Assembly (NCBI RefSeq): GCF_023721715.1
Contig: NZ_JAMDLG010000001.1
Coordinates: 1,367,889 to 1,431,888 of the forward strand
DNA: 64,000 nt
Direction of reading: 5' to 3'
DNA from: Parasegetibacter sp. NRK P23
GTDB taxonomy: Bacteria > Bacteroidota > Bacteroidia > Chitinophagales > Chitinophagaceae
Below, piece by piece: positions 1-64,000 of the stretch (its first letter is position 1; each line of letters begins with the position of its first letter). The position numbers and the translations under genes were made by a program. Below the pieces are notes generated by a model. That model was not told where the DNA came from. It saw nothing but the letters and a program-made list of their open reading frames with translations, and ran no database searches.

Positions 1-3000
1 GTTTCAACGAAGGAGAAAACGGTAGGCGTGGAAATACCGCTAACGGCGGCATTCAACGTTAGTGCCACCACCATTTGCAGCAATCAAAGCGTGTCGGTTA
101 CCGACCAGTCGAATGCCAATGCGGGCGGCTGTCAGCGCCCGGTCTATTCCTGGACCATTTCTCCCTCCACAGGCTTCACCATCAACGGACCAAATACGCC
201 CAATCCAACCATTACATTTATTGACGCGGGCGTTTACACGATTGTACAAAACATCACCAACAGTTGCGGAACATATTCTTCCGCTGCGCGCACGGTAACC
301 GTGAATGGCGCTCCGTTCGTAAGTTTTTCACCGGCCAACACCAGCCTGTGTAGAACCGGACCACTTAATGAGACCATTGATTTTTCACAGGCGCCTTTTA
401 AACCCACTTACAGCACCTCCTCCGCCACGCCCGCCATCACCTCCTGGTCGTGGACGGTAGACGGGCCCGCCGCTGATTATGAATTTATAACCGCGAGCAA
501 TATTGATTATCCCAGCATAAGGTTCAAAACATTCCGGTGCTATAATATAACCGTTACTGTGAACGGGAATTGTAATCCCCCCAATTCAAAGACGCTGCAG
601 CTCTGCTTCAAACAATCTCCGGAGATTACCACAACGCCGCTATCTGCTACCATCTGTTCAAAAGGAACAGCTCCCGCCATTAACTTAACATCGAACATGC
701 CGGGCGCCAGCTTCAGCTGGCAGGCCGTATATTCAGGTGTAACGCCTATCGGTCCTGCATCAGGGACCACCAATATTCCTTCACGTATTTATGAGGTGAC
801 CGGCGCTTCCCCCGGTTCCATCACCTATACCATGGCTGCTACGGTGAATGGCTGCACGGGTCCTGCCAAACAATATGTTGTTGCTGTTACGCCTTCGGCC
901 AACGCGGAAATAAAATATGAAGGATCCCCTATTTGCAACACCCTCGCTACATCACCGGTTAAACTCACCGGTACAACGGGAGGAACTTTTACGGCCAGCC
1001 CTGGCGGGCTCGTAATAGATGCCGTTACAGGCACTATTTCGCCCACGGCAAGTACACCCGGCACGTACACGGTAACCTACGCGGTTGCTGCATCGCCTCC
1101 CTGCGTTGCGTTCAGCACCACCACCACGGTTACCATCAACCAGGGGAACGCGGCTTCCGCAGGCATCAGTTACCCGGCGGAACTTTGTAATGTAGCCAAC
1201 ACCGCCGCTACGCCCAATCCGCCTGTTGCCGTTGTACGCACCGGCACACCCGGAGGCACCTATTCTATTGCACCGGTTACTGGTCTGACCATTGATGCCG
1301 CTTCGGGCACCATCAACCCTGCGGGCGCAACGCCTGGTACTTATACCATTACCTATACCATCGCGAACACCGCCGGATGTGCTGATTATAAAGTTACCGC
1401 CAATGTAACCATACAGCCCGCGCCTACTGCGCAAATCAGCTATGCAGGTCCGGTATGCGCATCCGTGACCGCAGTACCCGTATCGCTTTCCGGCACTACG
1501 GGCGGCACCTATAGCGCCGCCGCGGGCCTAGCCATCAATGCCACCACGGGCACCATCAACCCTTCTTTAAGTACGCCAGGCACTTATACCATAACCTATA
1601 CCGTTGCGCCTTCGGCTGCATGCCCCGGCACTTCAGCCACCGCCAATATTATAATTACGCGGCCGCCTTCCGCCAGTATAAATTACCCGGCCACGTTGTG
1701 TAATGTAGCCAACACTCCTTCCACGCCCAACTTACCCGTGCCGGTAACGCACACCGGTACTACAGGAGGAATATATTCAATAGCGCCTGCCACGGGTTTA
1801 AAAATTGATGCCGTTACAGGAACGCTGGACCCCTCGGGCGCTGCGCCCGGCACCTACATTATTACTTACACCGTTGCGGCGGCGGGCGGATGCAACACCT
1901 TTACCACGTCGGCCACCGTAAATGTGAATGGTACGCCTACAGCTACCATATGGTACACCTCTCCGTTATGTTCTTCCGCCGGTATTGCCGCGGTCACCAG
2001 AACAGGCAATGCCGGGGGTACGTATACAGCCACACCCACGGGCTTAGTGATTGATGCTGCTACCGGCGCCATCAACACCCTGCAAAGTACACCCGGCACG
2101 TATGAGGTTACTTACACCATTGCGCCTTCGGCACCATGTCCCGGCTTTGAGACTAAGACTACTGTTCAAATCACGCAGGCGCCTTCAGCCAACATCACTT
2201 ATCCGGCTGTACTGTGTAATGTGGCCAACACATCCGCTACACCCAATAATCCTGTTGCCGTTGTACAAACGGGCACCACTGGTGGCACGTATTCCATACA
2301 ACCAGCTTCGGGGTTAAGTATTGATGCCAATACCGGCACGATAACGCCTTCAAACGCCACGGCAGGCACCTATACCATTACCTACACCATTACCGGCGCG
2401 GGAGGATGCCCCGCGTTTACCACTTCGGCCACCGTGGTGGTGAACAGTTCCCCCACGGCTAGTATTAGCTATCCGGGTTCTCCTTACTGCAATGGCATTA
2501 CACAGGTACAACCCGTTACCCGAACAGGCAATACGGGAGGCGTGTACACCGCAGGCCCCGGATTGTCTTTAGATCGTGTTACAGGCGCCATCAATCCTTC
2601 TTTAAGCATGCCCGGCACTTATACTGTAACTTATACAATCACCCCTGCTCCTCCTTGCTTTGTGCTTAGGACTTCAACCAGCGTGACCATCACGGAAGCT
2701 CCTGCCATAAGCGTGGTTAATCCCGCGCAAACTATTTGTTCAGGGGAAACAGCGGTTTTCGGGATCACGCCTTCTTTGGCCAATATCAGTGTAAACTGGT
2801 CGGTAACAGGGGCATTACCCCCGGGCGTAGCGGGCATTTCGTCGGGAAATATTGCGGCGCCGGCCACGGCTGTATCCCTGCGTTTTACCAACACAGGCAG
2901 CACCAGTCAGACCTTAAGTATACAAGTCGTTCCTGTTAATCCCGCACAGAATCCCTGTGCAGGACCACCCGTGGTGATGCAGCTTACGGTGAATCCGATA

Positions 3001-4659
3001 TCGCCGTTACCGGTTGTTGATGATACAATTAAATATTGCCAGGCTGCTCCCGTAGTACCGCTTACCGCAGGTACCGCGCCGGGCCACTGGCTGATATGGT
3101 ATGATGACAACGGGCAATTACTGCCTGCCGCACCCACACCGTCAACGGCAATACCCGCCCAATTCATTTATTTCGTGAGTCAGGTGAACGCATACAATTG
3201 TGAAAGCCCTAAAAAGAAGGTAGTGGTAGTGGTGAAGCCAACCCCGGTGATCAGCTTTAACGCCCTTAAAGATCCTACGGATTGCGGCATTCCATCAGGA
3301 GCGGTTATACTTACCGTTACCAGTTTGAATAGTACGATACCCATTGCCAATGCGGCTTTCGAAATTTATTACAACAAAGACTACTCCGGCAACACAACAG
3401 GCCCGGTTACCGGCAGCACCAATGCCGCGGGCGAACTGCGCATAGCCCTCACCGCGGGTACTTACAGCAATATAAGGGTGGTGCTGAACGGCTGCATTTC
3501 CAATACACTCGCAGGCCCCTATGTGTTAAAGGATCCCACTCCACCGGGGATACCAGCCGCGGGATATAATACCAACCTGTGCAGTAATGATACGCTCAGG
3601 CTAACGGCTTTGTCGGTACCCGGTGTTTTAGGCAGCGGCGATCCCAATGGCAGTGTTCCCGTTAGCTATGTTTGGGCCGGTCCTGCATTTGGCAACAGCA
3701 ACCATACAACTTCAGGCAGTACGATCGCGCTGGCGCCGCCTTTGGAGCAAAAAGCCGGCTTCTATGTGGTGTATGCCTTGCAAGGGAATTGCCGGTCCGT
3801 TGAAACATCTTTCATCGTTACCGTAAAGCAGGCGCCTTCCAAACCTGTTGTTGTCACTAGGACCCCACTCTGCGTAGGAGATGAGTTGCCGCTCCGCGCC
3901 AACAGCAGTATGCCGGGGAACAGCCCGCAGCTTAACTATACCTGGACAGGACCGGGTTTCAGCACGCCGATAAATGTGCAGAACACAGGCATCAGCAGCG
4001 TTACCGTAAATGATGGCGGCCTGTATACCATTACAGCCACTTCACCGGTAACAGGCTGCAGCGCACAAACAGACACTTTAATTCGTATCGGAAATTACCC
4101 TGAGATCGTATTACGTCCCGGACTGGTTACCGCGCAAACAGGCACGTTAATGCCCCTCAAGCCTATCATACTCAACAGCAGCGCGCCGAATGTATTGCCC
4201 ATGCAGTCCTATTCATGGACGCCCGCCACCGATCTTACCTGCTACGGCAATGGTTGCGACAGTGCCGTGGCTACGGTGAAAAGAGACGTTTGCTACCAGG
4301 TAAAAGCCACCAACATTTATGGTTGCAGCGATACCGCCAGCATCTGTATCAAAGCGTTCTGCCAGAATGCCCAGGTGTTCATACCCAACGCGTTTACACC
4401 GGATGGCGACGGGCAGAATGATATTTTCATGGTAAGGGCCACCGGCATCGCCTCCGTGAAATCGTTCCGCATCTTCAACCGGTATGGAGAAGTCGTTTTT
4501 GAGAAATACAATTTCACGCCCAACAACCCAGCTTTTGGATGGAACGGCACCATTAAAGGGCAAAGAGGCATACCGGCGGTATACGTGTATACGGCTGAGG
4601 TGGTTTGTGAAAACGGCACTACGTATGCTTATCATGGCAACGTCACACTGTTACGCTAA
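1..4659 (+). CDS. Giant gliding-motility/T9SS-exported surface protein, 5' truncated
   Basis: The reading frame is open from base 1, so the N-terminus lies outside the window; the GTG at 28 is only an internal codon. About 1,550 residues are visible. They start with PKD/Ig-like segments. Then come seven repeats of about 86 residues (about 892-2697), each with a Tyr-Pro...Cys start, a TGGTY core and a PGTY(T/E)(I/V)TYT end. More Ig-like segments follow. The last 90 residues (FIPNAFTPDGDGQND, then FRIFNRYGEVVFE) are the CHU-type gliding-motility C-terminal domain, a type B signal for type IX secretion. The protein is therefore inferred to be exported to the cell surface as an adhesin or matrix component. 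A PorP/SprF-family gene follows after 10 bp, the usual partner of type B cargo. Ligand unknown. Confidence 0.9.
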   Translation, partial: VSTKEKTVGVEIPLTAAFNVSATTICSNQSVSVTDQSNANAGGCQRPVYSWTISPSTGFTINGPNTPNPTITFIDAGVYTIVQNITNSCGTYSSAARTVTVNGAPFVSFSPANTSLCRTGPLNETIDFSQAPFKPTYSTSSATPAITSWSWTVDGPAADYEFITASNIDYPSIRFKTFRCYNITVTVNGNCNPPNSKTLQLCFKQSPEITTTPLSATICSKGTAPAINLTSNMPGASFSWQAVYSGVTPIGPASGTTNIPSRIYEVTGASPGSITYTMAATVNGCTGPAKQYVVAVTPSANAEIKYEGSPICNTLATSPVKLTGTTGGTFTASPGGLVIDAVTGTISPTASTPGTYTVTYAVAASPPCVAFSTTTTVTINQGNAASAGISYPAELCNVANTAATPNPPVAVVRTGTPGGTYSIAPVTGLTIDAASGTINPAGATPGTYTITYTIANTAGCADYKVTANVTIQPAPTAQISYAGPVCASVTAVPVSLSGTTGGTYSAAAGLAINATTGTINPSLSTPGTYTITYTVAPSAACPGTSATANIIITRPPSASINYPATLCNVANTPSTPNLPVPVTHTGTTGGIYSIAPATGLKIDAVTGTLDPSGAAPGTYIITYTVAAAGGCNTFTTSATVNVNGTPTATIWYTSPLCSSAGIAAVTRTGNAGGTYTATPTGLVIDAATGAINTLQSTPGTYEVTYTIAPSAPCPGFETKTTVQITQAPSANITYPAVLCNVANTSATPNNPVAVVQTGTTGGTYSIQPASGLSIDANTGTITPSNATAGTYTITYTITGAGGCPAFTTSATVVVNSSPTASISYPGSPYCNGITQVQPVTRTGNTGGVYTAGPGLSLDRVTGAINPSLSMPGTYTVTYTITPAPPCFVLRTSTSVTITEAPAISVVNPAQTICSGETAVFGITPSLANISVNWSVTGALPPGVAGISSGNIAAPATAVSLRFTNTGSTSQTLSIQVVPVNPAQNPCAGPPVVMQLTVNPISPLPVVDDTIKYCQAAPVVPLTAGTAPGHWLIWYDDNGQLLPAAPTPSTAIPAQFIYFVSQVNAYNCESPKKKVVVVVKPTPVISFNALKDPTDCGIPSGAVILTVTSLNSTIPIANAAFEIYYNKDYSGNTTGPVTGSTNAAGELRIALTAGTYSNIRVVLNGCISNTLAGPYVLKDPTPPGIPAAGYNTNLCSNDTLRLTALSVPGVLGSGDPNGSVPVSYVWAGPAFGNSNHTTSGSTIALAPPLEQKAGFYVVYALQGNCRSVETSFIVTVKQAPSKPVVVTRTPLCVGDELPLRANSSMPGNSPQLNYTWTGPGFSTPINVQNTGISSVTVNDGGLYTITATSPVTGCSAQTDTLIRIGNYPEIVLRPGLVTAQTGTLMPLKPIILNSSAPNVLPMQSYSWTPATDLTCYGNGCDSAVATVKRDVCYQVKATNIYGCSDTASICIKAFCQNAQVFIPNAFTPDGDGQNDIFMVRATGIASVKSFRIFNRYGEVVFEKYNFTPNNPAFGWNGTIKGQRGIPAVYVYTAEVVCENGTTYAYHGNVTLLR

Positions 4660-4669
4660 AACAAGGAAC

Positions 4670-5710
4670 ATGAAAATATTTTTACGGTTATTACTGGTGA
4701 TCATCTGCTGCTCCGGCAGCAACGCGGGCTTCGCCCAGGACTTCCACTATTCCCAGTTTTATGAAATGCCCATGTTGCGCAACCCCGCCCTCACGGGCAT
4801 GTTCCTGGGCGATATCAAAGTAGCTACCGCTTTCAGAACACAATGGAACGGCATCACCACGCCTTACAAAACAGTATCGGTAGGCGCGGAATTCAAGTTG
4901 CCTTCCGATGAAAACAGAGCGGTACGTTTAAGTACAGGACTACAGGTAGACCGGGATGTGGCCGGAGATTCAAAACTCAGTAAAACGCAGCTCATGCCTG
5001 TTGTAAATCTTCACCTGCCCATTCAACACGATGCGAACTCGTATGTATCGGTCGCGTTCGCGGGTTCAGCGGTACACCATAGCTTCGACAGATCGGGCCT
5101 TACTTTCGATGACCAGTTTGTTAACGGTACGGTTACGGGCAGTTCCGGCCAGAAATTCAATTTCAGCAACCGCAGTTATTTTAACGGCGTATCGTTGGGC
5201 CTTTCGTACAATTATGGCGGGCTGGATGCTACAGACAGCCGATACTATATAGGAGCAGCCATTTTTAATATTGCTCAAAAAGAAGCGGTGCCCTATTTCC
5301 AGGATACCATCAGCATGAAATACAATAAAAAAATCAGCGCGAATGCCGGGTCCGTTATACCCACCAGCGCGGAAGACAGGTTCACTTTTTACGCCGACTA
5401 TTTTAAGCAAACCGGCAATTCGTTGTTCCAGATAGGTGCCTTGTTTACCCACGATTTTTATCAGCACGACCTGGACCAGGACCTTAAAACAGGCATTACA
5501 GTCGGTATTATCCACCGATGGGCCGATGCTGTGGTGCCGGTGATTAAACTGGAGTATTATAACCTTGTTATGGGCTTTAGCTATGATGCGAATATCAGTC
5601 AGCTTGCGGTAGCTTCCAGGATTAAGAACGCGTTTGAACTAACGCTTTCGTATAAAGGATTTTTAAACATGCGGAATTCTACTTTGAGGCAGGTTTGGTG
5701 CCCAAGGTGA
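4670..5710 (+). CDS. PorP/SprF family type IX secretion membrane protein
   Basis: The 346-residue protein begins with a signal peptide (MKIFLRLLLVIICCSGSNAG, cleavage near FAQ) and continues with the family hallmark DFHYSQFYEMPMLRNPALTG and RTQWNGI. The rest alternates short amphipathic strands, as in an outer-membrane beta-barrel. It ends in CPR, where many relatives end in CPRF. An upstream extension to 4484 lies inside the preceding gene, so the ATG at 4670 is chosen because it gives the signal peptide. Proteins of this family (SprF with SprB) are needed for secretion or anchoring of cargo with type B C-terminal domains. Its position 10 bp after such a cargo gene fits that role. Confidence 0.9.
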   Translation: MKIFLRLLLVIICCSGSNAGFAQDFHYSQFYEMPMLRNPALTGMFLGDIKVATAFRTQWNGITTPYKTVSVGAEFKLPSDENRAVRLSTGLQVDRDVAGDSKLSKTQLMPVVNLHLPIQHDANSYVSVAFAGSAVHHSFDRSGLTFDDQFVNGTVTGSSGQKFNFSNRSYFNGVSLGLSYNYGGLDATDSRYYIGAAIFNIAQKEAVPYFQDTISMKYNKKISANAGSVIPTSAEDRFTFYADYFKQTGNSLFQIGALFTHDFYQHDLDQDLKTGITVGIIHRWADAVVPVIKLEYYNLVMGFSYDANISQLAVASRIKNAFELTLSYKGFLNMRNSTLRQVWCPR

Positions 5711-5958
5711 GCAAAGACCGGAGCTGTTATGAAGGAGAAAGCCAGGAATGCCTGAGTCTTATTATAAGTTCTGGATTGTGCCTGGAAGGCAATTTTATGA
5801 ACCTAAGCATTGGCACTACCTAAAGTTTTAGATCAACCCATTAAACGGGGTAGGTTGTGGCAATATTTTATCCATGGTTTTACATTTTTTGCATGGGTAT
5901 TTATATTTCTCACCTTTTAATTAACTTGACTTCGTTTAGAAACCTTAAATCTTATTCT

Positions 5959-6273
5959 ATGTTGTCCTGCGTCTCAGCCGGCACTTCTTCAAATTACAGC
6001 TATTTTCATTTGGCAAGTAAGTTTTTTCTTTTTGTACTTTTTGTACACCTCTCTGTTTTTTGCCTTGCTCAACCACCCACACCGCCAGCGCCCTGCCAAT
6101 GGAAACATGCAAGGTACAGATGTACATCATTGGCCGCTAATGCATCTCATATAATTACAACATTCGAGACAAGCTACCATTATGAATGCGCAGTAGGCGG
6201 TAATCAAAACCGGTGTGAAGTAATTGATTGCAATGGTGATGTATTATTTATACTGATGTGCATTCCTGACTAA
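5959..6273 (+). CDS. Small exported Cys protein, first of three similar proteins
   Basis: The 104-residue product has a hydrophobic segment (FFLFVLFVHLSVFCLAQ) that looks like a signal peptide, a proline-rich stretch and a short Cys domain. The domain carries an RC-T motif, then EC, eight residues, C, four residues, C (CEVIDC). The same four-Cys pattern occurs in the proteins at 6342 and 7865. The start is uncertain: the frame opens further upstream with a GTG at 5857, and the ATG at 5959 is chosen because it precedes the signal-like segment. No known family was recognised. The layout (tiny exported Cys protein beside 6-bladed propeller lipoproteins) recalls the NVEALA peptides of Bacteroides, but the NVEALA motif itself is absent. 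Confidence 0.6.
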   Translation: MLSCVSAGTSSNYSYFHLASKFFLFVLFVHLSVFCLAQPPTPPAPCQWKHARYRCTSLAANASHIITTFETSYHYECAVGGNQNRCEVIDCNGDVLFILMCIPD

Positions 6274-6341
6274 GGCAAACAAATCAGTGAATTGCGTACC
6301 CTATATCTTGTACAACAACCATTTAACCAAAAAACACAAAT

Positions 6342-6695
6342 ATGAAAAGAGAAAAAATTCTTGTAGGAAGTTTAATTGCGCTTCCCGTCATAGCCGTTTC
6401 ACTATCTGTTATGGCTCAAAATCCTGTACCGCCTAATACTACTTTAATTTCGACTTCATACGAAACGCACTTCAAGAAAGCACAATATAAGTGTACGGAC
6501 GAAGTGCGTACAATATCCGTTTCCGGTATATCACACCAAAACGGAGGAGGTACACAAGTTGGAGCATTTACCATATCATTCGGAGGGGGTACGCAGAGCA
6601 GAACTGAATGTGCTCTTGGCGGCAGTAACGTAACCTGTCAATTGATAAACTGTCAGGGACAGACAATGATGACACTTCTTAATACACTTCCTTAA
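6342..6695 (+). CDS. Small exported Cys protein, second of three similar proteins
   Basis: The product has 117 residues. A signal peptide (MKREKILVGSLIALPVIAVSLSVMAQ) is followed by a KKAQYKCT motif matching KHARYRCT in the protein at 5959. A Gly/Thr-rich middle comes next, then EC-A-L-GG, C and four residues to the last C (CQLINC). The Cys spacing of the C-terminal half (C-x8-C-x4-C) is identical to that of the upstream protein. The gene is AT-rich relative to the flanking regions. It is followed by a strong hairpin and then by a 6-bladed propeller lipoprotein gene. Function is unknown; an extracytoplasmic, disulfide-stabilised peptide is inferred. Confidence 0.7.
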   Translation: MKREKILVGSLIALPVIAVSLSVMAQNPVPPNTTLISTSYETHFKKAQYKCTDEVRTISVSGISHQNGGGTQVGAFTISFGGGTQSRTECALGGSNVTCQLINCQGQTMMTLLNTLP

Positions 6696-6702
6696 AACAA
6701 AA

Positions 6703-6730
6703 AATGCCGGCAGTTCATCCTGCCGGCATT
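6703..6730 (+). terminator. Hairpin between small Cys gene and propeller gene
   Basis: AATGCCGGCAG and CTGCCGGCATT form an 11-bp perfect stem around a six-base loop, 7 bp after the stop codon at 6695 and 7 bp before the ATG at 6738. No clear T-run follows. It could act as a partial terminator or RNA stabiliser that gives the small gene more transcript than the downstream operon. Confidence 0.55.
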
Positions 6731-6737
6731 CTATCAG

Positions 6738-7886
6738 ATGAAGAACAAAAGAAACAGCGCGCTGACATTTTTTTTCTTATACGCACCGATATTACTTCTT
6801 TCCTGCAAGACGGAAAGAAGTGATCAACAGATTTATGTACCGTTCAGCAACAAGACTTTTGAATACGCCGACTCTATTGTGAAAAAAATCGAATTTGTTC
6901 CACTGGAAACGAATTCTGATTTCCTAATTTCACACATAGATAAAATAATACACAAAGATTCAACCTTTATTATTCTTGATAAACGAATAGCCCGGTCAGT
7001 TTTCATATTTGACGACAAGGGTGAATTCAGAAAGAGAATCAGAACCGGACAGATCGATGATGTATTATACCACGAAAAAAGGATTTACCTGCTCTCAAAT
7101 GCAAATGGTGCGCTACAAAAATTCTCCTTAGACGGAACCCTTGAGAAAACATACCAATTCCCGGATATCTTTCCCAGGGCAATCGCTTTCGTCTCCAACA
7201 ATACAATTATCGGATACAACAATTACGCTGGAGATCGGACGGGAAATTTTGGCAGAACATGCTTCTATAGAATAGATTCAGATAAACTTATAAGGTGCCA
7301 CACCGAAATGCCTTACAATGAATCTATGATTGAAGATTACGTACCCATTCTTCCCTCAAATATTTTCACAGACAACGGGAGCGAAGTGCTGGTGAACGAA
7401 TTTGCCAATGACGAAATCAATGTGTTTGACAAGCCAAACGGCGCTAATGTAATTCGCTATAAAATAAAATACCAGCGGGAACCTTCCGGCAACAGGTTCA
7501 GCGATCGACACTTCCTTTCCAATGGAATAGAGTACCTACAAAACAAAAAAGAATCTGCTAAAGCGGATATTCTATATGCAAACAAAAAATATTTATTCTT
7601 TAGTTATATCAATGAAGGGGCTGACGATTTCTTTGTTTTGTACGACAGGGCAAAAAGTAAAGTAATTTACAACACTCGTGCATTTGTTCTTGAAAAAGCT
7701 TCCTTCCAACTGCCTTACGACTGGTTTTACGACAATAACGACGACAATACAGTCATCAGTTATCTTAATACTAACCGGCTGATAACCGACAGCTCCTACA
7801 GAAATGCTCTAGAAAAAATCTCTCCTGTATTTTCAAATATCAACAGCTTAAGTAATCCAATTTTATGCAAGATTTTATTAAACTAA
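6738..7886 (+). CDS. 6-bladed beta-propeller lipoprotein
   Basis: The 382-residue protein starts with a lipoprotein signal (FFFLYAPILLLSC, lipid Cys about residue 23). It then has the IEFVPLET segment and repeated IDKIIHKDSTFIILDKR and VFIFDDKGEF motifs typical of the Bacteroidota 6-bladed beta-propeller family (DUF4934-like). Such proteins sit on the periplasmic or outer face of the envelope; their ligands are mostly unknown. The start codon lies 7 bp after a hairpin, and the 3' end overlaps the next small Cys gene by 22 bp, which suggests translational coupling. A similar propeller protein without the lipid Cys is at 8888. Confidence 0.8.
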   Translation: MKNKRNSALTFFFLYAPILLLSCKTERSDQQIYVPFSNKTFEYADSIVKKIEFVPLETNSDFLISHIDKIIHKDSTFIILDKRIARSVFIFDDKGEFRKRIRTGQIDDVLYHEKRIYLLSNANGALQKFSLDGTLEKTYQFPDIFPRAIAFVSNNTIIGYNNYAGDRTGNFGRTCFYRIDSDKLIRCHTEMPYNESMIEDYVPILPSNIFTDNGSEVLVNEFANDEINVFDKPNGANVIRYKIKYQREPSGNRFSDRHFLSNGIEYLQNKKESAKADILYANKKYLFFSYINEGADDFFVLYDRAKSKVIYNTRAFVLEKASFQLPYDWFYDNNDDNTVISYLNTNRLITDSSYRNALEKISPVFSNINSLSNPILCKILLN

Positions 7887-8221
7887 TCGCCTTGGGTCTC
7901 GTCACTTTTTCCGCAGTTTGCTGCGCACAGAAACGCGTTGATAAAGGCCCTGTAAAAGAAGGAGAAATTCATGCCGGACTAAAGAGAACACAGGTAAGAT
8001 GTACATTTGAAGAAACAAAAAACTACAAGTTACTCAAAAAGAAGGGAGACAGTACAAATATTGAATTTAGTTTGTCATTTCAAAACAACGGGAACTATGC
8101 CTACCTCTGTGAGCGTGTGAATGGGTCGAAACAAATAACCTGCCAGGTGGTTGATTGCGACAACCAAACCCAATACACGCTAATGCTGCAGGGCGACTCC
8201 CTTACAATTCTAAAGAAATAA
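7865..8221 (+). CDS. Small exported Cys protein, third of three similar proteins
   Basis: The 118-residue product begins inside the propeller gene. A short signal segment (LIALGLVTFSAVCCAQ) is followed by RTQVRCT, corresponding to ARYRCT and AQYKCT in the two upstream relatives, and by C-x10-C-x4-C ending in CQVVDC. The middle is more charged than in the relatives, and the C-terminus carries an extra LMLQGDSLTIL tail. The four Cys positions are kept although overall identity is low. This suggests a family held together by disulfides or metal binding. The next gene, a thioredoxin-fold lipoprotein, could act on those Cys residues; that is inference. Confidence 0.65.
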   Translation: MQDFIKLIALGLVTFSAVCCAQKRVDKGPVKEGEIHAGLKRTQVRCTFEETKNYKLLKKKGDSTNIEFSLSFQNNGNYAYLCERVNGSKQITCQVVDCDNQTQYTLMLQGDSLTILKK

Positions 8222-8232
8222 CCTTCATTGCC

Positions 8233-8793
8233 GTGAAGATTTTACCGCTTATCATCCTGTCTTTTGTTTTTTTGAAATGCTCCTCCAACAACAGGAACAC
8301 CCCCATTTCAAATACAAATACTGCAAATAATAAAGAAACACCCAGCCTTCCTTTATCTTACAAAGACATCAACATCACATGCGAGGAGGCGCTGCCCACA
8401 AGCAAGGTTAATACATTTACGTTGCATGAATCCAGGTACCCGATGCTGATATTCAGACATAATTACTATGGATGTGAAATGTGTACAGATAGTGTATACC
8501 ATTTGTTGGTTACAAAATTCAAAGACAATGGTCTCCTTAATAAAGTTTTTGTCCTTTCAAATTACCCCACCCTAAAAGATGTGGTGGTATGGCGGGAAAA
8601 TTTTCCGGAACTTAAAAAAGTGTATCATTCTTTACATGCGATAAACATTTATCCTGAAACGCAGCATCACTCCTATTTTTTCATTTATGATCCGCGTAGC
8701 CGTACTATTCAAGATGTTCACTTTCCGGATAAGTCAAACGTCTCACTTACAGAATCATACCTTAAAAGCATCGCGGAAGATATGTCATTATAA
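8233..8793 (+). CDS. Thioredoxin-fold lipoprotein with CxxC
   Basis: With the GTG at 8233 as start, the 186-residue protein has a lipoprotein-like leader (LPLIILSFVFLKC). A domain follows with HESRYPMLIFRHNYYGCEMCTDSV, where GCEMC is the CxxC site at the place expected in a thioredoxin fold after the first strand. The end YFFIYDPRSRTIQDVHFPDK fits the last strands of the TlpA/redoxin type. An upstream ATG at 8155 would overlap the previous gene and lose the leader. Proteins of this kind occur beside 6-bladed propeller genes in Bacteroidota. A periplasmic disulfide reductase or isomerase acting on the neighbouring Cys proteins is plausible but unproven. Confidence 0.65.
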   Translation: MKILPLIILSFVFLKCSSNNRNTPISNTNTANNKETPSLPLSYKDINITCEEALPTSKVNTFTLHESRYPMLIFRHNYYGCEMCTDSVYHLLVTKFKDNGLLNKVFVLSNYPTLKDVVVWRENFPELKKVYHSLHAINIYPETQHHSYFFIYDPRSRTIQDVHFPDKSNVSLTESYLKSIAEDMSL

Positions 8794-8887
8794 AAATGGA
8801 ATAAACTCATTTCAATCATCGGAAATTTCAATCCCCATCGCATCTTATGAAGTTTTTCTCCTTATTTTCGGCCCGTTAACCCCTTTT

Positions 8888-10129
8888 ATGCGCAAGAACC
8901 TGTTAAACCTGTCCTTATCAGCATGTCTGTTGTTGTTATCCTCTACGGTATGGCCCCAGCTGCAAAAACTTTACATTAACCCCAAAGCGGTGGGCAACGA
9001 GAAGCAATCGAACTTTATCGATTCCGTGAAGTTCGTTCCGCTGGAGCCTTTGTCGAAAGTTGCCATGGGATTGAACATGAACATCCAGGTAACCCCTGAT
9101 TATTTCCTGCTCACCGATTATCCCAAAAAGAACATCTTCGTTTACAACAAGCAGGGAAAACTGGTGAGCACCATTCAGTTCAAGCGGCTGGGCAATAACT
9201 TCTACCCGCAATACAGGGAAGAAACCAACCAGGTCGTTTTCTTCGGCGGCAACAAGAATTTCAACCTCACGCCTAAAGATGCCATCAGCATCGAAATAAA
9301 CTGGAACAACCCCAGGAACCGTAAATACTATAGAAAGTATGTCATCGATCTGAACGACACTACCTTCACCCTGAAAAAGATGTTGCCGGAACTCCACGAA
9401 GTGGCCAGAACGGTTCATTTTTACGACGACCACTTCCTGAAAGGAAAAATCACCACCAGCAACCTTTACAAAGACAGCCTGAGTTACGAAGTGCAGCTCA
9501 TCCGTCACGATAAGGTGATCAAAAGCTTTTTCCCGTACAACCACATCAATGAACCCAGGTTCTCGTTTACGGAAGAAAGCGCTTATTTCTCTGAAACCGA
9601 TACGCCTTACGTCCGCTACGTAACCCGGCCATTCTGTGATACGATTTATAAACTGGTGCGGGATAGCCTTGCCCCCATATATCAACTGGTGCTGCCCCTG
9701 GAAAACAAACTGCCCCCCGATTTTTATTCCAGGACCTTCAAAAATAATTCAGAACGGACCAACTTCAACCAGAACAACGCCATGCTGCTCCACCAGCCCT
9801 TCAGTTTTTATGAAACACCCAGGCTGATCTTCTTCGGCATCAGGTACCTCTCTAACTTCGGGACCTATATCTACAACAAAGCCAACAACACCACGTACAA
9901 AACCGCGAACATCAAAGGAGACAGCACCCATTATAACCTGAATCTGATGGGCGGATACGGCAGTGCCCTGCGCGATGGCGCATTTTTCAACCTGATCAAA
10001 GCAGGCGATTTACAGGCTTTCTTTGAAAAACACAAAGAAGCGGTACCGCCACCTGAACTGAAAGCGTACCTCCAAAGCAATCCTTCCCCGGAAAGCCCTG
10101 TTGTCGTATCCTTTAAACTGAAAAGCTGA
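8888..10129 (+). CDS. 6-bladed beta-propeller protein
   Basis: The ATG at 8888 gives 413 residues with a signal peptide (LLNLSLSACLLLLSSTVWPQ). The frame extends upstream into the previous gene but without a leader. The segment IDSVKFVPLEP matches VKKIEFVPLET of the propeller lipoprotein at 6738, and ITPDYFLLTDY-type and IFVYNKQGKLV repeats continue through the protein. GC content is higher than in the preceding five genes and resembles the TonB-type gene that starts 4 bp downstream. The tight spacing suggests a two-gene unit in which the propeller could cap or assist the outer-membrane barrel. Confidence 0.7.
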   Translation: MRKNLLNLSLSACLLLLSSTVWPQLQKLYINPKAVGNEKQSNFIDSVKFVPLEPLSKVAMGLNMNIQVTPDYFLLTDYPKKNIFVYNKQGKLVSTIQFKRLGNNFYPQYREETNQVVFFGGNKNFNLTPKDAISIEINWNNPRNRKYYRKYVIDLNDTTFTLKKMLPELHEVARTVHFYDDHFLKGKITTSNLYKDSLSYEVQLIRHDKVIKSFFPYNHINEPRFSFTEESAYFSETDTPYVRYVTRPFCDTIYKLVRDSLAPIYQLVLPLENKLPPDFYSRTFKNNSERTNFNQNNAMLLHQPFSFYETPRLIFFGIRYLSNFGTYIYNKANNTTYKTANIKGDSTHYNLNLMGGYGSALRDGAFFNLIKAGDLQAFFEKHKEAVPPPELKAYLQSNPSPESPVVVSFKLKS

Positions 10130-10133
10130 TCCT

Positions 10134-12944
10134 ATGAAACGCATACACATCGCGCTGCTCCTGTTGTTCTGGGTCGCAACGACATTAGCCCAAACGGGAA
10201 AACTGACGGGCTCCGTACTCGACTCACTCACCAAAACATCTATGGAACTGGCTACGGTAAGTCTGTTCCAAAATGACTCCACACTCATCGGATACAAACT
10301 TTCCGATAAAGATGGCGTTTTCTCTTTCGATAAACTTCCTTTGAACAAACCGATGAAGCTCACTGTTTCCTATGCGGGTTACAAAGAATTCTTCACTACG
10401 GTAACACTGGAAAAACCATCCGGCGATACGCTGAATATCTTCCTCAGCATTAACGTAGATGACTCCAACGCCGTAATTGTTACGGCCGCGGCGCCTATCC
10501 GCATGAACGGCGATACGCTCGAGATCAACCCCGCTGCGTTTAAAATGAGGCCCGATGCCGTTGTGGAAGAATTGCTGAATGAAGTGCCGGGCATTACCAT
10601 CTGGTCCGACGGTACCATTACGGTGAACGGAAGAAAAGTGCAGAACTTTTATGTGGATGGAAAACCCTTCCTGGGCGTTTCTGATCCCCGCTTCGCCACG
10701 CAGAACCTCCCCAAGAACGCCATCGAAAAGATTCAGGTGTACCAGGAATACGACAGGGCGAATATCGGCAGGCAGAAGCAACCGCAGGACTCCATACTCA
10801 ACATGAACGTGAAACTCAAGGAGAGCAGCAAGAAAGGCTACTTCGGAAAAATGGGCGCGGGTTATGGCACCAGCGACCGGTTCGAATCGGACCTCAGCTT
10901 CCAGGTGTACAATAAAAGGAGCAGCCTGGCGCTGGGTGGCGGATACAACAATACCAACAAAGGCATCGGCAACCTGATGGACATGCTGATGACCAATACC
11001 TACAGGAATTTCAATCCAAACCTCTACAACGTCAGCTATTTTGGCGGGCAGGGCATCAACAAAAACCACTCCATTGGCGGTTTGCTCACCCATAATTTCA
11101 TCGAATCCCAAAACAGCCGGGAACGCAACAGCGCCGTGTTCACCTACAACAAATCAGGAACGGACAACTATACCACGGATCTTTTGCTGCAGAACAGGAC
11201 CACCGCGGCCAACCCCCAAATGATACGGGAAGAAGGCGTGCAATTTCTTAACACAGACCGGCACGACCTCTCCCTGAACTATGAAAAAACCACCGGTTAC
11301 GACAACAACCTGAAACTGACCGGCACCGCGGCTTTTAACAAAGGAGCGGGCAACACCAACAGAACCACCACCGTGATGGACGCGGGCGGCGCACTGCAAA
11401 GCACCAATACCAACCGGTCCTTCCGGAACAGCAGAACAGACAACAGCGGAATGGAATTTTCCTTCTCCAAATCGGACGAGTATGATCCGCTGAAAGCGAT
11501 CAATCTACAGTTGAATCTCCAACAGGGCAACGCCCGGGGCCAGACCGAGACACAGAGCGTATTCAACTCCTTCACCGATAATAGTACCGACACCTCTTTT
11601 GTGCGCCGGTACAATACGGACCACCAGACCCTGAACCTGGGCGGATCGCTGACTTACCCCGGATTGAAACGATTGCTGTTCGGCAGGTTCGACCTTTGGG
11701 GCATCAGCCTCGACTTATCCCAGTATTTCAACTTTAGCCGTTCAGCCGGCAACACAAGGGTAAGTGATTTCGACAGTACAAGCGGCGACTATATCGCAAA
11801 CGGAGCGCTCTCCAACTTCAACCGGAACGAAGTATTGAAGTATACGCCCTCCATATGGGCATCCAAAGGCTTCAACAAATGGTCGGACAAATTCAACCGC
11901 TCCATCTCCCTGAACGCCCACGTGTACCAGGATTTTAATGCAGACAGAAATACTTCATCCATCGCCAAAAGAAACCTCGACCGGAACTTTCAGTTCTTTC
12001 GGTATGAAGGCACCGTGAACTACCAGTATTATAAAATGCAGCGATTCCTGTATTATTCTTCCCTGAATTTCAGCAGGGATTTCAGCTACGCTTCCATCGA
12101 CCAGTTGTACACTATTGTAGACGACATCAACGCTTACCAGATCAGGGTAGGTAACCCCGGCCTGAAAAATACGGTAAACGACCGGTTGAATTTAAACGCC
12201 AACTTCAATACCCAGTCGCCAAAATCAAAATACAGTATAAACAGTTTTCTCAACGCCATGTACCTGCAGTCGCGGAACCCGGTCATCGACAGCGTGATCA
12301 ATGATGCTTCCGGAAAAAGAATCTACTACTATACCAATGCGGGCCATAGTACTCAATTTTATACAAACTATAATTTCAACATCACGAGGAGGATACAGAA
12401 GAGTTCCATACAACTCTCGTACAACGGCTCAGTTAACCAGAGCAGGAACCCCAGTTATGTAGACGGGCTTTACACCATCAGCCAGAACAACAGCCTGAAC
12501 AACCGCGTTACCCTGCAATATACCTATCGTTCGTTGCTGGTACTGAACCTGTCCCGGAACATGCAGCAGAACCAAACCAAACAAACGGCCGCGGGCCTCA
12601 CCCCGTTCAAGAACAGCAACCACACCACCCGGGTGAGCCTTACCCTGAACCATCCCAAAAATTTCACGTTCAGCAGCACGGTAGACAACATAGAGAACTC
12701 CAGTCTTGAAAAAGCAACCGTACTCTGGAACGCCTTCGCTTCCTACCGTTTCCTGAACCAGCAGGGCGAATTGAAACTATCGGGCATGGACCTGCTGAAA
12801 CAATACCGGAACATTTCAAACTACGCCAACCAGTTTGGCACCACCACCAGCGTTACAAACGGGTTACAGCAATACTTCCTGGTTACGTTCTCTTATTTCC
12901 CCAGGAAGTTCGGGAAAAGGGAAATCAAAAGGAGGGATGGGTAA
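10134..12944 (+). CDS. TonB-receptor-like outer-membrane barrel with CarboxypepD_reg-like domain
   Basis: The 936-residue protein has a signal peptide (MKRIHIALLLLFWVATTLAQ). It then has a carboxypeptidase-regulatory-like beta-sandwich (GKLTGSVLDSLTKTSMELATVSLF, about 22-105) and a plug-like region (LNEVPGITIWSDGTITVNGR, VDGKPFLG, about 140-230). A long barrel rich in alternating aromatic strands follows. This is the OMP_b-brl_3 type of receptor, smaller than SusC and without a SusD partner here. It starts 4 bp after the propeller gene. Substrate unknown. Confidence 0.85.
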   Translation: MKRIHIALLLLFWVATTLAQTGKLTGSVLDSLTKTSMELATVSLFQNDSTLIGYKLSDKDGVFSFDKLPLNKPMKLTVSYAGYKEFFTTVTLEKPSGDTLNIFLSINVDDSNAVIVTAAAPIRMNGDTLEINPAAFKMRPDAVVEELLNEVPGITIWSDGTITVNGRKVQNFYVDGKPFLGVSDPRFATQNLPKNAIEKIQVYQEYDRANIGRQKQPQDSILNMNVKLKESSKKGYFGKMGAGYGTSDRFESDLSFQVYNKRSSLALGGGYNNTNKGIGNLMDMLMTNTYRNFNPNLYNVSYFGGQGINKNHSIGGLLTHNFIESQNSRERNSAVFTYNKSGTDNYTTDLLLQNRTTAANPQMIREEGVQFLNTDRHDLSLNYEKTTGYDNNLKLTGTAAFNKGAGNTNRTTTVMDAGGALQSTNTNRSFRNSRTDNSGMEFSFSKSDEYDPLKAINLQLNLQQGNARGQTETQSVFNSFTDNSTDTSFVRRYNTDHQTLNLGGSLTYPGLKRLLFGRFDLWGISLDLSQYFNFSRSAGNTRVSDFDSTSGDYIANGALSNFNRNEVLKYTPSIWASKGFNKWSDKFNRSISLNAHVYQDFNADRNTSSIAKRNLDRNFQFFRYEGTVNYQYYKMQRFLYYSSLNFSRDFSYASIDQLYTIVDDINAYQIRVGNPGLKNTVNDRLNLNANFNTQSPKSKYSINSFLNAMYLQSRNPVIDSVINDASGKRIYYYTNAGHSTQFYTNYNFNITRRIQKSSIQLSYNGSVNQSRNPSYVDGLYTISQNNSLNNRVTLQYTYRSLLVLNLSRNMQQNQTKQTAAGLTPFKNSNHTTRVSLTLNHPKNFTFSSTVDNIENSSLEKATVLWNAFASYRFLNQQGELKLSGMDLLKQYRNISNYANQFGTTTSVTNGLQQYFLVTFSYFPRKFGKREIKRRDG

Positions 12945-13031
12945 ACGGGGAAGGAGTTTCAGGGGGCGAGACCATTTCATCTTTACAGGATATTTGCTAT
13001 TTTGTTCCTCGTCCACCCAACACCAGGCAAC

Positions 13032-13664
13032 ATGGCAAAAAAATACATTGTACTACTGTGCACCATCATCTCTATGGCACTGCTCTTCATTGCGGCCTAT
13101 CTTTACCCCGGCGGTTCCATCCAGGATAAAAACTCCATTGGATTTATCTGGAACAGGAACTTCATCAGCAATCTCTTCGGAGAGAAAGCGCTGAACGGAG
13201 CGGATAATGCTTCGAGGATATGGGCCATCATCGGGATGGCGTTTCACGCCATAGGTAATGGCATCTTTTTTCTGCATACGGCGCAGAAAATGCCTTCCCG
13301 CCACGCGGCTTTGGTCCTGAAGATTGTGGGTTACACCAATATGCTGTTCAGCTTCCTGATTGTCACGCCATGGCACGATAGTATGGTAACGATCTCCAGC
13401 ACGCTTTCGCTGCTGGGCCTGTTTTACATTACCGTATTCATTTTAAGAACGAAGCTGCACCTGTTGAAAGTCGCCTGTATACTTTTCATGTTGATGTTTT
13501 ATTACACCCTGTTTCTATATGGTTCCGGCGATTGGATCATGCTGGCTATTATGCAGAAAGTATCGCTCATCTGCTCTATGATTCTGGTGTTGTGGGTGGA
13601 ATATTTTACGAAAAAGGAAGATTTTATGGTGGGAAAAAAAGCAACCCTGACCACCGCCAATTAA
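13032..13664 (+). CDS. Seven-helix membrane protein, DUF998-like
   Basis: The 210-residue product contains about seven hydrophobic helices, beginning with YIVLLCTIISMALLFIAAYLYPGG and including FLIVTPWHDSMVTIS and ILFMLMFYYTLFLYG. The HD pair in PWHDSM and the overall layout recall DUF998 and related integral membrane proteins. The ATG at 13032 is preferred over an upstream TTG at 13002. It converges with the gene at 13675, leaving only 10 bp between stop codons. Function unknown. Confidence 0.6.
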   Translation: MAKKYIVLLCTIISMALLFIAAYLYPGGSIQDKNSIGFIWNRNFISNLFGEKALNGADNASRIWAIIGMAFHAIGNGIFFLHTAQKMPSRHAALVLKIVGYTNMLFSFLIVTPWHDSMVTISSTLSLLGLFYITVFILRTKLHLLKVACILFMLMFYYTLFLYGSGDWIMLAIMQKVSLICSMILVLWVEYFTKKEDFMVGKKATLTTAN

Positions 13665-13674
13665 TCACGAAACA

Positions 13675-14328
13675 CTATTGTTTAAAAGGCATACCCGCTC
13701 TTCTTTCCCCCTTTATAAACGCGGGCATTCCCACCATACGCGCCAACGGATGCACCTGGTGAATTTCGTAGGCATATTCAAAAAACATACTGTCGCAGGT
13801 TTGCCTGAAGTACAACTTGCTTACATCTGGAAAAGTCATCACGCCCGCACGAAGGTGGCGGGCCGTAAAACGAAACTCCGTGTTGTACTGTTTCCCGAAT
13901 AGACTCAAATCCCACACCTGTACGGGCTTTGCTGTTGGTATATGGAAAGCGTCCAGCTGCTTGTTCCAATGAAGGAGGTAATGGTAGAATACCAATGAAT
14001 CCGGCAGCTGCTTAAGGTCTGGCCGGGAGAGCACCCGCCGTTCTATTCCGCTATCCACCAGCGCGTAGGTGAGCCATCCCTCGTTTTTTAATTCGTTTAG
14101 CTCCGATTCCACGGCCCTGGTACTGGACAACAGGAGCGAATCCGGTACAACGATAAATGTGTTGGGTGCCAGCGAATCGTATTTGAGGATGGAAGCGCGG
14201 GCGGCTTCTCCACGCGCTTCTGTAGTTTCACAGGAGTTATCGGTACACCCACAGATCAGATGGAAACAAAACAGTAAAACAATGGATAAAAGTAAGGAGG
14301 CCCTGTTGAAAGATACTGAATGCGGCAT
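13675..14328 (-). CDS. Hypothetical lipoprotein
   Basis: The 217-residue protein begins with a hydrophobic leader ending in HLICGC, a lipobox-like site. After that come soluble sequences such as LKYDSLAPNTFIVVPDSLLLS and FFEYAYEIHQVHPLARMVGMPAFIKGERRAGM. No known domain was recognised. It is encoded alone, tail to tail with the DUF998-like gene and 139 bp downstream of the end of the carbohydrate-binding gene, from which it is separated by a terminator. Confidence 0.6.
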   Translation of the reverse strand: MPHSVSFNRASLLLSIVLLFCFHLICGCTDNSCETTEARGEAARASILKYDSLAPNTFIVVPDSLLLSSTRAVESELNELKNEGWLTYALVDSGIERRVLSRPDLKQLPDSLVFYHYLLHWNKQLDAFHIPTAKPVQVWDLSLFGKQYNTEFRFTARHLRAGVMTFPDVSKLYFRQTCDSMFFEYAYEIHQVHPLARMVGMPAFIKGERRAGMPFKQ

Positions 14329-14421
14329 AAGGTTTAAGTTGAACCATAAATGTATTGCCGAAATCTATGCTCAATTGTTAATCAACCTTAAACAGATTGT
14401 TAACACCCAAATGTACCAAAG

Positions 14422-14446
14422 AAAAACGGCCACCATCAGGCGGCCG
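14422..14446 (-). terminator. Rho-independent terminator of the carbohydrate-binding protein gene
   Basis: Read on the minus strand, CGGCCGCC, the loop TGAT and GGTGGCCG form an 8-bp stem with one G-U pair, followed directly by TTTTTC. It lies 21 bp after the stop codon at 14468. Confidence 0.75.
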
Positions 14447-14467
14447 CTTTCTTCTTCAAACCCTCAC

Positions 14468-15814
14468 TCAATTCGCACCAATCTTCGTTACCACACTGCT
14501 TATTGTAAAACCTGTTCTCAACGTGCCCCCGGTATAAATGGCGCTGCTGTACAATCCATCCAGCAGGGAACCTGTTGCCGTTCCTCCTGTATACACCGAA
14601 TAAGAAGTTCCGGCAACCAGCGCGGGAGAAGACAACACCACAGACTGGTATGCTTTGGCGGGCGCATAAGTAAGAATGTTAGTACCCGCCGCATTGCTGA
14701 TGTTTACCAATGTGCCCGCTTGCAAACTGCTGCCGAATGTAACCAGCACCGATGGTTGTGTGGAAGTAGCGCCAGGCAGTTGCGCCATACCCGAACTACC
14801 CACCGCCAACAGGTAGCCGCCAGTCATCTTGAATGAATTGTCATAGTCAATCGGGCCATCCGCATTGGAAGTAGGGCCATCCACGATAATGGTTCCCCCG
14901 CTCATTTCGATGGAACCGTTCACATCCACGCCATCGCCACCCGCATTGATATAAAGGTACCCGCCTTTCATGTAGAGGTAGCAGGTGGCATCGGTGTCGG
15001 ACGAACCGTTCAGTCCATCGTCTGTGGAAACAAGGCGCGCCTCGCCGCCCGTGATGGTGATCACTTCGCCTTCCAGTCCTTCCTCACTTTTCGTGATGGT
15101 TATATTCCCGCCATTAATGTTCAGCGCGGCATCCGCATGCAGTCCATCGTTGCCTGCGGCAAGGGTATAGGTGCCGCCATCAACAGTAACATTGTCGCTG
15201 CTTTTAATGGCTGAACCCGCTGAGGTAATGGAGAACGTTCCTTCTTTCAGAATAATGCCGCCTTCCGCGTCGATGCCAGCATCCTCCTTCGCGTTCACCG
15301 AAAGTGTTCCCGTTCCGAATACCGACAGGTTGGAGGCACTGTAAACGACGGCCTCCGAAGCGTTCCCACTGGCATCTGTAAGCGAAGATATGGTTCCCGG
15401 CATCAGGTAGAGGATGGTTTTCGAAGCGCTTTTCACCCTGATTGGCGCGTCGCCGGATCCGGTAACAGACGCGCCATCCAACATAATCTTCACCTTATCG
15501 GATGTGTCCGCGTTCACGACCAGTTGCCCCGACAACAATGTGCCCACCACCCGGTAGGTACCCGCTTCCGTAATGGTGGCCGTGGTACCACTGGCGGTGG
15601 CCCCCGTTCCTGAAATGGAAATGGATGTCTGATTCAATGTAATCACTGTGGCACCGGATGTATTCAGCGTATAATCATCATCTTCTTCCACGTTACTTCC
15701 CGGAAGGGTAACGGTTGTTTCTTCGTTTTCTTGCGAATCATCCTTATTGCAGGAACTGAACAGCAATCCTGCCTGCAGGAGAACCGCGCAAAGTATGGTT
15801 GTTCGTTTGTTCAT
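14468..15814 (-). CDS. Cthe_2159-family carbohydrate-binding lipoprotein
   Basis: The 448-residue protein has a lipoprotein leader (AVLLQAGLLFSSC, lipid Cys 22). A beta-helix follows with repeated IDAEGGIILKEGTFSITSAGSAIKSSD- and GLHADAALNINGGNITITKSEEGLEGE-like turns and many Asp residues. This is the pattern of the Cthe_2159 family (DUF4353), whose founding member binds acidic pectic polysaccharides with calcium. A short C-terminal domain (ALVAGTSYSVYTGGTA) follows. A surface polysaccharide-binding role is likely. It is divergent from the GH92 gene across a 263-bp intergenic region in which no promoter could be assigned with confidence. Confidence 0.8.
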   Translation of the reverse strand: MNKRTTILCAVLLQAGLLFSSCNKDDSQENEETTVTLPGSNVEEDDDYTLNTSGATVITLNQTSISISGTGATASGTTATITEAGTYRVVGTLLSGQLVVNADTSDKVKIMLDGASVTGSGDAPIRVKSASKTILYLMPGTISSLTDASGNASEAVVYSASNLSVFGTGTLSVNAKEDAGIDAEGGIILKEGTFSITSAGSAIKSSDNVTVDGGTYTLAAGNDGLHADAALNINGGNITITKSEEGLEGEVITITGGEARLVSTDDGLNGSSDTDATCYLYMKGGYLYINAGGDGVDVNGSIEMSGGTIIVDGPTSNADGPIDYDNSFKMTGGYLLAVGSSGMAQLPGATSTQPSVLVTFGSSLQAGTLVNISNAAGTNILTYAPAKAYQSVVLSSPALVAGTSYSVYTGGTATGSLLDGLYSSAIYTGGTLRTGFTISSVVTKIGAN

Positions 15815-16077
15815 GGTAAAGCGTGTTGTTTGTACGAAAGAACAACCATTCAGAAAAAGCGGGAATACAGTATCGGTAGTTGGGCCTAATATCCCGGTGA
15901 ACGAAGGGGTACGCTTTAAATAAAACCCTTTGGTAACAAGGCTTTAACAAAAAAAATTCAAATATAGATAACATAGCCGGTCATCCATTTTGCATAGCTT
16001 TAACATTGTTAATACATCCTAAATCCATCCGATCGGAAATAGTATTCATGCTTTCTTTACAGCCACACCTATCAACA

Positions 16078-18129
16078 ATGAAACGCATTCTTTTCTTTCT
16101 ATGCCTTTGTTCCGCCATTTGTTCAACGGCTCAAAACATGGCTTCTGATAATGTAGCCCAGTTCGTGAATGTGTTCCTCGGCACCTCCGGCGACCACGGA
16201 CAGCTTTCTCCTGCCGCATCCTATCCCTTCAGCATGATGAGTATAGGACCACAAACTTATCCGAATACCCATACGGGTTATGAATACAACGCTAAAAAGT
16301 TCCTCGGCTTTACGCACAACCGATTTGAAGGCGTGGGCTGCACGGGAAGTGGCGGCAATATGCTGATCAAACCATTCATTCCAAACAAAGAGCATATCCT
16401 GTGGAAGCAAACAGAAAAAGCAGCGCCAGGTTACTACAATGTGCAGTTCACCAATGGCATCTCCGCCGAAATGACGGTAGTGGAAAAATCAGGCATGCAC
16501 CACTATACTTTTCCCGACCACCACAAAGGATTTGAACTGAACCTCGACCATACCCTTTCCAACCGGTTCGTAGCCGAGGAACATAATATTGATGGCAATT
16601 CTATCAACGGATGGATAGAATCCACCACTACATGTAACGCGGGTAAATACAGGGTGTATTTCGCCATGTCATTTTCAGAAGCGGTAGCCTGGAACAAAGT
16701 ATCGGAACACCGGTATACCGTATTGCCGAAAACCGACAGCAAAGAAGTGTATGTAAAAGTAGCTTTCTCTTCCGTGGATGTTGAACACGCGAAACAGGCG
16801 TTGCCCGCACAAACCTTCTCCCAACTCCGCTCCGCTGCGTTTACTGCGTGGAACAATATGCTGGGTGCCATAAAAGTGGAAGGTGATCCTGAAAGGAAGA
16901 AATTGTTCTATTCATTGTTGTACCGCACCATTCAATCGCCCTACATTATTTCAGAAAAAGACGGCAGCTTCCGGGGCAACGATGGCACGCTGCAAAACTC
17001 AAAAGACACCATGTACAACGGATGGGCCATCTGGGACAATTACCGCACACAACTGCCCCTGGTCTCCATCGCGTGGCCACAACAGTTCCGGGGCATGGCC
17101 AACTCCATCGCCAACCTGTACCGCTTCGGGAAAAAAGACTACGCCACGCAACATGAACCTTCCAATACGGTACGCACCGAACACGCCGTAGTAGTATTGC
17201 TGGATGCTTTGCGCAAAGGGGTTTCACTTCCCTTCAACGCTATCGTGGACTCTATTGTGAAAGAAGTGTCCAACCTCGATTATTCCCGTCCCGATAAAGC
17301 GCTGGAATCCTGCTATGACGCTTGGGCGCTTTCCAAAATACTGGATACACTAGGCAGAAAAGAAGAAGCCCTGCTGTTCCGCGACAAGGCGTGGACGTAC
17401 AAAACTTATTGGGAGAAGGATTTTAAAGACATTTCGAAACCCGACGTGGACCGCATGCAGGCCCGCGGGCTCTACCAGGGCACCATCTGGCAATACCGCT
17501 GGTTCGTTCCTTTCGATGTGAAAGGGCTGATAGAACTGGCGGGCGGCGAAACAACATTCATCCAACAACTAGACACCTTCTTTGAACGCGACCTCTACAA
17601 CCATGCGAACGAACCCGATATCCAGGTGCCGTTCCTTTACAACGCCACCACACAACCCTGGAAATCGCAGGCACTGGTACACGCCTATGCCATTGATACC
17701 GTGGTGCAGTACTATTTTAACGACAACAGCCGCGGCATTGATCCCTTTGTAGACCGAATTTATAAGAATGAACCCAAAGCCTATATCCGCACTATGGACG
17801 ATGATGCCGGCGCCCTATCGGCCTGGTTCATCTTCGCCGCATCGGGCATTTCACCGGCCTGCGTGGGAGAACCGGTATATTACCTGCATGCGCCGTTGTT
17901 TCCTTCGGTACGTTTTACCTGGGGCGGGAAAAAACCCTTCCATATTAAGGTAAAGAATTTTTCCGCATCCAATAAGTATATCGCTTCAGTAGTACTGAAT
18001 GGAAAACGGCTGAAGCGAAATTATCTTTTGCATGAAGAGATTTTAAAGGGCGGAGAACTGGAGATCACGGTTTCAGAGGAACCGGTGAAGGAGGCTTTCG
18101 GGGAGGTTTGGGTGAGTGGGATGGAGTAG
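16078..18129 (+). CDS. GH92 family alpha-mannosidase
   Basis: The 683-residue exported enzyme (signal peptide MKRILFFLCLCSAICSTAQ) shows the GH92 landmarks: VNVFLGTSGDHGQLSPAA, GFTHNRFEGVGCTGSGGN, the NEP motif with Glu512 as candidate general acid, and DDDAGALSAWFIFAASG at 574-590 with the Asp residues that serve as base. GH92 enzymes are calcium-dependent exo-alpha-mannosidases that remove alpha-1,2/1,3/1,4-linked mannose, for example from yeast mannan or N-glycans. An earlier in-frame ATG exists, but 16078 is chosen for the signal peptide. No SusC/SusD pair is attached to it. Confidence 0.88.
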   Translation: MKRILFFLCLCSAICSTAQNMASDNVAQFVNVFLGTSGDHGQLSPAASYPFSMMSIGPQTYPNTHTGYEYNAKKFLGFTHNRFEGVGCTGSGGNMLIKPFIPNKEHILWKQTEKAAPGYYNVQFTNGISAEMTVVEKSGMHHYTFPDHHKGFELNLDHTLSNRFVAEEHNIDGNSINGWIESTTTCNAGKYRVYFAMSFSEAVAWNKVSEHRYTVLPKTDSKEVYVKVAFSSVDVEHAKQALPAQTFSQLRSAAFTAWNNMLGAIKVEGDPERKKLFYSLLYRTIQSPYIISEKDGSFRGNDGTLQNSKDTMYNGWAIWDNYRTQLPLVSIAWPQQFRGMANSIANLYRFGKKDYATQHEPSNTVRTEHAVVVLLDALRKGVSLPFNAIVDSIVKEVSNLDYSRPDKALESCYDAWALSKILDTLGRKEEALLFRDKAWTYKTYWEKDFKDISKPDVDRMQARGLYQGTIWQYRWFVPFDVKGLIELAGGETTFIQQLDTFFERDLYNHANEPDIQVPFLYNATTQPWKSQALVHAYAIDTVVQYYFNDNSRGIDPFVDRIYKNEPKAYIRTMDDDAGALSAWFIFAASGISPACVGEPVYYLHAPLFPSVRFTWGGKKPFHIKVKNFSASNKYIASVVLNGKRLKRNYLLHEEILKGGELEITVSEEPVKEAFGEVWVSGME

Positions 18130-18145
18130 CTCGTACAACCACCCC

Positions 18146-18232
18146 AGCGCTGTGGAACCACGAAAGAAATAGCTTATGCGATAAGGGTAACACGCTGCAT
18201 TTCTGTTCTGTTATTGGTTCCATCCAAGCGCT
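18146..18232. other. Imperfect inverted repeat between convergent genes
   Basis: AGCGCT-GT-GGAACC at 18146-18159 can pair with GGTTCC-ATCCA-AGCGCT at 18216-18232 across a loop of about 56 bases. It lies between the stops of the GH92 gene and of the immunity gene and could serve as a two-way transcription end. There is no T-run, so this is tentative. Confidence 0.3.
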
Positions 18233-18238
18233 CCTACT

Positions 18239-18622
18239 TTAACGAAACGCTTTCTCCTTATCCTTAAACCTTTTGAAGGCAGATCTTGCCAGTTTGTCAA
18301 GACGTTTACTCTTATAAAAAGCTAAAGACTCATTCAGAGCCGCCTTCAGATTTTGCTCTTTATACAACATGGGTGGAATGATGGAATTATAAAATGCTTT
18401 GCCCAAGCTGTCTGCCTCGCTTGCAAAAGCGTCACTTCCAATCAGACTGAAATTTACACCTGGAGAAATGTCGCTTTTTTCTAAGTTTGGATGTGCCATT
18501 TTTATGGCAGCGATGAATGCTATATTTTTGTACGTTGAAATCCAATAGTCCTTTAGCGGCTGCTTTTTCTGAACCGAACAGCCAATTATTGTAAAAGACA
18601 ATGCTAATAATATATATCGCAT
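18239..18622 (-). CDS. Tai4-like immunity lipoprotein (candidate)
   Basis: The 127-residue protein has a lipoprotein leader (LLALSFTIIGC, lipid Cys 15) and an all-helical body: LKDYWISTYKNIAFIAAIKM, DAFASEADSLGKAFYNSI, LNESLAFYKSKRLDKLARS. The helical layout and the final FYKSKRLDKL segment resemble Tai4, the periplasmic immunity protein that dimerises over the Tae4 active site; this comparison is by eye. The gene starts 6 bp after the stop of the Tae4-like toxin on the same strand, the usual toxin-immunity order. A membrane-anchored immunity protein would protect the producer's own peptidoglycan. Both genes are AT-rich relative to neighbours. Confidence 0.6.
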   Translation of the reverse strand: MRYILLALSFTIIGCSVQKKQPLKDYWISTYKNIAFIAAIKMAHPNLEKSDISPGVNFSLIGSDAFASEADSLGKAFYNSIIPPMLYKEQNLKAALNESLAFYKSKRLDKLARSAFKRFKDKEKAFR

Positions 18623-18628
18623 ACTAAA

Positions 18629-20491
18629 TTAATTTAGTTCCCAAAAATAAACCCTATATACGCCTCCATATTTACTTAGGTTAAAGTAACATCCATTTAC
18701 ACACTTTATTCCATCCCAGAAATCAGCGTGACCGCTTGCACCAAATTTTGCAGGATAATTTGGGATCATGATATAAATTCCTTTTTTGCCGGCAAGGTAT
18801 GAATCAAAATTCTGACCAAATTCCCCGCCCTGAGTACCTGTTACTGTTAGGTATGTAGTAAAGGTTTTCCTCATCCATGCAGCTAAATCATGCGCACGAT
18901 AAAAGTAATTTTTACCATCGGCTCCAGTTAGGGTCTTGTTACTGATTGCGGGTATTGTTATTCCGGAATTGTTTAAAGCCCGTGAAACTCGCAGCGCGCA
19001 AGCGTTACTAAAGCTTATGGGGTCTGCTTGATGATTAGCAAGAACCTGCCCTCCAATCTGGATATAGACATCTGTACTTAACATTGGTCCCCCGTTACTC
19101 CTTGGATAAGCTGCATCAAATTGTGCAAGAGTTGGTAGTTGCTGAGGAGGAAAGCTTAAAGTGGGATCATTCCAGAATTCGTTATCAAGATATTCCCCGG
19201 CCCCGTCGAAGCCCACAACAAATGGCGTCAGGTATTTATTTCTAAAAATCTCAAAATTTAGTTCTTCATTTTGCGTCAGGAACAATATAGCCCAACGACC
19301 AAATTCTTTCACACTTTCATCTTCTGTACTCATGTATTGCAGTAGTTGGGCTACTTCTGCTGGATGTTCATAAATCCAATTTGATTCTTCTGTACCTAGA
19401 TGCATCGAAGGATCGGAATCCTGATTATAAAAGGCGATTAACCTATCGGCATCAGTTGAAAAATCTACTCCCCAATCTTGCGGAAGATCGTCAACCGGAA
19501 GTTCAAGTTCACTACAAGGAAGAATATACTCGGTTCCCGGTGGTGGCGGATCCGTGGGCACTTCATAGTTTGGATCAGGGTTGCAACTAAGCGGTGGATA
19601 ATCTTCCCCTCCGGCGCCACCACCACCACCTGTTTCGCCTGGGGCAGGTGTTTCTCCCCCGCCATTATTTCCACCTCCTCCTCCAGATGGCGGATCTTCT
19701 GGAATTTCAGGACAGTCGATTTCGTACGTTAAAGTATATGAGATGTTTTCTCCTGGCTCAGGTTTTTGATAGCAATTACATGCATCATATTGCTCATAAG
19801 TATGCTCCATACAAGGACACTTTTTAGGTGTTTTGACAACAGTTATCGTTTGTGTAACGAAACAAAGGTCGTCTTCGTTCTCTTCAGGATCATCGTCCTC
19901 TTCCCAAGGATCATCTTCATTATTCATCCTAGTTAATGGTGCATTCAGAATTGGCGATTTTCTTTTATTAGTTGCCAATAGTTGCCCATCATCGTAGCTA
20001 TATACTTTTTTTAGTTTCCCATCCCAATTTTTAACAAGTATGTTACCATCATATTTTCTAGACTTTCTTGAGAATATCCAGTTTTCGGATGGTTTCAACT
20101 GAACCCATTCCGTAACAATAGCATTCAAAGTGTCCTTATACATCAACATGTAATTTAGAAAACCGAAATGCATCATTTTCTTATTGCTCACCTGGATATA
20201 GCTTCCGCTCTTTTGTAATGGAACAATGACCGCAACGCTGCCTTGATGCATAATTTTTTTCCTGGCTGAATTCCAACGTGGTATTTTGTGACTTGAAAAA
20301 CGTGCGGTATAAAGCGCGGATGAATTCTGATTTGATGAAGAAATAACGGACTCGAAATGCTTTTTAGCTTCCTCAATTGAAAGATTATGATTTTGAATTT
20401 TAATTGAATTACCTGGATCGGCTATTTTTTTGCAAGCTAGAAATAAAAATAAACTAGAAAAAAAGACAAAAACGGGTATGTTTTGCTTCAT
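18629..20491 (-). CDS. Lipoprotein with C-terminal Tae4-like peptidoglycan amidase domain
   Basis: The 620-residue protein has a lipoprotein leader (FFSSLFLFLAC, Cys20) and an N-terminal domain (about 30-190). It then has an acidic stretch (193-208), a Cys-rich segment (CPCMEH...CNC, 210-260), a Gly-rich linker (269-295) and a C-terminal region. The last 155 residues carry NACALRVSRAL with candidate nucleophile Cys498, LAAWMRKTF, KKGIYIM and SGHADFWDG with candidate His588, then NGCYFN and a final YFWEL. This is the signature of type VI amidase effector 4 (Tae4), a gamma-D-glutamyl/meso-DAP endopeptidase. Known Tae4 proteins are about 160 residues without a signal peptide. The long lipoprotein carrier implies another delivery route. 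A Tai4-like gene follows. Confidence 0.8.
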   Translation of the reverse strand: MKQNIPVFVFFSSLFLFLACKKIADPGNSIKIQNHNLSIEEAKKHFESVISSSNQNSSALYTARFSSHKIPRWNSARKKIMHQGSVAVIVPLQKSGSYIQVSNKKMMHFGFLNYMLMYKDTLNAIVTEWVQLKPSENWIFSRKSRKYDGNILVKNWDGKLKKVYSYDDGQLLATNKRKSPILNAPLTRMNNEDDPWEEDDDPEENEDDLCFVTQTITVVKTPKKCPCMEHTYEQYDACNCYQKPEPGENISYTLTYEIDCPEIPEDPPSGGGGGNNGGGETPAPGETGGGGGAGGEDYPPLSCNPDPNYEVPTDPPPPGTEYILPCSELELPVDDLPQDWGVDFSTDADRLIAFYNQDSDPSMHLGTEESNWIYEHPAEVAQLLQYMSTEDESVKEFGRWAILFLTQNEELNFEIFRNKYLTPFVVGFDGAGEYLDNEFWNDPTLSFPPQQLPTLAQFDAAYPRSNGGPMLSTDVYIQIGGQVLANHQADPISFSNACALRVSRALNNSGITIPAISNKTLTGADGKNYFYRAHDLAAWMRKTFTTYLTVTGTQGGEFGQNFDSYLAGKKGIYIMIPNYPAKFGASGHADFWDGIKCVNGCYFNLSKYGGVYRVYFWELN

Positions 20492-20568
20492 AAATAAGGT
20501 TTATATGGTAAGGGCTAAATGAAACAAGTTACCTTAAGACCTTCAGCTGATCGGTGCAGAAAGTGCAT

Positions 20569-20602
20569 CAAAGTAATACGTTAAAATATAAATTATAGTC
20601 AA
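20569..20602 (-). promoter_or_regulatory. Possible promoter of the toxin-immunity operon
   Basis: On the minus strand, TTGAC at 20602-20598 and TATTACTTTG at 20578-20569 resemble the Bacteroidota -33 TTG and -7 TAnnTTTG elements, with one base missing in the second. They lie about 80-110 bp before the toxin start. The 210-bp region is AT-rich. Match is by eye only. Confidence 0.3.
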
Positions 20603-20701
20603 TGTACCAAAATATCTTCGAAAGATTATTTTCCAATTTAGACCATGTCAAGTTAGCAATATAGATTTGGCATAATCGCTGGGTGTTTTTCGCGGGGCTG
20701 T

Positions 20702-21868
20702 TTACTTCTCCCGGCGCCCCAACGCTTCCAAAAAATAATAATCAGCATAATTGATCGGCACATCTATTTCTCCGTTAGAAGGAAGATTGCCCGTGCTGTG
20801 CACCAAAATAAATCCTTTGTTTTCGCCTATTGGTGAACGGTAATATTTCATAAGACTGCTCATTATTTTATCCGCGTACTTCCTGTACTGCTTTCCATTT
20901 TTGCTGTACCCGGAAAGTTCATATAAACCGGAAGCCATTACGGCGGCGGCGGAAGCATCTCTTGGGGCATTGGGAATATCGGGCGCGTTAAAGTCCCAGT
21001 AAGGAACGGCATCTTCGGGCAGGTTGGGATGCGAAAAGAAGAAAGCCGCTATTTTTTCAGCCTGCTGTAAATACGTTGGATCCTTTGTTTCACGGTAACA
21101 CATGGTATAGCCGTACAATCCCCAGGCCTGTCCGCGGGCCCAGGCGGAAGTATGCGCGTGGCCCTGGTGGGTATTCTTCTGGAGAACGGCGCCGGTAAGG
21201 GTATCGTAATCTATGACGTGGAAGGAACTGTTATCGGAACGGAAATGATTTTTAAGCGTGGTGTTCGCGTGGCTTACCGCGATGTTATAGAAAGAAGAAT
21301 CCCCGGTTAAGCGGGTGGCGGCGAAAAGCAGTTCAAGGTTCATCATGTTGTCGATGATCACGGGAAACTGCCATACTTCCTTGTGATGATCCCAGGAGCG
21401 GATGGCGCCCACCTTCGGATGGAAGCGGGATGCGAGTGTTTTCGCGGACCGGATGAGCACATTTTTATAAGCGGTATCCTTTGTAAGCGCATACCCGGTA
21501 CCGTAACTGCAATACATTTTGAACCCCATATCGTGGGTGCCCGCGTTCCATTTTTCCTGCTCCAGGAGCGCTGTGTATTTTTCAGCCTGTTGTTGCCAAA
21601 TTTTATTTTTGGTGAACGCGTACAACATCCAGAGTTCCCCGGCGAAGAAGCCGCTGGTCCAGTCGCGGGAAGGCACCAGTTTCAATTCGCCGTGTTCGTA
21701 GGTGCGGGGCGCGACGAGATTGGGCTTTGCGACACGTATCGCTTCCGTTTCTTTCAGCAATAACAATGTTTGTTGTTCCGCTTCGCGGATGATTTGCTTT
21801 GTATTGATCTTTTGCGCGGCAGCGGAAAATGTTAGTACAACTGAGGCTACCGTAAGTATTTTTTTCAT
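20702..21868 (-). CDS. GH88 unsaturated glucuronyl hydrolase
   Basis: The 388-residue enzyme has a signal peptide (MKKILTVASVVLTFSAAAQ) and an (alpha/alpha)6 barrel. Candidate catalytic residues are Asp113 in THDMGF and Asp173 in IIDNMMN, which correspond in motif and spacing to the two essential Asp residues of Bacillus unsaturated glucuronyl hydrolase. SRDWTSGFFAGELW and HAHTSAWARGQAWGLYGYT are further family motifs. It hydrates and removes 4,5-unsaturated uronic acid from the non-reducing end of lyase products. The ATG at 21868 fits the leader better than one at 21895, which overlaps the lyase gene. It is the last gene of the PUL. Confidence 0.88.
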   Translation of the reverse strand: MKKILTVASVVLTFSAAAQKINTKQIIREAEQQTLLLLKETEAIRVAKPNLVAPRTYEHGELKLVPSRDWTSGFFAGELWMLYAFTKNKIWQQQAEKYTALLEQEKWNAGTHDMGFKMYCSYGTGYALTKDTAYKNVLIRSAKTLASRFHPKVGAIRSWDHHKEVWQFPVIIDNMMNLELLFAATRLTGDSSFYNIAVSHANTTLKNHFRSDNSSFHVIDYDTLTGAVLQKNTHQGHAHTSAWARGQAWGLYGYTMCYRETKDPTYLQQAEKIAAFFFSHPNLPEDAVPYWDFNAPDIPNAPRDASAAAVMASGLYELSGYSKNGKQYRKYADKIMSSLMKYYRSPIGENKGFILVHSTGNLPSNGEIDVPINYADYYFLEALGRREK

Positions 21869-21885
21869 TTGAATGGTATGAATGA

Positions 21886-24486
21886 TTAAAGCCATATCAG
21901 CGGGTGACGAACAGGTAAATTTCTGATCACTTCTTTTTCAGACGGATTATGTTCCAGTTTTTTCCAGGTGTTCAGCCAGTTTTTTTCACCGAAAGCGTTG
22001 GCGCCAAAAAGCAGGAAGGGCTGCGCCACCGGCCATTGGTTCCAATACATCACATCCTGCGGATAGGGCCATTTGCTTTTATCGGCCATAAAGGGATACA
22101 GAAAACTGATGCCTTTCCTGATGTTCTTTCCGTCCGCTGTATGATGGTTCCAGAGCTCATCCTCCGGCGTCGAAAGCACCTGGCAGATGGTGGCCATGGC
22201 ATCCAGGTTAAAAATAGAATAGCCGTAAGGTTTGGTTCTTTTCAGTTCCAGCGGAAAGCTGCCATCCTGCTCCATTTGAGCGGGCAGCAATACATTTTTG
22301 TACCGGTCCATGCAGAAACGCATCACTTCGTTGTTGCCCGTGAATTTCGCGAATACGGCCGCCTGCATCACCCAGCAGGTGCCATGGTTGTTCTTCGCAT
22401 TCATTTCATCGATCCCGTAAGGGTGTGTGCGGAGCCACTGAAGGTACCGGGAGAACCATTGCTGAAAACCGTAGTAAGTCTCTTCATCCATTGCGGGATC
22501 ATCGCGCATCACGTACAGCGCCTGCGCCACTTCCATGAGCTGAATGGCATCAATGATGCCTATGCCCCTTCCTGTAACCCGTCCTTTGATGGCCTGGGCA
22601 TACAGTAACGAAGGATACATGTATGTTGCCGAATCGGAGAACCAGGCCCGCGCGTGTTTCACGGCATGGACCACATATTCCGTTCGCGGCGCAATTCTGT
22701 ACGCCGAAGCCAGCGATCCCAGTACCTTGCTGAAGCGGATCATTACTTCCCGGTGCTTTGTAAAATTATCCGGGTTGGAAAGACCATCCTTCTGAATGTA
22801 CGGGCTATCAGGCGAAGCCGGATCCGGCCACCAGTAATCCCCTTCGGAGAAAAAATCATGGGGGCCACCGGCGCTTCGCACGGAGCTGTGGGCCGTAATG
22901 GTAACGGGCTCCAGTTGCAGGGCCGCCGCCGCATCTTTTAAGACCTGCTTTTGCAGTGTTTCGCGCGCCGCTTTATAAACAGAATCTTCCCTTCTTTCTT
23001 CCTCTTCCAGCTGCGCCCTGTATAAGGAGGCTGGTGTAAGTCCGGTTTTATTCAATCCTTCCCATTCGCCGTTCAGGCGGCCCTTTAATCTTCCTTCATA
23101 CCGTGTACCTTTTAACCCGATGCTGTAATTGTACCCCGACACCCAGGGGTTCTGCACCGCTGCTTTGGGGGCCGTGCAATGCCACAATACCTGCGTAACT
23201 CCGGCCCATCCGTGCCCCGTTCCCCAGTTGCCCCGGTCCTGGATATTTATTTCGCCATCGGTAACAATGTTGTCGTACAAAGTACCCACGGCCCAGCGGT
23301 GGTGAGGACCAATATCGGCATGGGTGTTTTCCGCCTTGCAATGGAAAAACACGTTGGGACCGCAAACACGGGCACCGGTCACAAAATCATGACGTCCTTC
23401 GGAGGCGTAACAATGTTGCACAAGGTGGTACTGTCCGTCGTTGTTGAAGGAATACCTTCTGCCCCCTGTGATTGGTGATTTCGGCTCCAGTGAGCGACAG
23501 TATTGTACCGTGAAGTTTTTGGAGAGATGACCGAGGTCCACACACGAAAACACAAAATGTTTCGCGGTTACATATTGCACCCAGCCCTGTTCAGCACGGT
23601 TCACATACACAGCAGTGCGCGCATGTTCCTCATCGGTAGCATGGGCAAATTCAGATACACATGACAAATGCTCCACCCCAACCTGGCTGATCCTCCCTTC
23701 AAAACTGTATTGGTATACTTCGCCGCCGCCGAATTTTTCTTCCAACGGCATCATCAATGGTGCATCAATGGTGATCCTGTCTCCTTCGATGGCCGTGATC
23801 GTTCTTTCAAAATGGAGGTCATATTCCGCGGGTGCCCATTGTTTGGAGGTGCTGTCCCGTACCGCGATCTGGTCCATCTTCAAAGCAGATATCCATGCTT
23901 TTGTTCCCGGACGGAACACGACGATCTTATCGTTCACCTTCCAGCCTTCCGTTGATGAAACCCGGAAAGTAAATGTGCCCGTTGGCAGGTATTTGTCCAG
24001 GATGCGCCTCCGCGAACCATTAATTTCTTTGCGCGCACCCGAACCGTTGATGGAAACGAGGTTGCGTTGCTCCTTTCCCGTGGCCAGCAGGATCGTTTCT
24101 TCCCCTTCCCCCCGCAACACTACACCGCTTGCGGCAATGCGGACCGTTCCGGCAATGGGATAAGTTCCTTTCTTCAGCAAAAGCGCTCCACGAAACCCAT
24201 GTGTATCCAGTGGCATAGAGGCTATTTCATTCAGGGCCCGCTGAATATGCGCGGTATTGTCTCCTTTTACCGGTGTAATTGTTTTTACCGTTGGCACAAC
24301 GGGAATATCTTTTCTATTGCCCGAATAACCGACGGCACTAAAAACAGGAATCGTATTCCCATATTGATCGGGCGTGTATTTTAAGTATCCTTCTTTATTG
24401 AAGTAAACATGTTTGCTGCTCCAGGATTGCGGGAAAGCCTGGTTGCAGCAAAAAAGGAGCAATAGTATAGCGCAAAACGTTTTCAT
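21886..24486 (-). CDS. Two-domain polysaccharide lyase: beta-helix plus alginate-lyase toroid
   Basis: The 866-residue exported protein (signal peptide to about residue 20) has two enzyme-like halves. Residues 60-480 form a right-handed beta-helix with RGEGEETIL, VQHCYASEGRHDFVTG and IQDRGNWGTGHGW turns, as in pectate-lyase-like proteins. A charged helical linker (485-525) joins it to an alginate-lyase-type (alpha/alpha) toroid (540-866) with DYWWPDP, NNHGTCW (candidate His701) and DGSFPLELKRTKPYGYSIFN (candidate Tyr around 754-756). The second half resembles PF05426 proteins, which include the glucuronan/alginate lyases of PL38. With GH88 next door, the enzyme probably cleaves a uronic-acid-containing chain by beta-elimination. 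The exact substrate cannot be read from sequence. Confidence 0.82.
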   Translation of the reverse strand: MKTFCAILLLLFCCNQAFPQSWSSKHVYFNKEGYLKYTPDQYGNTIPVFSAVGYSGNRKDIPVVPTVKTITPVKGDNTAHIQRALNEIASMPLDTHGFRGALLLKKGTYPIAGTVRIAASGVVLRGEGEETILLATGKEQRNLVSINGSGARKEINGSRRRILDKYLPTGTFTFRVSSTEGWKVNDKIVVFRPGTKAWISALKMDQIAVRDSTSKQWAPAEYDLHFERTITAIEGDRITIDAPLMMPLEEKFGGGEVYQYSFEGRISQVGVEHLSCVSEFAHATDEEHARTAVYVNRAEQGWVQYVTAKHFVFSCVDLGHLSKNFTVQYCRSLEPKSPITGGRRYSFNNDGQYHLVQHCYASEGRHDFVTGARVCGPNVFFHCKAENTHADIGPHHRWAVGTLYDNIVTDGEINIQDRGNWGTGHGWAGVTQVLWHCTAPKAAVQNPWVSGYNYSIGLKGTRYEGRLKGRLNGEWEGLNKTGLTPASLYRAQLEEEERREDSVYKAARETLQKQVLKDAAAALQLEPVTITAHSSVRSAGGPHDFFSEGDYWWPDPASPDSPYIQKDGLSNPDNFTKHREVMIRFSKVLGSLASAYRIAPRTEYVVHAVKHARAWFSDSATYMYPSLLYAQAIKGRVTGRGIGIIDAIQLMEVAQALYVMRDDPAMDEETYYGFQQWFSRYLQWLRTHPYGIDEMNAKNNHGTCWVMQAAVFAKFTGNNEVMRFCMDRYKNVLLPAQMEQDGSFPLELKRTKPYGYSIFNLDAMATICQVLSTPEDELWNHHTADGKNIRKGISFLYPFMADKSKWPYPQDVMYWNQWPVAQPFLLFGANAFGEKNWLNTWKKLEHNPSEKEVIRNLPVRHPLIWL

Positions 24487-24498
24487 GTACGATCCGAT

Positions 24499-26952
24499 TT
24501 ACAGGGAAAGAAACACGGTCCCCAATTGTGTGTTGTGGGCGGCTACTACGTTCTTCCCTTTGTTTTTCTGAATAGAGATGACTGCCCGCCCGTTATACGC
24601 CTGTACCAATCGTGCGCCGGTGGCCGTACCAAGGTTATCGGCCAGCTTTCCGTTGCCCGCCAGGGAAAACCGTATGTAATCAGCGGCATCCAGACAAAGT
24701 ATCCCGTTGGCGTCCAGCAGTTTTACCTCTACGGTGGCGCTGTCTTCCGTTTCTGCAATTTTTGTCAGTTGCAGGTGCGCGGGCTTGCCCCAGGTTTCCG
24801 TTTGGTAAATGAAACTGATGCTATCCGTTACGGTTTCTTTTCCTTTGACAGCAATTACTTTCACTTCATTTTTTCCGGGCTGAAACTGTGCGGACCAACG
24901 CAAACCGGCTGCGGGAAAGTCACTGCTGTTTCTTTTCTTTTTTCCCAGACTCTTTCCATTCAGGAACAATTCCGCGGCCTCGCAATTGGAGTAAACTTTC
25001 AGCATTTTCAGTTCTTCTTCGTTTCCCCAGCGTACCGGCCACGAATGACCGTAAATATGCGCCATGGGTTTTTCGGTCCAATACGATTGAAAGATATAAT
25101 AACTTTCTTTCTTCGACATATCCCTTCCCAATACGCCTTTCTGGTTTACGTATGGTACCGGGTTCTCGGGTCGGAGCGGCGTGGCGAAATCTTTGAACAC
25201 CCACTGCGCGGTGCCCGTGAGCCAGGGCATGGTTTCCTGTTCCTTCAGGTGCCAGTCGAAAAGGTTGGCGATATAACTTTCGCTCCAGTCCCCATCTTTT
25301 GAAACGCGGGCCCCGCCGCCATACAGCGAAGCGTCTCCTGTTCTTTCATCGTTACCCTGACCCGGTTTGATCTGTTGCAAAGCATTGTCGGGGTTTTCCG
25401 CGTGCCTGCCCTGGTGACTATCACCGCCCCATTCCACGTGCAGAAAGCGGTTCACGCGGTTGAACTCTTTTTCGGAAGTGGCTTTATATTCAGTATAAAT
25501 ACCACGGTACCATCCCGCCCATATCGAAGGAGAATATACATCCACGATATCTTTGCAGAAATCACACCTGCGGATGGCCGTTAGTCGTGAAGGATCCAGT
25601 TGGTGAGCAAGATCGTGCAGTTCCTTCATGAAAGCACGGATTTTAGATTCGCTGAATTCGGGAAAATCGCCGGGCCAGTCGTTCTCATTGCCCATACCCC
25701 AGATGATGATGGCCGGGTGGTTGAAATGTTGTTCCACCATATTGGTAAGCATACGTTTCGCCTGCGTTTGGTACACTTCGCCGCCCAGCCCGCCACGGCA
25801 CCAGGGAATTTCTTCCCAGACCAATATGCCCAGGCTATCACAAAGGTCCAGTACGATCCTGGATTGCTGGTAATGCCCCAGGCGGATGAAGTTCACGCCC
25901 ATTGCTTTCATCAGCAGCATTTCCTGCCTTATCATAGATTCAGTAAGCGCCGCGCCAACACCCGCGCCATCTTCATGGCGGTGTGTTCCACGCAGCAACA
26001 ATCTTTTCCCATTCAGGAGGAACGGACCTTTCGGAACAAATTCCGCTTTCCGGAAACCGATCTTCTCTTTCAGCGCATGTTTCGATCCGTTATAACTCAC
26101 CGAAACTTCCACTTCATACAAAGCCGGCGCATCGGTGCTCCAAAGCAAAGGTTTTGAAACGGTAAACCCCGTGAGCGCTACGCTCCCTTCTTTTACAGGC
26201 ACCTCAAGTGCTTGCTGTTGCAGAACCTTTCCTTCCGGGGAACGCAGCAGCACCTCCACTTTTGCATTCCCTGAAATGCCGGGAGCATAAAACCGACCCT
26301 CCAACTGTACTGTTGCTTTATTCAACTTCGCATCCAATACGGGTTTCGCGAAAATTCTTTCTATTGAAACTTCCGGTACATAAACCAGGTTCAGGTACCG
26401 GTAAATACCGCCGTACACCATAAAATCCGACATAGAGGAAGGAATCATTTCCAGGTCTCTGGAATTGTCCGTGCGGATGCTCACGGGTATCTTGCCCCCA
26501 AATTGTTTCCTGCATATTTCAGTGGAAGAAAATGCCTGCACCGCATCGGTAATATCGACTGTGAACTCATCGTATCCCCCCACATGCGCACCCACTTTTG
26601 TGGTGTACACATATACTTCGGTTTTTTGTCCGGCGCCTTCAAAATGCAGTAAGGTCCTTCCTTTCGAATAGGGATTACTGATAGCAAGTTGTGTTCTGTA
26701 CCATGCCGGACCCTGGTAATAATTGTTGTCTGGGTCCACTTCATTTCCTTCGGAAGAACAATGTGGCAACCCGACATTTTTCCACAACGGTACACTTTCG
26801 GGACTACCTTTCGCCACCGGGCGAACGGCTTCCCAAATGCCGCCCAGGTCCTGGCGGAGGAATTCCCATCCGGAATTCAAACGGGTGGAAACCTGTGCTT
26901 CAGTGAAAAAGAAAACGGGTAAAAGGAACAGCAGGCAAAGCAATCTCTTCAT
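24499..26952 (-). CDS. GH2 family glycoside hydrolase (beta-galactosidase/glucuronidase type)
   Basis: The 817-residue exported enzyme shows the GH2 order: sugar-binding jelly roll (about 22-190, with FEGAGQKTEVYV and YGGIYR), Ig-like domain (195-300) and TIM barrel (305-590). Candidate acid/base is Glu423 in GNEND and nucleophile Glu507 in HVEWGG. C-terminal Ig-like domains (WKVYSNCEAAELFLNGKSL type) follow. The start ATG overlaps the stop of the upstream GH2 gene as TGATG, so the two are likely translated together. The TTG at 26955 is not preferred. It acts in the periplasm on PUL-derived oligosaccharides; specificity is uncertain. Confidence 0.87.
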   Translation of the reverse strand: MKRLLCLLFLLPVFFFTEAQVSTRLNSGWEFLRQDLGGIWEAVRPVAKGSPESVPLWKNVGLPHCSSEGNEVDPDNNYYQGPAWYRTQLAISNPYSKGRTLLHFEGAGQKTEVYVYTTKVGAHVGGYDEFTVDITDAVQAFSSTEICRKQFGGKIPVSIRTDNSRDLEMIPSSMSDFMVYGGIYRYLNLVYVPEVSIERIFAKPVLDAKLNKATVQLEGRFYAPGISGNAKVEVLLRSPEGKVLQQQALEVPVKEGSVALTGFTVSKPLLWSTDAPALYEVEVSVSYNGSKHALKEKIGFRKAEFVPKGPFLLNGKRLLLRGTHRHEDGAGVGAALTESMIRQEMLLMKAMGVNFIRLGHYQQSRIVLDLCDSLGILVWEEIPWCRGGLGGEVYQTQAKRMLTNMVEQHFNHPAIIIWGMGNENDWPGDFPEFSESKIRAFMKELHDLAHQLDPSRLTAIRRCDFCKDIVDVYSPSIWAGWYRGIYTEYKATSEKEFNRVNRFLHVEWGGDSHQGRHAENPDNALQQIKPGQGNDERTGDASLYGGGARVSKDGDWSESYIANLFDWHLKEQETMPWLTGTAQWVFKDFATPLRPENPVPYVNQKGVLGRDMSKKESYYIFQSYWTEKPMAHIYGHSWPVRWGNEEELKMLKVYSNCEAAELFLNGKSLGKKKRNSSDFPAAGLRWSAQFQPGKNEVKVIAVKGKETVTDSISFIYQTETWGKPAHLQLTKIAETEDSATVEVKLLDANGILCLDAADYIRFSLAGNGKLADNLGTATGARLVQAYNGRAVISIQKNKGKNVVAAHNTQLGTVFLSL

Positions 26953-29633
26953 CAATATAATTTTGTGACCCGGAGGGCATTGAGTATGGGATCGCCTTTT
27001 ATGGCGCGGAAGACAATATGTATGCCTTCATTCCCGCTCACCTCGCAAGTGGTCGTTTTAACAAGGGCCGCGCCAATTCCCACTTCCGCCACTATATCGA
27101 GGGAAGGAAGAAAAAGCACGTTATTGACCAATACATCAAAAATACGGGGGGATCGTTGCTCCGCAACGGGTGAATATTGCAGGTTGTAAACAAGATCAAG
27201 CGTTTGAACACCGGTGAAGTCCGCAAAATGAAGCGCGACCTCATATTTCCCCGGCGGCACATCGAGCCGGAACGATTGAATGCCCGTTAACTGGGTCTGG
27301 TAAACGGGATCATCTTCGGTACCTGATATGTTTTTATCTGTTCCATAAGGCAGACGATTGTTCCCGGGCATCTTATAAGGTGTTCCGCCAATGTAACCGA
27401 AGCTGCCTTTAGCATAAGGTTTTGCCGGAATCCAATTGGTTTTATTGGTTTCGTCAATGTAATAACGATTACCACCCAATAAGAGGTTTACTTCGCTAAA
27501 AGGAAGGTCAGCATGATCTAAATTGAACGGGACCGCGTTGAAAACGATACGCTCCTGGTCGCTGAAGCGTGTGCCGTTCTTTTCTCCGTACACCAGTGCT
27601 TCATTTATTCCGTTCCGGAAGGGCAGGTTCCAGGAGCAGGTGAAATCCGTCACTTTCTTTTTGCCCATTTTTTTCCCATTCCAGACGAGCTCCAGGGAAT
27701 CGAGGTTGCTCGCCACTTCCAGCGGCTGCATACTTATTGCTGTGGCGCTATCGGTTATGCCCGTACGGTATTTCCAGGTACCGGACATGATTTTCAGGTA
27801 AGGCGTTTTTTCCAGCGCCGCTTTGTAAAAGAAATAAGGATCTTTTGGTGTACGGTCCGTTTGCAGCAATCCTTTGTTGTTGATGTGCGGCATCGTTTCC
27901 CCGCGTGTTTCAGAATTAAAATCGGCCAGATTCCATATCATGGCCGCGGCCACATAGGGACGATTCATCATTTCGCGCAGGTAATACTGGTGGAATGCGG
28001 TGGTATATTCCACGCTTTTGTCGAAACGGACAGGCTCCAGGCTCCTGATGCGGGGGTCAGCATCAGCTCCATATTCGGTTACCAGCAAGGGTTTGTCGGG
28101 CAGTTCCTTCCTGTGCCTCTCCAGGAAGGCCGGGAAAGCGGTGAGGTTACCACCATACCAGCCGGAATAAAGGTTCCAGCCCACCAACATCGGAATTTCG
28201 GTTAATCCTGCACGTTTGTATCCCTCAAAATCACCGTGGTGGGCCAGCATGGTGTAACGATAGGGATCATTTTTCCGGAGCGTGCTGTCCAGTTTTTTGG
28301 CGAGCTGTGTAATATGGGAGACATAAATCCTTTTTCTGGCGGTATCGTTATTGAAGCGTGGCTTCAGCAAAACCTCATTCATAGAGGCCCAGATGATCAC
28401 GCTGGGATGGTTGGTGTTTTGCGCCATCATTTCCTTCAGCATGTGTATCGAATTTTTGCTGAACGCTTCGGTTTCACTGATTTCGTTCACGATGGGGATT
28501 TCCACTGAAGCCAGAATGCCCAGGCGGTCGCAGGTTTCCAGCACCGCTGCATGTTGCGGGTAATGCGCCACGCGCAAAAAGTTGCCCCCCATTGCTTTGA
28601 GCAAGGCCACATCTTTACGGGCGAGCGCTGCCGGAACCGCATTGCCCATTCCGGCATAGTCCTGGTGCCTGCTGGTACCGATGAGCTTTAAAGGCTTCCC
28701 GTTCAGGAAGAACCCTTGCGCCGCATCGAAACGGAACCACCGGAAACCAACCGGCGCGGATAACCTATCCAGGATTTCCCCCTGCTCCGTTTGTACAACG
28801 GATTCTACCCTGTACAAGTAAGGATCATCTGTACTCCAGAGGTGCGGTTCCTTCAAGGCAGGAAGATCGGTTACTAATCCAATTTGCTTTCCAGGCGGGA
28901 GTTGTATACGCTTCGCATAGGAGGATACTTTTTTCCCCTGCGCATCAAAAAGTGTTGTTACAAGGCGCAGTTGCTGCGCCCGTGCAGTTGTATTGGAAAT
29001 GGCCGAACGGATGCGCAAAGTCGCGCGATTGCTGTCCACTTCGGGTGTTTCCACAAAAAACGTCCTGGACCCCAGCAGCGTATCCACGGTAAAATGAACT
29101 TTGTTCAGTGCCAGCAACCAAACATCACGGTAGAGTCCGCCGTAAAATGTGAAGTCTGCAGATAAAGGCGGAACCGTCTCATCATGGGCATTGTTCACCT
29201 TCACCAGCAGTTCCGCTTTTTTTCCGTCCAAAAACCGGGATACGGGCATGAAAAAACGGGTATATCCCCCGGTGTGTTTTCCCGCATACTGACGGTTAAT
29301 ATATACGTCCGTTACCTGGTTGGCACCTTCAAAAAAAAGGAAGACTGCTTTATCGCGCCAGGAAGGATCTACTGGAATGTATTTTTTATACCATCCGGTA
29401 CCACGATGGTAACCTGCCGCATCATCCAGCACGTCTGTTGTGTTCCAGGTGTGCGGCAGGTTAATGGTTGCCCATTTCATCGTGGCGTTGGACGGAATGG
29501 GTGCTGCAAGGGTATCATTGGAGAACAGCCAGCCTTCATTCAATCCTTTTGTAATTCCCGGTTGGCCGCGAAGGCCGGAAACGAGCAATACCAGGGCAAA
29601 AGAAAGCTGGTACTGTAGGGTACTTTTCTTCAT
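26952..29633 (-). CDS. GH2 family glycoside hydrolase with C-terminal malectin domain
   Basis: The 893-residue enzyme has a signal peptide, a sugar-binding domain (30-190, LPHTWN and FEGANQVTDVYIN), an Ig-like domain and a TIM barrel with candidate acid/base Glu420 in WASMNE and nucleophile Glu520 in LLVTEYG. After an Ig-like domain, residues from about 715 form a malectin-type sugar-binding module (KYEVALHFADF, RIFDVLVNN, NALRV) that ends the protein. The ATG at 29633 is chosen over a GTG at 29639 and lies 6 bp after the SusD stop. The malectin domain and different barrel motifs set it apart from the second GH2 enzyme, so the two probably act on different linkages. Confidence 0.87.
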   Translation of the reverse strand: MKKSTLQYQLSFALVLLVSGLRGQPGITKGLNEGWLFSNDTLAAPIPSNATMKWATINLPHTWNTTDVLDDAAGYHRGTGWYKKYIPVDPSWRDKAVFLFFEGANQVTDVYINRQYAGKHTGGYTRFFMPVSRFLDGKKAELLVKVNNAHDETVPPLSADFTFYGGLYRDVWLLALNKVHFTVDTLLGSRTFFVETPEVDSNRATLRIRSAISNTTARAQQLRLVTTLFDAQGKKVSSYAKRIQLPPGKQIGLVTDLPALKEPHLWSTDDPYLYRVESVVQTEQGEILDRLSAPVGFRWFRFDAAQGFFLNGKPLKLIGTSRHQDYAGMGNAVPAALARKDVALLKAMGGNFLRVAHYPQHAAVLETCDRLGILASVEIPIVNEISETEAFSKNSIHMLKEMMAQNTNHPSVIIWASMNEVLLKPRFNNDTARKRIYVSHITQLAKKLDSTLRKNDPYRYTMLAHHGDFEGYKRAGLTEIPMLVGWNLYSGWYGGNLTAFPAFLERHRKELPDKPLLVTEYGADADPRIRSLEPVRFDKSVEYTTAFHQYYLREMMNRPYVAAAMIWNLADFNSETRGETMPHINNKGLLQTDRTPKDPYFFYKAALEKTPYLKIMSGTWKYRTGITDSATAISMQPLEVASNLDSLELVWNGKKMGKKKVTDFTCSWNLPFRNGINEALVYGEKNGTRFSDQERIVFNAVPFNLDHADLPFSEVNLLLGGNRYYIDETNKTNWIPAKPYAKGSFGYIGGTPYKMPGNNRLPYGTDKNISGTEDDPVYQTQLTGIQSFRLDVPPGKYEVALHFADFTGVQTLDLVYNLQYSPVAEQRSPRIFDVLVNNVLFLPSLDIVAEVGIGAALVKTTTCEVSGNEGIHIVFRAIKGDPILNALRVTKLY

Positions 29634-29639
29634 GAACAC

Positions 29640-31385
29640 TCAATAACCTGGGTTTTGTACAAGGTTCTTGTTCTTACCCAGTTCAGTCTGCATAATCGGG
29701 AACAGGTAATTGGCGTCTTTGAAAACGTGTTGCGCGTTCACATTGATGGGCACTACTTCATAAGTATATGTGGTAGCGTTTACCCTTGTCACTTTCATGG
29801 CCTTCATGGTCACGTTTTGTGTTTCATGGGCAATTTTCCAGCGGCGCACGTCCCAGTAACGGTGGTCCTCATACGCCAGTTCCACCATACGTTCGTTCTG
29901 GAGCACAGTGCGCATTTCAGCTTTTGTCATGTTGGGTTTCAGCCCGTAAAGTCCGTCAGCGCCAGGTATAATACCCGCGCGTTTGCGGATCAGCTTCAGT
30001 TGTTCATACGCTTCGGCGGTATTGTCCATTTCATTGCTCGCTTCGGCGTAGTTGAGCAGTATTTCCGCGAAGCGGATCAGCGGCAAACACCGTTCTGTAT
30101 TGGGGCCGGCGTTGCCTGCGGTATTGTCGTCCATCATTTTCCGCCACCAGTAACCGGTAGACCAGGCCACGGTTCTGTACCCGTCGTTGGGTGCGCCATC
30201 GTAGGTGTAGAGCGGCGCTTTGTTGCCCGTGCCGGAAGAATACCAGAGTGTGCCGTTATAGATAAAAGTGTAATTGAACCTGGGATCGCGGTCCACGAAA
30301 GGATTGTTGGGGTTATATCCCGAAGTGGGGTCGGTAATGGGTTTTCCGTTTTTCATACCGAATGCTTCGGCCAGGTTCTGAGAAGGCGCGGTTTGCGTGG
30401 TGCCGTTCGTTCTGGACCTGGGCAACGCAAATCCTTCCATGGTTTTATTGGGTGTTTGCATGCCGGGAAGAATGTATTCCGTGTTTTTCCGCAGCAGGAA
30501 AACCCGTGAGAATCCATAGCCCGGGGCGGTGGTATTGTCTTCGTACAATGCGTAGTGGTTCAGGTCAATCACTGCTTTGGCGGCATCCGCGGCTTTCTTC
30601 CAGCGTTGCTGGTCGAAGGCTGGGTATGCGGTGATTTTTTTCAGTTCCTCATTTTCAGCCACGCTGCCTCCGTTAAAAAGCGGACTCGCGGCGTACAACA
30701 ACACCCTTGCCTTCAGGGCCAGACAGGCGCCGCGGGTAATCCTTCCATAATTAAGCGCATCGTGTTCCAGCGGAAGATCGTTGGCGATGGCATCCATTTC
30801 TCCGGTGATATAATCCACGCATTCTTCGTAGGTATTCCGTGGCATATCGATCTGGTCAGAAGCATCAAATACCCTGTCGCCAATCAGCGGTATGCCGGCG
30901 AAATTTTTGAGCAGGATAGAATAGTACCAGGCGCGGAGGAAACGGGCCTCGGCTTTCACCTGTGTTTTTAACCCAGGTGAAAGCGGGGAATTTTCCACGT
31001 TGGCGAGGAATACATTCGCGCGCCGGATATTGGTCCAGGGCCGCCACCACATGTATTCGTATGGTTGTGTCTGGGCGGCGTTCATGGTACCGTTGAACAG
31101 GAACACAAAAGGCTGTGTGGCCCCACTTAACCGGTGCACGGCCTCGTCGCATCCTTCCGCGGTACCCGCGCTGATGTTGCTTGCATAGGTATAGCGGCGG
31201 TAGCCGAAAGAGAAAGCGATATCGCTGTAGGTGCCGATCAGGAACTGGATGGTACGCGCACTGTCGTTGAAGGTAGTGGCGGCGTTCAGGTCGGTATTCG
31301 GCTTCACATCCAGCAGGTCCTTCTTCTCGCAGGCGCTCAATACCACGAGTGCCGCGACAATGGTGATGGAAAGTAATTTTTTCAT
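29640..31385 (-). CDS. SusD/RagB family glycan-binding lipoprotein (PUL pair 1)
   Basis: The 581-residue lipoprotein (leader ending VVLSAC, Cys19) has the SusD helical fold with LKTQVKAEARFLRAWYYS, CLALKARVLLYAASPLFNG and a C-terminal FAEILLNYAEASNE-LIRKRAGI-RMVELAYEDHRYWDVRRWK signature. It works as the lid of the SusC transporter and captures oligosaccharides at the cell surface. The matching SusC gene lies 36 bp upstream on the same strand. Confidence 0.92.
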   Translation of the reverse strand: MKKLLSITIVAALVVLSACEKKDLLDVKPNTDLNAATTFNDSARTIQFLIGTYSDIAFSFGYRRYTYASNISAGTAEGCDEAVHRLSGATQPFVFLFNGTMNAAQTQPYEYMWWRPWTNIRRANVFLANVENSPLSPGLKTQVKAEARFLRAWYYSILLKNFAGIPLIGDRVFDASDQIDMPRNTYEECVDYITGEMDAIANDLPLEHDALNYGRITRGACLALKARVLLYAASPLFNGGSVAENEELKKITAYPAFDQQRWKKAADAAKAVIDLNHYALYEDNTTAPGYGFSRVFLLRKNTEYILPGMQTPNKTMEGFALPRSRTNGTTQTAPSQNLAEAFGMKNGKPITDPTSGYNPNNPFVDRDPRFNYTFIYNGTLWYSSGTGNKAPLYTYDGAPNDGYRTVAWSTGYWWRKMMDDNTAGNAGPNTERCLPLIRFAEILLNYAEASNEMDNTAEAYEQLKLIRKRAGIIPGADGLYGLKPNMTKAEMRTVLQNERMVELAYEDHRYWDVRRWKIAHETQNVTMKAMKVTRVNATTYTYEVVPINVNAQHVFKDANYLFPIMQTELGKNKNLVQNPGY

Positions 31386-31421
31386 ATCGGAATCATTTTG
31401 AAGTCTGGTGAATGAAGTGGT

Positions 31422-34400
31422 TTAGAACGTGATCTGCAATCCGAGGTTGATCACTTTCTGCACGGGATAATCGCCCCCTTCGGTACCGGAAGGTGTTTCG
31501 GGGTCCACTTCATAAATATTCTTTTCCTTCAGCATCCAGGTCAGCAGATTATAGCCGCTTACATAAATGCGTGTACCCTGCAACGTGAGTTTGTTCATGA
31601 GCTTTTTAGGAAGATCATAAGAAAGCTGCATGGTTTTCACGCGGAGGTAATCGGTTCTCCGGAACCAGTAATCGGAGGGATAAGCGGTGGCGTTGCTGAT
31701 GGTGCCCACGGTGGAGATGCGCGGGAACGCGGGGTTGGCCGAATTTTCCGGTGTCCAGGCCTGGGCATGAATTTCGCGCAGGTTATTGGAGAACGGGTTG
31801 ATGGATTCTGCCACTTTCCGGTTCGCGAAGTTGAGCGCGCTCTGCATGGTGAAAGAGAAGCTCAGACTCTTGTACCCGATATTACCTGTGAACCCGAGGA
31901 TGGTATTGGGAAGGTTGGGATATTTCAGAATACGCTGGTCGTTCACATCAATGATATTGTCGCCGTTCAGGTCCGCGTATTTGAGGTCACCTGGTTTTGC
32001 GACCGGGCCCGAGAACACGGGACTTTTCGCGATATCGTCTGCATCCTGGTAGAAGCCGATGAAAGTGTAGCCGGGGATGGTGCCCAGCGGGTTACCCGTT
32101 CTGTTCAGCCAGGGGAAAGCGGGTTGCGCCTCATCCATGTACAACACTTTGTTCTTCGCGACTGAAATATTGGTACGGATGGAGTACTGCAGGTTGTTGT
32201 TGATCTGATCAGCATAAGAGAGTTCAATTTCAAACCCGCGGTTCTGCACTTCTCCCAGGTTCACGGGTGGCAGGTTAACCCCCAGCAAAGTGGATACACT
32301 GTTGCGCTGGATGAGGATATCGTAACGGTACTTATCGAAATAATCCGCGGTGATGCCGAGTTTACCCTGGAACATTTTCAGGTCAACACCAATGTTCCAT
32401 TGCCTTTCTTTTTCCCAGGTCACATCATTGCCGAGGATGTCTTCCACGATACCGCCGATATTGTTGCTGATTTCCCCGATAGAATACGACCCCGAATTGA
32501 TGTAACGCGGCAGGTACACGGATTGCGCGCCTGAAATGGCCAGTTCATCCGTACCGGTAACCCCGATGGAACCACGGATTTTAAACAGGTCCACGAAGCT
32601 GATGTTGTTTTTGAAGAATCCTTCTTCAGCAACGTTCCAGCCCACGGATACCGCCGGGAACCAGGAGTAGCGCTTCTGTTCGGAGAAGCGGCTGCTGCCG
32701 TTGTAACCGGCATTCAGTTCCAGGAGGTATTTCTTTTCATAATCGTATCCCGCGCGGAAGGAATACCCGCGGAGGTAATAAGGAAGCGCCGTTCCGGCGA
32801 TCCTGGAGGTTTGATTGAAGAGGGCCAGCGCGTACACTCTTTGTCCGCCGAAATTGCGGTCGTAGTTCAACGCGCCCTGCAGGTTGAGGATTTTAAGGGA
32901 GTTGGGACCATCGGCGTAATAACCGAGGTTCAGTTTTTCCACCCGGTAAATATTGGGGTTCCAGGCGGCGTAGGTTTCAGTTGCCGGATCATACCCGAAA
33001 GAAGGAAACTCGGTGCGCGTAAGGCTGCGCCAGAAGCGGAACTGCGCGTTGTAGCCCGTTACAAAACGCGCGGAAAGGCCTTTTGTAACCATATCCAGTT
33101 TCTGGATGGCGCGCGCGTTCACCGTAATGTTGTTGTCGTAAGAACGGTTGTAACCACCCAGCGCTATCCTTCCGATGACGTTGTTGGAATAGTTGCCCAC
33201 CGCGGGATTGGAACCGTAAGAGCCATCCGGGTTGTACGGATTGTAGGCAAAAGGCGGCAACTGGTTGTAATCGCTTATTTCGAAAAAGATGTTGTTCCGG
33301 TTGTTCCTTCCGCCGATATTGGGCTCGTTCCTTTCAGAAAAAGTTCCGGAAAGGTCCATATTCAGCGTTAAGGTTTTTGTGGCCGTAAAATCCAGGTTGG
33401 AGCGGAAGTTGTACCGTTTGTAATAGTAATTGCTGTTGAGGTCTTTATCCGTAGTGAAATCTTTGATCATCCCGTTCTGCCAGAGATAGCCCGCTGAAAC
33501 GAAATACTTCGCTTTTTCAGTACCGCCGGAGATGTTCATGTTGTTATAGGATTGAACGGAGAAGTCGCGCAGCAGCAGATCGGCCCAGTCGATATTCGGG
33601 TGGGTATAAGGTGCAGTACCGTTTTTAAAATGTTCGAGGTCCTGTTCGGTGTAGAACGGGGGCAGGCCATCGCTTTCCAGCGCTCTGTTCCTGATGAGTG
33701 CCACGTTATACGAGTCAAGGTATTTGGGCAGGTAAGTTGGTTGCTGGGCCGCGTTTTCGGAACGGAAGGTCACCCTTGCACGACCGGTCTTTCCTCTTCT
33801 TGTAGTGATCACAATTACGCCGTTGGCGCCTTTGATACCGAATACCGCGGTGGAAGCGGCATCTTTGAGGATGGTGAAATTTTCGATCTGGTCGGCATCA
33901 ATATCGCTGAGGTTACCCTGGTATTCGAGGTCGTCCAGGATAATCAACGGCGCGCCGGCATTGTCGCCAGAGCCCATGGAACTGAGTCCTCGGATCAGGA
34001 TGCGGCTGCCGTCGCCTCCCGGCCTTCCGGACCGTTGCTGGGAAACGATACCTGGTACACGACCTACGAGCGCGTTCTGGAAACTGGCCGTAGGTGTTTG
34101 CCTGATCTCATCGCCGCTGATGGAGCTTACGGCCGCGGTATTGGCCACTTTGGTGGTTTTTCCATAGCCGATCACCACTACATCTTCAAGACCCTTGGCG
34201 TCTATCTCCAGGGTGATCTGGACATTGTTCCTGCCCGAAACGTTTAGTTCTTTACTGAGGTAACCAATACTTTGCACCACAAGGGTTCCTTTTCCCCGCA
34301 GGGTAAGGGAGAAATTCCCGGCCGCATCGGTTACCGTACCGTTGTTGGGTACATCTTTTTCAAAAACGGAAGCGCCTTCCACCGGCCCGGCGGCGTTCTT

Positions 34401-34481
34401 CACGGTACCTGAAACGGTTTGCTGCGCATAAGTGGCCAGCGCGCCCAGGCATATCGTCAATAATAAAAATAGTTTTTTCAT
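31422..34481 (-). CDS. SusC/RagA family TonB-dependent transporter (PUL pair 1)
   Basis: The 1,019-residue protein has a signal peptide, a CarboxypepD_reg-like domain (QTVSGTVKNAAGPVEGASVF, about 21-105), the SusC motif LEDVVVIGYGK, a TonB plug (SFQNALVGRVPGIVSQQ, SRILIRGLSSMG, ANGVIVITTRRGK) and a barrel of about 800 residues ending LGLQITF. It imports oligosaccharides across the outer membrane using TonB energy. It follows the second SusC/SusD pair by 17 bp. Confidence 0.93.
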   Translation of the reverse strand: MKKLFLLLTICLGALATYAQQTVSGTVKNAAGPVEGASVFEKDVPNNGTVTDAAGNFSLTLRGKGTLVVQSIGYLSKELNVSGRNNVQITLEIDAKGLEDVVVIGYGKTTKVANTAAVSSISGDEIRQTPTASFQNALVGRVPGIVSQQRSGRPGGDGSRILIRGLSSMGSGDNAGAPLIILDDLEYQGNLSDIDADQIENFTILKDAASTAVFGIKGANGVIVITTRRGKTGRARVTFRSENAAQQPTYLPKYLDSYNVALIRNRALESDGLPPFYTEQDLEHFKNGTAPYTHPNIDWADLLLRDFSVQSYNNMNISGGTEKAKYFVSAGYLWQNGMIKDFTTDKDLNSNYYYKRYNFRSNLDFTATKTLTLNMDLSGTFSERNEPNIGGRNNRNNIFFEISDYNQLPPFAYNPYNPDGSYGSNPAVGNYSNNVIGRIALGGYNRSYDNNITVNARAIQKLDMVTKGLSARFVTGYNAQFRFWRSLTRTEFPSFGYDPATETYAAWNPNIYRVEKLNLGYYADGPNSLKILNLQGALNYDRNFGGQRVYALALFNQTSRIAGTALPYYLRGYSFRAGYDYEKKYLLELNAGYNGSSRFSEQKRYSWFPAVSVGWNVAEEGFFKNNISFVDLFKIRGSIGVTGTDELAISGAQSVYLPRYINSGSYSIGEISNNIGGIVEDILGNDVTWEKERQWNIGVDLKMFQGKLGITADYFDKYRYDILIQRNSVSTLLGVNLPPVNLGEVQNRGFEIELSYADQINNNLQYSIRTNISVAKNKVLYMDEAQPAFPWLNRTGNPLGTIPGYTFIGFYQDADDIAKSPVFSGPVAKPGDLKYADLNGDNIIDVNDQRILKYPNLPNTILGFTGNIGYKSLSFSFTMQSALNFANRKVAESINPFSNNLREIHAQAWTPENSANPAFPRISTVGTISNATAYPSDYWFRRTDYLRVKTMQLSYDLPKKLMNKLTLQGTRIYVSGYNLLTWMLKEKNIYEVDPETPSGTEGGDYPVQKVINLGLQITF

Positions 34482-34498
34482 ACAGCATTCATTTTGGT

Positions 34499-36181
34499 TT
34501 ACCAGCCATGGTTCTGGATGAGCATTCTGTTGTTGGATATTTCACCGAAGGGGATCGCGTAGTAATACATCCGGGGAAGGAAGGTGATTTTACCGGCCAC
34601 CACTCTTTCATACAGCGGATTACCCGCATTGTCCAGCGTGGTTTTCATTCCTTCCAGTGGTTTGTTGAGTTCCGTTTCAGCGGTCTTCCAGCGGCGGAGG
34701 TCCCAGTAGCGCTGTTCTTCAAAAGCCATTTCTATCCTGCGTTCGTTGCGGATGAAAGCCCGCATTTGTTCCTGGGTTAGTCCTGTGGGAACACCATACC
34801 TGTTATCGGATCCGGCGGCGATACCCGCTCTCTTCCGGATATTGATGAGTTGGGTGGAAACCGCTGCTGTAGAAGGACCGGAAAATTCGTTGAGGGCTTC
34901 GGCATAGTTCAGCATTACCTCTGCGATACGGAACAATACGAAATTGTGGTTCTGCCCGGAATACTGCGCGGAAGTAGCGAAGTTGCCCATGAATTTTCGC
35001 ATATAGTAACCCGTTTGGGTCTGTACGCCTCCTCTGTTGGGTTTATCCAGGCCACCTTCAAAAGTCTGCACACCACGGTTCAGCCACTGGCTTCCATTGC
35101 GGAGTACCGTATTCGCCAAACGCGGATCACGGCTGTTGTACGGATTGGCGGCATCGTAACCGGAAGCGGGATCGGTAATGGCTTTGCCGTTGGCCATGGG
35201 AAACGCATCCACCAGTTGTTGGGTAGGACTTGTAGCGCCGTTGCTTACCCCATTCAGCGTATATCCTACGGGGCCATTGTTGGTTTCCACATCGGTGGTG
35301 GTGCCACGTAAGAAAGAAAGGATCACTTCATTGTTGCGCCTGTTCAGGAAAACGTTATTGTAGGTACCTTCCAGGGTATACACATTCAGCGTCAGCAGTT
35401 CGTTCGCTGCTTTCGCGGCCAGGTCCCAGCGGTTCAGATCGTATCCGGGATAACCCATCACGGCTTTTTGCGCAGCGGAAGCCGCGGCGGGAACACCACC
35501 ATTGTACAATGGACTGGCGGCATACAACAGTACACGGGCTTTCAAAGCGATGGCGGAACCCCTTGAAGCCTTCCCGAAATCGGGTGCGGGCACGGGTTCA
35601 ATGAACACCTGGGTTTTAACGGCATCACATTCGGATACGATGTAATCCACGCATTCCGCGAAGCTGTTGCGCGGCAACTGGATATCATCTTCCGGAGAGA
35701 AAACCCGGTCGCCTACCAAAGGCACGCCACCGTAACGTTTCAGCAGTTCAAAGTAGAAGAAGGCCCGCAGGAAACGCGCTTCGGCTTTCCAGCGCTTCAC
35801 TTCATCCGGCTTCGGCACGATATCTATTTTGGAAAGGAAAAGATTCACTTTCCGGATACCGCCATAGTATTTGCTCCACGCGCCATCCGGATGGGACGCG
35901 TTGGTAAGATTGCCCTGGATGATAGACTGTATTGACGTTCCGAAACGGGAAGGCATAGCATCATCGGTAGCCGCATCCAGCAGGTCGCCGCCAATACGAT
36001 TAAAACCCGTGGGCATTTCCGCGTAAATATTAGCGAGAAACTGTTGCGCGTTCAATCCGTTCTGATCCAGCGGATCGAAGATGATCTCTTCGGTAAAATT
36101 CTCGAGGGGACCGTTCTCATATTTTTTGCACCCGGCCACCGACAATGCGGCCAGCAGCGCTATACAATAAAATGTTCTCAT
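34499..36181 (-). CDS. SusD/RagB family glycan-binding lipoprotein (PUL pair 2)
   Basis: The ATG at 36181 gives 560 residues with a lipoprotein leader (ALLAALSVAGC, Cys18). The SusD signature is present: KAEARFLRAFFYFELLKRYGGVPLV, IALKARVLLYAASPLYNGG, FRIAEVMLNYAEALNEF, INIRKRAGI, RRIEMAFEEQRYWDLRRWK. A longer frame to 36265 overlaps the SusC gene and lacks a leader. It starts 2 bp after the stop of its partner SusC. It is only loosely similar to the other SusD, so the two pairs are not a recent duplication. Confidence 0.92.
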   Translation of the reverse strand: MRTFYCIALLAALSVAGCKKYENGPLENFTEEIIFDPLDQNGLNAQQFLANIYAEMPTGFNRIGGDLLDAATDDAMPSRFGTSIQSIIQGNLTNASHPDGAWSKYYGGIRKVNLFLSKIDIVPKPDEVKRWKAEARFLRAFFYFELLKRYGGVPLVGDRVFSPEDDIQLPRNSFAECVDYIVSECDAVKTQVFIEPVPAPDFGKASRGSAIALKARVLLYAASPLYNGGVPAAASAAQKAVMGYPGYDLNRWDLAAKAANELLTLNVYTLEGTYNNVFLNRRNNEVILSFLRGTTTDVETNNGPVGYTLNGVSNGATSPTQQLVDAFPMANGKAITDPASGYDAANPYNSRDPRLANTVLRNGSQWLNRGVQTFEGGLDKPNRGGVQTQTGYYMRKFMGNFATSAQYSGQNHNFVLFRIAEVMLNYAEALNEFSGPSTAAVSTQLINIRKRAGIAAGSDNRYGVPTGLTQEQMRAFIRNERRIEMAFEEQRYWDLRRWKTAETELNKPLEGMKTTLDNAGNPLYERVVAGKITFLPRMYYYAIPFGEISNNRMLIQNHGW

Positions 36182-36183
36182 AA

Positions 36184-38937
36184 TTAAAGTTTGATGGTAA
36201 GGCCCGCGTTGAACGTTTTCATAATGGGATATGCGCCCGCAAGCCCTTCGGGGTCTATGTTCCATTTGTTGAGGGAAGAGAACGTAACGGGATTGGTGGC
36301 GTTTACGAATACACGTACCAGTTGTAACCGGGCCTTTCCGGCCATCGCTGATGGCAGCGTATAACCCAGTTCCACACTGCGTATCCGGGCATAATCTCCT
36401 TTATGTAGCCAATAGGAAGACGTGAGCTGGTTGTTTATATTGTTGCCCAGCCAAAGGCGCGGGTAAGCGGCATCCGTTGTATTTTGCGGTGTCCACCGGT
36501 TGGTCTGGTATTCATATACCTGGGCCCGTCCATTGTTTTGGAACGCCATAAAACCACCAAGTTGCTTATTGATATTGGCCGCGCCCTGGAAAAGCACATG
36601 AAGGTCGAAGCCCTTTACTTCTACACCGGTGTTCAGTCCATAATAGATTTGCGGTGCGGTATTGCCGATCACCTGCCGGTCGGCGGCATCTATCAAACCA
36701 TCTTCATTCAGGTCACGGTAACGGATATCGCCGGGCAAAATGCCTGCGCCCTGGAAGGCATGCGCGTCAATTTCAGCCTGGGAAGCGAACAGTCCATCGG
36801 CCACATAACCATAGGCCGCGCCAACAGGTTTGCCTGTTTGCAGCATGTAGGCATACATCCGGTTGGGTTCAGCCAGCTTCAAAACTTCCGTTTGCAGGAG
36901 GGTAAGGTTTGGGGCGATGAAATAACTGAAAGCGCCTTTCTTTTCCTGCCAGCCCGCTGTTACTTCAAGTCCGGAATACCGGTTGGAACCGAAGTTCTCC
37001 CGTACATATTCTGTTCCCAGCATATCCGAACCATTCTGGCGAGATTGTACGAGGTCGAAGTATTTATCGCGGAAATAATCCACGGTGATGTTCAACTTGT
37101 TTTTCAGCAAAACCGCATCCACACCCACATTCAGCTTATCCGCTTTTTCAAAACTGATGAAAGGGTTGGCGAGTGTGCCCTGTTGCAAGGTAGTGGTGGA
37201 GGAAGGAACCGTGTTGCCGAATCCGTATCCGGAGCCAGTAGTGTAGTACTGGTAATAATCATAGTAACCCACATTGGCATTGCCTGTTCTGCCGAAAGAT
37301 GCACGGAGTTTCAGGTCGTTGAGCCAGCCAGCCTTGTTTTGAAGAAAATTTTCTTTGGTGAGGTTCCAGCCCAGGCCGATGGCGGGAAAGAAACCATACC
37401 TGTTTTCTTTGGGCAGTCGCTCCGTTCCGTTGTAGCTCATGGCCAGGTCAATGAAGTATTTATCGTTCCTGTCGTAAGAGATTTTAGCGGCGGCGCCTGA
37501 ATAGTTGAAAGGCAGTTCGGAGTTCACCATCCTGTTGTCGTTGTTGTACAGGGCGATGATGTCCAGGTTATCATTGGAAGAAAGTTGTTTGGAGTAACCG
37601 AGCGAGAGTTCGGTGTAAAATAACCTGTTCTGACTGTTCACGGCAATGGAGTTAGACTGATCCGTTGTAACACCGTACACATCGTAGGATTTCCCGCCGC
37701 CCGCGTCGGTATTTTCACGGAACACCGCGAAGTTTTTACTCCGGTTGATGGTTTCCCGCTGGTAGCCGTTGATGGCGGCGAGCCCTTTCACCCACAATCC
37801 TTTGACGATCACGTCCAGTTTTCCTTTCAGGCTCACATCGGCTTTAAAGTCGCGCTCATATACAGGGCGGTATCCTGAGAGCACCGTTTGCCCGTACAGG
37901 TTCTGGCGGTAATCCAGGTTGCCGCCCAGGGAGCTGTCGGAGTTTCGAAGGGGATACGCGTTGTTCGGCGTGTTGGCGATATTGTCGAAGATGGTGCCGG
38001 TGGTGGCCCCTGGCTGGTTGGAGTTTTGTATCCTGCCTATGAGGTTAACCGAAGTGGTCACCGAGTTACTGAGGTCTATCTCGATATTGGAGCGGATGAT
38101 ATACCTTTTGTAATCTGAATTGGTATTGTAAGTATTGAAGTCTTCTGTTTTCAGGAGTCCTGCCTGGTGGAGGTAATCCAGGTTCACGAAATACCTTGTG
38201 GTCTTGTTTCCACCGGAAACGGAGAGATCGTAGCGGCTGAGCGGGGCCTGATTTTCGAGTATTTCACGTTGCCAATCCACATTTGGGCGGGCGATGGGAT
38301 CGGTTCCGTCCCTGTAAGCGGCGATCGCTTCGGCGGAGTAGACGGGCGCCTGCCCTTCATTCGCGAGCGCCTCGTTGTATAAAGTGGCATAAGTGGCGGC
38401 ATCCACGAACTTCGGAAGTTGTGTGGGCCGTTGCACCCCGTGCCTTGCGGTAAACTCAATATGCTGACCAGGAACACTGGAGCCTTTTTTAGTGGTGATC
38501 AGGATAGCGCCGTTAGAACCCCTCAATCCCAGCATGGCGGTGGCCACGGCATCTTTAAGTAGTGTGATGGATTCGATCTGTTCCGGGTTCAGGGAAGGAA
38601 AGCTCTGCGGTGTTCCGTCAATCAACACCAGCGGCTGCTGACCGCGGAGAAAGACATTCACATCATCAAAGCCGGGTTCGCCGATGGTTTGGGTGGTGAA
38701 CAATCCCGCCATTCTTCCGGTGAGCCATCCCCCGAAAGTGGTGGAGACCGTTTTGCGGAGTTCCTGCCCGTAGATTTCCGAAACGGCGGCGGTGGTTTTC
38801 TTCTTTGGCACGGCCTGGTAGAGTAGTTGAACGGTGCCGGGCGGGTTCTCCAGGGTGGAGGTATCCACCGGTGACTGAGCCATGGAGAGGCCTGAAACCA
38901 ACAATAATCCCAGGCTGCTTTGCAATCGTTTTATCAT
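36184..38937 (-). CDS. SusC-like TonB-dependent transporter lacking the CarboxypepD_reg domain (PUL pair 2)
   Basis: The ATG at 38937 gives 917 residues, about 100 fewer than its neighbour. After the signal peptide (LGLLLVSGLSMAQ) only a short linker precedes the plug (GGWLTGRMAGLFTTQTIGEPGF, VNVFLRGQQPLVLIDGTPQSFP, GSNGAILITTKKG). The usual CarboxypepD_reg-like sandwich and the VVVGYG motif are absent. The barrel appears complete and ends AGLTIKL. It is the first gene of the PUL operon and is likely driven from the 237-bp region 38938-39174. That region is AT-rich and holds no other gene. Confidence 0.9.
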   Translation of the reverse strand: MIKRLQSSLGLLLVSGLSMAQSPVDTSTLENPPGTVQLLYQAVPKKKTTAAVSEIYGQELRKTVSTTFGGWLTGRMAGLFTTQTIGEPGFDDVNVFLRGQQPLVLIDGTPQSFPSLNPEQIESITLLKDAVATAMLGLRGSNGAILITTKKGSSVPGQHIEFTARHGVQRPTQLPKFVDAATYATLYNEALANEGQAPVYSAEAIAAYRDGTDPIARPNVDWQREILENQAPLSRYDLSVSGGNKTTRYFVNLDYLHQAGLLKTEDFNTYNTNSDYKRYIIRSNIEIDLSNSVTTSVNLIGRIQNSNQPGATTGTIFDNIANTPNNAYPLRNSDSSLGGNLDYRQNLYGQTVLSGYRPVYERDFKADVSLKGKLDVIVKGLWVKGLAAINGYQRETINRSKNFAVFRENTDAGGGKSYDVYGVTTDQSNSIAVNSQNRLFYTELSLGYSKQLSSNDNLDIIALYNNDNRMVNSELPFNYSGAAAKISYDRNDKYFIDLAMSYNGTERLPKENRYGFFPAIGLGWNLTKENFLQNKAGWLNDLKLRASFGRTGNANVGYYDYYQYYTTGSGYGFGNTVPSSTTTLQQGTLANPFISFEKADKLNVGVDAVLLKNKLNITVDYFRDKYFDLVQSRQNGSDMLGTEYVRENFGSNRYSGLEVTAGWQEKKGAFSYFIAPNLTLLQTEVLKLAEPNRMYAYMLQTGKPVGAAYGYVADGLFASQAEIDAHAFQGAGILPGDIRYRDLNEDGLIDAADRQVIGNTAPQIYYGLNTGVEVKGFDLHVLFQGAANINKQLGGFMAFQNNGRAQVYEYQTNRWTPQNTTDAAYPRLWLGNNINNQLTSSYWLHKGDYARIRSVELGYTLPSAMAGKARLQLVRVFVNATNPVTFSSLNKWNIDPEGLAGAYPIMKTFNAGLTIKL

Positions 38938-39174
38938 TATAGCAGCATTTTGGTGATGGAACAAAGTTGCATTCGGATGCCGCTAAAACCAAATATTCCA
39001 CTACGTCAAAACCTCTACATGATTTATATTTTTAATTGAAAATCAAATACTTATTGTTACTTCAAAAGAAATTGAGGTACTCATGCATGTATGAAATGAG
39101 TTGTTTCCCACCCTATGGTTGTTGCCCCGGAATGCTTACGCGGCGCAATCATTATTTTATATTCCACCACAGCA

Positions 39175-42102
39175 TTATTGTCCAGAATGCTCGTTCGGTT
39201 TGGTGATATTGATGAGAAAGTCAAACAAGCTGGTATCGTTCGTGGTGAGGTTGAGCTTTTTCCGGAGGCGGTAACGGCTGGTTTCCACGCCGCGGATGGA
39301 GATGTTCATGAGTTGGGCGATCTCTTTGGTAGAAAGATTAAGGCGTAAATAAGCGGCGAGTTTCAGTTCGGAAGAGGTGAGGTCGGGGCAATACTCCTTC
39401 AGGCGACCCAGGTAGTTGGTATGCACGCTGTCGAAATGGCGGGCGAACTGCTCCCATTCCTGGTCGTGGTCCAGTTCGTTTTCGATCATTTTCACGATTT
39501 TCTGGAATTCTTTACCAGCCTTCTGAGGATCGGCATTGCTCCTGTAATCAGAAAGATCGGTCTTCACTTTAGTGAGGAACTCCTTTTTCCGCACGAGGTT
39601 CATCGCGGACGAGGCCAGTTCCGCGTTTTTGTGTTCCAGTTCAGCCTGAAGCTTTTCATTTTTCAGTTCAATGATCTGTTTTTCGCTTTTCCCGATTTCC
39701 AGTTCGTGGAGGATGCGCAGTTGTTGCTGTTCTTCTGCGTAGCGCCGTTGTTGCTCTTCCAGTTTTTTTCTTTCCCGGCGCTTGTATTTTTCCTGCTGGC
39801 GTTTATAGAAAATGTACAGCACTCCGAAGAAGGCCGCACTGTAAAGCAGCCATGCCCACCAGGTCTGGTACCAGGGTGGCAAAATCGTGAACTGGTAGGA
39901 AGCGATCGGCGACTCGTTGTCGAAATTGTTCCTGCTTTTCACTTTGAACGTGTAGTATCCTGCGGGAAGGTTGGTGTATTCTTTTTCCGTTCTTTTGGTC
40001 CATTCCCCCCAGTTCCGGTCGAAGCCCTCCAGGAAATAGCTGTATTCTGTGTTGTGTTTCTGGCCATACAGAATGGAGGTGCACTCGAAGCGAATGGAAT
40101 TATTGTCATACTTCACAGCGGGTGCATCCGCTCCGGCTTCAGGCTGGTATCCGCCAAAAATCACGGTGTCGGCATTGCCGCCCGCGCTTACTTTCCGGAT
40201 CAGTGTTTTCAACGGGTACTTACTCTTTTTATACCGGGCATAGTTGAGGTGAAAGAACCCTTTTTCCGCCGCGATAAACACGTTGTTGCTGTCCACGACA
40301 TTGATGTGTTCAAACCCGTTCGCCAAAATCTTATCATCCATTTCCGGGATATACATCAGCGAAGGTTTTCCCGCAGAGCGGTCCACCACACCCAGTTTCC
40401 GGTTGGCACAAAACCAGATATTGCCATAGCGGTCCTCCTTCAGGTAATCGACCACTGTATTGCCGAACAGGCTCCTGAACCGGGCAGATGCTACAAAATC
40501 ACCTTCTCTATCATCGTATTCAAAAATGCCGTTATCGCTGGTAAGGATCAACTTGCCACCTATACTATAGATATGGTTGTGGTTTTCCGAAAGCAGTTTC
40601 TTCCTGTTTACATAATCGGTTACGGAAGCGGCGCCATCTTTCCCGATAGTGATTTTGTACAAGCCTTTGTAGGGGTGGATGGCCCATACATGATCCCCGT
40701 GTTTTTCGATAAGGCGTGCCGATTCGAAATGCACGCTTTTCCCGGGGTTTGAAAATTGGCCGTTCCGGTAGTCGTAAAAGCTGATCCCATTATACGATCC
40801 CGCCATGATCAGGGCAGAGGGGACGCTGTCGTAAACGGGTTTGAACAACCAGAAACCGCTTTTGCTGTCAATTACGGAAGCGGTATTGTTGAGGATATGA
40901 AAAGCCCCTTTGTTGTGCCCCATCAAAAGTTGCCCATTCACTTCGGAAAGATTCCACACCTGGCCCTTTGTTTTATCCACCAGTGAAAAAGCCCCCTTCG
41001 TGTAACTGAGGTCCTCGCCCTGGTTGGAGAGGGGAACGGAAAAAAGTCCCGAGGCCAGACCCAGGTAGAGGTACCCGTTATGTATATACGAAGTATAGCC
41101 TGAATTCCGGTCGTCGGTTTCTGGGAAGATGTTTTTGATGGAGTTGCTGTAGGTCAGGAGATCAATGCCGTTGTCAAGCCCCAGCCATAGGTTTTCGTCC
41201 TTGTCGAGGAAAATACTGAGCACATTGTTGTTCTGTATCCCTTCTTTTTTGGTGAACCGCTGGATAAAATTGCCGGACTTGGTGATCACCACGCAGCCGC
41301 CGAGATTGGTGGGCAGCGCGAGTTTATCGGGAGAGAGCCATACCGCGCCGAATATGTTCATGGCCGCTATTGTTTTGATATCGGGCGTTTCGTAGCGGTG
41401 GAGGGAATCGTTGTGGATGATGAAAAGCCCGTGGGAGATGGAAGTAACCAGTGTACTGTCCTTTCCGAAGTCGATGGCATTTTTGAATTGAATGCCTGCG
41501 GGAAGAGCGCCGGTACTGATCTTTCCCGTCCATTTACCATTTATGTAAGAAAGCAATCCTTGCTCATTGTCGTATGCGAGGAGGTGCCTGGTGCTATTGC
41601 CCATGAAGTTAAAATTCACCCCGTTCCAGGTAGTGAGTTTGTCCTTCGCGAAGCGAATGATTTTCCTGTTGGCGCGGAAAAAGACTTCTTTATTGAAAAG
41701 GCATACGTTCCATACATCCGCGAAATCAAATTCCGCGGGCGGCAACATTTTTTTGAGGGAAGTATATTCGAGTTCCCCGTTTTTTCCCGGGAAGAAATAA
41801 CCGAATTCACCCTGTCCGCCCACATAAATTCTTTCATCCGCGTCAATGGCTATTGAGCGCACTATGGTGGCGTTGGGCAGGGGATAAGTTCTCCAGAAAG
41901 CCCCGTCGAAAGAGAGCAGGCCATTGTTGTTGCCGAAATACATGATGCCGTGTTTGTCCTGTGCGATGGCCCAGTTCTGCCTGCCGGCATTGTAATCCTG
42001 TTTCAGGTAGTTGGTGATATTGGGAATACCGATGGTATTCTGCGCACCGGCACGGAGTGTAAAGAAGAAGAGCGCCGTCAGCAAAAAAGCAGTAGTTCTC
42101 AT
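39175..42102 (-). CDS. Membrane-spanning propeller/Y_Y_Y regulator with LuxR-type HTH
   Basis: The ATG at 42102 gives 975 residues. A signal peptide precedes two-component-regulator-type propeller repeats (GIMYFGNNNGLLSFDG, IYVGGQGEFGYFF, NLWLGLDNGIDLL; about 30-640). A Y_Y_Y domain follows (about 675-735, EYSYFLEGFDRNWGEWT), then one transmembrane helix (745-767), a long coiled coil (768-840) and a C-terminal LuxR-type helix-turn-helix (907-966, LTSSELKLAAYLRLNLSTKEIAQLMNIS). Hybrid two-component PUL regulators have kinase and receiver domains here; this one has neither, so it would pass a periplasmic glycan signal directly to DNA-binding. It lies just upstream of the PUL on the same strand and probably controls it. 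Confidence 0.88.
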   Translation of the reverse strand: MRTTAFLLTALFFFTLRAGAQNTIGIPNITNYLKQDYNAGRQNWAIAQDKHGIMYFGNNNGLLSFDGAFWRTYPLPNATIVRSIAIDADERIYVGGQGEFGYFFPGKNGELEYTSLKKMLPPAEFDFADVWNVCLFNKEVFFRANRKIIRFAKDKLTTWNGVNFNFMGNSTRHLLAYDNEQGLLSYINGKWTGKISTGALPAGIQFKNAIDFGKDSTLVTSISHGLFIIHNDSLHRYETPDIKTIAAMNIFGAVWLSPDKLALPTNLGGCVVITKSGNFIQRFTKKEGIQNNNVLSIFLDKDENLWLGLDNGIDLLTYSNSIKNIFPETDDRNSGYTSYIHNGYLYLGLASGLFSVPLSNQGEDLSYTKGAFSLVDKTKGQVWNLSEVNGQLLMGHNKGAFHILNNTASVIDSKSGFWLFKPVYDSVPSALIMAGSYNGISFYDYRNGQFSNPGKSVHFESARLIEKHGDHVWAIHPYKGLYKITIGKDGAASVTDYVNRKKLLSENHNHIYSIGGKLILTSDNGIFEYDDREGDFVASARFRSLFGNTVVDYLKEDRYGNIWFCANRKLGVVDRSAGKPSLMYIPEMDDKILANGFEHINVVDSNNVFIAAEKGFFHLNYARYKKSKYPLKTLIRKVSAGGNADTVIFGGYQPEAGADAPAVKYDNNSIRFECTSILYGQKHNTEYSYFLEGFDRNWGEWTKRTEKEYTNLPAGYYTFKVKSRNNFDNESPIASYQFTILPPWYQTWWAWLLYSAAFFGVLYIFYKRQQEKYKRRERKKLEEQQRRYAEEQQQLRILHELEIGKSEKQIIELKNEKLQAELEHKNAELASSAMNLVRKKEFLTKVKTDLSDYRSNADPQKAGKEFQKIVKMIENELDHDQEWEQFARHFDSVHTNYLGRLKEYCPDLTSSELKLAAYLRLNLSTKEIAQLMNISIRGVETSRYRLRKKLNLTTNDTSLFDFLINITKPNEHSGQ

Positions 42103-42187
42103 GCGCAAGTGAATCGTTTGGAACAAAAATAGGCGATTCGCGCATAGCAGGAAATCGGAAGAGGATTCTAACGATTGAAGAGAATGG

Positions 42188-42284
42188 GTGACTTCACGAA
42201 AAGTGTATGGAAGACTTCACTAAGGAGTAGGAGGCTTTACGAAGGTATGGGCTACTTCACAAAGGTATAGGTGACTTCCCTAAA
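42188..42284. repeat. Degenerate tandem array with 20-bp period upstream of the PUL regulator
   Basis: The heptamer ACTTCAC or a one-to-two-base variant starts at 42191, 42214, 42234, 42254 and 42274, each followed by a purine-rich AAGGTAT-like tail. The spacing is 23, 20, 20 and 20 bp, about two helical turns. It lies about 85-180 bp before the regulator start, in a 378-bp gene-free region (42103-42480). Possible operator array. Confidence 0.6.
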
Positions 42285-42288
42285 AGGT

Positions 42289-42389
42289 TACGGTGAAAAA
42301 AGCCGGAGATGAGCGTTTTTAAACGGGGTGTGCCGGTTTTTCGGTAGAAGTTCGCGTTCGGTGAAAATACGGGTTACCCGGTGCCACCG
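42289..42389. repeat. Dispersed 101-nt repeat, copy A
   Basis: This stretch begins TACGGTGAAAAAA, contains ACGGGGTGTGCC and ends GGTTACCCGGTGCCACCG. It aligns over its full length with 50950-51050; the last third differs at about one base in 34. It lies upstream of the propeller regulator gene, in the same orientation relative to it as copy B is to the ECF sigma gene. The final CGGTGCCACCG is a near-palindrome that continues as a 22-nt identity with 60195-60216 on the other strand. Confidence 0.8.
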
Positions 42390-42424
42390 ACGTTGTTTTC
42401 TGCCGATGCACCTGTTGAAATGGA

Positions 42425-42461
42425 CGTGTCCGCATCGGTGTTTTACACCGATGCGGACACG
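42425..42461. terminator. Perfect 17-bp hairpin downstream of the di-haem peroxidase gene
   Basis: CGTGTCCGCATCGGTGT at 42425-42441 and ACACCGATGCGGACACG at 42445-42461 are exact complements around a three-base loop. It lies 19 bp after the stop codon of the minus-strand gene at 42481, so it probably ends that operon. There is no long T-run. It could also belong to the neighbouring repeat. Confidence 0.65.
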
Positions 42462-42480
42462 TATTAAAACTTTAACGGTT

Positions 42481-43626
42481 CTACTTAGGAAAATCTGTTA
42501 TAGGCTTCAGCCGCTGTGGCGTGGTGGTGATGGAATGCAGGAATGCGATCAGGGCGTCGATTTCCCGGTCGTTGAGCGAGAGTTTCTTCAGGATGGGTGA
42601 AGTTTTCGGGAGCAGCGAATCGCGGTCGCCTTTGTATACACGCTGGATAGGAGACGGATTGCCGAGGTTATAAAAGAAAACGACATCTTTTAGCGTCGGG
42701 AAGTTGCCATGGTGGAACCAGGGGCCGGTGTTAGCGGTTTCACGCAAGGACGGTGTCCTGAACTTACCCACATCGCTTCTGTTTTTGGTAACATTATACA
42801 GTCCGAGGTCTTCGCTGGCGCTGGCGAAAAGCGTTTGTCCGTCGTTGTGGAACTGATCGTCGCTGAATACGCCGCTGTTGTGGCAGTTCACGCAACCAGC
42901 TTTGGTTCGGAAGAGGTGAAGGCCCAGTACTTCTTCATCTTTCAGCGCCTGGCTCCGTCCTTTGATGAACAGATCGAACCTGCTTTCGGGACTCACGATG
43001 GTTCTTTCAAAACAGGCGATCGCTTTGAAGATTTTGTCCATACTGATGCTATCGCTGCCGAAGGCTGCTTTGAACATGGGTTTGTAGCCGCTGAAAGTTT
43101 TTACTTTCTTTTCCATATCGTTCACGTTCATGTTCATTTCCACATGATCGGCGATGGGGAATCGGGCCTGGTCCTCCAAACTGTTTGCCCGGCCGTCCCA
43201 GAAAAGTTTTTCGAAGTAGGCGGTATTGAACAGGGACATGGCATTTCGTTTCCCGAGTTGCCTGTCGTGGCCGAAGGATACTCTTTTTCCATCACCCCAA
43301 CCGAGTTGGGGATCGTGGCAGGAGGCGCAGGCGATCTGTCCTGAAACGGAAAGCCGGGGGTCAAAGAAAAGTGTTTTGCCCAATTCCTTTTTAGCCGCAT
43401 TAAACGGGTTGTCTTTCGGATGCACTACTTCGGGTAAAGCGCCGATGTCTTTAAAGTTTTTCACATTGGGGTCCACGATGGCCTTCGGCCATTGAGCAGG
43501 ATCGCCGCTGCTGTACAGTTTCCGGAGCAGGGCGATATCGGGATCTTCATGCACACCTTTAAAGGAAAGACAAACCGCGGCCCCGGACGTTACCGCCAGT
43601 AACAATGCTATATGTATTTTCTTCAT
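42481..43626 (-). CDS. Di-haem cytochrome c peroxidase (MauG/CcpA family)
   Basis: The 381-residue exported protein has two haem c sites, CASCH at 100-104 and CVNCH at 245-249, with the family motifs LGKTLFFDPRLSVSGQIAC, GKRNAMSLFNTAYFEKLFWDGRA, GKFRTPSLRETANTGPWFHHG and LSLNDREIDALIAFLHSI. It reduces peroxide in the periplasm or, in MauG-like members, oxidises a protein or small substrate. It is the last gene of a unit with ECF sigma, FecR, SusC, SusD and an unknown lipoprotein, 5 bp after the lipoprotein gene. The pairing with a Sus-like transporter is unusual for a housekeeping peroxidase. Confidence 0.9.
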   Translation of the reverse strand: MKKIHIALLLAVTSGAAVCLSFKGVHEDPDIALLRKLYSSGDPAQWPKAIVDPNVKNFKDIGALPEVVHPKDNPFNAAKKELGKTLFFDPRLSVSGQIACASCHDPQLGWGDGKRVSFGHDRQLGKRNAMSLFNTAYFEKLFWDGRANSLEDQARFPIADHVEMNMNVNDMEKKVKTFSGYKPMFKAAFGSDSISMDKIFKAIACFERTIVSPESRFDLFIKGRSQALKDEEVLGLHLFRTKAGCVNCHNSGVFSDDQFHNDGQTLFASASEDLGLYNVTKNRSDVGKFRTPSLRETANTGPWFHHGNFPTLKDVVFFYNLGNPSPIQRVYKGDRDSLLPKTSPILKKLSLNDREIDALIAFLHSITTTPQRLKPITDFPK

Positions 43627-43631
43627 GGAAT

Positions 43632-44219
43632 TTAATTTGCGTTGAACCTGTATCTTCTTTTTATTTCCGAAGGACCTCCGATTTCGGTATCATCGAATTT
43701 CACTTCAATTTCAAATACACCGGAACGGGTATCGTAAGTGCCGGGCTGGTCTGAAGGACCAACGCCAATGTGAAGCTTCTCCTTCGCTTTCGTATAGATG
43801 GTAATTTTCTGCGGCAGCACAATCACTGTTCCCGTTTCAATGGAATCAGGACTTTTTGGGATGAACTGGAATAATTTAATGGCAGTGAAATTGTAGTAGC
43901 CGGAATCACCTGTATAGCCAGGATTAGTTCCATAAAGGTTATTCATGTATAATACATTCGTTCCTTTTCCCGGAACATAAGGGTTCGCAAAACCGAGTTT
44001 ATCGGGCTCTCCTTCCGTAGTTACAGAGAAACTCGAAAAATTCCTCCATGTCCCCGTCGCCTCCTGGTATATCTGGGGGCCTGGAGAATAGTACTGTTCC
44101 GGCTTTGCCCAGGTGGCGGCCAATGCGGGTTTCGCGTAAGTGGGTTGTGCGTCGTATTCTCGCTTACAGCCGGCAGACAGGAGAACGATGAGTGCGGTGG
44201 TTAATATCTGAAGTTTCAT
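43632..44219 (-). CDS. Unknown lipoprotein of a SusCD operon
   Basis: The 195-residue protein has a lipoprotein leader (TALIVLLSAGC, Cys18) and a beta-rich body: GTWRNFSSFSVTTEGEPDKLGFANPYVPGKG, GYYNFTAIKLFQFI, GVFEIEVKFDDTEIGG. No known family was recognised. It is placed between SusD (11 bp upstream) and the di-haem peroxidase (5 bp downstream), where surface glycan-binding proteins or accessory lipoproteins are normally found. A surface-exposed binding role is inferred only from this position. Confidence 0.65.
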   Translation of the reverse strand: MKLQILTTALIVLLSAGCKREYDAQPTYAKPALAATWAKPEQYYSPGPQIYQEATGTWRNFSSFSVTTEGEPDKLGFANPYVPGKGTNVLYMNNLYGTNPGYTGDSGYYNFTAIKLFQFIPKSPDSIETGTVIVLPQKITIYTKAKEKLHIGVGPSDQPGTYDTRSGVFEIEVKFDDTEIGGPSEIKRRYRFNAN

Positions 44220-44230
44220 TGTTTGCAGTT

Positions 44231-45622
44231 TTATTGTGAAATAGGAATGGGGCAGGCGAATTTGTCATCGGGGTAACTGATGTTGGCGTTGGCGCTCACA
44301 CAATCGATGCGAACGAGGTTTTTCCGTTTCCTGCTTACGTCAAAAAATGTGTGTCCTTCAAAGCAAAGTTCCCTTCTCCGCTCCGTTAAAATCTCGTTGA
44401 TGATTTCCTGCTGGTCGGTGGAAGAAAAGTTGGTAGCTGAAGTATTGGCGCGTTTGCGGATGGTATTCAGGTCGGCCAGCGCTTCGGTCAGCATATTGCT
44501 TTCGGCATAAGCCTCAGCACGGTTGAGGATCAGTTCCGAAGTGCGGATCAGTTTAATGTTGTTGGCGCTGTCTGATGTGCCCTGGTATTTTTTAGGGAAG
44601 AAATACTCCGTCCCGGAGATGGTAGCTTTCACGAACATGGTGGCCGAAGAACGGATATCAGCGGGCAGGTAGAGATTCAGCACATCATTGGTTGCCGCCC
44701 ACTGCACCTGACTGGTGACAAGCGGGTTGTAGTTTTCCCCAAGACTACCGCCTGTCCTGGTTCCATAGGCCAGTTCAAAAATACTTTCATTCGAAATATT
44801 CTTCCTGCTCCAGGAGTTCACGTATTGCGCCCTGGTAAGCAGACGGTAATTATTCGGTGTGATGATATCCGTTGCCAGCGCGATCACTTCTTCCCAATCG
44901 CCCTTGTACAAATGCACCCTGCTCAATAATGCTTTCGCGGCATCCCCGGAGAGCCAGGTTTTATCGTTACCACCGGCGTAAATAGCGGTGCTGTTGGCAT
45001 ACAAAGCGATAGCGGAATCCAGGTCCTTCACCACCTGGTCGTACACTTCTTTCACGGAAGCACGGTTGCCCGCGGGTTCTATTACCGGGCCATTCACCGT
45101 TTTCAGGATGATGCCCGGGTGGGAAGCATCAGGCGTATAAGCATACGACTGCGCAAACACACGCACGAGATCAAAATGTACCAGCGCACGAATAGTGTAA
45201 GCATCGGCCAGCATCCTGTTCTTCTGGATCAGGCTCGCATCCTTTACATTTCCGATATAAGCAAGAATATTGTTGGCATTGAAAATGATGCGGTAAGCGG
45301 TATTGTAGAAACCGCGCATGTCGTTGTCGATATTGTTGTTGGTGAAGTTGAAACTCAGTCCCAGCGACTGGTTCGCGGCACGTGTATATTTAATGTTGCC
45401 ACCCGTAACTTCAGGGAAAGCATAAAAGAACTTCAGGTAATAATCATTCGCCTTCAGGTTTTCGTAGCAGCCCACGAGCGTGGTGCGTGCACCTTCAAAA
45501 TTGGTGAAGATTTCTGAAACGGGCACGTTGTTGGGCGATTCCTGCTCCAGGAACTTTTTGCAGGATGTGACGGTGAAAAGCGTTGTAACCGCCAGTAATA
45601 ATATGATGCTATTTTTACGCAT
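44231..45622 (-). CDS. SusD/RagB family lipoprotein (sigma-regulated locus)
   Basis: The 463-residue protein has a lipoprotein leader (LLAVTTLFTVTSC, Cys21) and a compact SusD fold: LADAYTIRALVHFDLVRVF, AKALLSRVHLYKGDWEEVIALA, LIRTSELILNRAEAYAES, LNTIRKRAN, ILTERRRELCFEGHTFFDVSR. It is shorter than the PUL SusD proteins (560-581 residues), as in the RagB-like subfamily that serves non-starch or non-glycan substrates. Its SusC partner is 21 bp upstream. Confidence 0.9.
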   Translation of the reverse strand: MRKNSIILLLAVTTLFTVTSCKKFLEQESPNNVPVSEIFTNFEGARTTLVGCYENLKANDYYLKFFYAFPEVTGGNIKYTRAANQSLGLSFNFTNNNIDNDMRGFYNTAYRIIFNANNILAYIGNVKDASLIQKNRMLADAYTIRALVHFDLVRVFAQSYAYTPDASHPGIILKTVNGPVIEPAGNRASVKEVYDQVVKDLDSAIALYANSTAIYAGGNDKTWLSGDAAKALLSRVHLYKGDWEEVIALATDIITPNNYRLLTRAQYVNSWSRKNISNESIFELAYGTRTGGSLGENYNPLVTSQVQWAATNDVLNLYLPADIRSSATMFVKATISGTEYFFPKKYQGTSDSANNIKLIRTSELILNRAEAYAESNMLTEALADLNTIRKRANTSATNFSSTDQQEIINEILTERRRELCFEGHTFFDVSRKRKNLVRIDCVSANANISYPDDKFACPIPISQ

Positions 45623-45643
45623 TGCAATTAAATTTTGGAACGT

Positions 45644-48600
45644 TTATAAACCGAGGCGAACACCCCAGGTGAAGCTCTGCGCCTCCGGGAAACTGTATTT
45701 GTATTCACGAACGCCGTTGCGGCCCCTGGGTGAATCCTGTTTGTACCAGTACAGCAGGTTGGTGCCGTTTCCATAAACCGTTACGGAAACACCTTTCAGT
45801 TTCTCGGTCACTTTTTTAGGCAGCTGATAAGAGATACCCACATTGCTCAGTTTAATGAACGTATCGTCGTAAACATATTTTGAGGAGTTGCTCACAATCG
45901 GGTTACCCTGGCCGCTCACACCCGTAGACAGTTTCGGGATATTCGTGATATCACCCGGCTTTTGCCAGCGGTCGAGCAGGTTCACACTCATGTTGCGCTC
46001 CGGCAGGTTCCGGCCATTGTTCTCGTTGATGTAATCGATCAGTGTTTTCGCCCCAAAGGAGTACAGTATATTCACGGTAAGCGAGATGCCTTTGTAACCG
46101 AACGCGTTGATGAAACCACCTTGAGCCTTCGGCAAACGATCACCGAGGTAATAGGCGTTCTGCAGGTTTCGGTCAAGGTCAGTGGCGTTAACGATCTTGC
46201 CGGTGTTGTCGTAATACATTTCTCTTCCTGTGGCCGGGTCCACACCCGCGAATTCAAAGCCCCATATCGCAGTGGTGCTCACGGATGATTTCAGCAGAGC
46301 CGCCAGATAATTCTGGGAAGCGTAACGCGTATAATCGTTTTTCACTTCCAGCACTTTGTTTTCGTTGTAACCTACGTTCAGCGTAGAGGTCCACCTGAAA
46401 TCTCCGGTGAAAATCTGGGCGGTGATACCTGCGTCAAAACCCCGGTTCCGCATTTTGGCTACGTTGGCCAATACTGAGCTGAACCCGTTTTCGATGGGCG
46501 TGGTGATGGTGGAAATAGCATCATCGGTGATATTATTGTATACATCAGCGCTGATGTTAAAGCGTTTCAGGAAACTGAAGTCAAGACCGATATTCGTTTT
46601 GTACCCTTTCTCCCAGCCAAGACCGGGATTGGGTGCGGTAGAGATATAGGAAGAAGTCTGGTCGTTGTACCCTGTACTGCTGAAAGTATAGATGCCACGG
46701 GCCTGGTAGCTGCCGATACGCGAGTTGCCGGTTGTTCCGTAACTCACTCTTAACCGGAGCATGTCTATCCAGTTTTGTTCCCGCAGGAAGTTCTCCCTGT
46801 TGATGAGCCAGCCCAGACCGGCAGCGGAGTTCACGGTGGCGTTCACATCGGTGCCGAAGATCGATGACGCATCATAACGACCACTGAGGGAAAGAAAATA
46901 TTTCTCAGAAAAATTATAGATCGCCTGCCCATAGCCCGATACTGTAGATGCGGTTTGTCTTGAAGAGGCCGACTGGCGGTTTTGCGCCACACTCAGTTCT
47001 GTTATGCCCGAGTAGGTGAAGCCACTTCCCGATCCGCGCAGCAATTTGGTTTGCTCGCCGCGGGCTTCGAAGCCAGCCGTAACATCGAGTTTGTGGCGGG
47101 CAGCCAGTTTGCCCGACCAGTTCACCTGGGAAGAACTGATCCAGCTGAAATCGGTACGGTCATAAATTTCGGCGAAGCCATTCAGGTTCTCACCGGTGGC
47201 ATTCTTCGGACTTTTGAAAAGATCCAGTTTATTGATCAGTCCATCCACACCAAAGCTGGAGGACAAACGCAGGTTCTTCAAAGGCTCATATTCCATCCTG
47301 AAAACACCGTTCATGGTACCACCGGAGTGTTTGTTCCTGTTCTGCGCCAGCACCGCGAGCGGGTTCGGCACACCCAGGCTTGACAATTTATAGAAGGAAC
47401 CATCAGCGTTGTAAACCGGGATATTCGGCGCAATGGGTACTATCGCATAAGCGTTTTGCGCTGTTTTGTTGGTGATGCTCGGTGCCAGCGACATGCTGAA
47501 ACCCAGCTTTTTGTTGATGCGGTGATCGATGCGCATCCTGATGTACAGCTTCTGGAAATCGTTTCCTTTCTGAATGGATTGCTGGTCAAGGTAGGAGCCG
47601 GATATCCTGAATTGTGTAGACTCCGTGCCACCGGAAAGATCGATGTCCAGGTTCCTGAAAGTGCCGAACCTGTTCAGTAATTCAAACCAGTTCGTATTAA
47701 TATCGGGTGAGCCTGCCAGTTGGTCGGCATCAAATTCGGTACGGCCATCATTGAGGTAAGTTTCTTTCAACAATTGGTGGTACTCCGGTCCCGAGAGCCA
47801 TTTTAACCTGTTGATGGACTGGCTCCAGCCGTTGCTGTAATTGATGTTCAGCCTTGCTCTTCCGGCCCTGCCTTTTTTGGTGGTGATGATGATCACCCCG
47901 TTGCTGGCATTCGCGCCATAGATGGCGGCCGCCGCGGCATCTTTCAACACGGATATGCTTTCGATATCATCCGGGTTAATACCGGCCATCGCGTTCAGGA
48001 GTTCCTCATTGTTGAGAAAAGCAACAGGTTCATCCTTTTTCCGTTGCTCCGTAATAGGCACACCGTCCACCACGAACAAAGGCTGCGCCGATGTGGTGAG
48101 GTCGGTGGAGTTTGCACCATTCAACCCTGAAAGGGAATTCTGCCCGCGGATATTGATCTTTACGGGTGTACCCAGTTCAGTATTGGTCACGACCTGCATA
48201 CCGGGTACCAGCCCTTCCAGCATTTTATCGAAACTTTCAATAGGGCGCGTGGTTTGCAGTTGCTGCGCGGAAACAGTGGCCACACTTCCCACCACTTCTT
48301 CTTTACGTTTTGGCTTGCTGTATCCATTTGTAACGACGAAGGCGGAAAGTTCCTGTACGTTTTTCTCAAGCGTAATATCTATACTGCTATGCCCACTTAC
48401 CCTGTATTCCTTTTTGTGGTAACCCACATACGTGAATACCAGCGTACCACCAACGGCCTCCTCAGCGTTGAGTTGCATGGTAAATTCTCCCCTTTCGTTG
48501 GTGACTGAAGCTTTTTTCGTTCCCTTCAACAGGATCACCGCGCCACTGAGCGGATCGCCCATATCGTTGTACACATGTCCGCGGATTTCGCGGGGCGGAA

Positions 48601-48994
48601 CGGGCAAATCTTTATTGGCCGCGTCTTCCTTCCGGCGGATCACCACGATCTTGTCTTCTATCGTGAAAGTGAGGCCACGTTCATCAAGAAGTTCACGCAG
48701 GACCGTTTCCAGCGAAGCGTCTTTAGCACGCACATTAAAAGGACCGGTGTTTTTCAACAGATCGTAATCGTACCAGAAATTGTACCCGGTCTGTTGTTTA
48801 AGGGAAGAAAAAACTTTCTCCATGGAATTGAACCTCCCATTGAGATTGATCTTTTGCGAGAAGCCTGTTGCGGAAACCTGCAAACAGGTGATGGTCATGA
48901 ACACGATAAGCATCCTCATAAACAGGAGTGTTTGCCGCAGCAACGCCCTGTTTTGCAGGAAGTTGCCACAAAGTTGTAACTTCATACGAAACAT
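45644..48994 (-). CDS. SusC-type TonB-dependent transporter with N-terminal STN domain
   Basis: The 1,116-residue protein has an N-terminal extension and signal segment. A secretin/TonB short N-terminal (STN) domain spans about 50-121 (MEKVFSSLKQQTGYNFWYD, ETVLRELLDERGLTFTIED). A CarboxypepD_reg-like domain (136-220), the plug (NIRGQNSL, ASNGVIIITTKKG) and a full barrel follow. An STN domain signals to FecR-type anti-sigma factors, and FecR and ECF sigma genes lie directly upstream, so substrate binding outside probably switches on this operon. An in-frame ATG at 48985 is an equally possible start. Substrate unknown. Confidence 0.92.
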   Translation of the reverse strand: MFRMKLQLCGNFLQNRALLRQTLLFMRMLIVFMTITCLQVSATGFSQKINLNGRFNSMEKVFSSLKQQTGYNFWYDYDLLKNTGPFNVRAKDASLETVLRELLDERGLTFTIEDKIVVIRRKEDAANKDLPVPPREIRGHVYNDMGDPLSGAVILLKGTKKASVTNERGEFTMQLNAEEAVGGTLVFTYVGYHKKEYRVSGHSSIDITLEKNVQELSAFVVTNGYSKPKRKEEVVGSVATVSAQQLQTTRPIESFDKMLEGLVPGMQVVTNTELGTPVKINIRGQNSLSGLNGANSTDLTTSAQPLFVVDGVPITEQRKKDEPVAFLNNEELLNAMAGINPDDIESISVLKDAAAAAIYGANASNGVIIITTKKGRAGRARLNINYSNGWSQSINRLKWLSGPEYHQLLKETYLNDGRTEFDADQLAGSPDINTNWFELLNRFGTFRNLDIDLSGGTESTQFRISGSYLDQQSIQKGNDFQKLYIRMRIDHRINKKLGFSMSLAPSITNKTAQNAYAIVPIAPNIPVYNADGSFYKLSSLGVPNPLAVLAQNRNKHSGGTMNGVFRMEYEPLKNLRLSSSFGVDGLINKLDLFKSPKNATGENLNGFAEIYDRTDFSWISSSQVNWSGKLAARHKLDVTAGFEARGEQTKLLRGSGSGFTYSGITELSVAQNRQSASSRQTASTVSGYGQAIYNFSEKYFLSLSGRYDASSIFGTDVNATVNSAAGLGWLINRENFLREQNWIDMLRLRVSYGTTGNSRIGSYQARGIYTFSSTGYNDQTSSYISTAPNPGLGWEKGYKTNIGLDFSFLKRFNISADVYNNITDDAISTITTPIENGFSSVLANVAKMRNRGFDAGITAQIFTGDFRWTSTLNVGYNENKVLEVKNDYTRYASQNYLAALLKSSVSTTAIWGFEFAGVDPATGREMYYDNTGKIVNATDLDRNLQNAYYLGDRLPKAQGGFINAFGYKGISLTVNILYSFGAKTLIDYINENNGRNLPERNMSVNLLDRWQKPGDITNIPKLSTGVSGQGNPIVSNSSKYVYDDTFIKLSNVGISYQLPKKVTEKLKGVSVTVYGNGTNLLYWYKQDSPRGRNGVREYKYSFPEAQSFTWGVRLGL

Positions 48995-49097
48995 TGTTTT
49001 GGTTTTCTGATCTAGATCCGTGAGACGATTTTTATCGGGGAACGAACAATTTCACCAGGGGCGGGCCTAATCGCTCCTGGTTCTTGTTCACTCCTTT

Positions 49098-50255
49098 TTA
49101 TGGTGATACAGTTAGTATATTTCCTTCCAGTTTACAGTGCACGCCAGACAACTCCAGTACGCGCAAAACTTTCGACAATGAGCTGTTGCGGCTGATCTCT
49201 CCCACGAGGTGCTTTTCAGGAACATCGCCCGTGTACACCACTTTTACCTTGTACCATCTTTCCATCTGCCGCATAATCGTGGGGATATCCGCTTTGTGAA
49301 AACTGAACAACCCGTTTTTCCACGCCAGTTCATGTGCTTCGTTGGCGGCATGCTTTTCAAAATCTGCATCTCCGGGTGAGATACTGGCTACGGATCCCGG
49401 CTCTAATTGAATGGAAGCGTTGCCGTGTTTGAGTTTTACGGCCCCTTCCGTGAGTGTTGTCCGAATATCCTGTTCGTTCGCATACGCCATTACATTAAAG
49501 TGCGTTCCAAGCACTTCCAGTTCCATACCACGGGCATATACGCGGAAAGGCATTTCCGTATTCTTTTTCACTTCGAAATATGCTTCCCCCGAAAGCTCCA
49601 CCCGGCGTTCTTTTCCTGTAAAAGCGCTGGGGTATTTTAATGCGCTGGCAGCGTTTAACCATACCCGTGTGCCATCCGGAAGCACCACGCTGTATTGTCC
49701 GCCTTCAGGTGTTTGCAGGGTGTTTTCAACAGGTACCTCGCCGTTGTTTTCTCCCGCGTAAACAAGGAGATCATCACCGGACTTAACGGGTTTCATCCCC
49801 GGTTGTTCCGCCAATGCGCCTACGCCTTGCTGGTCCAGTACGATCACCTTCCCATCAGCCAGCACCAGCGTGGCATGGTTGCCGCCTGGTGCGGCATCAG
49901 CTTGCTGAAAAGTATTTTTATCGGGAGAGAAAAGATAGAATCCTGTAATCACAAATGCGGCCACCGCGGCGGCAGCGACAGTGGTCCTGACCCAGCTTCG
50001 GCGGAAGCCTATCACCTTCGGCCTGCTTTCTTCCGCAATATGTTGCTTTACATTGTTCAGTACCTGCTGCTTATGGCTCTCTCCGGCAGGAAACGCTGGT
50101 TCAGTTTCAGCGAATGCCTTCAACATCGCGGGGTCCCATGCATCGGTGGGCATCTCTCCGGAGCGCATGGCCTCGTGAAGTTTATCGAGTTCCTCCGGCG
50201 TAATACGATCGTTCAGGTAACGATCCGCCAGTTCCTGGAAGGATTGTTTTTCCAT
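49098..50255 (-). CDS. FecR family anti-sigma factor
   Basis: The 385-residue protein has a cytoplasmic N-terminal region that would bind the sigma factor (1-80), one transmembrane helix (89-109), a periplasmic FecR domain (about 135-235, VVLPDGTRVWLNAASALKYP, VELSGEAYFEVKK, LEVLGTHFNVMAYA) and a C-terminal DUF4974 domain (about 310-385, DIPTIMRQMERWYKVKVVY) that resembles STN. It holds the ECF sigma factor until the STN domain of the transporter signals. The gene begins 44 bp after the sigma gene and ends 103 bp before the SusC start. Confidence 0.93.
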   Translation of the reverse strand: MEKQSFQELADRYLNDRITPEELDKLHEAMRSGEMPTDAWDPAMLKAFAETEPAFPAGESHKQQVLNNVKQHIAEESRPKVIGFRRSWVRTTVAAAAVAAFVITGFYLFSPDKNTFQQADAAPGGNHATLVLADGKVIVLDQQGVGALAEQPGMKPVKSGDDLLVYAGENNGEVPVENTLQTPEGGQYSVVLPDGTRVWLNAASALKYPSAFTGKERRVELSGEAYFEVKKNTEMPFRVYARGMELEVLGTHFNVMAYANEQDIRTTLTEGAVKLKHGNASIQLEPGSVASISPGDADFEKHAANEAHELAWKNGLFSFHKADIPTIMRQMERWYKVKVVYTGDVPEKHLVGEISRNSSLSKVLRVLELSGVHCKLEGNILTVSP

Positions 50256-50299
50256 AACGTAGTTGGTACAAAGTGGTTACCTGGATGACGGCTGTAGAA

Positions 50300-50899
50300 T
50301 CAAAACGTTAACATGGCCGTGAAAAAAAATTTCAGGGCGGTGAAAAGCCACCAGAGCGGCAGCAGCATTTTCCGGAGTCTGGATACTGCCCTGGCCAGAA
50401 AAACCCGGGACGAAACCGGTGTAATGCCCAGTCTTTCAGCGATCTGTGTATGGTTCAACCCTTCCAGGTAACTCAGGGTAAAAACGGCCTTAAGTTGGGG
50501 AGAAAGGCGGCCAATCGCGTCATTCAATTGTTCCCTTTGCTCTTTGCGTTCCATGAAATCGGGCGCCTCCGCATCCGTAGAAAAGTAGCGGCGCAGTTCT
50601 TCCATGTTCTCCTCGCGGAACACTTTGTTCCGGAGATGGTCGTACACCAGGTTTCGGGAAACCGTGTAGAGAAAGGCAGGGAAATTATCGAGATCAACCA
50701 GCCGGGCGCGGTTGTTCCATAAACGGATAAATATCTCTTGCGCAAGGTCATCCGCTATTTCAGGGGATTTGGTGAGCCGGATCGCGATACCATATACATA
50801 GTCCCATGCCTGAAGGAAGAACACTTCAAACGCGGCGGAATCGCCTGCGGCGATCTTCCGCAACAGGTCGGGATCGGTATGAAAAGAGGGAGCAGTCAA
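50300..50899 (-). CDS. ECF sigma-70 factor (FecI-like, Bacteroides type)
   Basis: The 199-residue protein has region 2 (AFEVFFLQAWDYVYGIAIRL, PEIADDLAQEIFIRLWNN) and region 4 (RLSPQLKAVFTLSYLEGLNHTQIAERLGI) of ECF sigma factors. An odd feature is the hydrophobic C-terminal tail (LLPLWWLFTALKFFFTAMLTF), common in Bacteroidota members and possibly membrane-bound. It is the first gene of the sigma/FecR/SusCD operon. Its upstream region contains copy B of the 101-nt repeat. Confidence 0.93.
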   Translation of the reverse strand: MTAPSFHTDPDLLRKIAAGDSAAFEVFFLQAWDYVYGIAIRLTKSPEIADDLAQEIFIRLWNNRARLVDLDNFPAFLYTVSRNLVYDHLRNKVFREENMEELRRYFSTDAEAPDFMERKEQREQLNDAIGRLSPQLKAVFTLSYLEGLNHTQIAERLGITPVSSRVFLARAVSRLRKMLLPLWWLFTALKFFFTAMLTF

Positions 50900-50949
50900 A
50901 CCAGCGCTTTAACCCTTGCAAGTTAGTGCAGTGGAGCCAAGGGGTCAAA

Positions 50950-51050
50950 TACGGTGAAAAAACATACGGAGGTAAAGTGTTTACACGGGGTATGCCAGTT
51001 TTGTGGAAACAGACATGTTCGGTGAAAATACGGGGTACCCGGTGCCACCG
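50950..51050. repeat. Dispersed 101-nt repeat, copy B
   Basis: It begins TACGGTGAAAAAA and ends GGGTACCCGGTGCCACCG; the GGGTACCC is a perfect palindrome (GGGTTACCC in copy A). It aligns end to end with 42289-42389. It lies 51-151 bp before the ECF sigma start, in a 316-bp gene-free region (50900-51215) that otherwise holds only the terminator at 51147. Confidence 0.8.
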
Positions 51051-51146
51051 CTGGTACTTTCCACCCGAAAACGCGTCGAAATAACGGGAACCTATGGGTG
51101 TTTCCCTTCAAGGTGATACCGTGTTGCATTACGATTGCTAACTGCT

Positions 51147-51174
51147 AAAAAAAGCGCTCCCGTATCGGGAGCGC
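51147..51174 (-). terminator. Rho-independent terminator of the outer-membrane barrel gene
   Basis: On the minus strand GCGCTCCCG, the loop ATA and CGGGAGCGC form a 9-bp GC-rich stem followed by seven T. It lies about 40 bp after the stop at 51216. Confidence 0.88.
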
Positions 51175-51215
51175 CTGTGACCGCCTCTTACTATTTATAA
51201 ATGCTGATGCCGTGG

Positions 51216-51863
51216 TTAGAACCCGATGCCGATGTAAATACCCACCACGCTGTTCTTGGAATCGCCGGTGAGGTTTCCTGAAAGGCTGCCGGATTTTCCG
51301 ATCTCGCTCATACCATAACTGTAACGGGCACCGATGGTTACGTTAGAAATATCCACGCCGATACCTGCGGCCAGACCAGCATCAAACCGGTTGAAGTTTT
51401 CCGCATTCAGTTCGGTGGCGCCGTTAATGGTGCCATTGTCATCCATATCTTTAATGTTTGCCGCAGCCAGGTAGCTGATGTACGGACCACCATGGATGTT
51501 GAAGTTGCTGCCCAGGTTGATCACCGCCATTACGGGCAATTCAACGTAGTGCAGGTTAAAACGGTATTCTCCTGATCCCTGAAAAAAGTTATCATAACGG
51601 AGTTTTGCTCCTTTGTTGGAATAAGTAAGTTCAGGCTGGATGGAGAAGCCCCTGGCGATGGGTAGTTTTGCGAAGAAACCTACGTTTGGCCCCAGTTTCA
51701 TGTTGTTGTCGTCCACTTCGTCCACATATAAATTGGAGAGGTTGGCCCCAAGTTTCAACCCGAATTTGGGGGAAAGTGAAGACTCGGATGAAGTTTGCTG
51801 CTCCTGTGCCATTGCGGCTGTTCCTAAAAACGCTACGGATAATACTGCTACTAACTTTTTCAT
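51216..51863 (-). CDS. Small outer-membrane beta-barrel protein (PF13568-like)
   Basis: The 215-residue protein has a signal peptide (MKKLVAVLSVAFLGTAAMAQ) and an eight-strand barrel pattern: FGLKLGANLSNLYVD, GPNVGFFAKLPIARGFSIQPELTYSNKGAKL, LHYVELPVMAVIN, GPYISYLAAANI, VTIGARYSYGMSEIG, ending VGIYIGIGF. The PELTYSNKGAK and HYVELPVM segments are typical of the outer-membrane beta-barrel (porin-like) family of Bacteroidota. It is transcribed alone, with its own terminator. The specific role is unknown. Confidence 0.88.
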   Translation of the reverse strand: MKKLVAVLSVAFLGTAAMAQEQQTSSESSLSPKFGLKLGANLSNLYVDEVDDNNMKLGPNVGFFAKLPIARGFSIQPELTYSNKGAKLRYDNFFQGSGEYRFNLHYVELPVMAVINLGSNFNIHGGPYISYLAAANIKDMDDNGTINGATELNAENFNRFDAGLAAGIGVDISNVTIGARYSYGMSEIGKSGSLSGNLTGDSKNSVVGIYIGIGF

Positions 51864-51931
51864 GTTGCGGATTTTTAAATGATCAATCTTTAATTTATAA
51901 GTGCTGATTGTGAATTGCTTATATTCAATTG

Positions 51932-52402
51932 TTATGCCAGATAGGATCTAAGCATCCAGGCGGTCTTTTCGTGGGTGCCCAGGAAATTGGTGAGCATATC
52001 CACTGTTACAGGATCGTCGTGTTCTTCTTCAATTTTGCTGATGTCTTCCCTAAGATGGCGGGAAATGGCCTCGTGGTCGGCAAGCAACTGTTTCACCTGC
52101 TTATCCTGTTCGGTATGGTAAGGCCCTTCTTTCAAACGGGTTCGTCCCAGGAATTCCTTCATGGTGGCCGTGGCTTTTTGCCCCAGTTGGGTAACCCTTT
52201 CTGCAATCTCATCAATTACTTCGCGGATGGTATCGTATTGCCCTTCGTACAGCCGGTGCATTTCCATGAAACTGACGCCCGTTACGTGCCAGTGGTAATT
52301 CCTGGTTTTGGTGAGCAATACATATTCATCGGAAAGCAGGGTGTTGAGGACCGCTGCAATACTTTTCGCGCTTTGTTCTGTAATACCTGTATTCGTTTTC
52401 AT
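51932..52402 (-). CDS. dps: Dps-type ferritin, DNA starvation protection protein
   Basis: The 156-residue protein is a four-helix bundle with the Dps ferroxidase motif TRNYHWHVTGVSFMEMHRLYEGQYD and the partner segment DEIAERVTQLG. It is expected to form 12-subunit cages that oxidise and store iron using hydrogen peroxide and protect DNA in stationary phase. The length and motifs match the family. It is a single gene between the barrel protein and the FAD oxidoreductase. Confidence 0.93.
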   Translation of the reverse strand: MKTNTGITEQSAKSIAAVLNTLLSDEYVLLTKTRNYHWHVTGVSFMEMHRLYEGQYDTIREVIDEIAERVTQLGQKATATMKEFLGRTRLKEGPYHTEQDKQVKQLLADHEAISRHLREDISKIEEEHDDPVTVDMLTNFLGTHEKTAWMLRSYLA

Positions 52403-52455
52403 CTGAAAATGAGTTTGTAGTGATTTGTGGCTTACGTTTTAAAAAATCCGTGCCA

Positions 52456-53658
52456 TTAACGGTTGAAAGAGAATATGCCGAGGTCAGGATTTTCTTTTCC
52501 CATCAGTTCATCCCTGATTAATTGCGCGGCGATGATGCTGAAGGTGATGCCGTTCCCCCCGAATCCCAGGGCGAAGTAGGTGTGTGGGCGGCTTTTATGC
52601 TTCCCGATATACGGTAACCCGTCTTTGGTACCTGCGAAGGTGCCCGCCCATTTAAAATCGGTTTTAAAAGGAAGGTGTGGAAAAAGAGATTTGAATTTTG
52701 CTTCCAGGGCTTTGGCTTTCTGCGGCAGCCGTTCATCTCTTTTCTGTGGATCGGAAAAATCATCGTCCATACCGCCGATGAGAATCCGGTTGTCGGGTGT
52801 GGTGCGCAAGTAGATATATGGGTCTGCGGTTTCCCAGATCAGGGCATCTTTATACCATAATTTTTTCTCCCGGAAAGGTTCGCTCACGATGGCATAGGTG
52901 GAATGAAGCAACTCCACCTGCTGCTCAAGGTATTGTTGTGATTCGTATCCGCAGGCGATCACAAGGTGCTTCGCCTTTATAATAGCACCGGTATCGGTTT
53001 CAAGTTCCACCCCGTTTCTTTTGTGCCTGATGTCCGTAACGGCGGTGCCATCAAATACCTTCAGTCCTTTTTTTGCGGACTGCTCCAGCAATGCATGGGT
53101 GAGCCGGTACGCATCTACCACAGCGCCATCCGCCGACAGCAATCCGGAAGGCGCATTCATGCCGAAAGTTTTTTTCACCTGCTCCCCATTCAGTTTTTTC
53201 AACGGTATGCCGATCTGTTTCCGCAAAGCGTATTCTTCTTCCTGTTCTTTCACATCCTTTTTATAAGAAGCGAACTGGAAACTGGGGCGCAGTTCAAAAC
53301 CACATTCCTCTGGCAACCCTTTGCAGATCTGTTGCAAGTCGTAAATAGATTTTCTGCACAGGAGGTAACTTCTTTCAGCATTCTTCTTTCCCACCTTCTC
53401 CATCAATTCACGCAACGGTGTATCTATTTCGTATTGCAACAATGCCGTAGAAGCCGCGGTACTGCCCATGCCCACGTGCCGCTTATCAACAACGATCACT
53501 TTTTTACCGGCCTTTGCCAAATGCCAGCCCACCAAAGCGCCTGTAATGCCGGCGCCAATAATGGCCACGTCGGCCGTGCTGTTTTTCTGAAGAGAAGGGT
53601 AGCTGTTGACGATGCCGTGCCGCAACAGCCAGTAGGGGTATGCTGAACGAAGGTCCAT
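52456..53658 (-). CDS. FAD-dependent oxidoreductase, DAO family
   Basis: The ATG at 53658 gives 400 residues (a GTG at 53715 would add 19). An N-terminal Rossmann motif GAGITG at 35-40 (DVAIIGAGITGALVGWHLAKAG) is followed by VDKRHVGMGSTAASTALLQYEID. A substrate domain and the C-terminal FAD-closing motif (PHTYFALGFGGNGITFS) complete the D-amino-acid oxidase/glycine oxidase fold. Such enzymes oxidise amines or amino acids with FAD; this branch is uncharacterised. The gene is transcribed in the same direction as Dps, 53 bp away. Confidence 0.85.
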   Translation of the reverse strand: MDLRSAYPYWLLRHGIVNSYPSLQKNSTADVAIIGAGITGALVGWHLAKAGKKVIVVDKRHVGMGSTAASTALLQYEIDTPLRELMEKVGKKNAERSYLLCRKSIYDLQQICKGLPEECGFELRPSFQFASYKKDVKEQEEEYALRKQIGIPLKKLNGEQVKKTFGMNAPSGLLSADGAVVDAYRLTHALLEQSAKKGLKVFDGTAVTDIRHKRNGVELETDTGAIIKAKHLVIACGYESQQYLEQQVELLHSTYAIVSEPFREKKLWYKDALIWETADPYIYLRTTPDNRILIGGMDDDFSDPQKRDERLPQKAKALEAKFKSLFPHLPFKTDFKWAGTFAGTKDGLPYIGKHKSRPHTYFALGFGGNGITFSIIAAQLIRDELMGKENPDLGIFSFNR

Positions 53659-53833
53659 AGAACGTTTTCCACTACTGTAAAAAATACGCTCCACCCTTTG
53701 TTGGGGAAAATCCACCCCAGGAAAAGATGATTTCTACGGTCTTGCCATAGCGCACACGATGCACGGCACGATGGCAAGGTATTTTTAAATACTGCTACGA
53801 GACCCTTTTTAATTCACCAATAAATAAATTTTT

Positions 53834-53980
53834 ATGAGAAGCATACTTTATCTGATAGCAGTGGTACTGATTATAGGTTGGTTACTGGGCGTGTTTGTAT
53901 ACAGCGCCACCGGCCTGATCCACCTCCTGATCGTTCTCGCCATCGTAAGCCTGTTGCTGGGCGTGATCCGGAGAGCGTGA
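53834..53980 (+). CDS. Lmo0937-family small membrane protein
   Basis: A 48-residue product (MRSILYLIAVVLIIGWLLG, then FVYSATGLIHLLIVLAIVSLLLGVIRR) has two hydrophobic helices separated by a Gly/His turn. GWLLG and GLIHLLIVLAI are the hallmarks of the Lmo0937 family (DUF5670), often linked with envelope stress. The start follows an AT-rich leader and the stop lies 9 bp from the convergent helicase gene. Confidence 0.8.
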   Translation: MRSILYLIAVVLIIGWLLGVFVYSATGLIHLLIVLAIVSLLLGVIRRA

Positions 53981-53989
53981 CGAAAACAA

Positions 53990-55894
53990 TCACACCTCCA
54001 TAAATTCCCAGGCGCTTTTGTAGCCGTCTTTCCTTTCTGCGTGGGCAATGAAGCCCGCGTAGAAAGGAAACTGGGACAATGTTCCGCTATCGCCCACCAC
54101 TACCAGTTTCTTACGCGCACGCGTCATCGCTACATTCATCCTTCTGATATCAGAAAGAAATCCGATCCTGTTATCAGGATTACTGCGCGTTAAGGAGATG
54201 TATACGATATCTCTTTCCTGTCCCTGGAACCCATCAATAGTATTAACGGAAATGTGTTCTTTCACCTGCATTAACAAAGCATTGTGTTGCAACAAGTCCT
54301 TCAATATGCGAACCTGTTCGCGGTAAGGTGAAATCACCGCCACGGAAGGAAATTTTTCTTTTCCCTTCTTTTCTTTCAAAGTTTCCACCATCCCGGAAAG
54401 ATGCCTTAATAAAAAGGCCGCTTCTTCCGGATTACTTGTGCTGGTGCCTTCCAGCTTTTCTTCAAAACCGCAACCCGCTGTATCAATAAAAAGCAGGGGC
54501 TCATCCTCGTCAAACAATAAATGCCCGGCAACAGCACTGTTTGCTTTTAACTTATTATCGTAGAAAATAGCGGATGCGTACTCCATGATACTTTCGTGCA
54601 TCCGGTATTGTTCTTCCAGCAATACCACCGCTTCGGGATGCAACTCAACATTCTTCTCCATCAAAGTTTTGCTCAATCCTTTTTTCGCGGCCTCCTCCGA
54701 AATAATGGTGGGCGGCAATTGACAATGGTCTCCGGCCATCACCAGTTTACGTGCCTTTAATACAGGAATCCAGCAGGAGGGTTCCAGCGCCTGACCCGCT
54801 TCATCGATAACGGCTACATCATATTGTAAATGGCGCACGGTATAATGATTGGCGCCGACTGGTGTTGCGGTAATTACCTGCGCCCGGTTCAGGAGATCAT
54901 CTACAATATACTGTTCGGTTTGCTCCACCTGTTTCATAATGTTGCGCGCTTCGGCGAACAGTAATTTCCGTTGTTCCCTTTCGGCCCTGCCGAAACTGCG
55001 TTTGTACTTATGGGCCATATCGCGGAATTCGTTGGCCTGTTTGCGGAGTTTTTTAATCTCTTTCACCGATTGGTGCTGCGCCACCTTACTGTCCAGTGTA
55101 AGCGAAATCAATTTTTCAGAAACCCGGGCGGGGTTGCCCACGCGCAATACATTTAATCCTTCATCGGACAGCTTTTCACTCAACAGGTCCACGGCGGTAT
55201 TGCTGGGCGCCACTACCAGTATCTTTTTGTTCCCCTGTTCCGTTAACGCTTTGATGGCCCGTACCAGCGTGGTTGTTTTACCTGTTCCCGGCGGGCCATG
55301 TACGATGGCAAGGTCCGCGGCGGAAAGGATCTTCTGAACAGCGTTGTTCTGGAAAGTATTGAGTGAAGGAAAGGACTGGAAAGGCATTTCGTGAAAAACA
55401 GGCTTTGCGGCACCCGTAAGCACCTGCACCAGCCGTCCTTCTTTAGGTTCACCTGCCAGGGAAGCAGCCCTCTTCAGCGCGGCTTCCATTTCTTCGTAAC
55501 TATTGTTATCGAACAGGATATCTACACCCAGTTTCCCATCATCGGCCCAATCGGGGAGTTCATCGGTTCGGAGCGACAGCTTCATTTTATTGCCGCTCTG
55601 GTAATTCACCACGCCTTCCAGCCTGCAGTTTTTGGGATCGTGCTGGGAAAACAGTACGGCCGGCACGCCAAAGCGGAACTGGTGCGCCACATCGGTATGC
55701 GTGGTCCTTTCCAGTTCCAGCACCAGGTAGTCGCCCCGCCCCATCTCTGATCCACGGATGGCGATGGGGTACCAGGCGATGCCGTTCGCTCTCCGTTGTG
55801 CAACGGATGTTTGGGCGGAGATGAATTCGTATTGTTTCCTGTCCTCGTTTTTTTCGATCTGTAATAATTCCTGAAGCTGTTTGAAATAATCCAT
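53990..55894 (-). CDS. SF1 helicase of the Upf1/IGHMBP2 type
   Basis: The 634-residue protein has an N-terminal beta-barrel domain (1-160) and an AAA helicase core: Walker A GPPGTGKTTT at 200-209, Walker B DEAGQ at 364-368, motif III GDHCQLPPT, QYR in LLEEQYRMHESI, NTIDGFQGQERDIVYISLTRSN and the final VAMTRARKKLVVVGD. This matches superfamily 1B RNA/DNA helicases of the IGHMBP2 kind found in many Bacteroidota. The role is probably nucleic-acid maintenance. It stands alone between convergent and co-directional neighbours. Confidence 0.92.
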   Translation of the reverse strand: MDYFKQLQELLQIEKNEDRKQYEFISAQTSVAQRRANGIAWYPIAIRGSEMGRGDYLVLELERTTHTDVAHQFRFGVPAVLFSQHDPKNCRLEGVVNYQSGNKMKLSLRTDELPDWADDGKLGVDILFDNNSYEEMEAALKRAASLAGEPKEGRLVQVLTGAAKPVFHEMPFQSFPSLNTFQNNAVQKILSAADLAIVHGPPGTGKTTTLVRAIKALTEQGNKKILVVAPSNTAVDLLSEKLSDEGLNVLRVGNPARVSEKLISLTLDSKVAQHQSVKEIKKLRKQANEFRDMAHKYKRSFGRAEREQRKLLFAEARNIMKQVEQTEQYIVDDLLNRAQVITATPVGANHYTVRHLQYDVAVIDEAGQALEPSCWIPVLKARKLVMAGDHCQLPPTIISEEAAKKGLSKTLMEKNVELHPEAVVLLEEQYRMHESIMEYASAIFYDNKLKANSAVAGHLLFDEDEPLLFIDTAGCGFEEKLEGTSTSNPEEAAFLLRHLSGMVETLKEKKGKEKFPSVAVISPYREQVRILKDLLQHNALLMQVKEHISVNTIDGFQGQERDIVYISLTRSNPDNRIGFLSDIRRMNVAMTRARKKLVVVGDSGTLSQFPFYAGFIAHAERKDGYKSAWEFMEV

Positions 55895-55916
55895 GGCGCA
55901 AAGGTAACGCCTGCGT

Positions 55917-56420
55917 TTATTTTTTCAGTTGAATCAGCAATTGGTCGAGGTTGGAGAGTCCCATGGTGAAGCCTTCTTTGAAGCCCATGGACACGATCTT
56001 TTCCAGGTCTTCGAGGGAAGCGTATTTCAACAGGATGTCAACGGTGGTGGTTCCGGTATTGTCGATGAAAGTGTTGAGCCATTCGGTTTGCGGGAAGGAT
56101 GTGTTGAGGTTGCCGTTTTCATCGCAGAACGCATCGAGGCAGGAAAAACTTCTTAAAGGCTCGATGGTTTTGTAGTCCGCACGGCACCAGTGTTTTTCAT
56201 CTTCCGGGCTCACCATCGCGTACAGCCAGTGACCACCTTCGCGGAAGTCCATTCTTTTGGTAAGGGAGCGATATGGTTTTGGCGCCCACCACTGATCAAG
56301 CAGTTCCGAGGTGGTCCACGCTTTCCAGACCAGGTCGGTATCCGCGTCAAACTCCCTTCTTACGTTGATGGTGTTGGTGGCTTTGTCAACGGTGAAATCG
56401 AATAAAAGATTGCTGTTCAT
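55917..56420 (-). CDS. SRPBCC (AHSA1-type) domain protein
   Basis: The 167-residue protein has the START-like fold signature of activator-of-Hsp90-ATPase-1-like proteins: [53 protein letters not shown], and a C-terminal helix [20 protein letters not shown]. It binds a hydrophobic ligand of unknown nature. Its start overlaps the stop of the ArsR gene as ATGA, the standard coupling of these pairs. Confidence 0.9.
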
Positions 56421-56737
56421 TTTTTATTGTTTTTGATGGTTTTTAATACATCGTCGAGCTGGTTGAACTTTGTTTCCCATAGTTTTCTGAATTGCTCCAG
56501 CCATTTGTCTACCTCCTTCATTTTACGCAGTTCCAGCTGGTAATAAATTTCGCGGCCCCGGGTTTCCTGCTTTACCAGTTCACATTCAGCCAGGATGCCC
56601 AGGTGTTTGGAGACGGCCTGCCTGGTGATATCAAAATGTTGGGCCAACGCGTTCGGCGTCATGGCCTGTGTGGCGATCAGCACAATGATGGCGCGGCGGG
56701 TGGGGTCGGCAATGGCCTGGAAAACATCTCTTCTCAT
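56417..56737 (-). CDS. ArsR-family winged-helix repressor
   Basis: The 106-residue protein has the HTH_20/ArsR fold: [82 protein letters not shown]. The metal-binding Cys box of arsenic or cadmium sensors is absent, as in other ArsR proteins paired with SRPBCC genes. It probably represses its own operon through the inverted repeats at 56761-56797 just upstream. Confidence 0.92.
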
Positions 56738-56760
56738 ATCGGAATTTATTTAGGAAACCA

Positions 56761-56797
56761 TTCGGTTGCGAATATACGCAACTTTTCGGTTGCGCAA
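56761..56797. promoter_or_regulatory. Candidate ArsR operator with three alternating half-sites
   Basis: GTTGCG at 56765-56770, CGCAAC at 56777-56782 and GTTGCG at 56789-56794 are spaced by exactly six bases each (AATATA and TTTTCG), forming two overlapping palindromes. The 10-mer TTCGGTTGCG occurs twice (56761 and 56785). The region lies 24-60 bp before the ArsR start and 48-84 bp before the divergent Lgt-like gene, so it may control both. Confidence 0.6.
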
Positions 56798-56844
56798 ATT
56801 TTTTATTGCTCCATCACATACCTTTATTAAAATCTACCCGCTTC

Positions 56845-57618
56845 ATGCAGTTCCCTTTTTCCATCCACCTTTTTAACAAGACCATCCCCTGGCATGTGGT
56901 GCTGGAACCGCTCGCTTTTTTTATCGCGTTCAGGTATTATCTCTACCTCAAAAAGAAAAAAGGCGATGCCATTGAAAGTGAACACCGGCTCTGGATACTG
57001 GTGGGCGCCACTTTCGGCGCAGTGTTGGGCAGCAGGATCATTGGCGGACTGGAAAATGTTCCCGCCATGCTGGCCGCTCCCAACAAACTCCTGTATTTCT
57101 ACCAGAACAAAACCGTGCTGGGCGGATTTCTAGGTGGATTGCTGGGAACGGAAGCCATCAAAAAAGCGATTGGTGAAAAAAGAAGCAGCGGCGATCTTTT
57201 CGTATTCCCGATCCTGCTCGGGTTGATCATCGGCAGGATCGGGTGTTTTTCCATGGGCATCCACGAGGAAACCTACGGAATCCCTACCCGTTTTTTTACC
57301 GGTATGTACCTGGGTGACGGCCTCCTCCGGCACCCGGTTACCTTGTACGAGATTGTGTTCCTCATCTGTTTATGGGTACTGTTGGCAAGATGGTCCAAAC
57401 ATTATGTACTTGCAGAAGGACTTCTTTTCAAAATCTTCCTCATCAGCTACTGTATTTTCCGTTTCCTGCTGGACTTCATCAAACCACATTACAGTTGGGC
57501 GGGATTGTCGACCATTCAATGGGCATCACTCGCGGGAATAATTTATTATACCACGCTGTTCTTCACAGAAAAACACCTATTTTCCTTCTTCCGAAAACAC
57601 CGGGTCCCTTATGCCTGA
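56845..57618 (+). CDS. Lgt-like integral membrane protein lacking the catalytic His
   Basis: The 257-residue protein has about seven transmembrane helices and the fold motifs of prolipoprotein diacylglyceryl transferase: GSRIIGGLENV, GRIGCFSMGIHEETYG, RHPVTLYE and IFRFLLDFIKP. The essential HGG of true Lgt is replaced by LGG (Leu96 in VLGGFLGGLLG at 91-101), and the Asn after GRxG is Cys134; the Arg (131) is kept. It is therefore unlikely to be the housekeeping Lgt and may transfer or bind a phosphatidylglycerol-type lipid in another reaction. It overlaps the radical SAM gene by 8 bp. The ATG at 56845 is used rather than a TTG at 56806. Confidence 0.75.
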   Translation: MQFPFSIHLFNKTIPWHVVLEPLAFFIAFRYYLYLKKKKGDAIESEHRLWILVGATFGAVLGSRIIGGLENVPAMLAAPNKLLYFYQNKTVLGGFLGGLLGTEAIKKAIGEKRSSGDLFVFPILLGLIIGRIGCFSMGIHEETYGIPTRFFTGMYLGDGLLRHPVTLYEIVFLICLWVLLARWSKHYVLAEGLLFKIFLISYCIFRFLLDFIKPHYSWAGLSTIQWASLAGIIYYTTLFFTEKHLFSFFRKHRVPYA

Positions 57619-58999
57619 AAAAGATTATACCTACTACGATTTCACGATATCGCTTTGTACGAAGTGCCTGAAGAGAGTGGACGCCAAGATCATCTTCGAA
57701 AACGAACAGGTGTTTATGGTGAAAAGATGTCCTGAACATGGCATGGAAAAAGTATTGATCGCCACGGATATCCAGTATTATAAAAACACCCGCAACTACA
57801 ACAAACCGAGCGAAGCGCCGCTGAAAACGAATACCAACACCCATTATGGATGCCCCTACGATTGCGGGTTGTGCCAGGACCACGAACAGCACAGTTGCCT
57901 TACCGTAATAGAGATCACCGACCGTTGCAACCTCACCTGCCCCACCTGCTACGCCATGAGCAGTCCACATTACGGAAGGCACCGTACTGTGGAAGAAGTG
58001 GAAGCCATGCTGGACACCATTGTGGCCAATGAAGGCACCCCGGATGTGGTGCAACTGAGTGGCGGTGAACCCACTTTGCATCCAGACTTCTTCCGCATTC
58101 TCGACATCGCCAAAACAAAACCCATCCGGCACCTGATGGTGAATACCAACGGCATCCGCATCGCCAACGATGAAGGCTTCGCAGAGCGACTAGCCACCTA
58201 CATGCCCGATTTTGAACTGTACCTGCAATTTGATTCTTTCAAATCCGAAGCGCTTATCCAGCTCCGTGGCAAAGACCTTACGGATACCCGGAAGAAAGCA
58301 CTGGAAAAACTCAACGCCCTCAACCTCTCCACCACACTGGTGGTGACCCTGCAACAAGGGCTGAACGACGATGAAGTGGGCGAGATCATTGATTTCGCGT
58401 TAAAACAGAAATGTGTGCGTGGTGTCACGTTTCAACCCGTGCAGGTAGCGGGAAGAAATGAAGATTTTGACCCGGCCAAACACCGTATTACCCTCACCGA
58501 TGTGCGGAGAAAAATACTGGAACAAAGCCCCGTTTTTCAACCCAACGATATTGTGCCCGTTCCCTGTAACCCCGATGCCCTGGCAATGGGTTATGCCTTA
58601 AAACTCGGTGGTGAAGTATTCCCCCTCACCCGTTACATTGATCCGAGTATCCTGCTCAACAGCGCCAGGAACACGATCGTGTATGAACAGGACGAAAACC
58701 TGCATGAGCAGGTGATCCGCATTTTCAGCACCGGTGTAAGCGTGGATGCCGTAACAGAAGATATGCAGTCGCTCCTGTGTTGCCTTCCGCAGATACAGGC
58801 GCCGGGGTTGAGTTACGACAACCTGTTTCGTATCATTATCATGCGCTTCATCGACGCCTACGATTTCGATGTGCGCGCCATCAAAAAAAGCTGCGTGCAC
58901 ATCGTTCATAAAGACGGGCGCATTATCCCCTTTGAAACGATGAACCTGTTTTACAGGGATGAAAAGGAAGTATATTTGAAAAAACTGATTAATAGCTGA
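57611..58999 (+). CDS. Radical SAM enzyme of the tetraether synthase-like (MJ0619-type) layout
   Basis: The 462-residue protein has a zinc-ribbon-like N-terminus (Cys16, Cys19, Cys40 in CTKC...RCPEHG). An auxiliary cluster site follows (Cys81, Cys85, Cys88, Cys96 in CPYDCGLC...SC), then the radical SAM motif CNLTCPTCYA (Cys106, Cys110, Cys113), GGEPTLH and a C-terminal domain with Cys residues. This order is that of the MJ0619/Tes family, some members of which join lipid chains through radical C-C bonds. No such lipid function is proven for Bacteroidota members. It overlaps the Lgt-like gene by 8 bp, which favours a lipid substrate. Confidence 0.8.
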   Translation: MPEKDYTYYDFTISLCTKCLKRVDAKIIFENEQVFMVKRCPEHGMEKVLIATDIQYYKNTRNYNKPSEAPLKTNTNTHYGCPYDCGLCQDHEQHSCLTVIEITDRCNLTCPTCYAMSSPHYGRHRTVEEVEAMLDTIVANEGTPDVVQLSGGEPTLHPDFFRILDIAKTKPIRHLMVNTNGIRIANDEGFAERLATYMPDFELYLQFDSFKSEALIQLRGKDLTDTRKKALEKLNALNLSTTLVVTLQQGLNDDEVGEIIDFALKQKCVRGVTFQPVQVAGRNEDFDPAKHRITLTDVRRKILEQSPVFQPNDIVPVPCNPDALAMGYALKLGGEVFPLTRYIDPSILLNSARNTIVYEQDENLHEQVIRIFSTGVSVDAVTEDMQSLLCCLPQIQAPGLSYDNLFRIIIMRFIDAYDFDVRAIKKSCVHIVHKDGRIIPFETMNLFYRDEKEVYLKKLINS

Positions 59000-59001
59000 C
59001 C

Positions 59002-59193
59002 ATGAATGAAATAGCTATTCTTCTGCTGATATTGTTTCTTCCCCCGATAGTCACCATTATTAGCGGGTTGGTGCTTATTTTTTCGCCTCAGAAGCGGAAA
59101 AGCGTCAAAAGGATATTTCTCATCGCGGCCATTCTGCTGGGTATTGAACTCCTGATCGGCTTCGCCGTTTGCGGCAACATGAACTTCCATTGA
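59002..59193 (+). CDS. Small two-helix membrane protein of the radical SAM operon
   Basis: The 63-residue product has two hydrophobic helices (ILLLILFLPPIVTIISGLVLIF and IFLIAAILLGIELLIGFAVCG) joined by a basic loop SPQKRKSVKR. It starts 2 bp after the radical SAM stop, so it belongs to the same operon. No family was recognised; a membrane anchor or partner of the two upstream proteins is possible. Confidence 0.65.
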   Translation: MNEIAILLLILFLPPIVTIISGLVLIFSPQKRKSVKRIFLIAAILLGIELLIGFAVCGNMNFH

Positions 59194-59274
59194 AGCATGT
59201 TTTTGCCTTATTCCGCAAGTTCCGGGTATTCCATCTCCCCTTCTTACCCCATCTTTGCAGGGTAATTCCATTTC

Positions 59275-60123
59275 ATGCCACAAGACCAATCGCATCACTA
59301 TAACCGCATCGCTGAAGCCATCCATTATTTGGGGGAAAATTTCCGTTCCCAACCCGACCTGGAGGAGCTGGCTTCTAAAATGCACCTCAGTTCCTTCCAT
59401 TTTCAGCGGATGTTCTCCGAATGGGCCGGCGTGAGTCCGAAAAAATTCCTGCAATACCTTAGTCTGGAACACGCTAAAGCTATGCTCCGGGAACGTGCCA
59501 CGCTGATGGATACTGCTTTCGAAACGGGCCTTTCCGGCACGGGACGTTTACACGACCTGTTCATCCACATCGAAGGCATGACGCCCGGGGAATACAAGAA
59601 CGGGGGTGCAGCGCTTTCCATGCAGTATTCCTTCGCTGAAACACAGTTCGGTCCGGTGATCATTGCCTCCACGCACAGGGGCGTTTGCTACATGGCTTTT
59701 TATGTTGAAGAAGCGGCCGCGTTGGAAGAACTGAAACGGAAATTCCCCGGAGCCGCACTCTCTAAAGCAACAGACGTGCACCAGCAGGAAGCATTGAAAG
59801 TTTTTTCCGGCGCTCCCGCACAAGTGAAACTCCACCTGAAAGGAACACCCTTTCAACTGAAAGTATGGGAAGCGCTCCTGAAAATCCCACCGGGGCAATT
59901 ATCCAGCTACAATTTGCTGGCGCAGCAGATCGCCCACCACAAAGCATCCCGCGCGGTGGGATCCGCGGTCGGTGATAACCCGGTTGCTTATATTATCCCC
60001 TGCCACCGGGTGATCCAGTCTTCTGGTATTATCGGGCAATACCATTGGGGCAGCGTGCGCAAAGCCAGTATGATTGGCTGGGAGGCCGCACAGCATGCGC
60101 GGGAAGAAGAGGAAACGCCATAA
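59275..60123 (+). CDS. AraC-type regulator fused to O6-methylguanine-DNA methyltransferase
   Basis: The 282-residue protein has an AraC helix-turn-helix pair (about 8-105, LEELASKMHLSSFHFQRMFSEWAGVSPKKFLQYL) followed by an Ogt domain (115-275) with the acceptor motif PCHRV, Cys243, in IPCHRVIQSSG. It lacks the N-terminal zinc/phosphotriester domain of Escherichia coli Ada. It repairs alkylated guanine or thymine by taking the alkyl group on Cys243 and may also regulate transcription. The dioxygenase AlkB gene follows 272 bp downstream, separated by a region containing a short copy of the dispersed repeat. Confidence 0.9.
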   Translation: MPQDQSHHYNRIAEAIHYLGENFRSQPDLEELASKMHLSSFHFQRMFSEWAGVSPKKFLQYLSLEHAKAMLRERATLMDTAFETGLSGTGRLHDLFIHIEGMTPGEYKNGGAALSMQYSFAETQFGPVIIASTHRGVCYMAFYVEEAAALEELKRKFPGAALSKATDVHQQEALKVFSGAPAQVKLHLKGTPFQLKVWEALLKIPPGQLSSYNLLAQQIAHHKASRAVGSAVGDNPVAYIIPCHRVIQSSGIIGQYHWGSVRKASMIGWEAAQHAREEEETP

Positions 60124-60194
60124 GTTGGTTCGCAAATAAATTAAAGAAGAAAAACACGGAACACGACAAGTGCAAAACACCAAAGGCACCCGGG

Positions 60195-60216
60195 GAAAAC
60201 AACGTCGGTGGCACCG
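60195..60216 (-). repeat. Partial copy C of the dispersed repeat
   Basis: These 22 bases are the exact reverse complement of 42379-42400, which spans the CGGTGCCACCG end of copy A and the following ACGTTGTTTTC. Beyond this, similarity is weak and patchy. It lies between the AraC-Ogt and AlkB genes, in a 272-bp gap without other genes. Confidence 0.6.
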
Positions 60217-60395
60217 CTGGTTCCTCCGCACCGAACCGCTGCAATACAACAGGCTCGCAGCTTACAACCGATTTTCCACCTAAAAACAGGAAATTCTGCC
60301 CAAAAAGATAAACACCTACACATGCAATGTATATTAACTGATATTTTAATGCGAAGACATAGCAACTATAAAGTCAGCACAAATACCGGACACCA

Positions 60396-60995
60396 ATGAA
60401 TCTTTTCACCCAACATACCATTCCCAACCTCCTGCCCTACGATGGCGAGACCGTTTACCACGGCATCATCCTAACCCCGGAGCAATGTAATTTCTTCCTC
60501 CGCAAAATGCTCCACGATATTGAATGGCGAAATGATGAGGCGGTCATATTCGGCAAACACATTGTGACCAAACGCAAAGTGGCCTGGTATGGCGATGAAC
60601 GTTTTTCCTATACTTATTCCAACACCACCAAAGAAGCCCTTCCCTGGACGAAGGAGCTCCTGGAGCTGAAACAACGGGTGGAAACCGTTTCGGGCAACAG
60701 GTTCAACTCCTGCCTGCTCAACCTCTACCATTCCGGAGACGAGGGCATGGCCTGGCACAGCGATGATGAAAAAACGCTGGTAGCGGGTTCCAGCATCGCT
60801 TCACTGAGCCTGGGGGCGGAAAGGAAGTTCAGCATGAAGCACCGCCGCACCAACGAACAGGTTTCGCTGATGCTGGCTCCCGGTAGCTTGCTGGAAATGA
60901 AAGGCACCACGCAAACCCACTGGCTGCATTGCGTACCGAAAACGAAGAAGGTGGCGGAGGCCCGGGTGAACCTGACGTTTCGGAGTATGGGATAG
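60396..60995 (+). CDS. alkB: AlkB-type alpha-ketoglutarate-dependent DNA dioxygenase
   Basis: The 199-residue protein shows the jelly-roll motifs of AlkB: YHGIILTPEQC, RKVAWYGD, LLNLYHSGDEGMAWHSDDE with iron ligands His121 and Asp123, ERKFSMKHR, THWLHCVPK with third ligand His178, and the ketoglutarate-binding Arg in RVNLTFR. It removes 1-methyladenine and 3-methylcytosine by oxidation. With the AraC-Ogt fusion upstream it makes an adaptive alkylation-response pair. Length and motifs are like ALKBH2-type bacterial proteins. Confidence 0.92.
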   Translation: MNLFTQHTIPNLLPYDGETVYHGIILTPEQCNFFLRKMLHDIEWRNDEAVIFGKHIVTKRKVAWYGDERFSYTYSNTTKEALPWTKELLELKQRVETVSGNRFNSCLLNLYHSGDEGMAWHSDDEKTLVAGSSIASLSLGAERKFSMKHRRTNEQVSLMLAPGSLLEMKGTTQTHWLHCVPKTKKVAEARVNLTFRSMG

Positions 60996-61019
60996 TTGGT
61001 TTTGAGGATGTTTCGTTGA

Positions 61020-61086
61020 TTTTCACGCGATTGCTTCCTGCTTCGTTCCTCGCAGTTCGCAACGCAAAGGAGCAATCGCGTGAAAA
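61020..61086. other. Perfect 16-bp inverted repeat between convergent genes
   Basis: TTTTCACGCGATTGCT at 61020-61035 and AGCAATCGCGTGAAAA at 61071-61086 are exact complements around a 35-base loop. The A/T tracts are on the inner side for a terminator (T before and A after the stem), so a normal intrinsic terminator is unlikely. It lies between the stops of AlkB and of the gene at 61095. Confidence 0.6.
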
Positions 61087-61094
61087 AAATCACC

Positions 61095-64000
61095 TCATCC
61101 GCAAGTCGTGCAACACACAAACGGCACTTCCGTCAGCGGCGATGTCCGCAGAATCCTGTAGTTCCCCAATTCGTTCCCCAGCGCCTGTTGCTGACGCTGC
61201 GCACGTTGCACCAGTGTTTGATACACCTGTGGTTGCTTTTGGGTGAGTTGTTCCACCTGGTTCATGGGCATACCGAGGTGTTCAAAAATACTCGTAATGT
61301 TCCCGAACACTTCCACTGCCAATACACTGAGTGGTGAATCCTGCGGTAAACCAAGTTGCGCGAGTAACATCGAGATTTCTTTGTTGTCCCATACCACTGT
61401 GGCTGTTTTCGGAATATCCTTGTAAGCGGCGATCTTCGCGCCTGCGGCGAGGGATGCCTGGGTGAACTTTTGTCCGGCATTCACCACGTTGGCTTCCACC
61501 ACCGGTGCCAGGTCAATCTTATCTTTCAGTTGGTTGAATGCGTTCACCAATTTCGCGGATGTGGCGGCGTCGAGCCGGTTGATGCGGCCCTGGCGACGGG
61601 CACTGAGAATATGCGACACTTTTTTAGTAACCTCGGCATCCAGTTGCAGGGAGGCGATGGCATCATCGTCCATAAGGGAGAGGTTACTTACCAGTACGTT
61701 CGCTTTTTCGGCGGTATCCACCTGGTCTACGGTCCAGGCCGCCATGGTGAGGTTGGCGGCGGAGAGTCCGCCGGTTCTGCCCGGCCTTATCGGGTCAATA
61801 ACGGGTTTGTTGAGGACCATCATTTTTTCATCGAGGAGAATATTCCGGTAGCCGTTTCCATCGGCTTGCCTTACCTGTGCGTACAGCAGACCGTGTAATT
61901 GTGTGCGCGGCGGGTTGGCGGTTACATTACGGCCTTTCCATACGGCTTTGGCATAAGGCGCGGTAAGGTAGAGCCTGTCTTTATCGCGGTTCACGTTGCA
62001 CAACAGGTTCGGTGCCGGATGTTGCATGCCCGTAACGCGGAGTGGTCGTCCGAAACGGCCCTGGGCGGTGCTCCACAGGTGACCCTGCTCATCTTCCTGC
62101 GCGCTCCAGTGGCCGTGGCCGATGCGGAACTCGTAGGTAAAGAAGCCGAACAGCTCAGGACTTTCAGCATGTAGTCCGGGAGGGAGTGGCAGCAGGTAAT
62201 GGATATCATCGTCGTCAGCGGCCTTTTCCATGGGTTGCATGGCGCTGAGGCCGGCCATATCATCGGTTTGGCCGGGTGTAATGGCGCGGATGTATTCGGG
62301 ATCGATGGGCAATGGCGGTTCTTCCGGCACTTCCGTTATAATGCCGCCCTGGTTGTTGCTGATGAGTTGGTCAGGCGCATACGCCAATACGCGGCAGAAC
62401 AAGGTATCGTGCGGATCTTTCACGGGTTCCTTCAGTTCCACCCAAAGGTATTTCTGCCGCGGCTCGGTGGTGCTGTATTTTTCGTTGGCACGATAGGGTG
62501 AGAAGGCGATGCCCACGCTGGCGATCTCCGGCACCTGGGATGGTGCGATGGTGGTGGGTAAACGCAGCGCTTCGGAAGGATGTTCCTGCGGTGCGCCATG
62601 CAGCGGACGGAACCTCGGGGTAAGCGTATATTGAACTTCTATTTCATCAGGGTAACGCAAGCCGCCTCCGGTACGTTGCAAGGAGGATTTCGGTTCAATC
62701 GCATCAATGAACACCAGCAAAGTATGTTCCCGGTTGATGTCTCCGAATTCATCTGTTTGAAGGCTTTCGAACGAAGCCGATCTTTTCATTTCAATATCAC
62801 CCAGTACGGCGAGGTTTTCAGCTTCGCCATCCGCGTCACGGGCGAATTTTTTCCGGCGGCTGATCGTGAAGGCCACGTCTTCCAGGCCGTTCCAGGTCCA
62901 GTCCCGGTTGAGGCGGTGCACCACACAGCCGAGCCAGTGGTTGCAAAGATCACCTTTGGAAGAGAAGGTGATGCTGCCGTGATCGGGAGAGAGATGGTGC
63001 CTGATTCTGGGACTGCACCCGAATACCACGCGCTGTCCTTTTTTACCCATCAGGGTGAGTCCGTTGGAGCGCAGGCCCAGTTTCTGGGCGAAACGCTGTA
63101 CAATATCGGGCATGCCGCCGTCCACCTCGCGGAGGAGGAAGAAGCTGGAGAACTTGCCCGTATTGAGGTAGGGCGGATCGGGCTGAAGATAGATGCCCTG
63201 CAGTTCAGGTACGTTGGGCTGGGGCAACAGCAGGTCTTCTTCGTTGGTGGATGCCTGGTGGAACCAGAATTGTGCAGTTTTACCGAAGCGTGTATCCCGT
63301 TCCGGATCACCGGGATGGATGAAGCCGAAATAGTTGCCATCGCCTTCACAAACGCCTCTAACGGTAACGCGTATCCTTCTGGCGGTGGGCAGCGGAATGT
63401 CGGTCATGGCATCGATGGCCGCTTTATCGAGATCGGGCCGGTTGAAGGGATCATCCGGATTTCCCGCGAGCAGAACGGGTGTATCGTGGAACACCACGGG
63501 CAGTTCCAGCTGGTCGTCGAAGCCTTCGGGGAAATTTCGGGTGGTGGTATACAGGGTGATGTAGTTTTCCCGTCCCGATTCGCTGAGCAGGTTGTCGAGT
63601 TTCAGCGTTTCAATCTCCACTTTTATTTCCACTTTGGTAACATCGGGATCGGCTATGCCGGGTACTTTGCTTTCGTCGGCGGTTTGTGTGGAAGCGATCA
63701 ACAGGTCAACGGGGTTGAGTCCCGCGGCCTGGTATTTACCGGTGAACAATACAGCGGGGTAATTGAGCAGGGGTCGGCGGATGCGAAGCACAGGGTTGGG
63801 TATAGAAGGCGCATCTTCTTCCATACCGGTTTTGTTGAAGTAGGAAGAAAGCGCGGTGCGCAGCGGCTCCGGTTGTTCGATCCGGCAGAGATCGGGTTCG
63901 AGAAATCTTTTGAAATGGTGCTTCGCGGAAGGAGCAGGCGCATTGTTGAATACATCTTCTCCGATAGAAGGGCCGCCACCACTGATGTCCATCATCCTTA
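61095..64000 (-). CDS. Unrecognised large protein, 5' end outside the window
   Basis: The frame is open to the right edge; 966 residues follow the first visible ATG at 63995, but the true start may lie beyond it. Visible features are a beta-rich N-terminal half (VEIKVEIETLKLDNLLSESG, ARRIRVTVRGVCEGDGNYFGFIHPGD), LNRDWTWNGLEDVAFTISRRK, a middle section with fibronectin-like strands (QKYLWVELKEPVKDP, FGFFTYEFRIGHGHWS) and a helical C-terminal third (LDAATSAKLVNAFNQLKDKIDL, QPQVYQTLVQRAQRQQQALG) ending in CCTTCG. No domain was recognised and no signal or membrane segment is seen. Its neighbours outside the window would help. Confidence 0.75.
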   Translation of the reverse strand, partial: RMMDISGGGPSIGEDVFNNAPAPSAKHHFKRFLEPDLCRIEQPEPLRTALSSYFNKTGMEEDAPSIPNPVLRIRRPLLNYPAVLFTGKYQAAGLNPVDLLIASTQTADESKVPGIADPDVTKVEIKVEIETLKLDNLLSESGRENYITLYTTTRNFPEGFDDQLELPVVFHDTPVLLAGNPDDPFNRPDLDKAAIDAMTDIPLPTARRIRVTVRGVCEGDGNYFGFIHPGDPERDTRFGKTAQFWFHQASTNEEDLLLPQPNVPELQGIYLQPDPPYLNTGKFSSFFLLREVDGGMPDIVQRFAQKLGLRSNGLTLMGKKGQRVVFGCSPRIRHHLSPDHGSITFSSKGDLCNHWLGCVVHRLNRDWTWNGLEDVAFTISRRKKFARDADGEAENLAVLGDIEMKRSASFESLQTDEFGDINREHTLLVFIDAIEPKSSLQRTGGGLRYPDEIEVQYTLTPRFRPLHGAPQEHPSEALRLPTTIAPSQVPEIASVGIAFSPYRANEKYSTTEPRQKYLWVELKEPVKDPHDTLFCRVLAYAPDQLISNNQGGIITEVPEEPPLPIDPEYIRAITPGQTDDMAGLSAMQPMEKAADDDDIHYLLPLPPGLHAESPELFGFFTYEFRIGHGHWSAQEDEQGHLWSTAQGRFGRPLRVTGMQHPAPNLLCNVNRDKDRLYLTAPYAKAVWKGRNVTANPPRTQLHGLLYAQVRQADGNGYRNILLDEKMMVLNKPVIDPIRPGRTGGLSAANLTMAAWTVDQVDTAEKANVLVSNLSLMDDDAIASLQLDAEVTKKVSHILSARRQGRINRLDAATSAKLVNAFNQLKDKIDLAPVVEANVVNAGQKFTQASLAAGAKIAAYKDIPKTATVVWDNKEISMLLAQLGLPQDSPLSVLAVEVFGNITSIFEHLGMPMNQVEQLTQKQPQVYQTLVQRAQRQQQALGNELGNYRILRTSPLTEVPFVCCTTCG

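Follow-up and report, generated by a model that had tools for sequence, protein, structure and literature searches.

A conserved bacterial gene trio encoding an Lgt-fold paralogue, a Tes-fold radical SAM enzyme and a small membrane protein, suggesting a membrane or lipid modification not yet described

Many bacterial relatives of the tetraether synthases have, to our knowledge, no known job, and such relatives have been suggested as the makers of soil lipids that serve as climate proxies. What, then, is the gene for one of them doing in Parasegetibacter sp. NRK P23, placed between a paralogue of the lipoprotein enzyme Lgt and the gene for a very small membrane protein? We analysed a stretch of 64,000 nucleotides of this genome (hereafter the window), in which the three genes run from 56845 to 59193. 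A preliminary description made from the letters alone had read them as an operon, and in this it was right: the open reading frames lie as it placed them and belong to a conserved module. The features are as follows.

56845..57618, + strand: LGTL, an Lgt-fold membrane protein paralogue of 257 aa (Pfam LGT, AF2 model, residue counts)
57611..58999, + strand: rSAM, a Tes-fold radical SAM enzyme of 462 aa (profile, fold, tree, ligands), comprising a rubredoxin-type site, an N-terminal auxiliary [4Fe-4S] cluster, the SAM cluster and a C-terminal auxiliary cluster domain
57851..57898, + strand: rSAM N-terminal auxiliary cluster motif, C81-x3-C85-x2-C88-x2-H91-x2-H94-x-C96 (alignment with GDGT-MAS; PMC9433317)
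57926..57949, + strand: rSAM SAM-binding cluster CX3CX2C, C106/C110/C113 (alignment)
59002..59193, + strand: SMP, a two-helix membrane protein of 63 aa (open reading frame, with similar small open reading frames at related loci)

Conservation and linkage of the three genes

LGTL and rSAM overlap by 8 nt (ATGCCTGA), SMP starts 2 nt past the rSAM stop codon, and all three genes are on the + strand. Upstream, on the opposite strand, lie genes for an AHSA1 protein and an ArsR-type regulator; downstream are an AraC-Ada-like methylated-DNA repair protein and an AlkB-like oxygenase (window 59275-60992), which look like a separate alkylation-repair pair. None of these flanking genes is conserved beside the trio in the loci of relatives.

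Among 296 Bacteroidota genomes, an rSAM of the LGTL-linked kind is present in 25, the window's own included, and LGTL is present in every one of the 25, although in two of them (G034 and G272) the genes lie on different contigs. The rSAM of one further genome (G066) was left out of this count because it passes the Tes cut-off and LGTL is missing. LGTL itself occurs in 26 of the 296; the extra copy (L087; G017:C10:163751-164455) is an orphan in a genome related to the window's, with no rSAM of the LGTL-linked kind.

A scan of 84,980 species genomes yielded 80 named loci, distributed over Bacteroidota, Bacillota, Chloroflexota, Cyanobacteriota, Elusimicrobiota, Armatimonadota, Acidobacteriota, Planctomycetota and Pseudomonadota; since they were picked by rSAM similarity, they are not an unbiased census. 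LGTL is found in the fetched stretch at 71 of the 80, the nine others being mostly truncated by a contig end upstream of rSAM, and at 50 of these 71 it overlaps rSAM or ends no more than 100 bp away. The trio is a conserved module and not a chance arrangement, since the pair, with a small protein, turns up in one phylum after another; it spans at least eight phyla, and loci from eight phyla besides Bacteroidota keep LGTL with rSAM. The preliminary description had proposed a lipid-modifying pathway in Bacteroidota; such a pathway is still plausible, but it would be no speciality of that phylum. Distances among LGTLs track distances among rSAMs (Mantel r 0.85, a value reached in none of 2000 permutations), a correlation that fits co-inheritance and that shared species history would also produce.

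We searched for conserved neighbours beyond the three genes around the loci of relatives and found none. Only one subclade (L081, L082, L089 and L090) gains further operon genes, for membrane proteins, among which an ICMT/PEMT-like methyltransferase and a DUF4395 protein were identified in L081, L082 and L089; the DUF4395 protein of this subclade has a Cys-rich end. At three loci of Flavobacteriaceae (L128, L143 and L152) LGTL is split over two frames, through either broken genes or sequencing errors.

A Tes-fold enzyme outside the Tes clade

The preliminary description likened rSAM to the MJ0619/tetraether synthase proteins, and it proves to be a full-length Tes-fold relative. A profile built from 48 rSAM relatives gives a full-length match to GDGT-MAS/Tes (E 4.6e-101), and the AlphaFold2 model of rSAM (mean pLDDT 85.4) aligns with 7tom at Z 45.9 over 411 of 462 residues with 33% identity, the next unrelated entry reaching Z 19.7. 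The cysteine layout first described also stood: the rubredoxin motif CX2CX20CX2H (C16-x2-C19-x20-C40-x2-H43), the N-cluster residues C81/C85/C88/H91, the remaining residues of that motif (H94 and C96) and the SAM-cluster residues C106/C110/C113 are all invariant in the 48 relatives. The ligands published for GDGT-MAS, whose N-terminal auxiliary cluster is held by C73/C77/C80 and a His, map onto C16/C19/C40/H43, C81/C85/C88/H91 and C106/C110/C113 (PMC9433317). With GDGT-MAS (MJ0619, PDB 7TOL/7TOM) rSAM thus shares the whole fold, the rubredoxin-type Cys3His site, the Cys3+His auxiliary cluster, the SAM cluster and a C-terminal cluster domain.

It is towards the C terminus that the two differ. 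In that cluster region C319 and C428 are invariant and C390 and C391 nearly so among the 48 relatives, a cysteine pattern unlike that of GDGT-MAS, and these four residues are candidate ligands of the C-terminal cluster. Met411 takes the place of the labile Met439 of GDGT-MAS and is Met in 33 of the 48, while the position of Tyr459, strictly conserved in archaeal Tes, is Ile in rSAM (Ile 41, Phe 5 and Val 2 among the relatives); GDGT-MAS with Y459F or Y459L still works (PMC9433317). Between P318 and M411, before the last cluster motif, rSAM has some 34 residues fewer than GDGT-MAS, and its model is poor in this stretch (pLDDT < 50 at 370-398), so its lipid pockets may differ from those of GDGT-MAS.

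In a superfamily tree of 65 proteins, the LGTL-linked rSAMs and a few LGTL-free Chloroflexota relatives form one clade (support 99/98), separate from both the Tes clade (100/99) and the clade of the TrsS radical SAM (seleno)proteins (100/99); two members (L083 and L270) have very long branches, which leaves their positions unsure. The group2 proteins of Acidobacteriota, which are bacterial Tes, fall inside the Tes side. The profile scores of rSAM are 292 bits against Tes (NCBIfam NF045702, cut-off 450) and 328 bits against TrsS (NF045646, cut-off 490), both below threshold. An Lgt-like gene usually adjoins rSAM but not Tes, there being no LGTL within 1.5 kb of Tes-side genes at any of 30 loci, nor of TrsS-side genes at any of 18 (15 of which exceed the TrsS cut-off). 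In keeping with the earlier reading, rSAM lies in a clade of its own, outside any family with a known non-lipid substrate.

Could rSAM nonetheless make bulk membrane-spanning lipids, coupling fatty-acid tails as Tes and Mss do, with LGTL as a lipid carrier? The complete Tes fold and metal sites invite this reading, and Bacteroidota and Bacillales commonly contain iso-branched acids. Mss, a bacterial membrane-spanning lipid synthase, has a Tes-like catalytic architecture according to its authors and is proposed to join bacterial lipid tails by condensing iso-C15 lipids (PMC13274423). Set against this are the position of rSAM outside a Tes clade that does take in the Acidobacteriota proteins, and its score of 292 bits where 450 are needed. 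We know, moreover, of no well-studied Flavobacterium or Paenibacillus with diabolic acids as major lipids. We consider this reading quite improbable: a bulk tetraether-like lipid is an unlikely product of the module, both because rSAM stands outside the Tes clade and because such lipids are not known as major ones in well-studied carriers.

TrsS raises the question of whether the substrate is a lipid at all. It is similar to rSAM in length and gives the best profile score (the 328 bits above), but it occupies its own clade and its loci lack an Lgt-like neighbour. At one such locus (L280:2798-12117) the operon of TrsS also encodes a molybdenum hydroxylase, a methyltransferase, a C_GCAxxG_C_C protein and an AMP-binding enzyme, an arrangement absent around the window operon. 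Since a protein about as close by profile sits in a molybdenum-hydroxylase operon, the superfamily is not a lipid-only one. Within the rSAM clade, too, a Chloroflexota subclade (L272-L276) keeps rSAM with no LGTL nearby, and in L273 a class I methyltransferase follows it. It is conceivable, then, that rSAM matures a cofactor or peptide, as TrsS may, with LGTL and SMP as membrane anchor, channel or precursor; the duplication of SMP described below would also suit a precursor peptide. The strict partner of rSAM, however, has the Lgt fold together with PG-binding arginines, and no cofactor or transporter gene is conserved near the module in the loci compared, and we hold this non-lipid role to be rather doubtful. 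The order of rSAM followed by a methyltransferase seen in L273 also occurs on a plasmid of Mycolicibacterium vanbaalenii (L304).

The Lgt-like protein, the second Lgt and the small protein

LGTL scores 75 bits against Pfam LGT (cut-off 24.9) and 45 bits against the NCBIfam lgt equivalog, far under its cut-off of 118.9, and its AF2 model (pLDDT 93.6) shows the Lgt fold, aligning with 5azb at Z 13.9 across 239 residues. Residues were counted in 97 LGTL sequences aligned with an E. coli Lgt sequence that agrees with the PDB fragments compared with it. The subfamily residues of the window's LGTL and the residues it keeps are, with E. coli equivalents in brackets:

Altered: H17 (Y26), E21 (Y30), K89 (M100), L92 (H103), C134 (N146)
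Kept: R131 (R143), H163, Y168, E169 (E202), R206 (R239), D210 (E243)

Arg131 and Cys134 had been named correctly before; the residue at the essential His was rightly given as Leu but misnumbered as 96, the profile alignment placing it at Leu92 (K-T-V-L92-G-G). LGTLs share with Lgt, the phosphatidylglycerol (PG):prolipoprotein diacylglyceryl transferase (PDB 5AZB/5AZC), the fold, an HPxxLYE segment and the equivalents of R143, G154 and E202 (each 97/97), R239 (96/97) and E243 (E or D in 96/97), and R143, R239 and E202 line the PG site of the E. coli enzyme (PMC4728403). The H103 equivalent is replaced by V, M, L or I, the N146 equivalent is Cys in 96 of 97 and the Y26 equivalent His in 88, with Glu in 85 (and Asp in 2) at Y30 and Lys or Arg in 87 at M100. 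E. coli Lgt cannot do without six residues, Y26, H103, R143, N146, G154 and R239 (PMC4728403, PMC13251419); LGTL keeps R143, G154 and R239 and has replaced Y26, H103 and N146. H103 is not absolutely conserved among Lgts, however, and N146 may be Cys in distant ones (PMC13251419).

The genome does contain a second Lgt, as the preliminary description proposed to check, but one without HGG. This protein of 389 aa (G000:C1:2194152-2194877; locus L001:1456-2622, - strand) carries YGG and GRIGC, that is, Tyr for His103 and Cys for Asn146, and at 83 bits it too falls under the 118.9 cut-off of the lgt equivalog; no lgt with HGG separate from LGTL was found in this genome. Nine relatives from the same family or order, all lacking the module, have this long type as their sole PF01790 protein, with GRxGC in 9/9 and YGG in 7/9, and its standing as the only Lgt there makes His103 and Asn146 seem dispensable in this lineage. 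Loss of both residues thus characterises the type of Lgt native to the lineage, and the earlier argument, in which losing the HGG His and the GRxGN Asn meant altered catalysis, fell with it. We accordingly rejected the two losses as a mark unique to LGTL. Nor does the required-residue test decide whether LGTL is active, since H103 and N146 are missing from the second Lgt as well. The distinguishing marks of LGTL are, to judge from the alignment, His17, Glu21 and Lys89 together with Cys134. One protein of the LGTL tree (L054) was labelled LGTL by score only and carries the YGG/GRIGC of the housekeeping-type Lgt; the second label change in that tree may be due to this protein.

That LGTL, with its Lgt fold, might itself be the housekeeping Lgt is refuted, and we give the idea practically no credence. 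The genome has its 389-aa Lgt, of the very type that serves alone in the nine module-free relatives, and LGTL co-occurs with at least one further PF01790 gene in all 26 LGTL genomes; the preliminary description was correct in taking LGTL for something other than the housekeeping enzyme, given a second lgt.

SMP is predicted to hold its Cys57 (codon 59170-59172; motif F-A-V-C-G) at the exoplasmic end of helix 2. Its positive loop QKRKSVKR is probably cytoplasmic, which would put the Cys at the outer face, where Lgt acts. A small open reading frame by the operon with a Cys-ending helix after a positively charged segment was found at 88 of 105 loci; these SMPs are predictions from a simple open-reading-frame rule, whose background elsewhere in the same loci is about 0.1 per 2.3 kb of strand. 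A few further loci, L079, L083 and L143 among them, have an SMP-like frame by eye. SMP may follow rSAM, lie between LGTL and rSAM or follow LGTL, and is present in two or more copies at 25 loci. The context of the Cys is biased: 82% of 114 SMPs have Gly, Ala or Ser at -2, compared with 24% of control frames. Position -1 is mostly Ile, Val, Thr or Ala, unlike a lipobox, and a median of only 7 residues follows the Cys, so that we expect no LspA-type processing. We therefore set a lipobox reading of SMP aside, keeping it as a rival only.

A specific form of our main explanation, set out below, would have LGTL transfer diacylglyceryl, or a related group, to the SMP Cys, with rSAM then modifying or cross-linking the tails, the outcome being a lipid-anchored small protein. 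Its appeal is that the Cys, like that of lipoprotein signal peptides, sits at the exoplasmic end of a helix after a positive cytoplasmic segment, that SMPs are often duplicated and fast-diverging, as substrates are, that one subclade has an ICMT/PEMT-family methyltransferase in the operon, and that LGTL keeps the PG-binding residues. It must contend with the unfavourable -1 position and the short tail past the Cys (median 7 residues), and with the Leu, Val or Met that LGTL has at H103, where A, N, Q, R or Y kills E. coli Lgt (PMC4728403). MSMEG_5408, a second Lgt of Mycobacterium smegmatis, resembles LGTL in two changes, Y26H and N146C, and is presumed to have low activity (PMC13251419). We regard this route as unlikely. 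Taken further, it would make the module a lipid-protein conjugate system, in which rSAM joins or remodels the tails of lipidated SMP into an unusual and possibly membrane-spanning lipid anchor; we would call that a long shot, and if true it would mean a small protein with an unusual lipid anchor in many common aerobic bacteria.

Proposed chemistry and significance

We favour the broader reading in which the module carries out radical C-H chemistry and its substrate is a membrane lipid or a small protein linked to a lipid. Three features together speak for it, namely the PG-site residues kept in LGTL, the Tes fold of rSAM and the SMP Cys at the outer membrane edge, and we hold this reading with belief and doubt in roughly equal measure. 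From the observed conservation and linkage of the genes, their folds and the patterns of metal-ligand and active-site residues, we infer a lipid substrate, a division of labour, an acceptor in SMP and a product along the following lines. The soluble Tes-fold rSAM would generate a 5'-deoxyadenosyl radical and abstract hydrogen from a carbon that is not activated, most probably one of a lipid tail, with its C-terminal cluster presumably at the substrate end as in GDGT-MAS. LGTL, which keeps the PG-binding residues (R143, R239, E202 and E243 equivalents) and has a rebuilt acceptor or catalytic side (His17, Glu21, Lys89, Leu92 and Cys134), may bind or present the lipid or transfer a diacylglyceryl group. 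SMP would be partner or acceptor, its conserved Cys lying at the outer membrane edge where Lgt works, and the product is probably of low abundance and not a bulk lipid. The least certain step is the lipid itself, given the operon context of TrsS at L280 and the LGTL-free Chloroflexota subclade.

We found no paper describing the LGTL/rSAM pair among the open-access papers searched, and no NCBIfam model matches LGTL or rSAM above its own cut-off. The folds are known; their combination, the LGTL signature and SMP appear to be undescribed in those papers and in NCBIfam, and the module hints at a membrane or lipid modification that is new to both. A large clade of bacterial Tes relatives is hereby split off, and sequence alone is no ground for counting its members as tetraether or brGDGT synthases. 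LGTL and SMP, as two tightly linked membrane partners, offer a concrete genetic handle on this rSAM clade. Should a lipid product be found, it would represent a new kind of radical chemistry on lipids, found in ordinary bacteria that can be cultured, such as Chitinophaga, Flavobacterium and Paenibacillus, and would show what a repurposed Lgt does. Among Bacillota, one genome (G614:C39:241820-279795; L278 and L279) carries three paralogues of the rSAM superfamily, one of them beside an LGTL.
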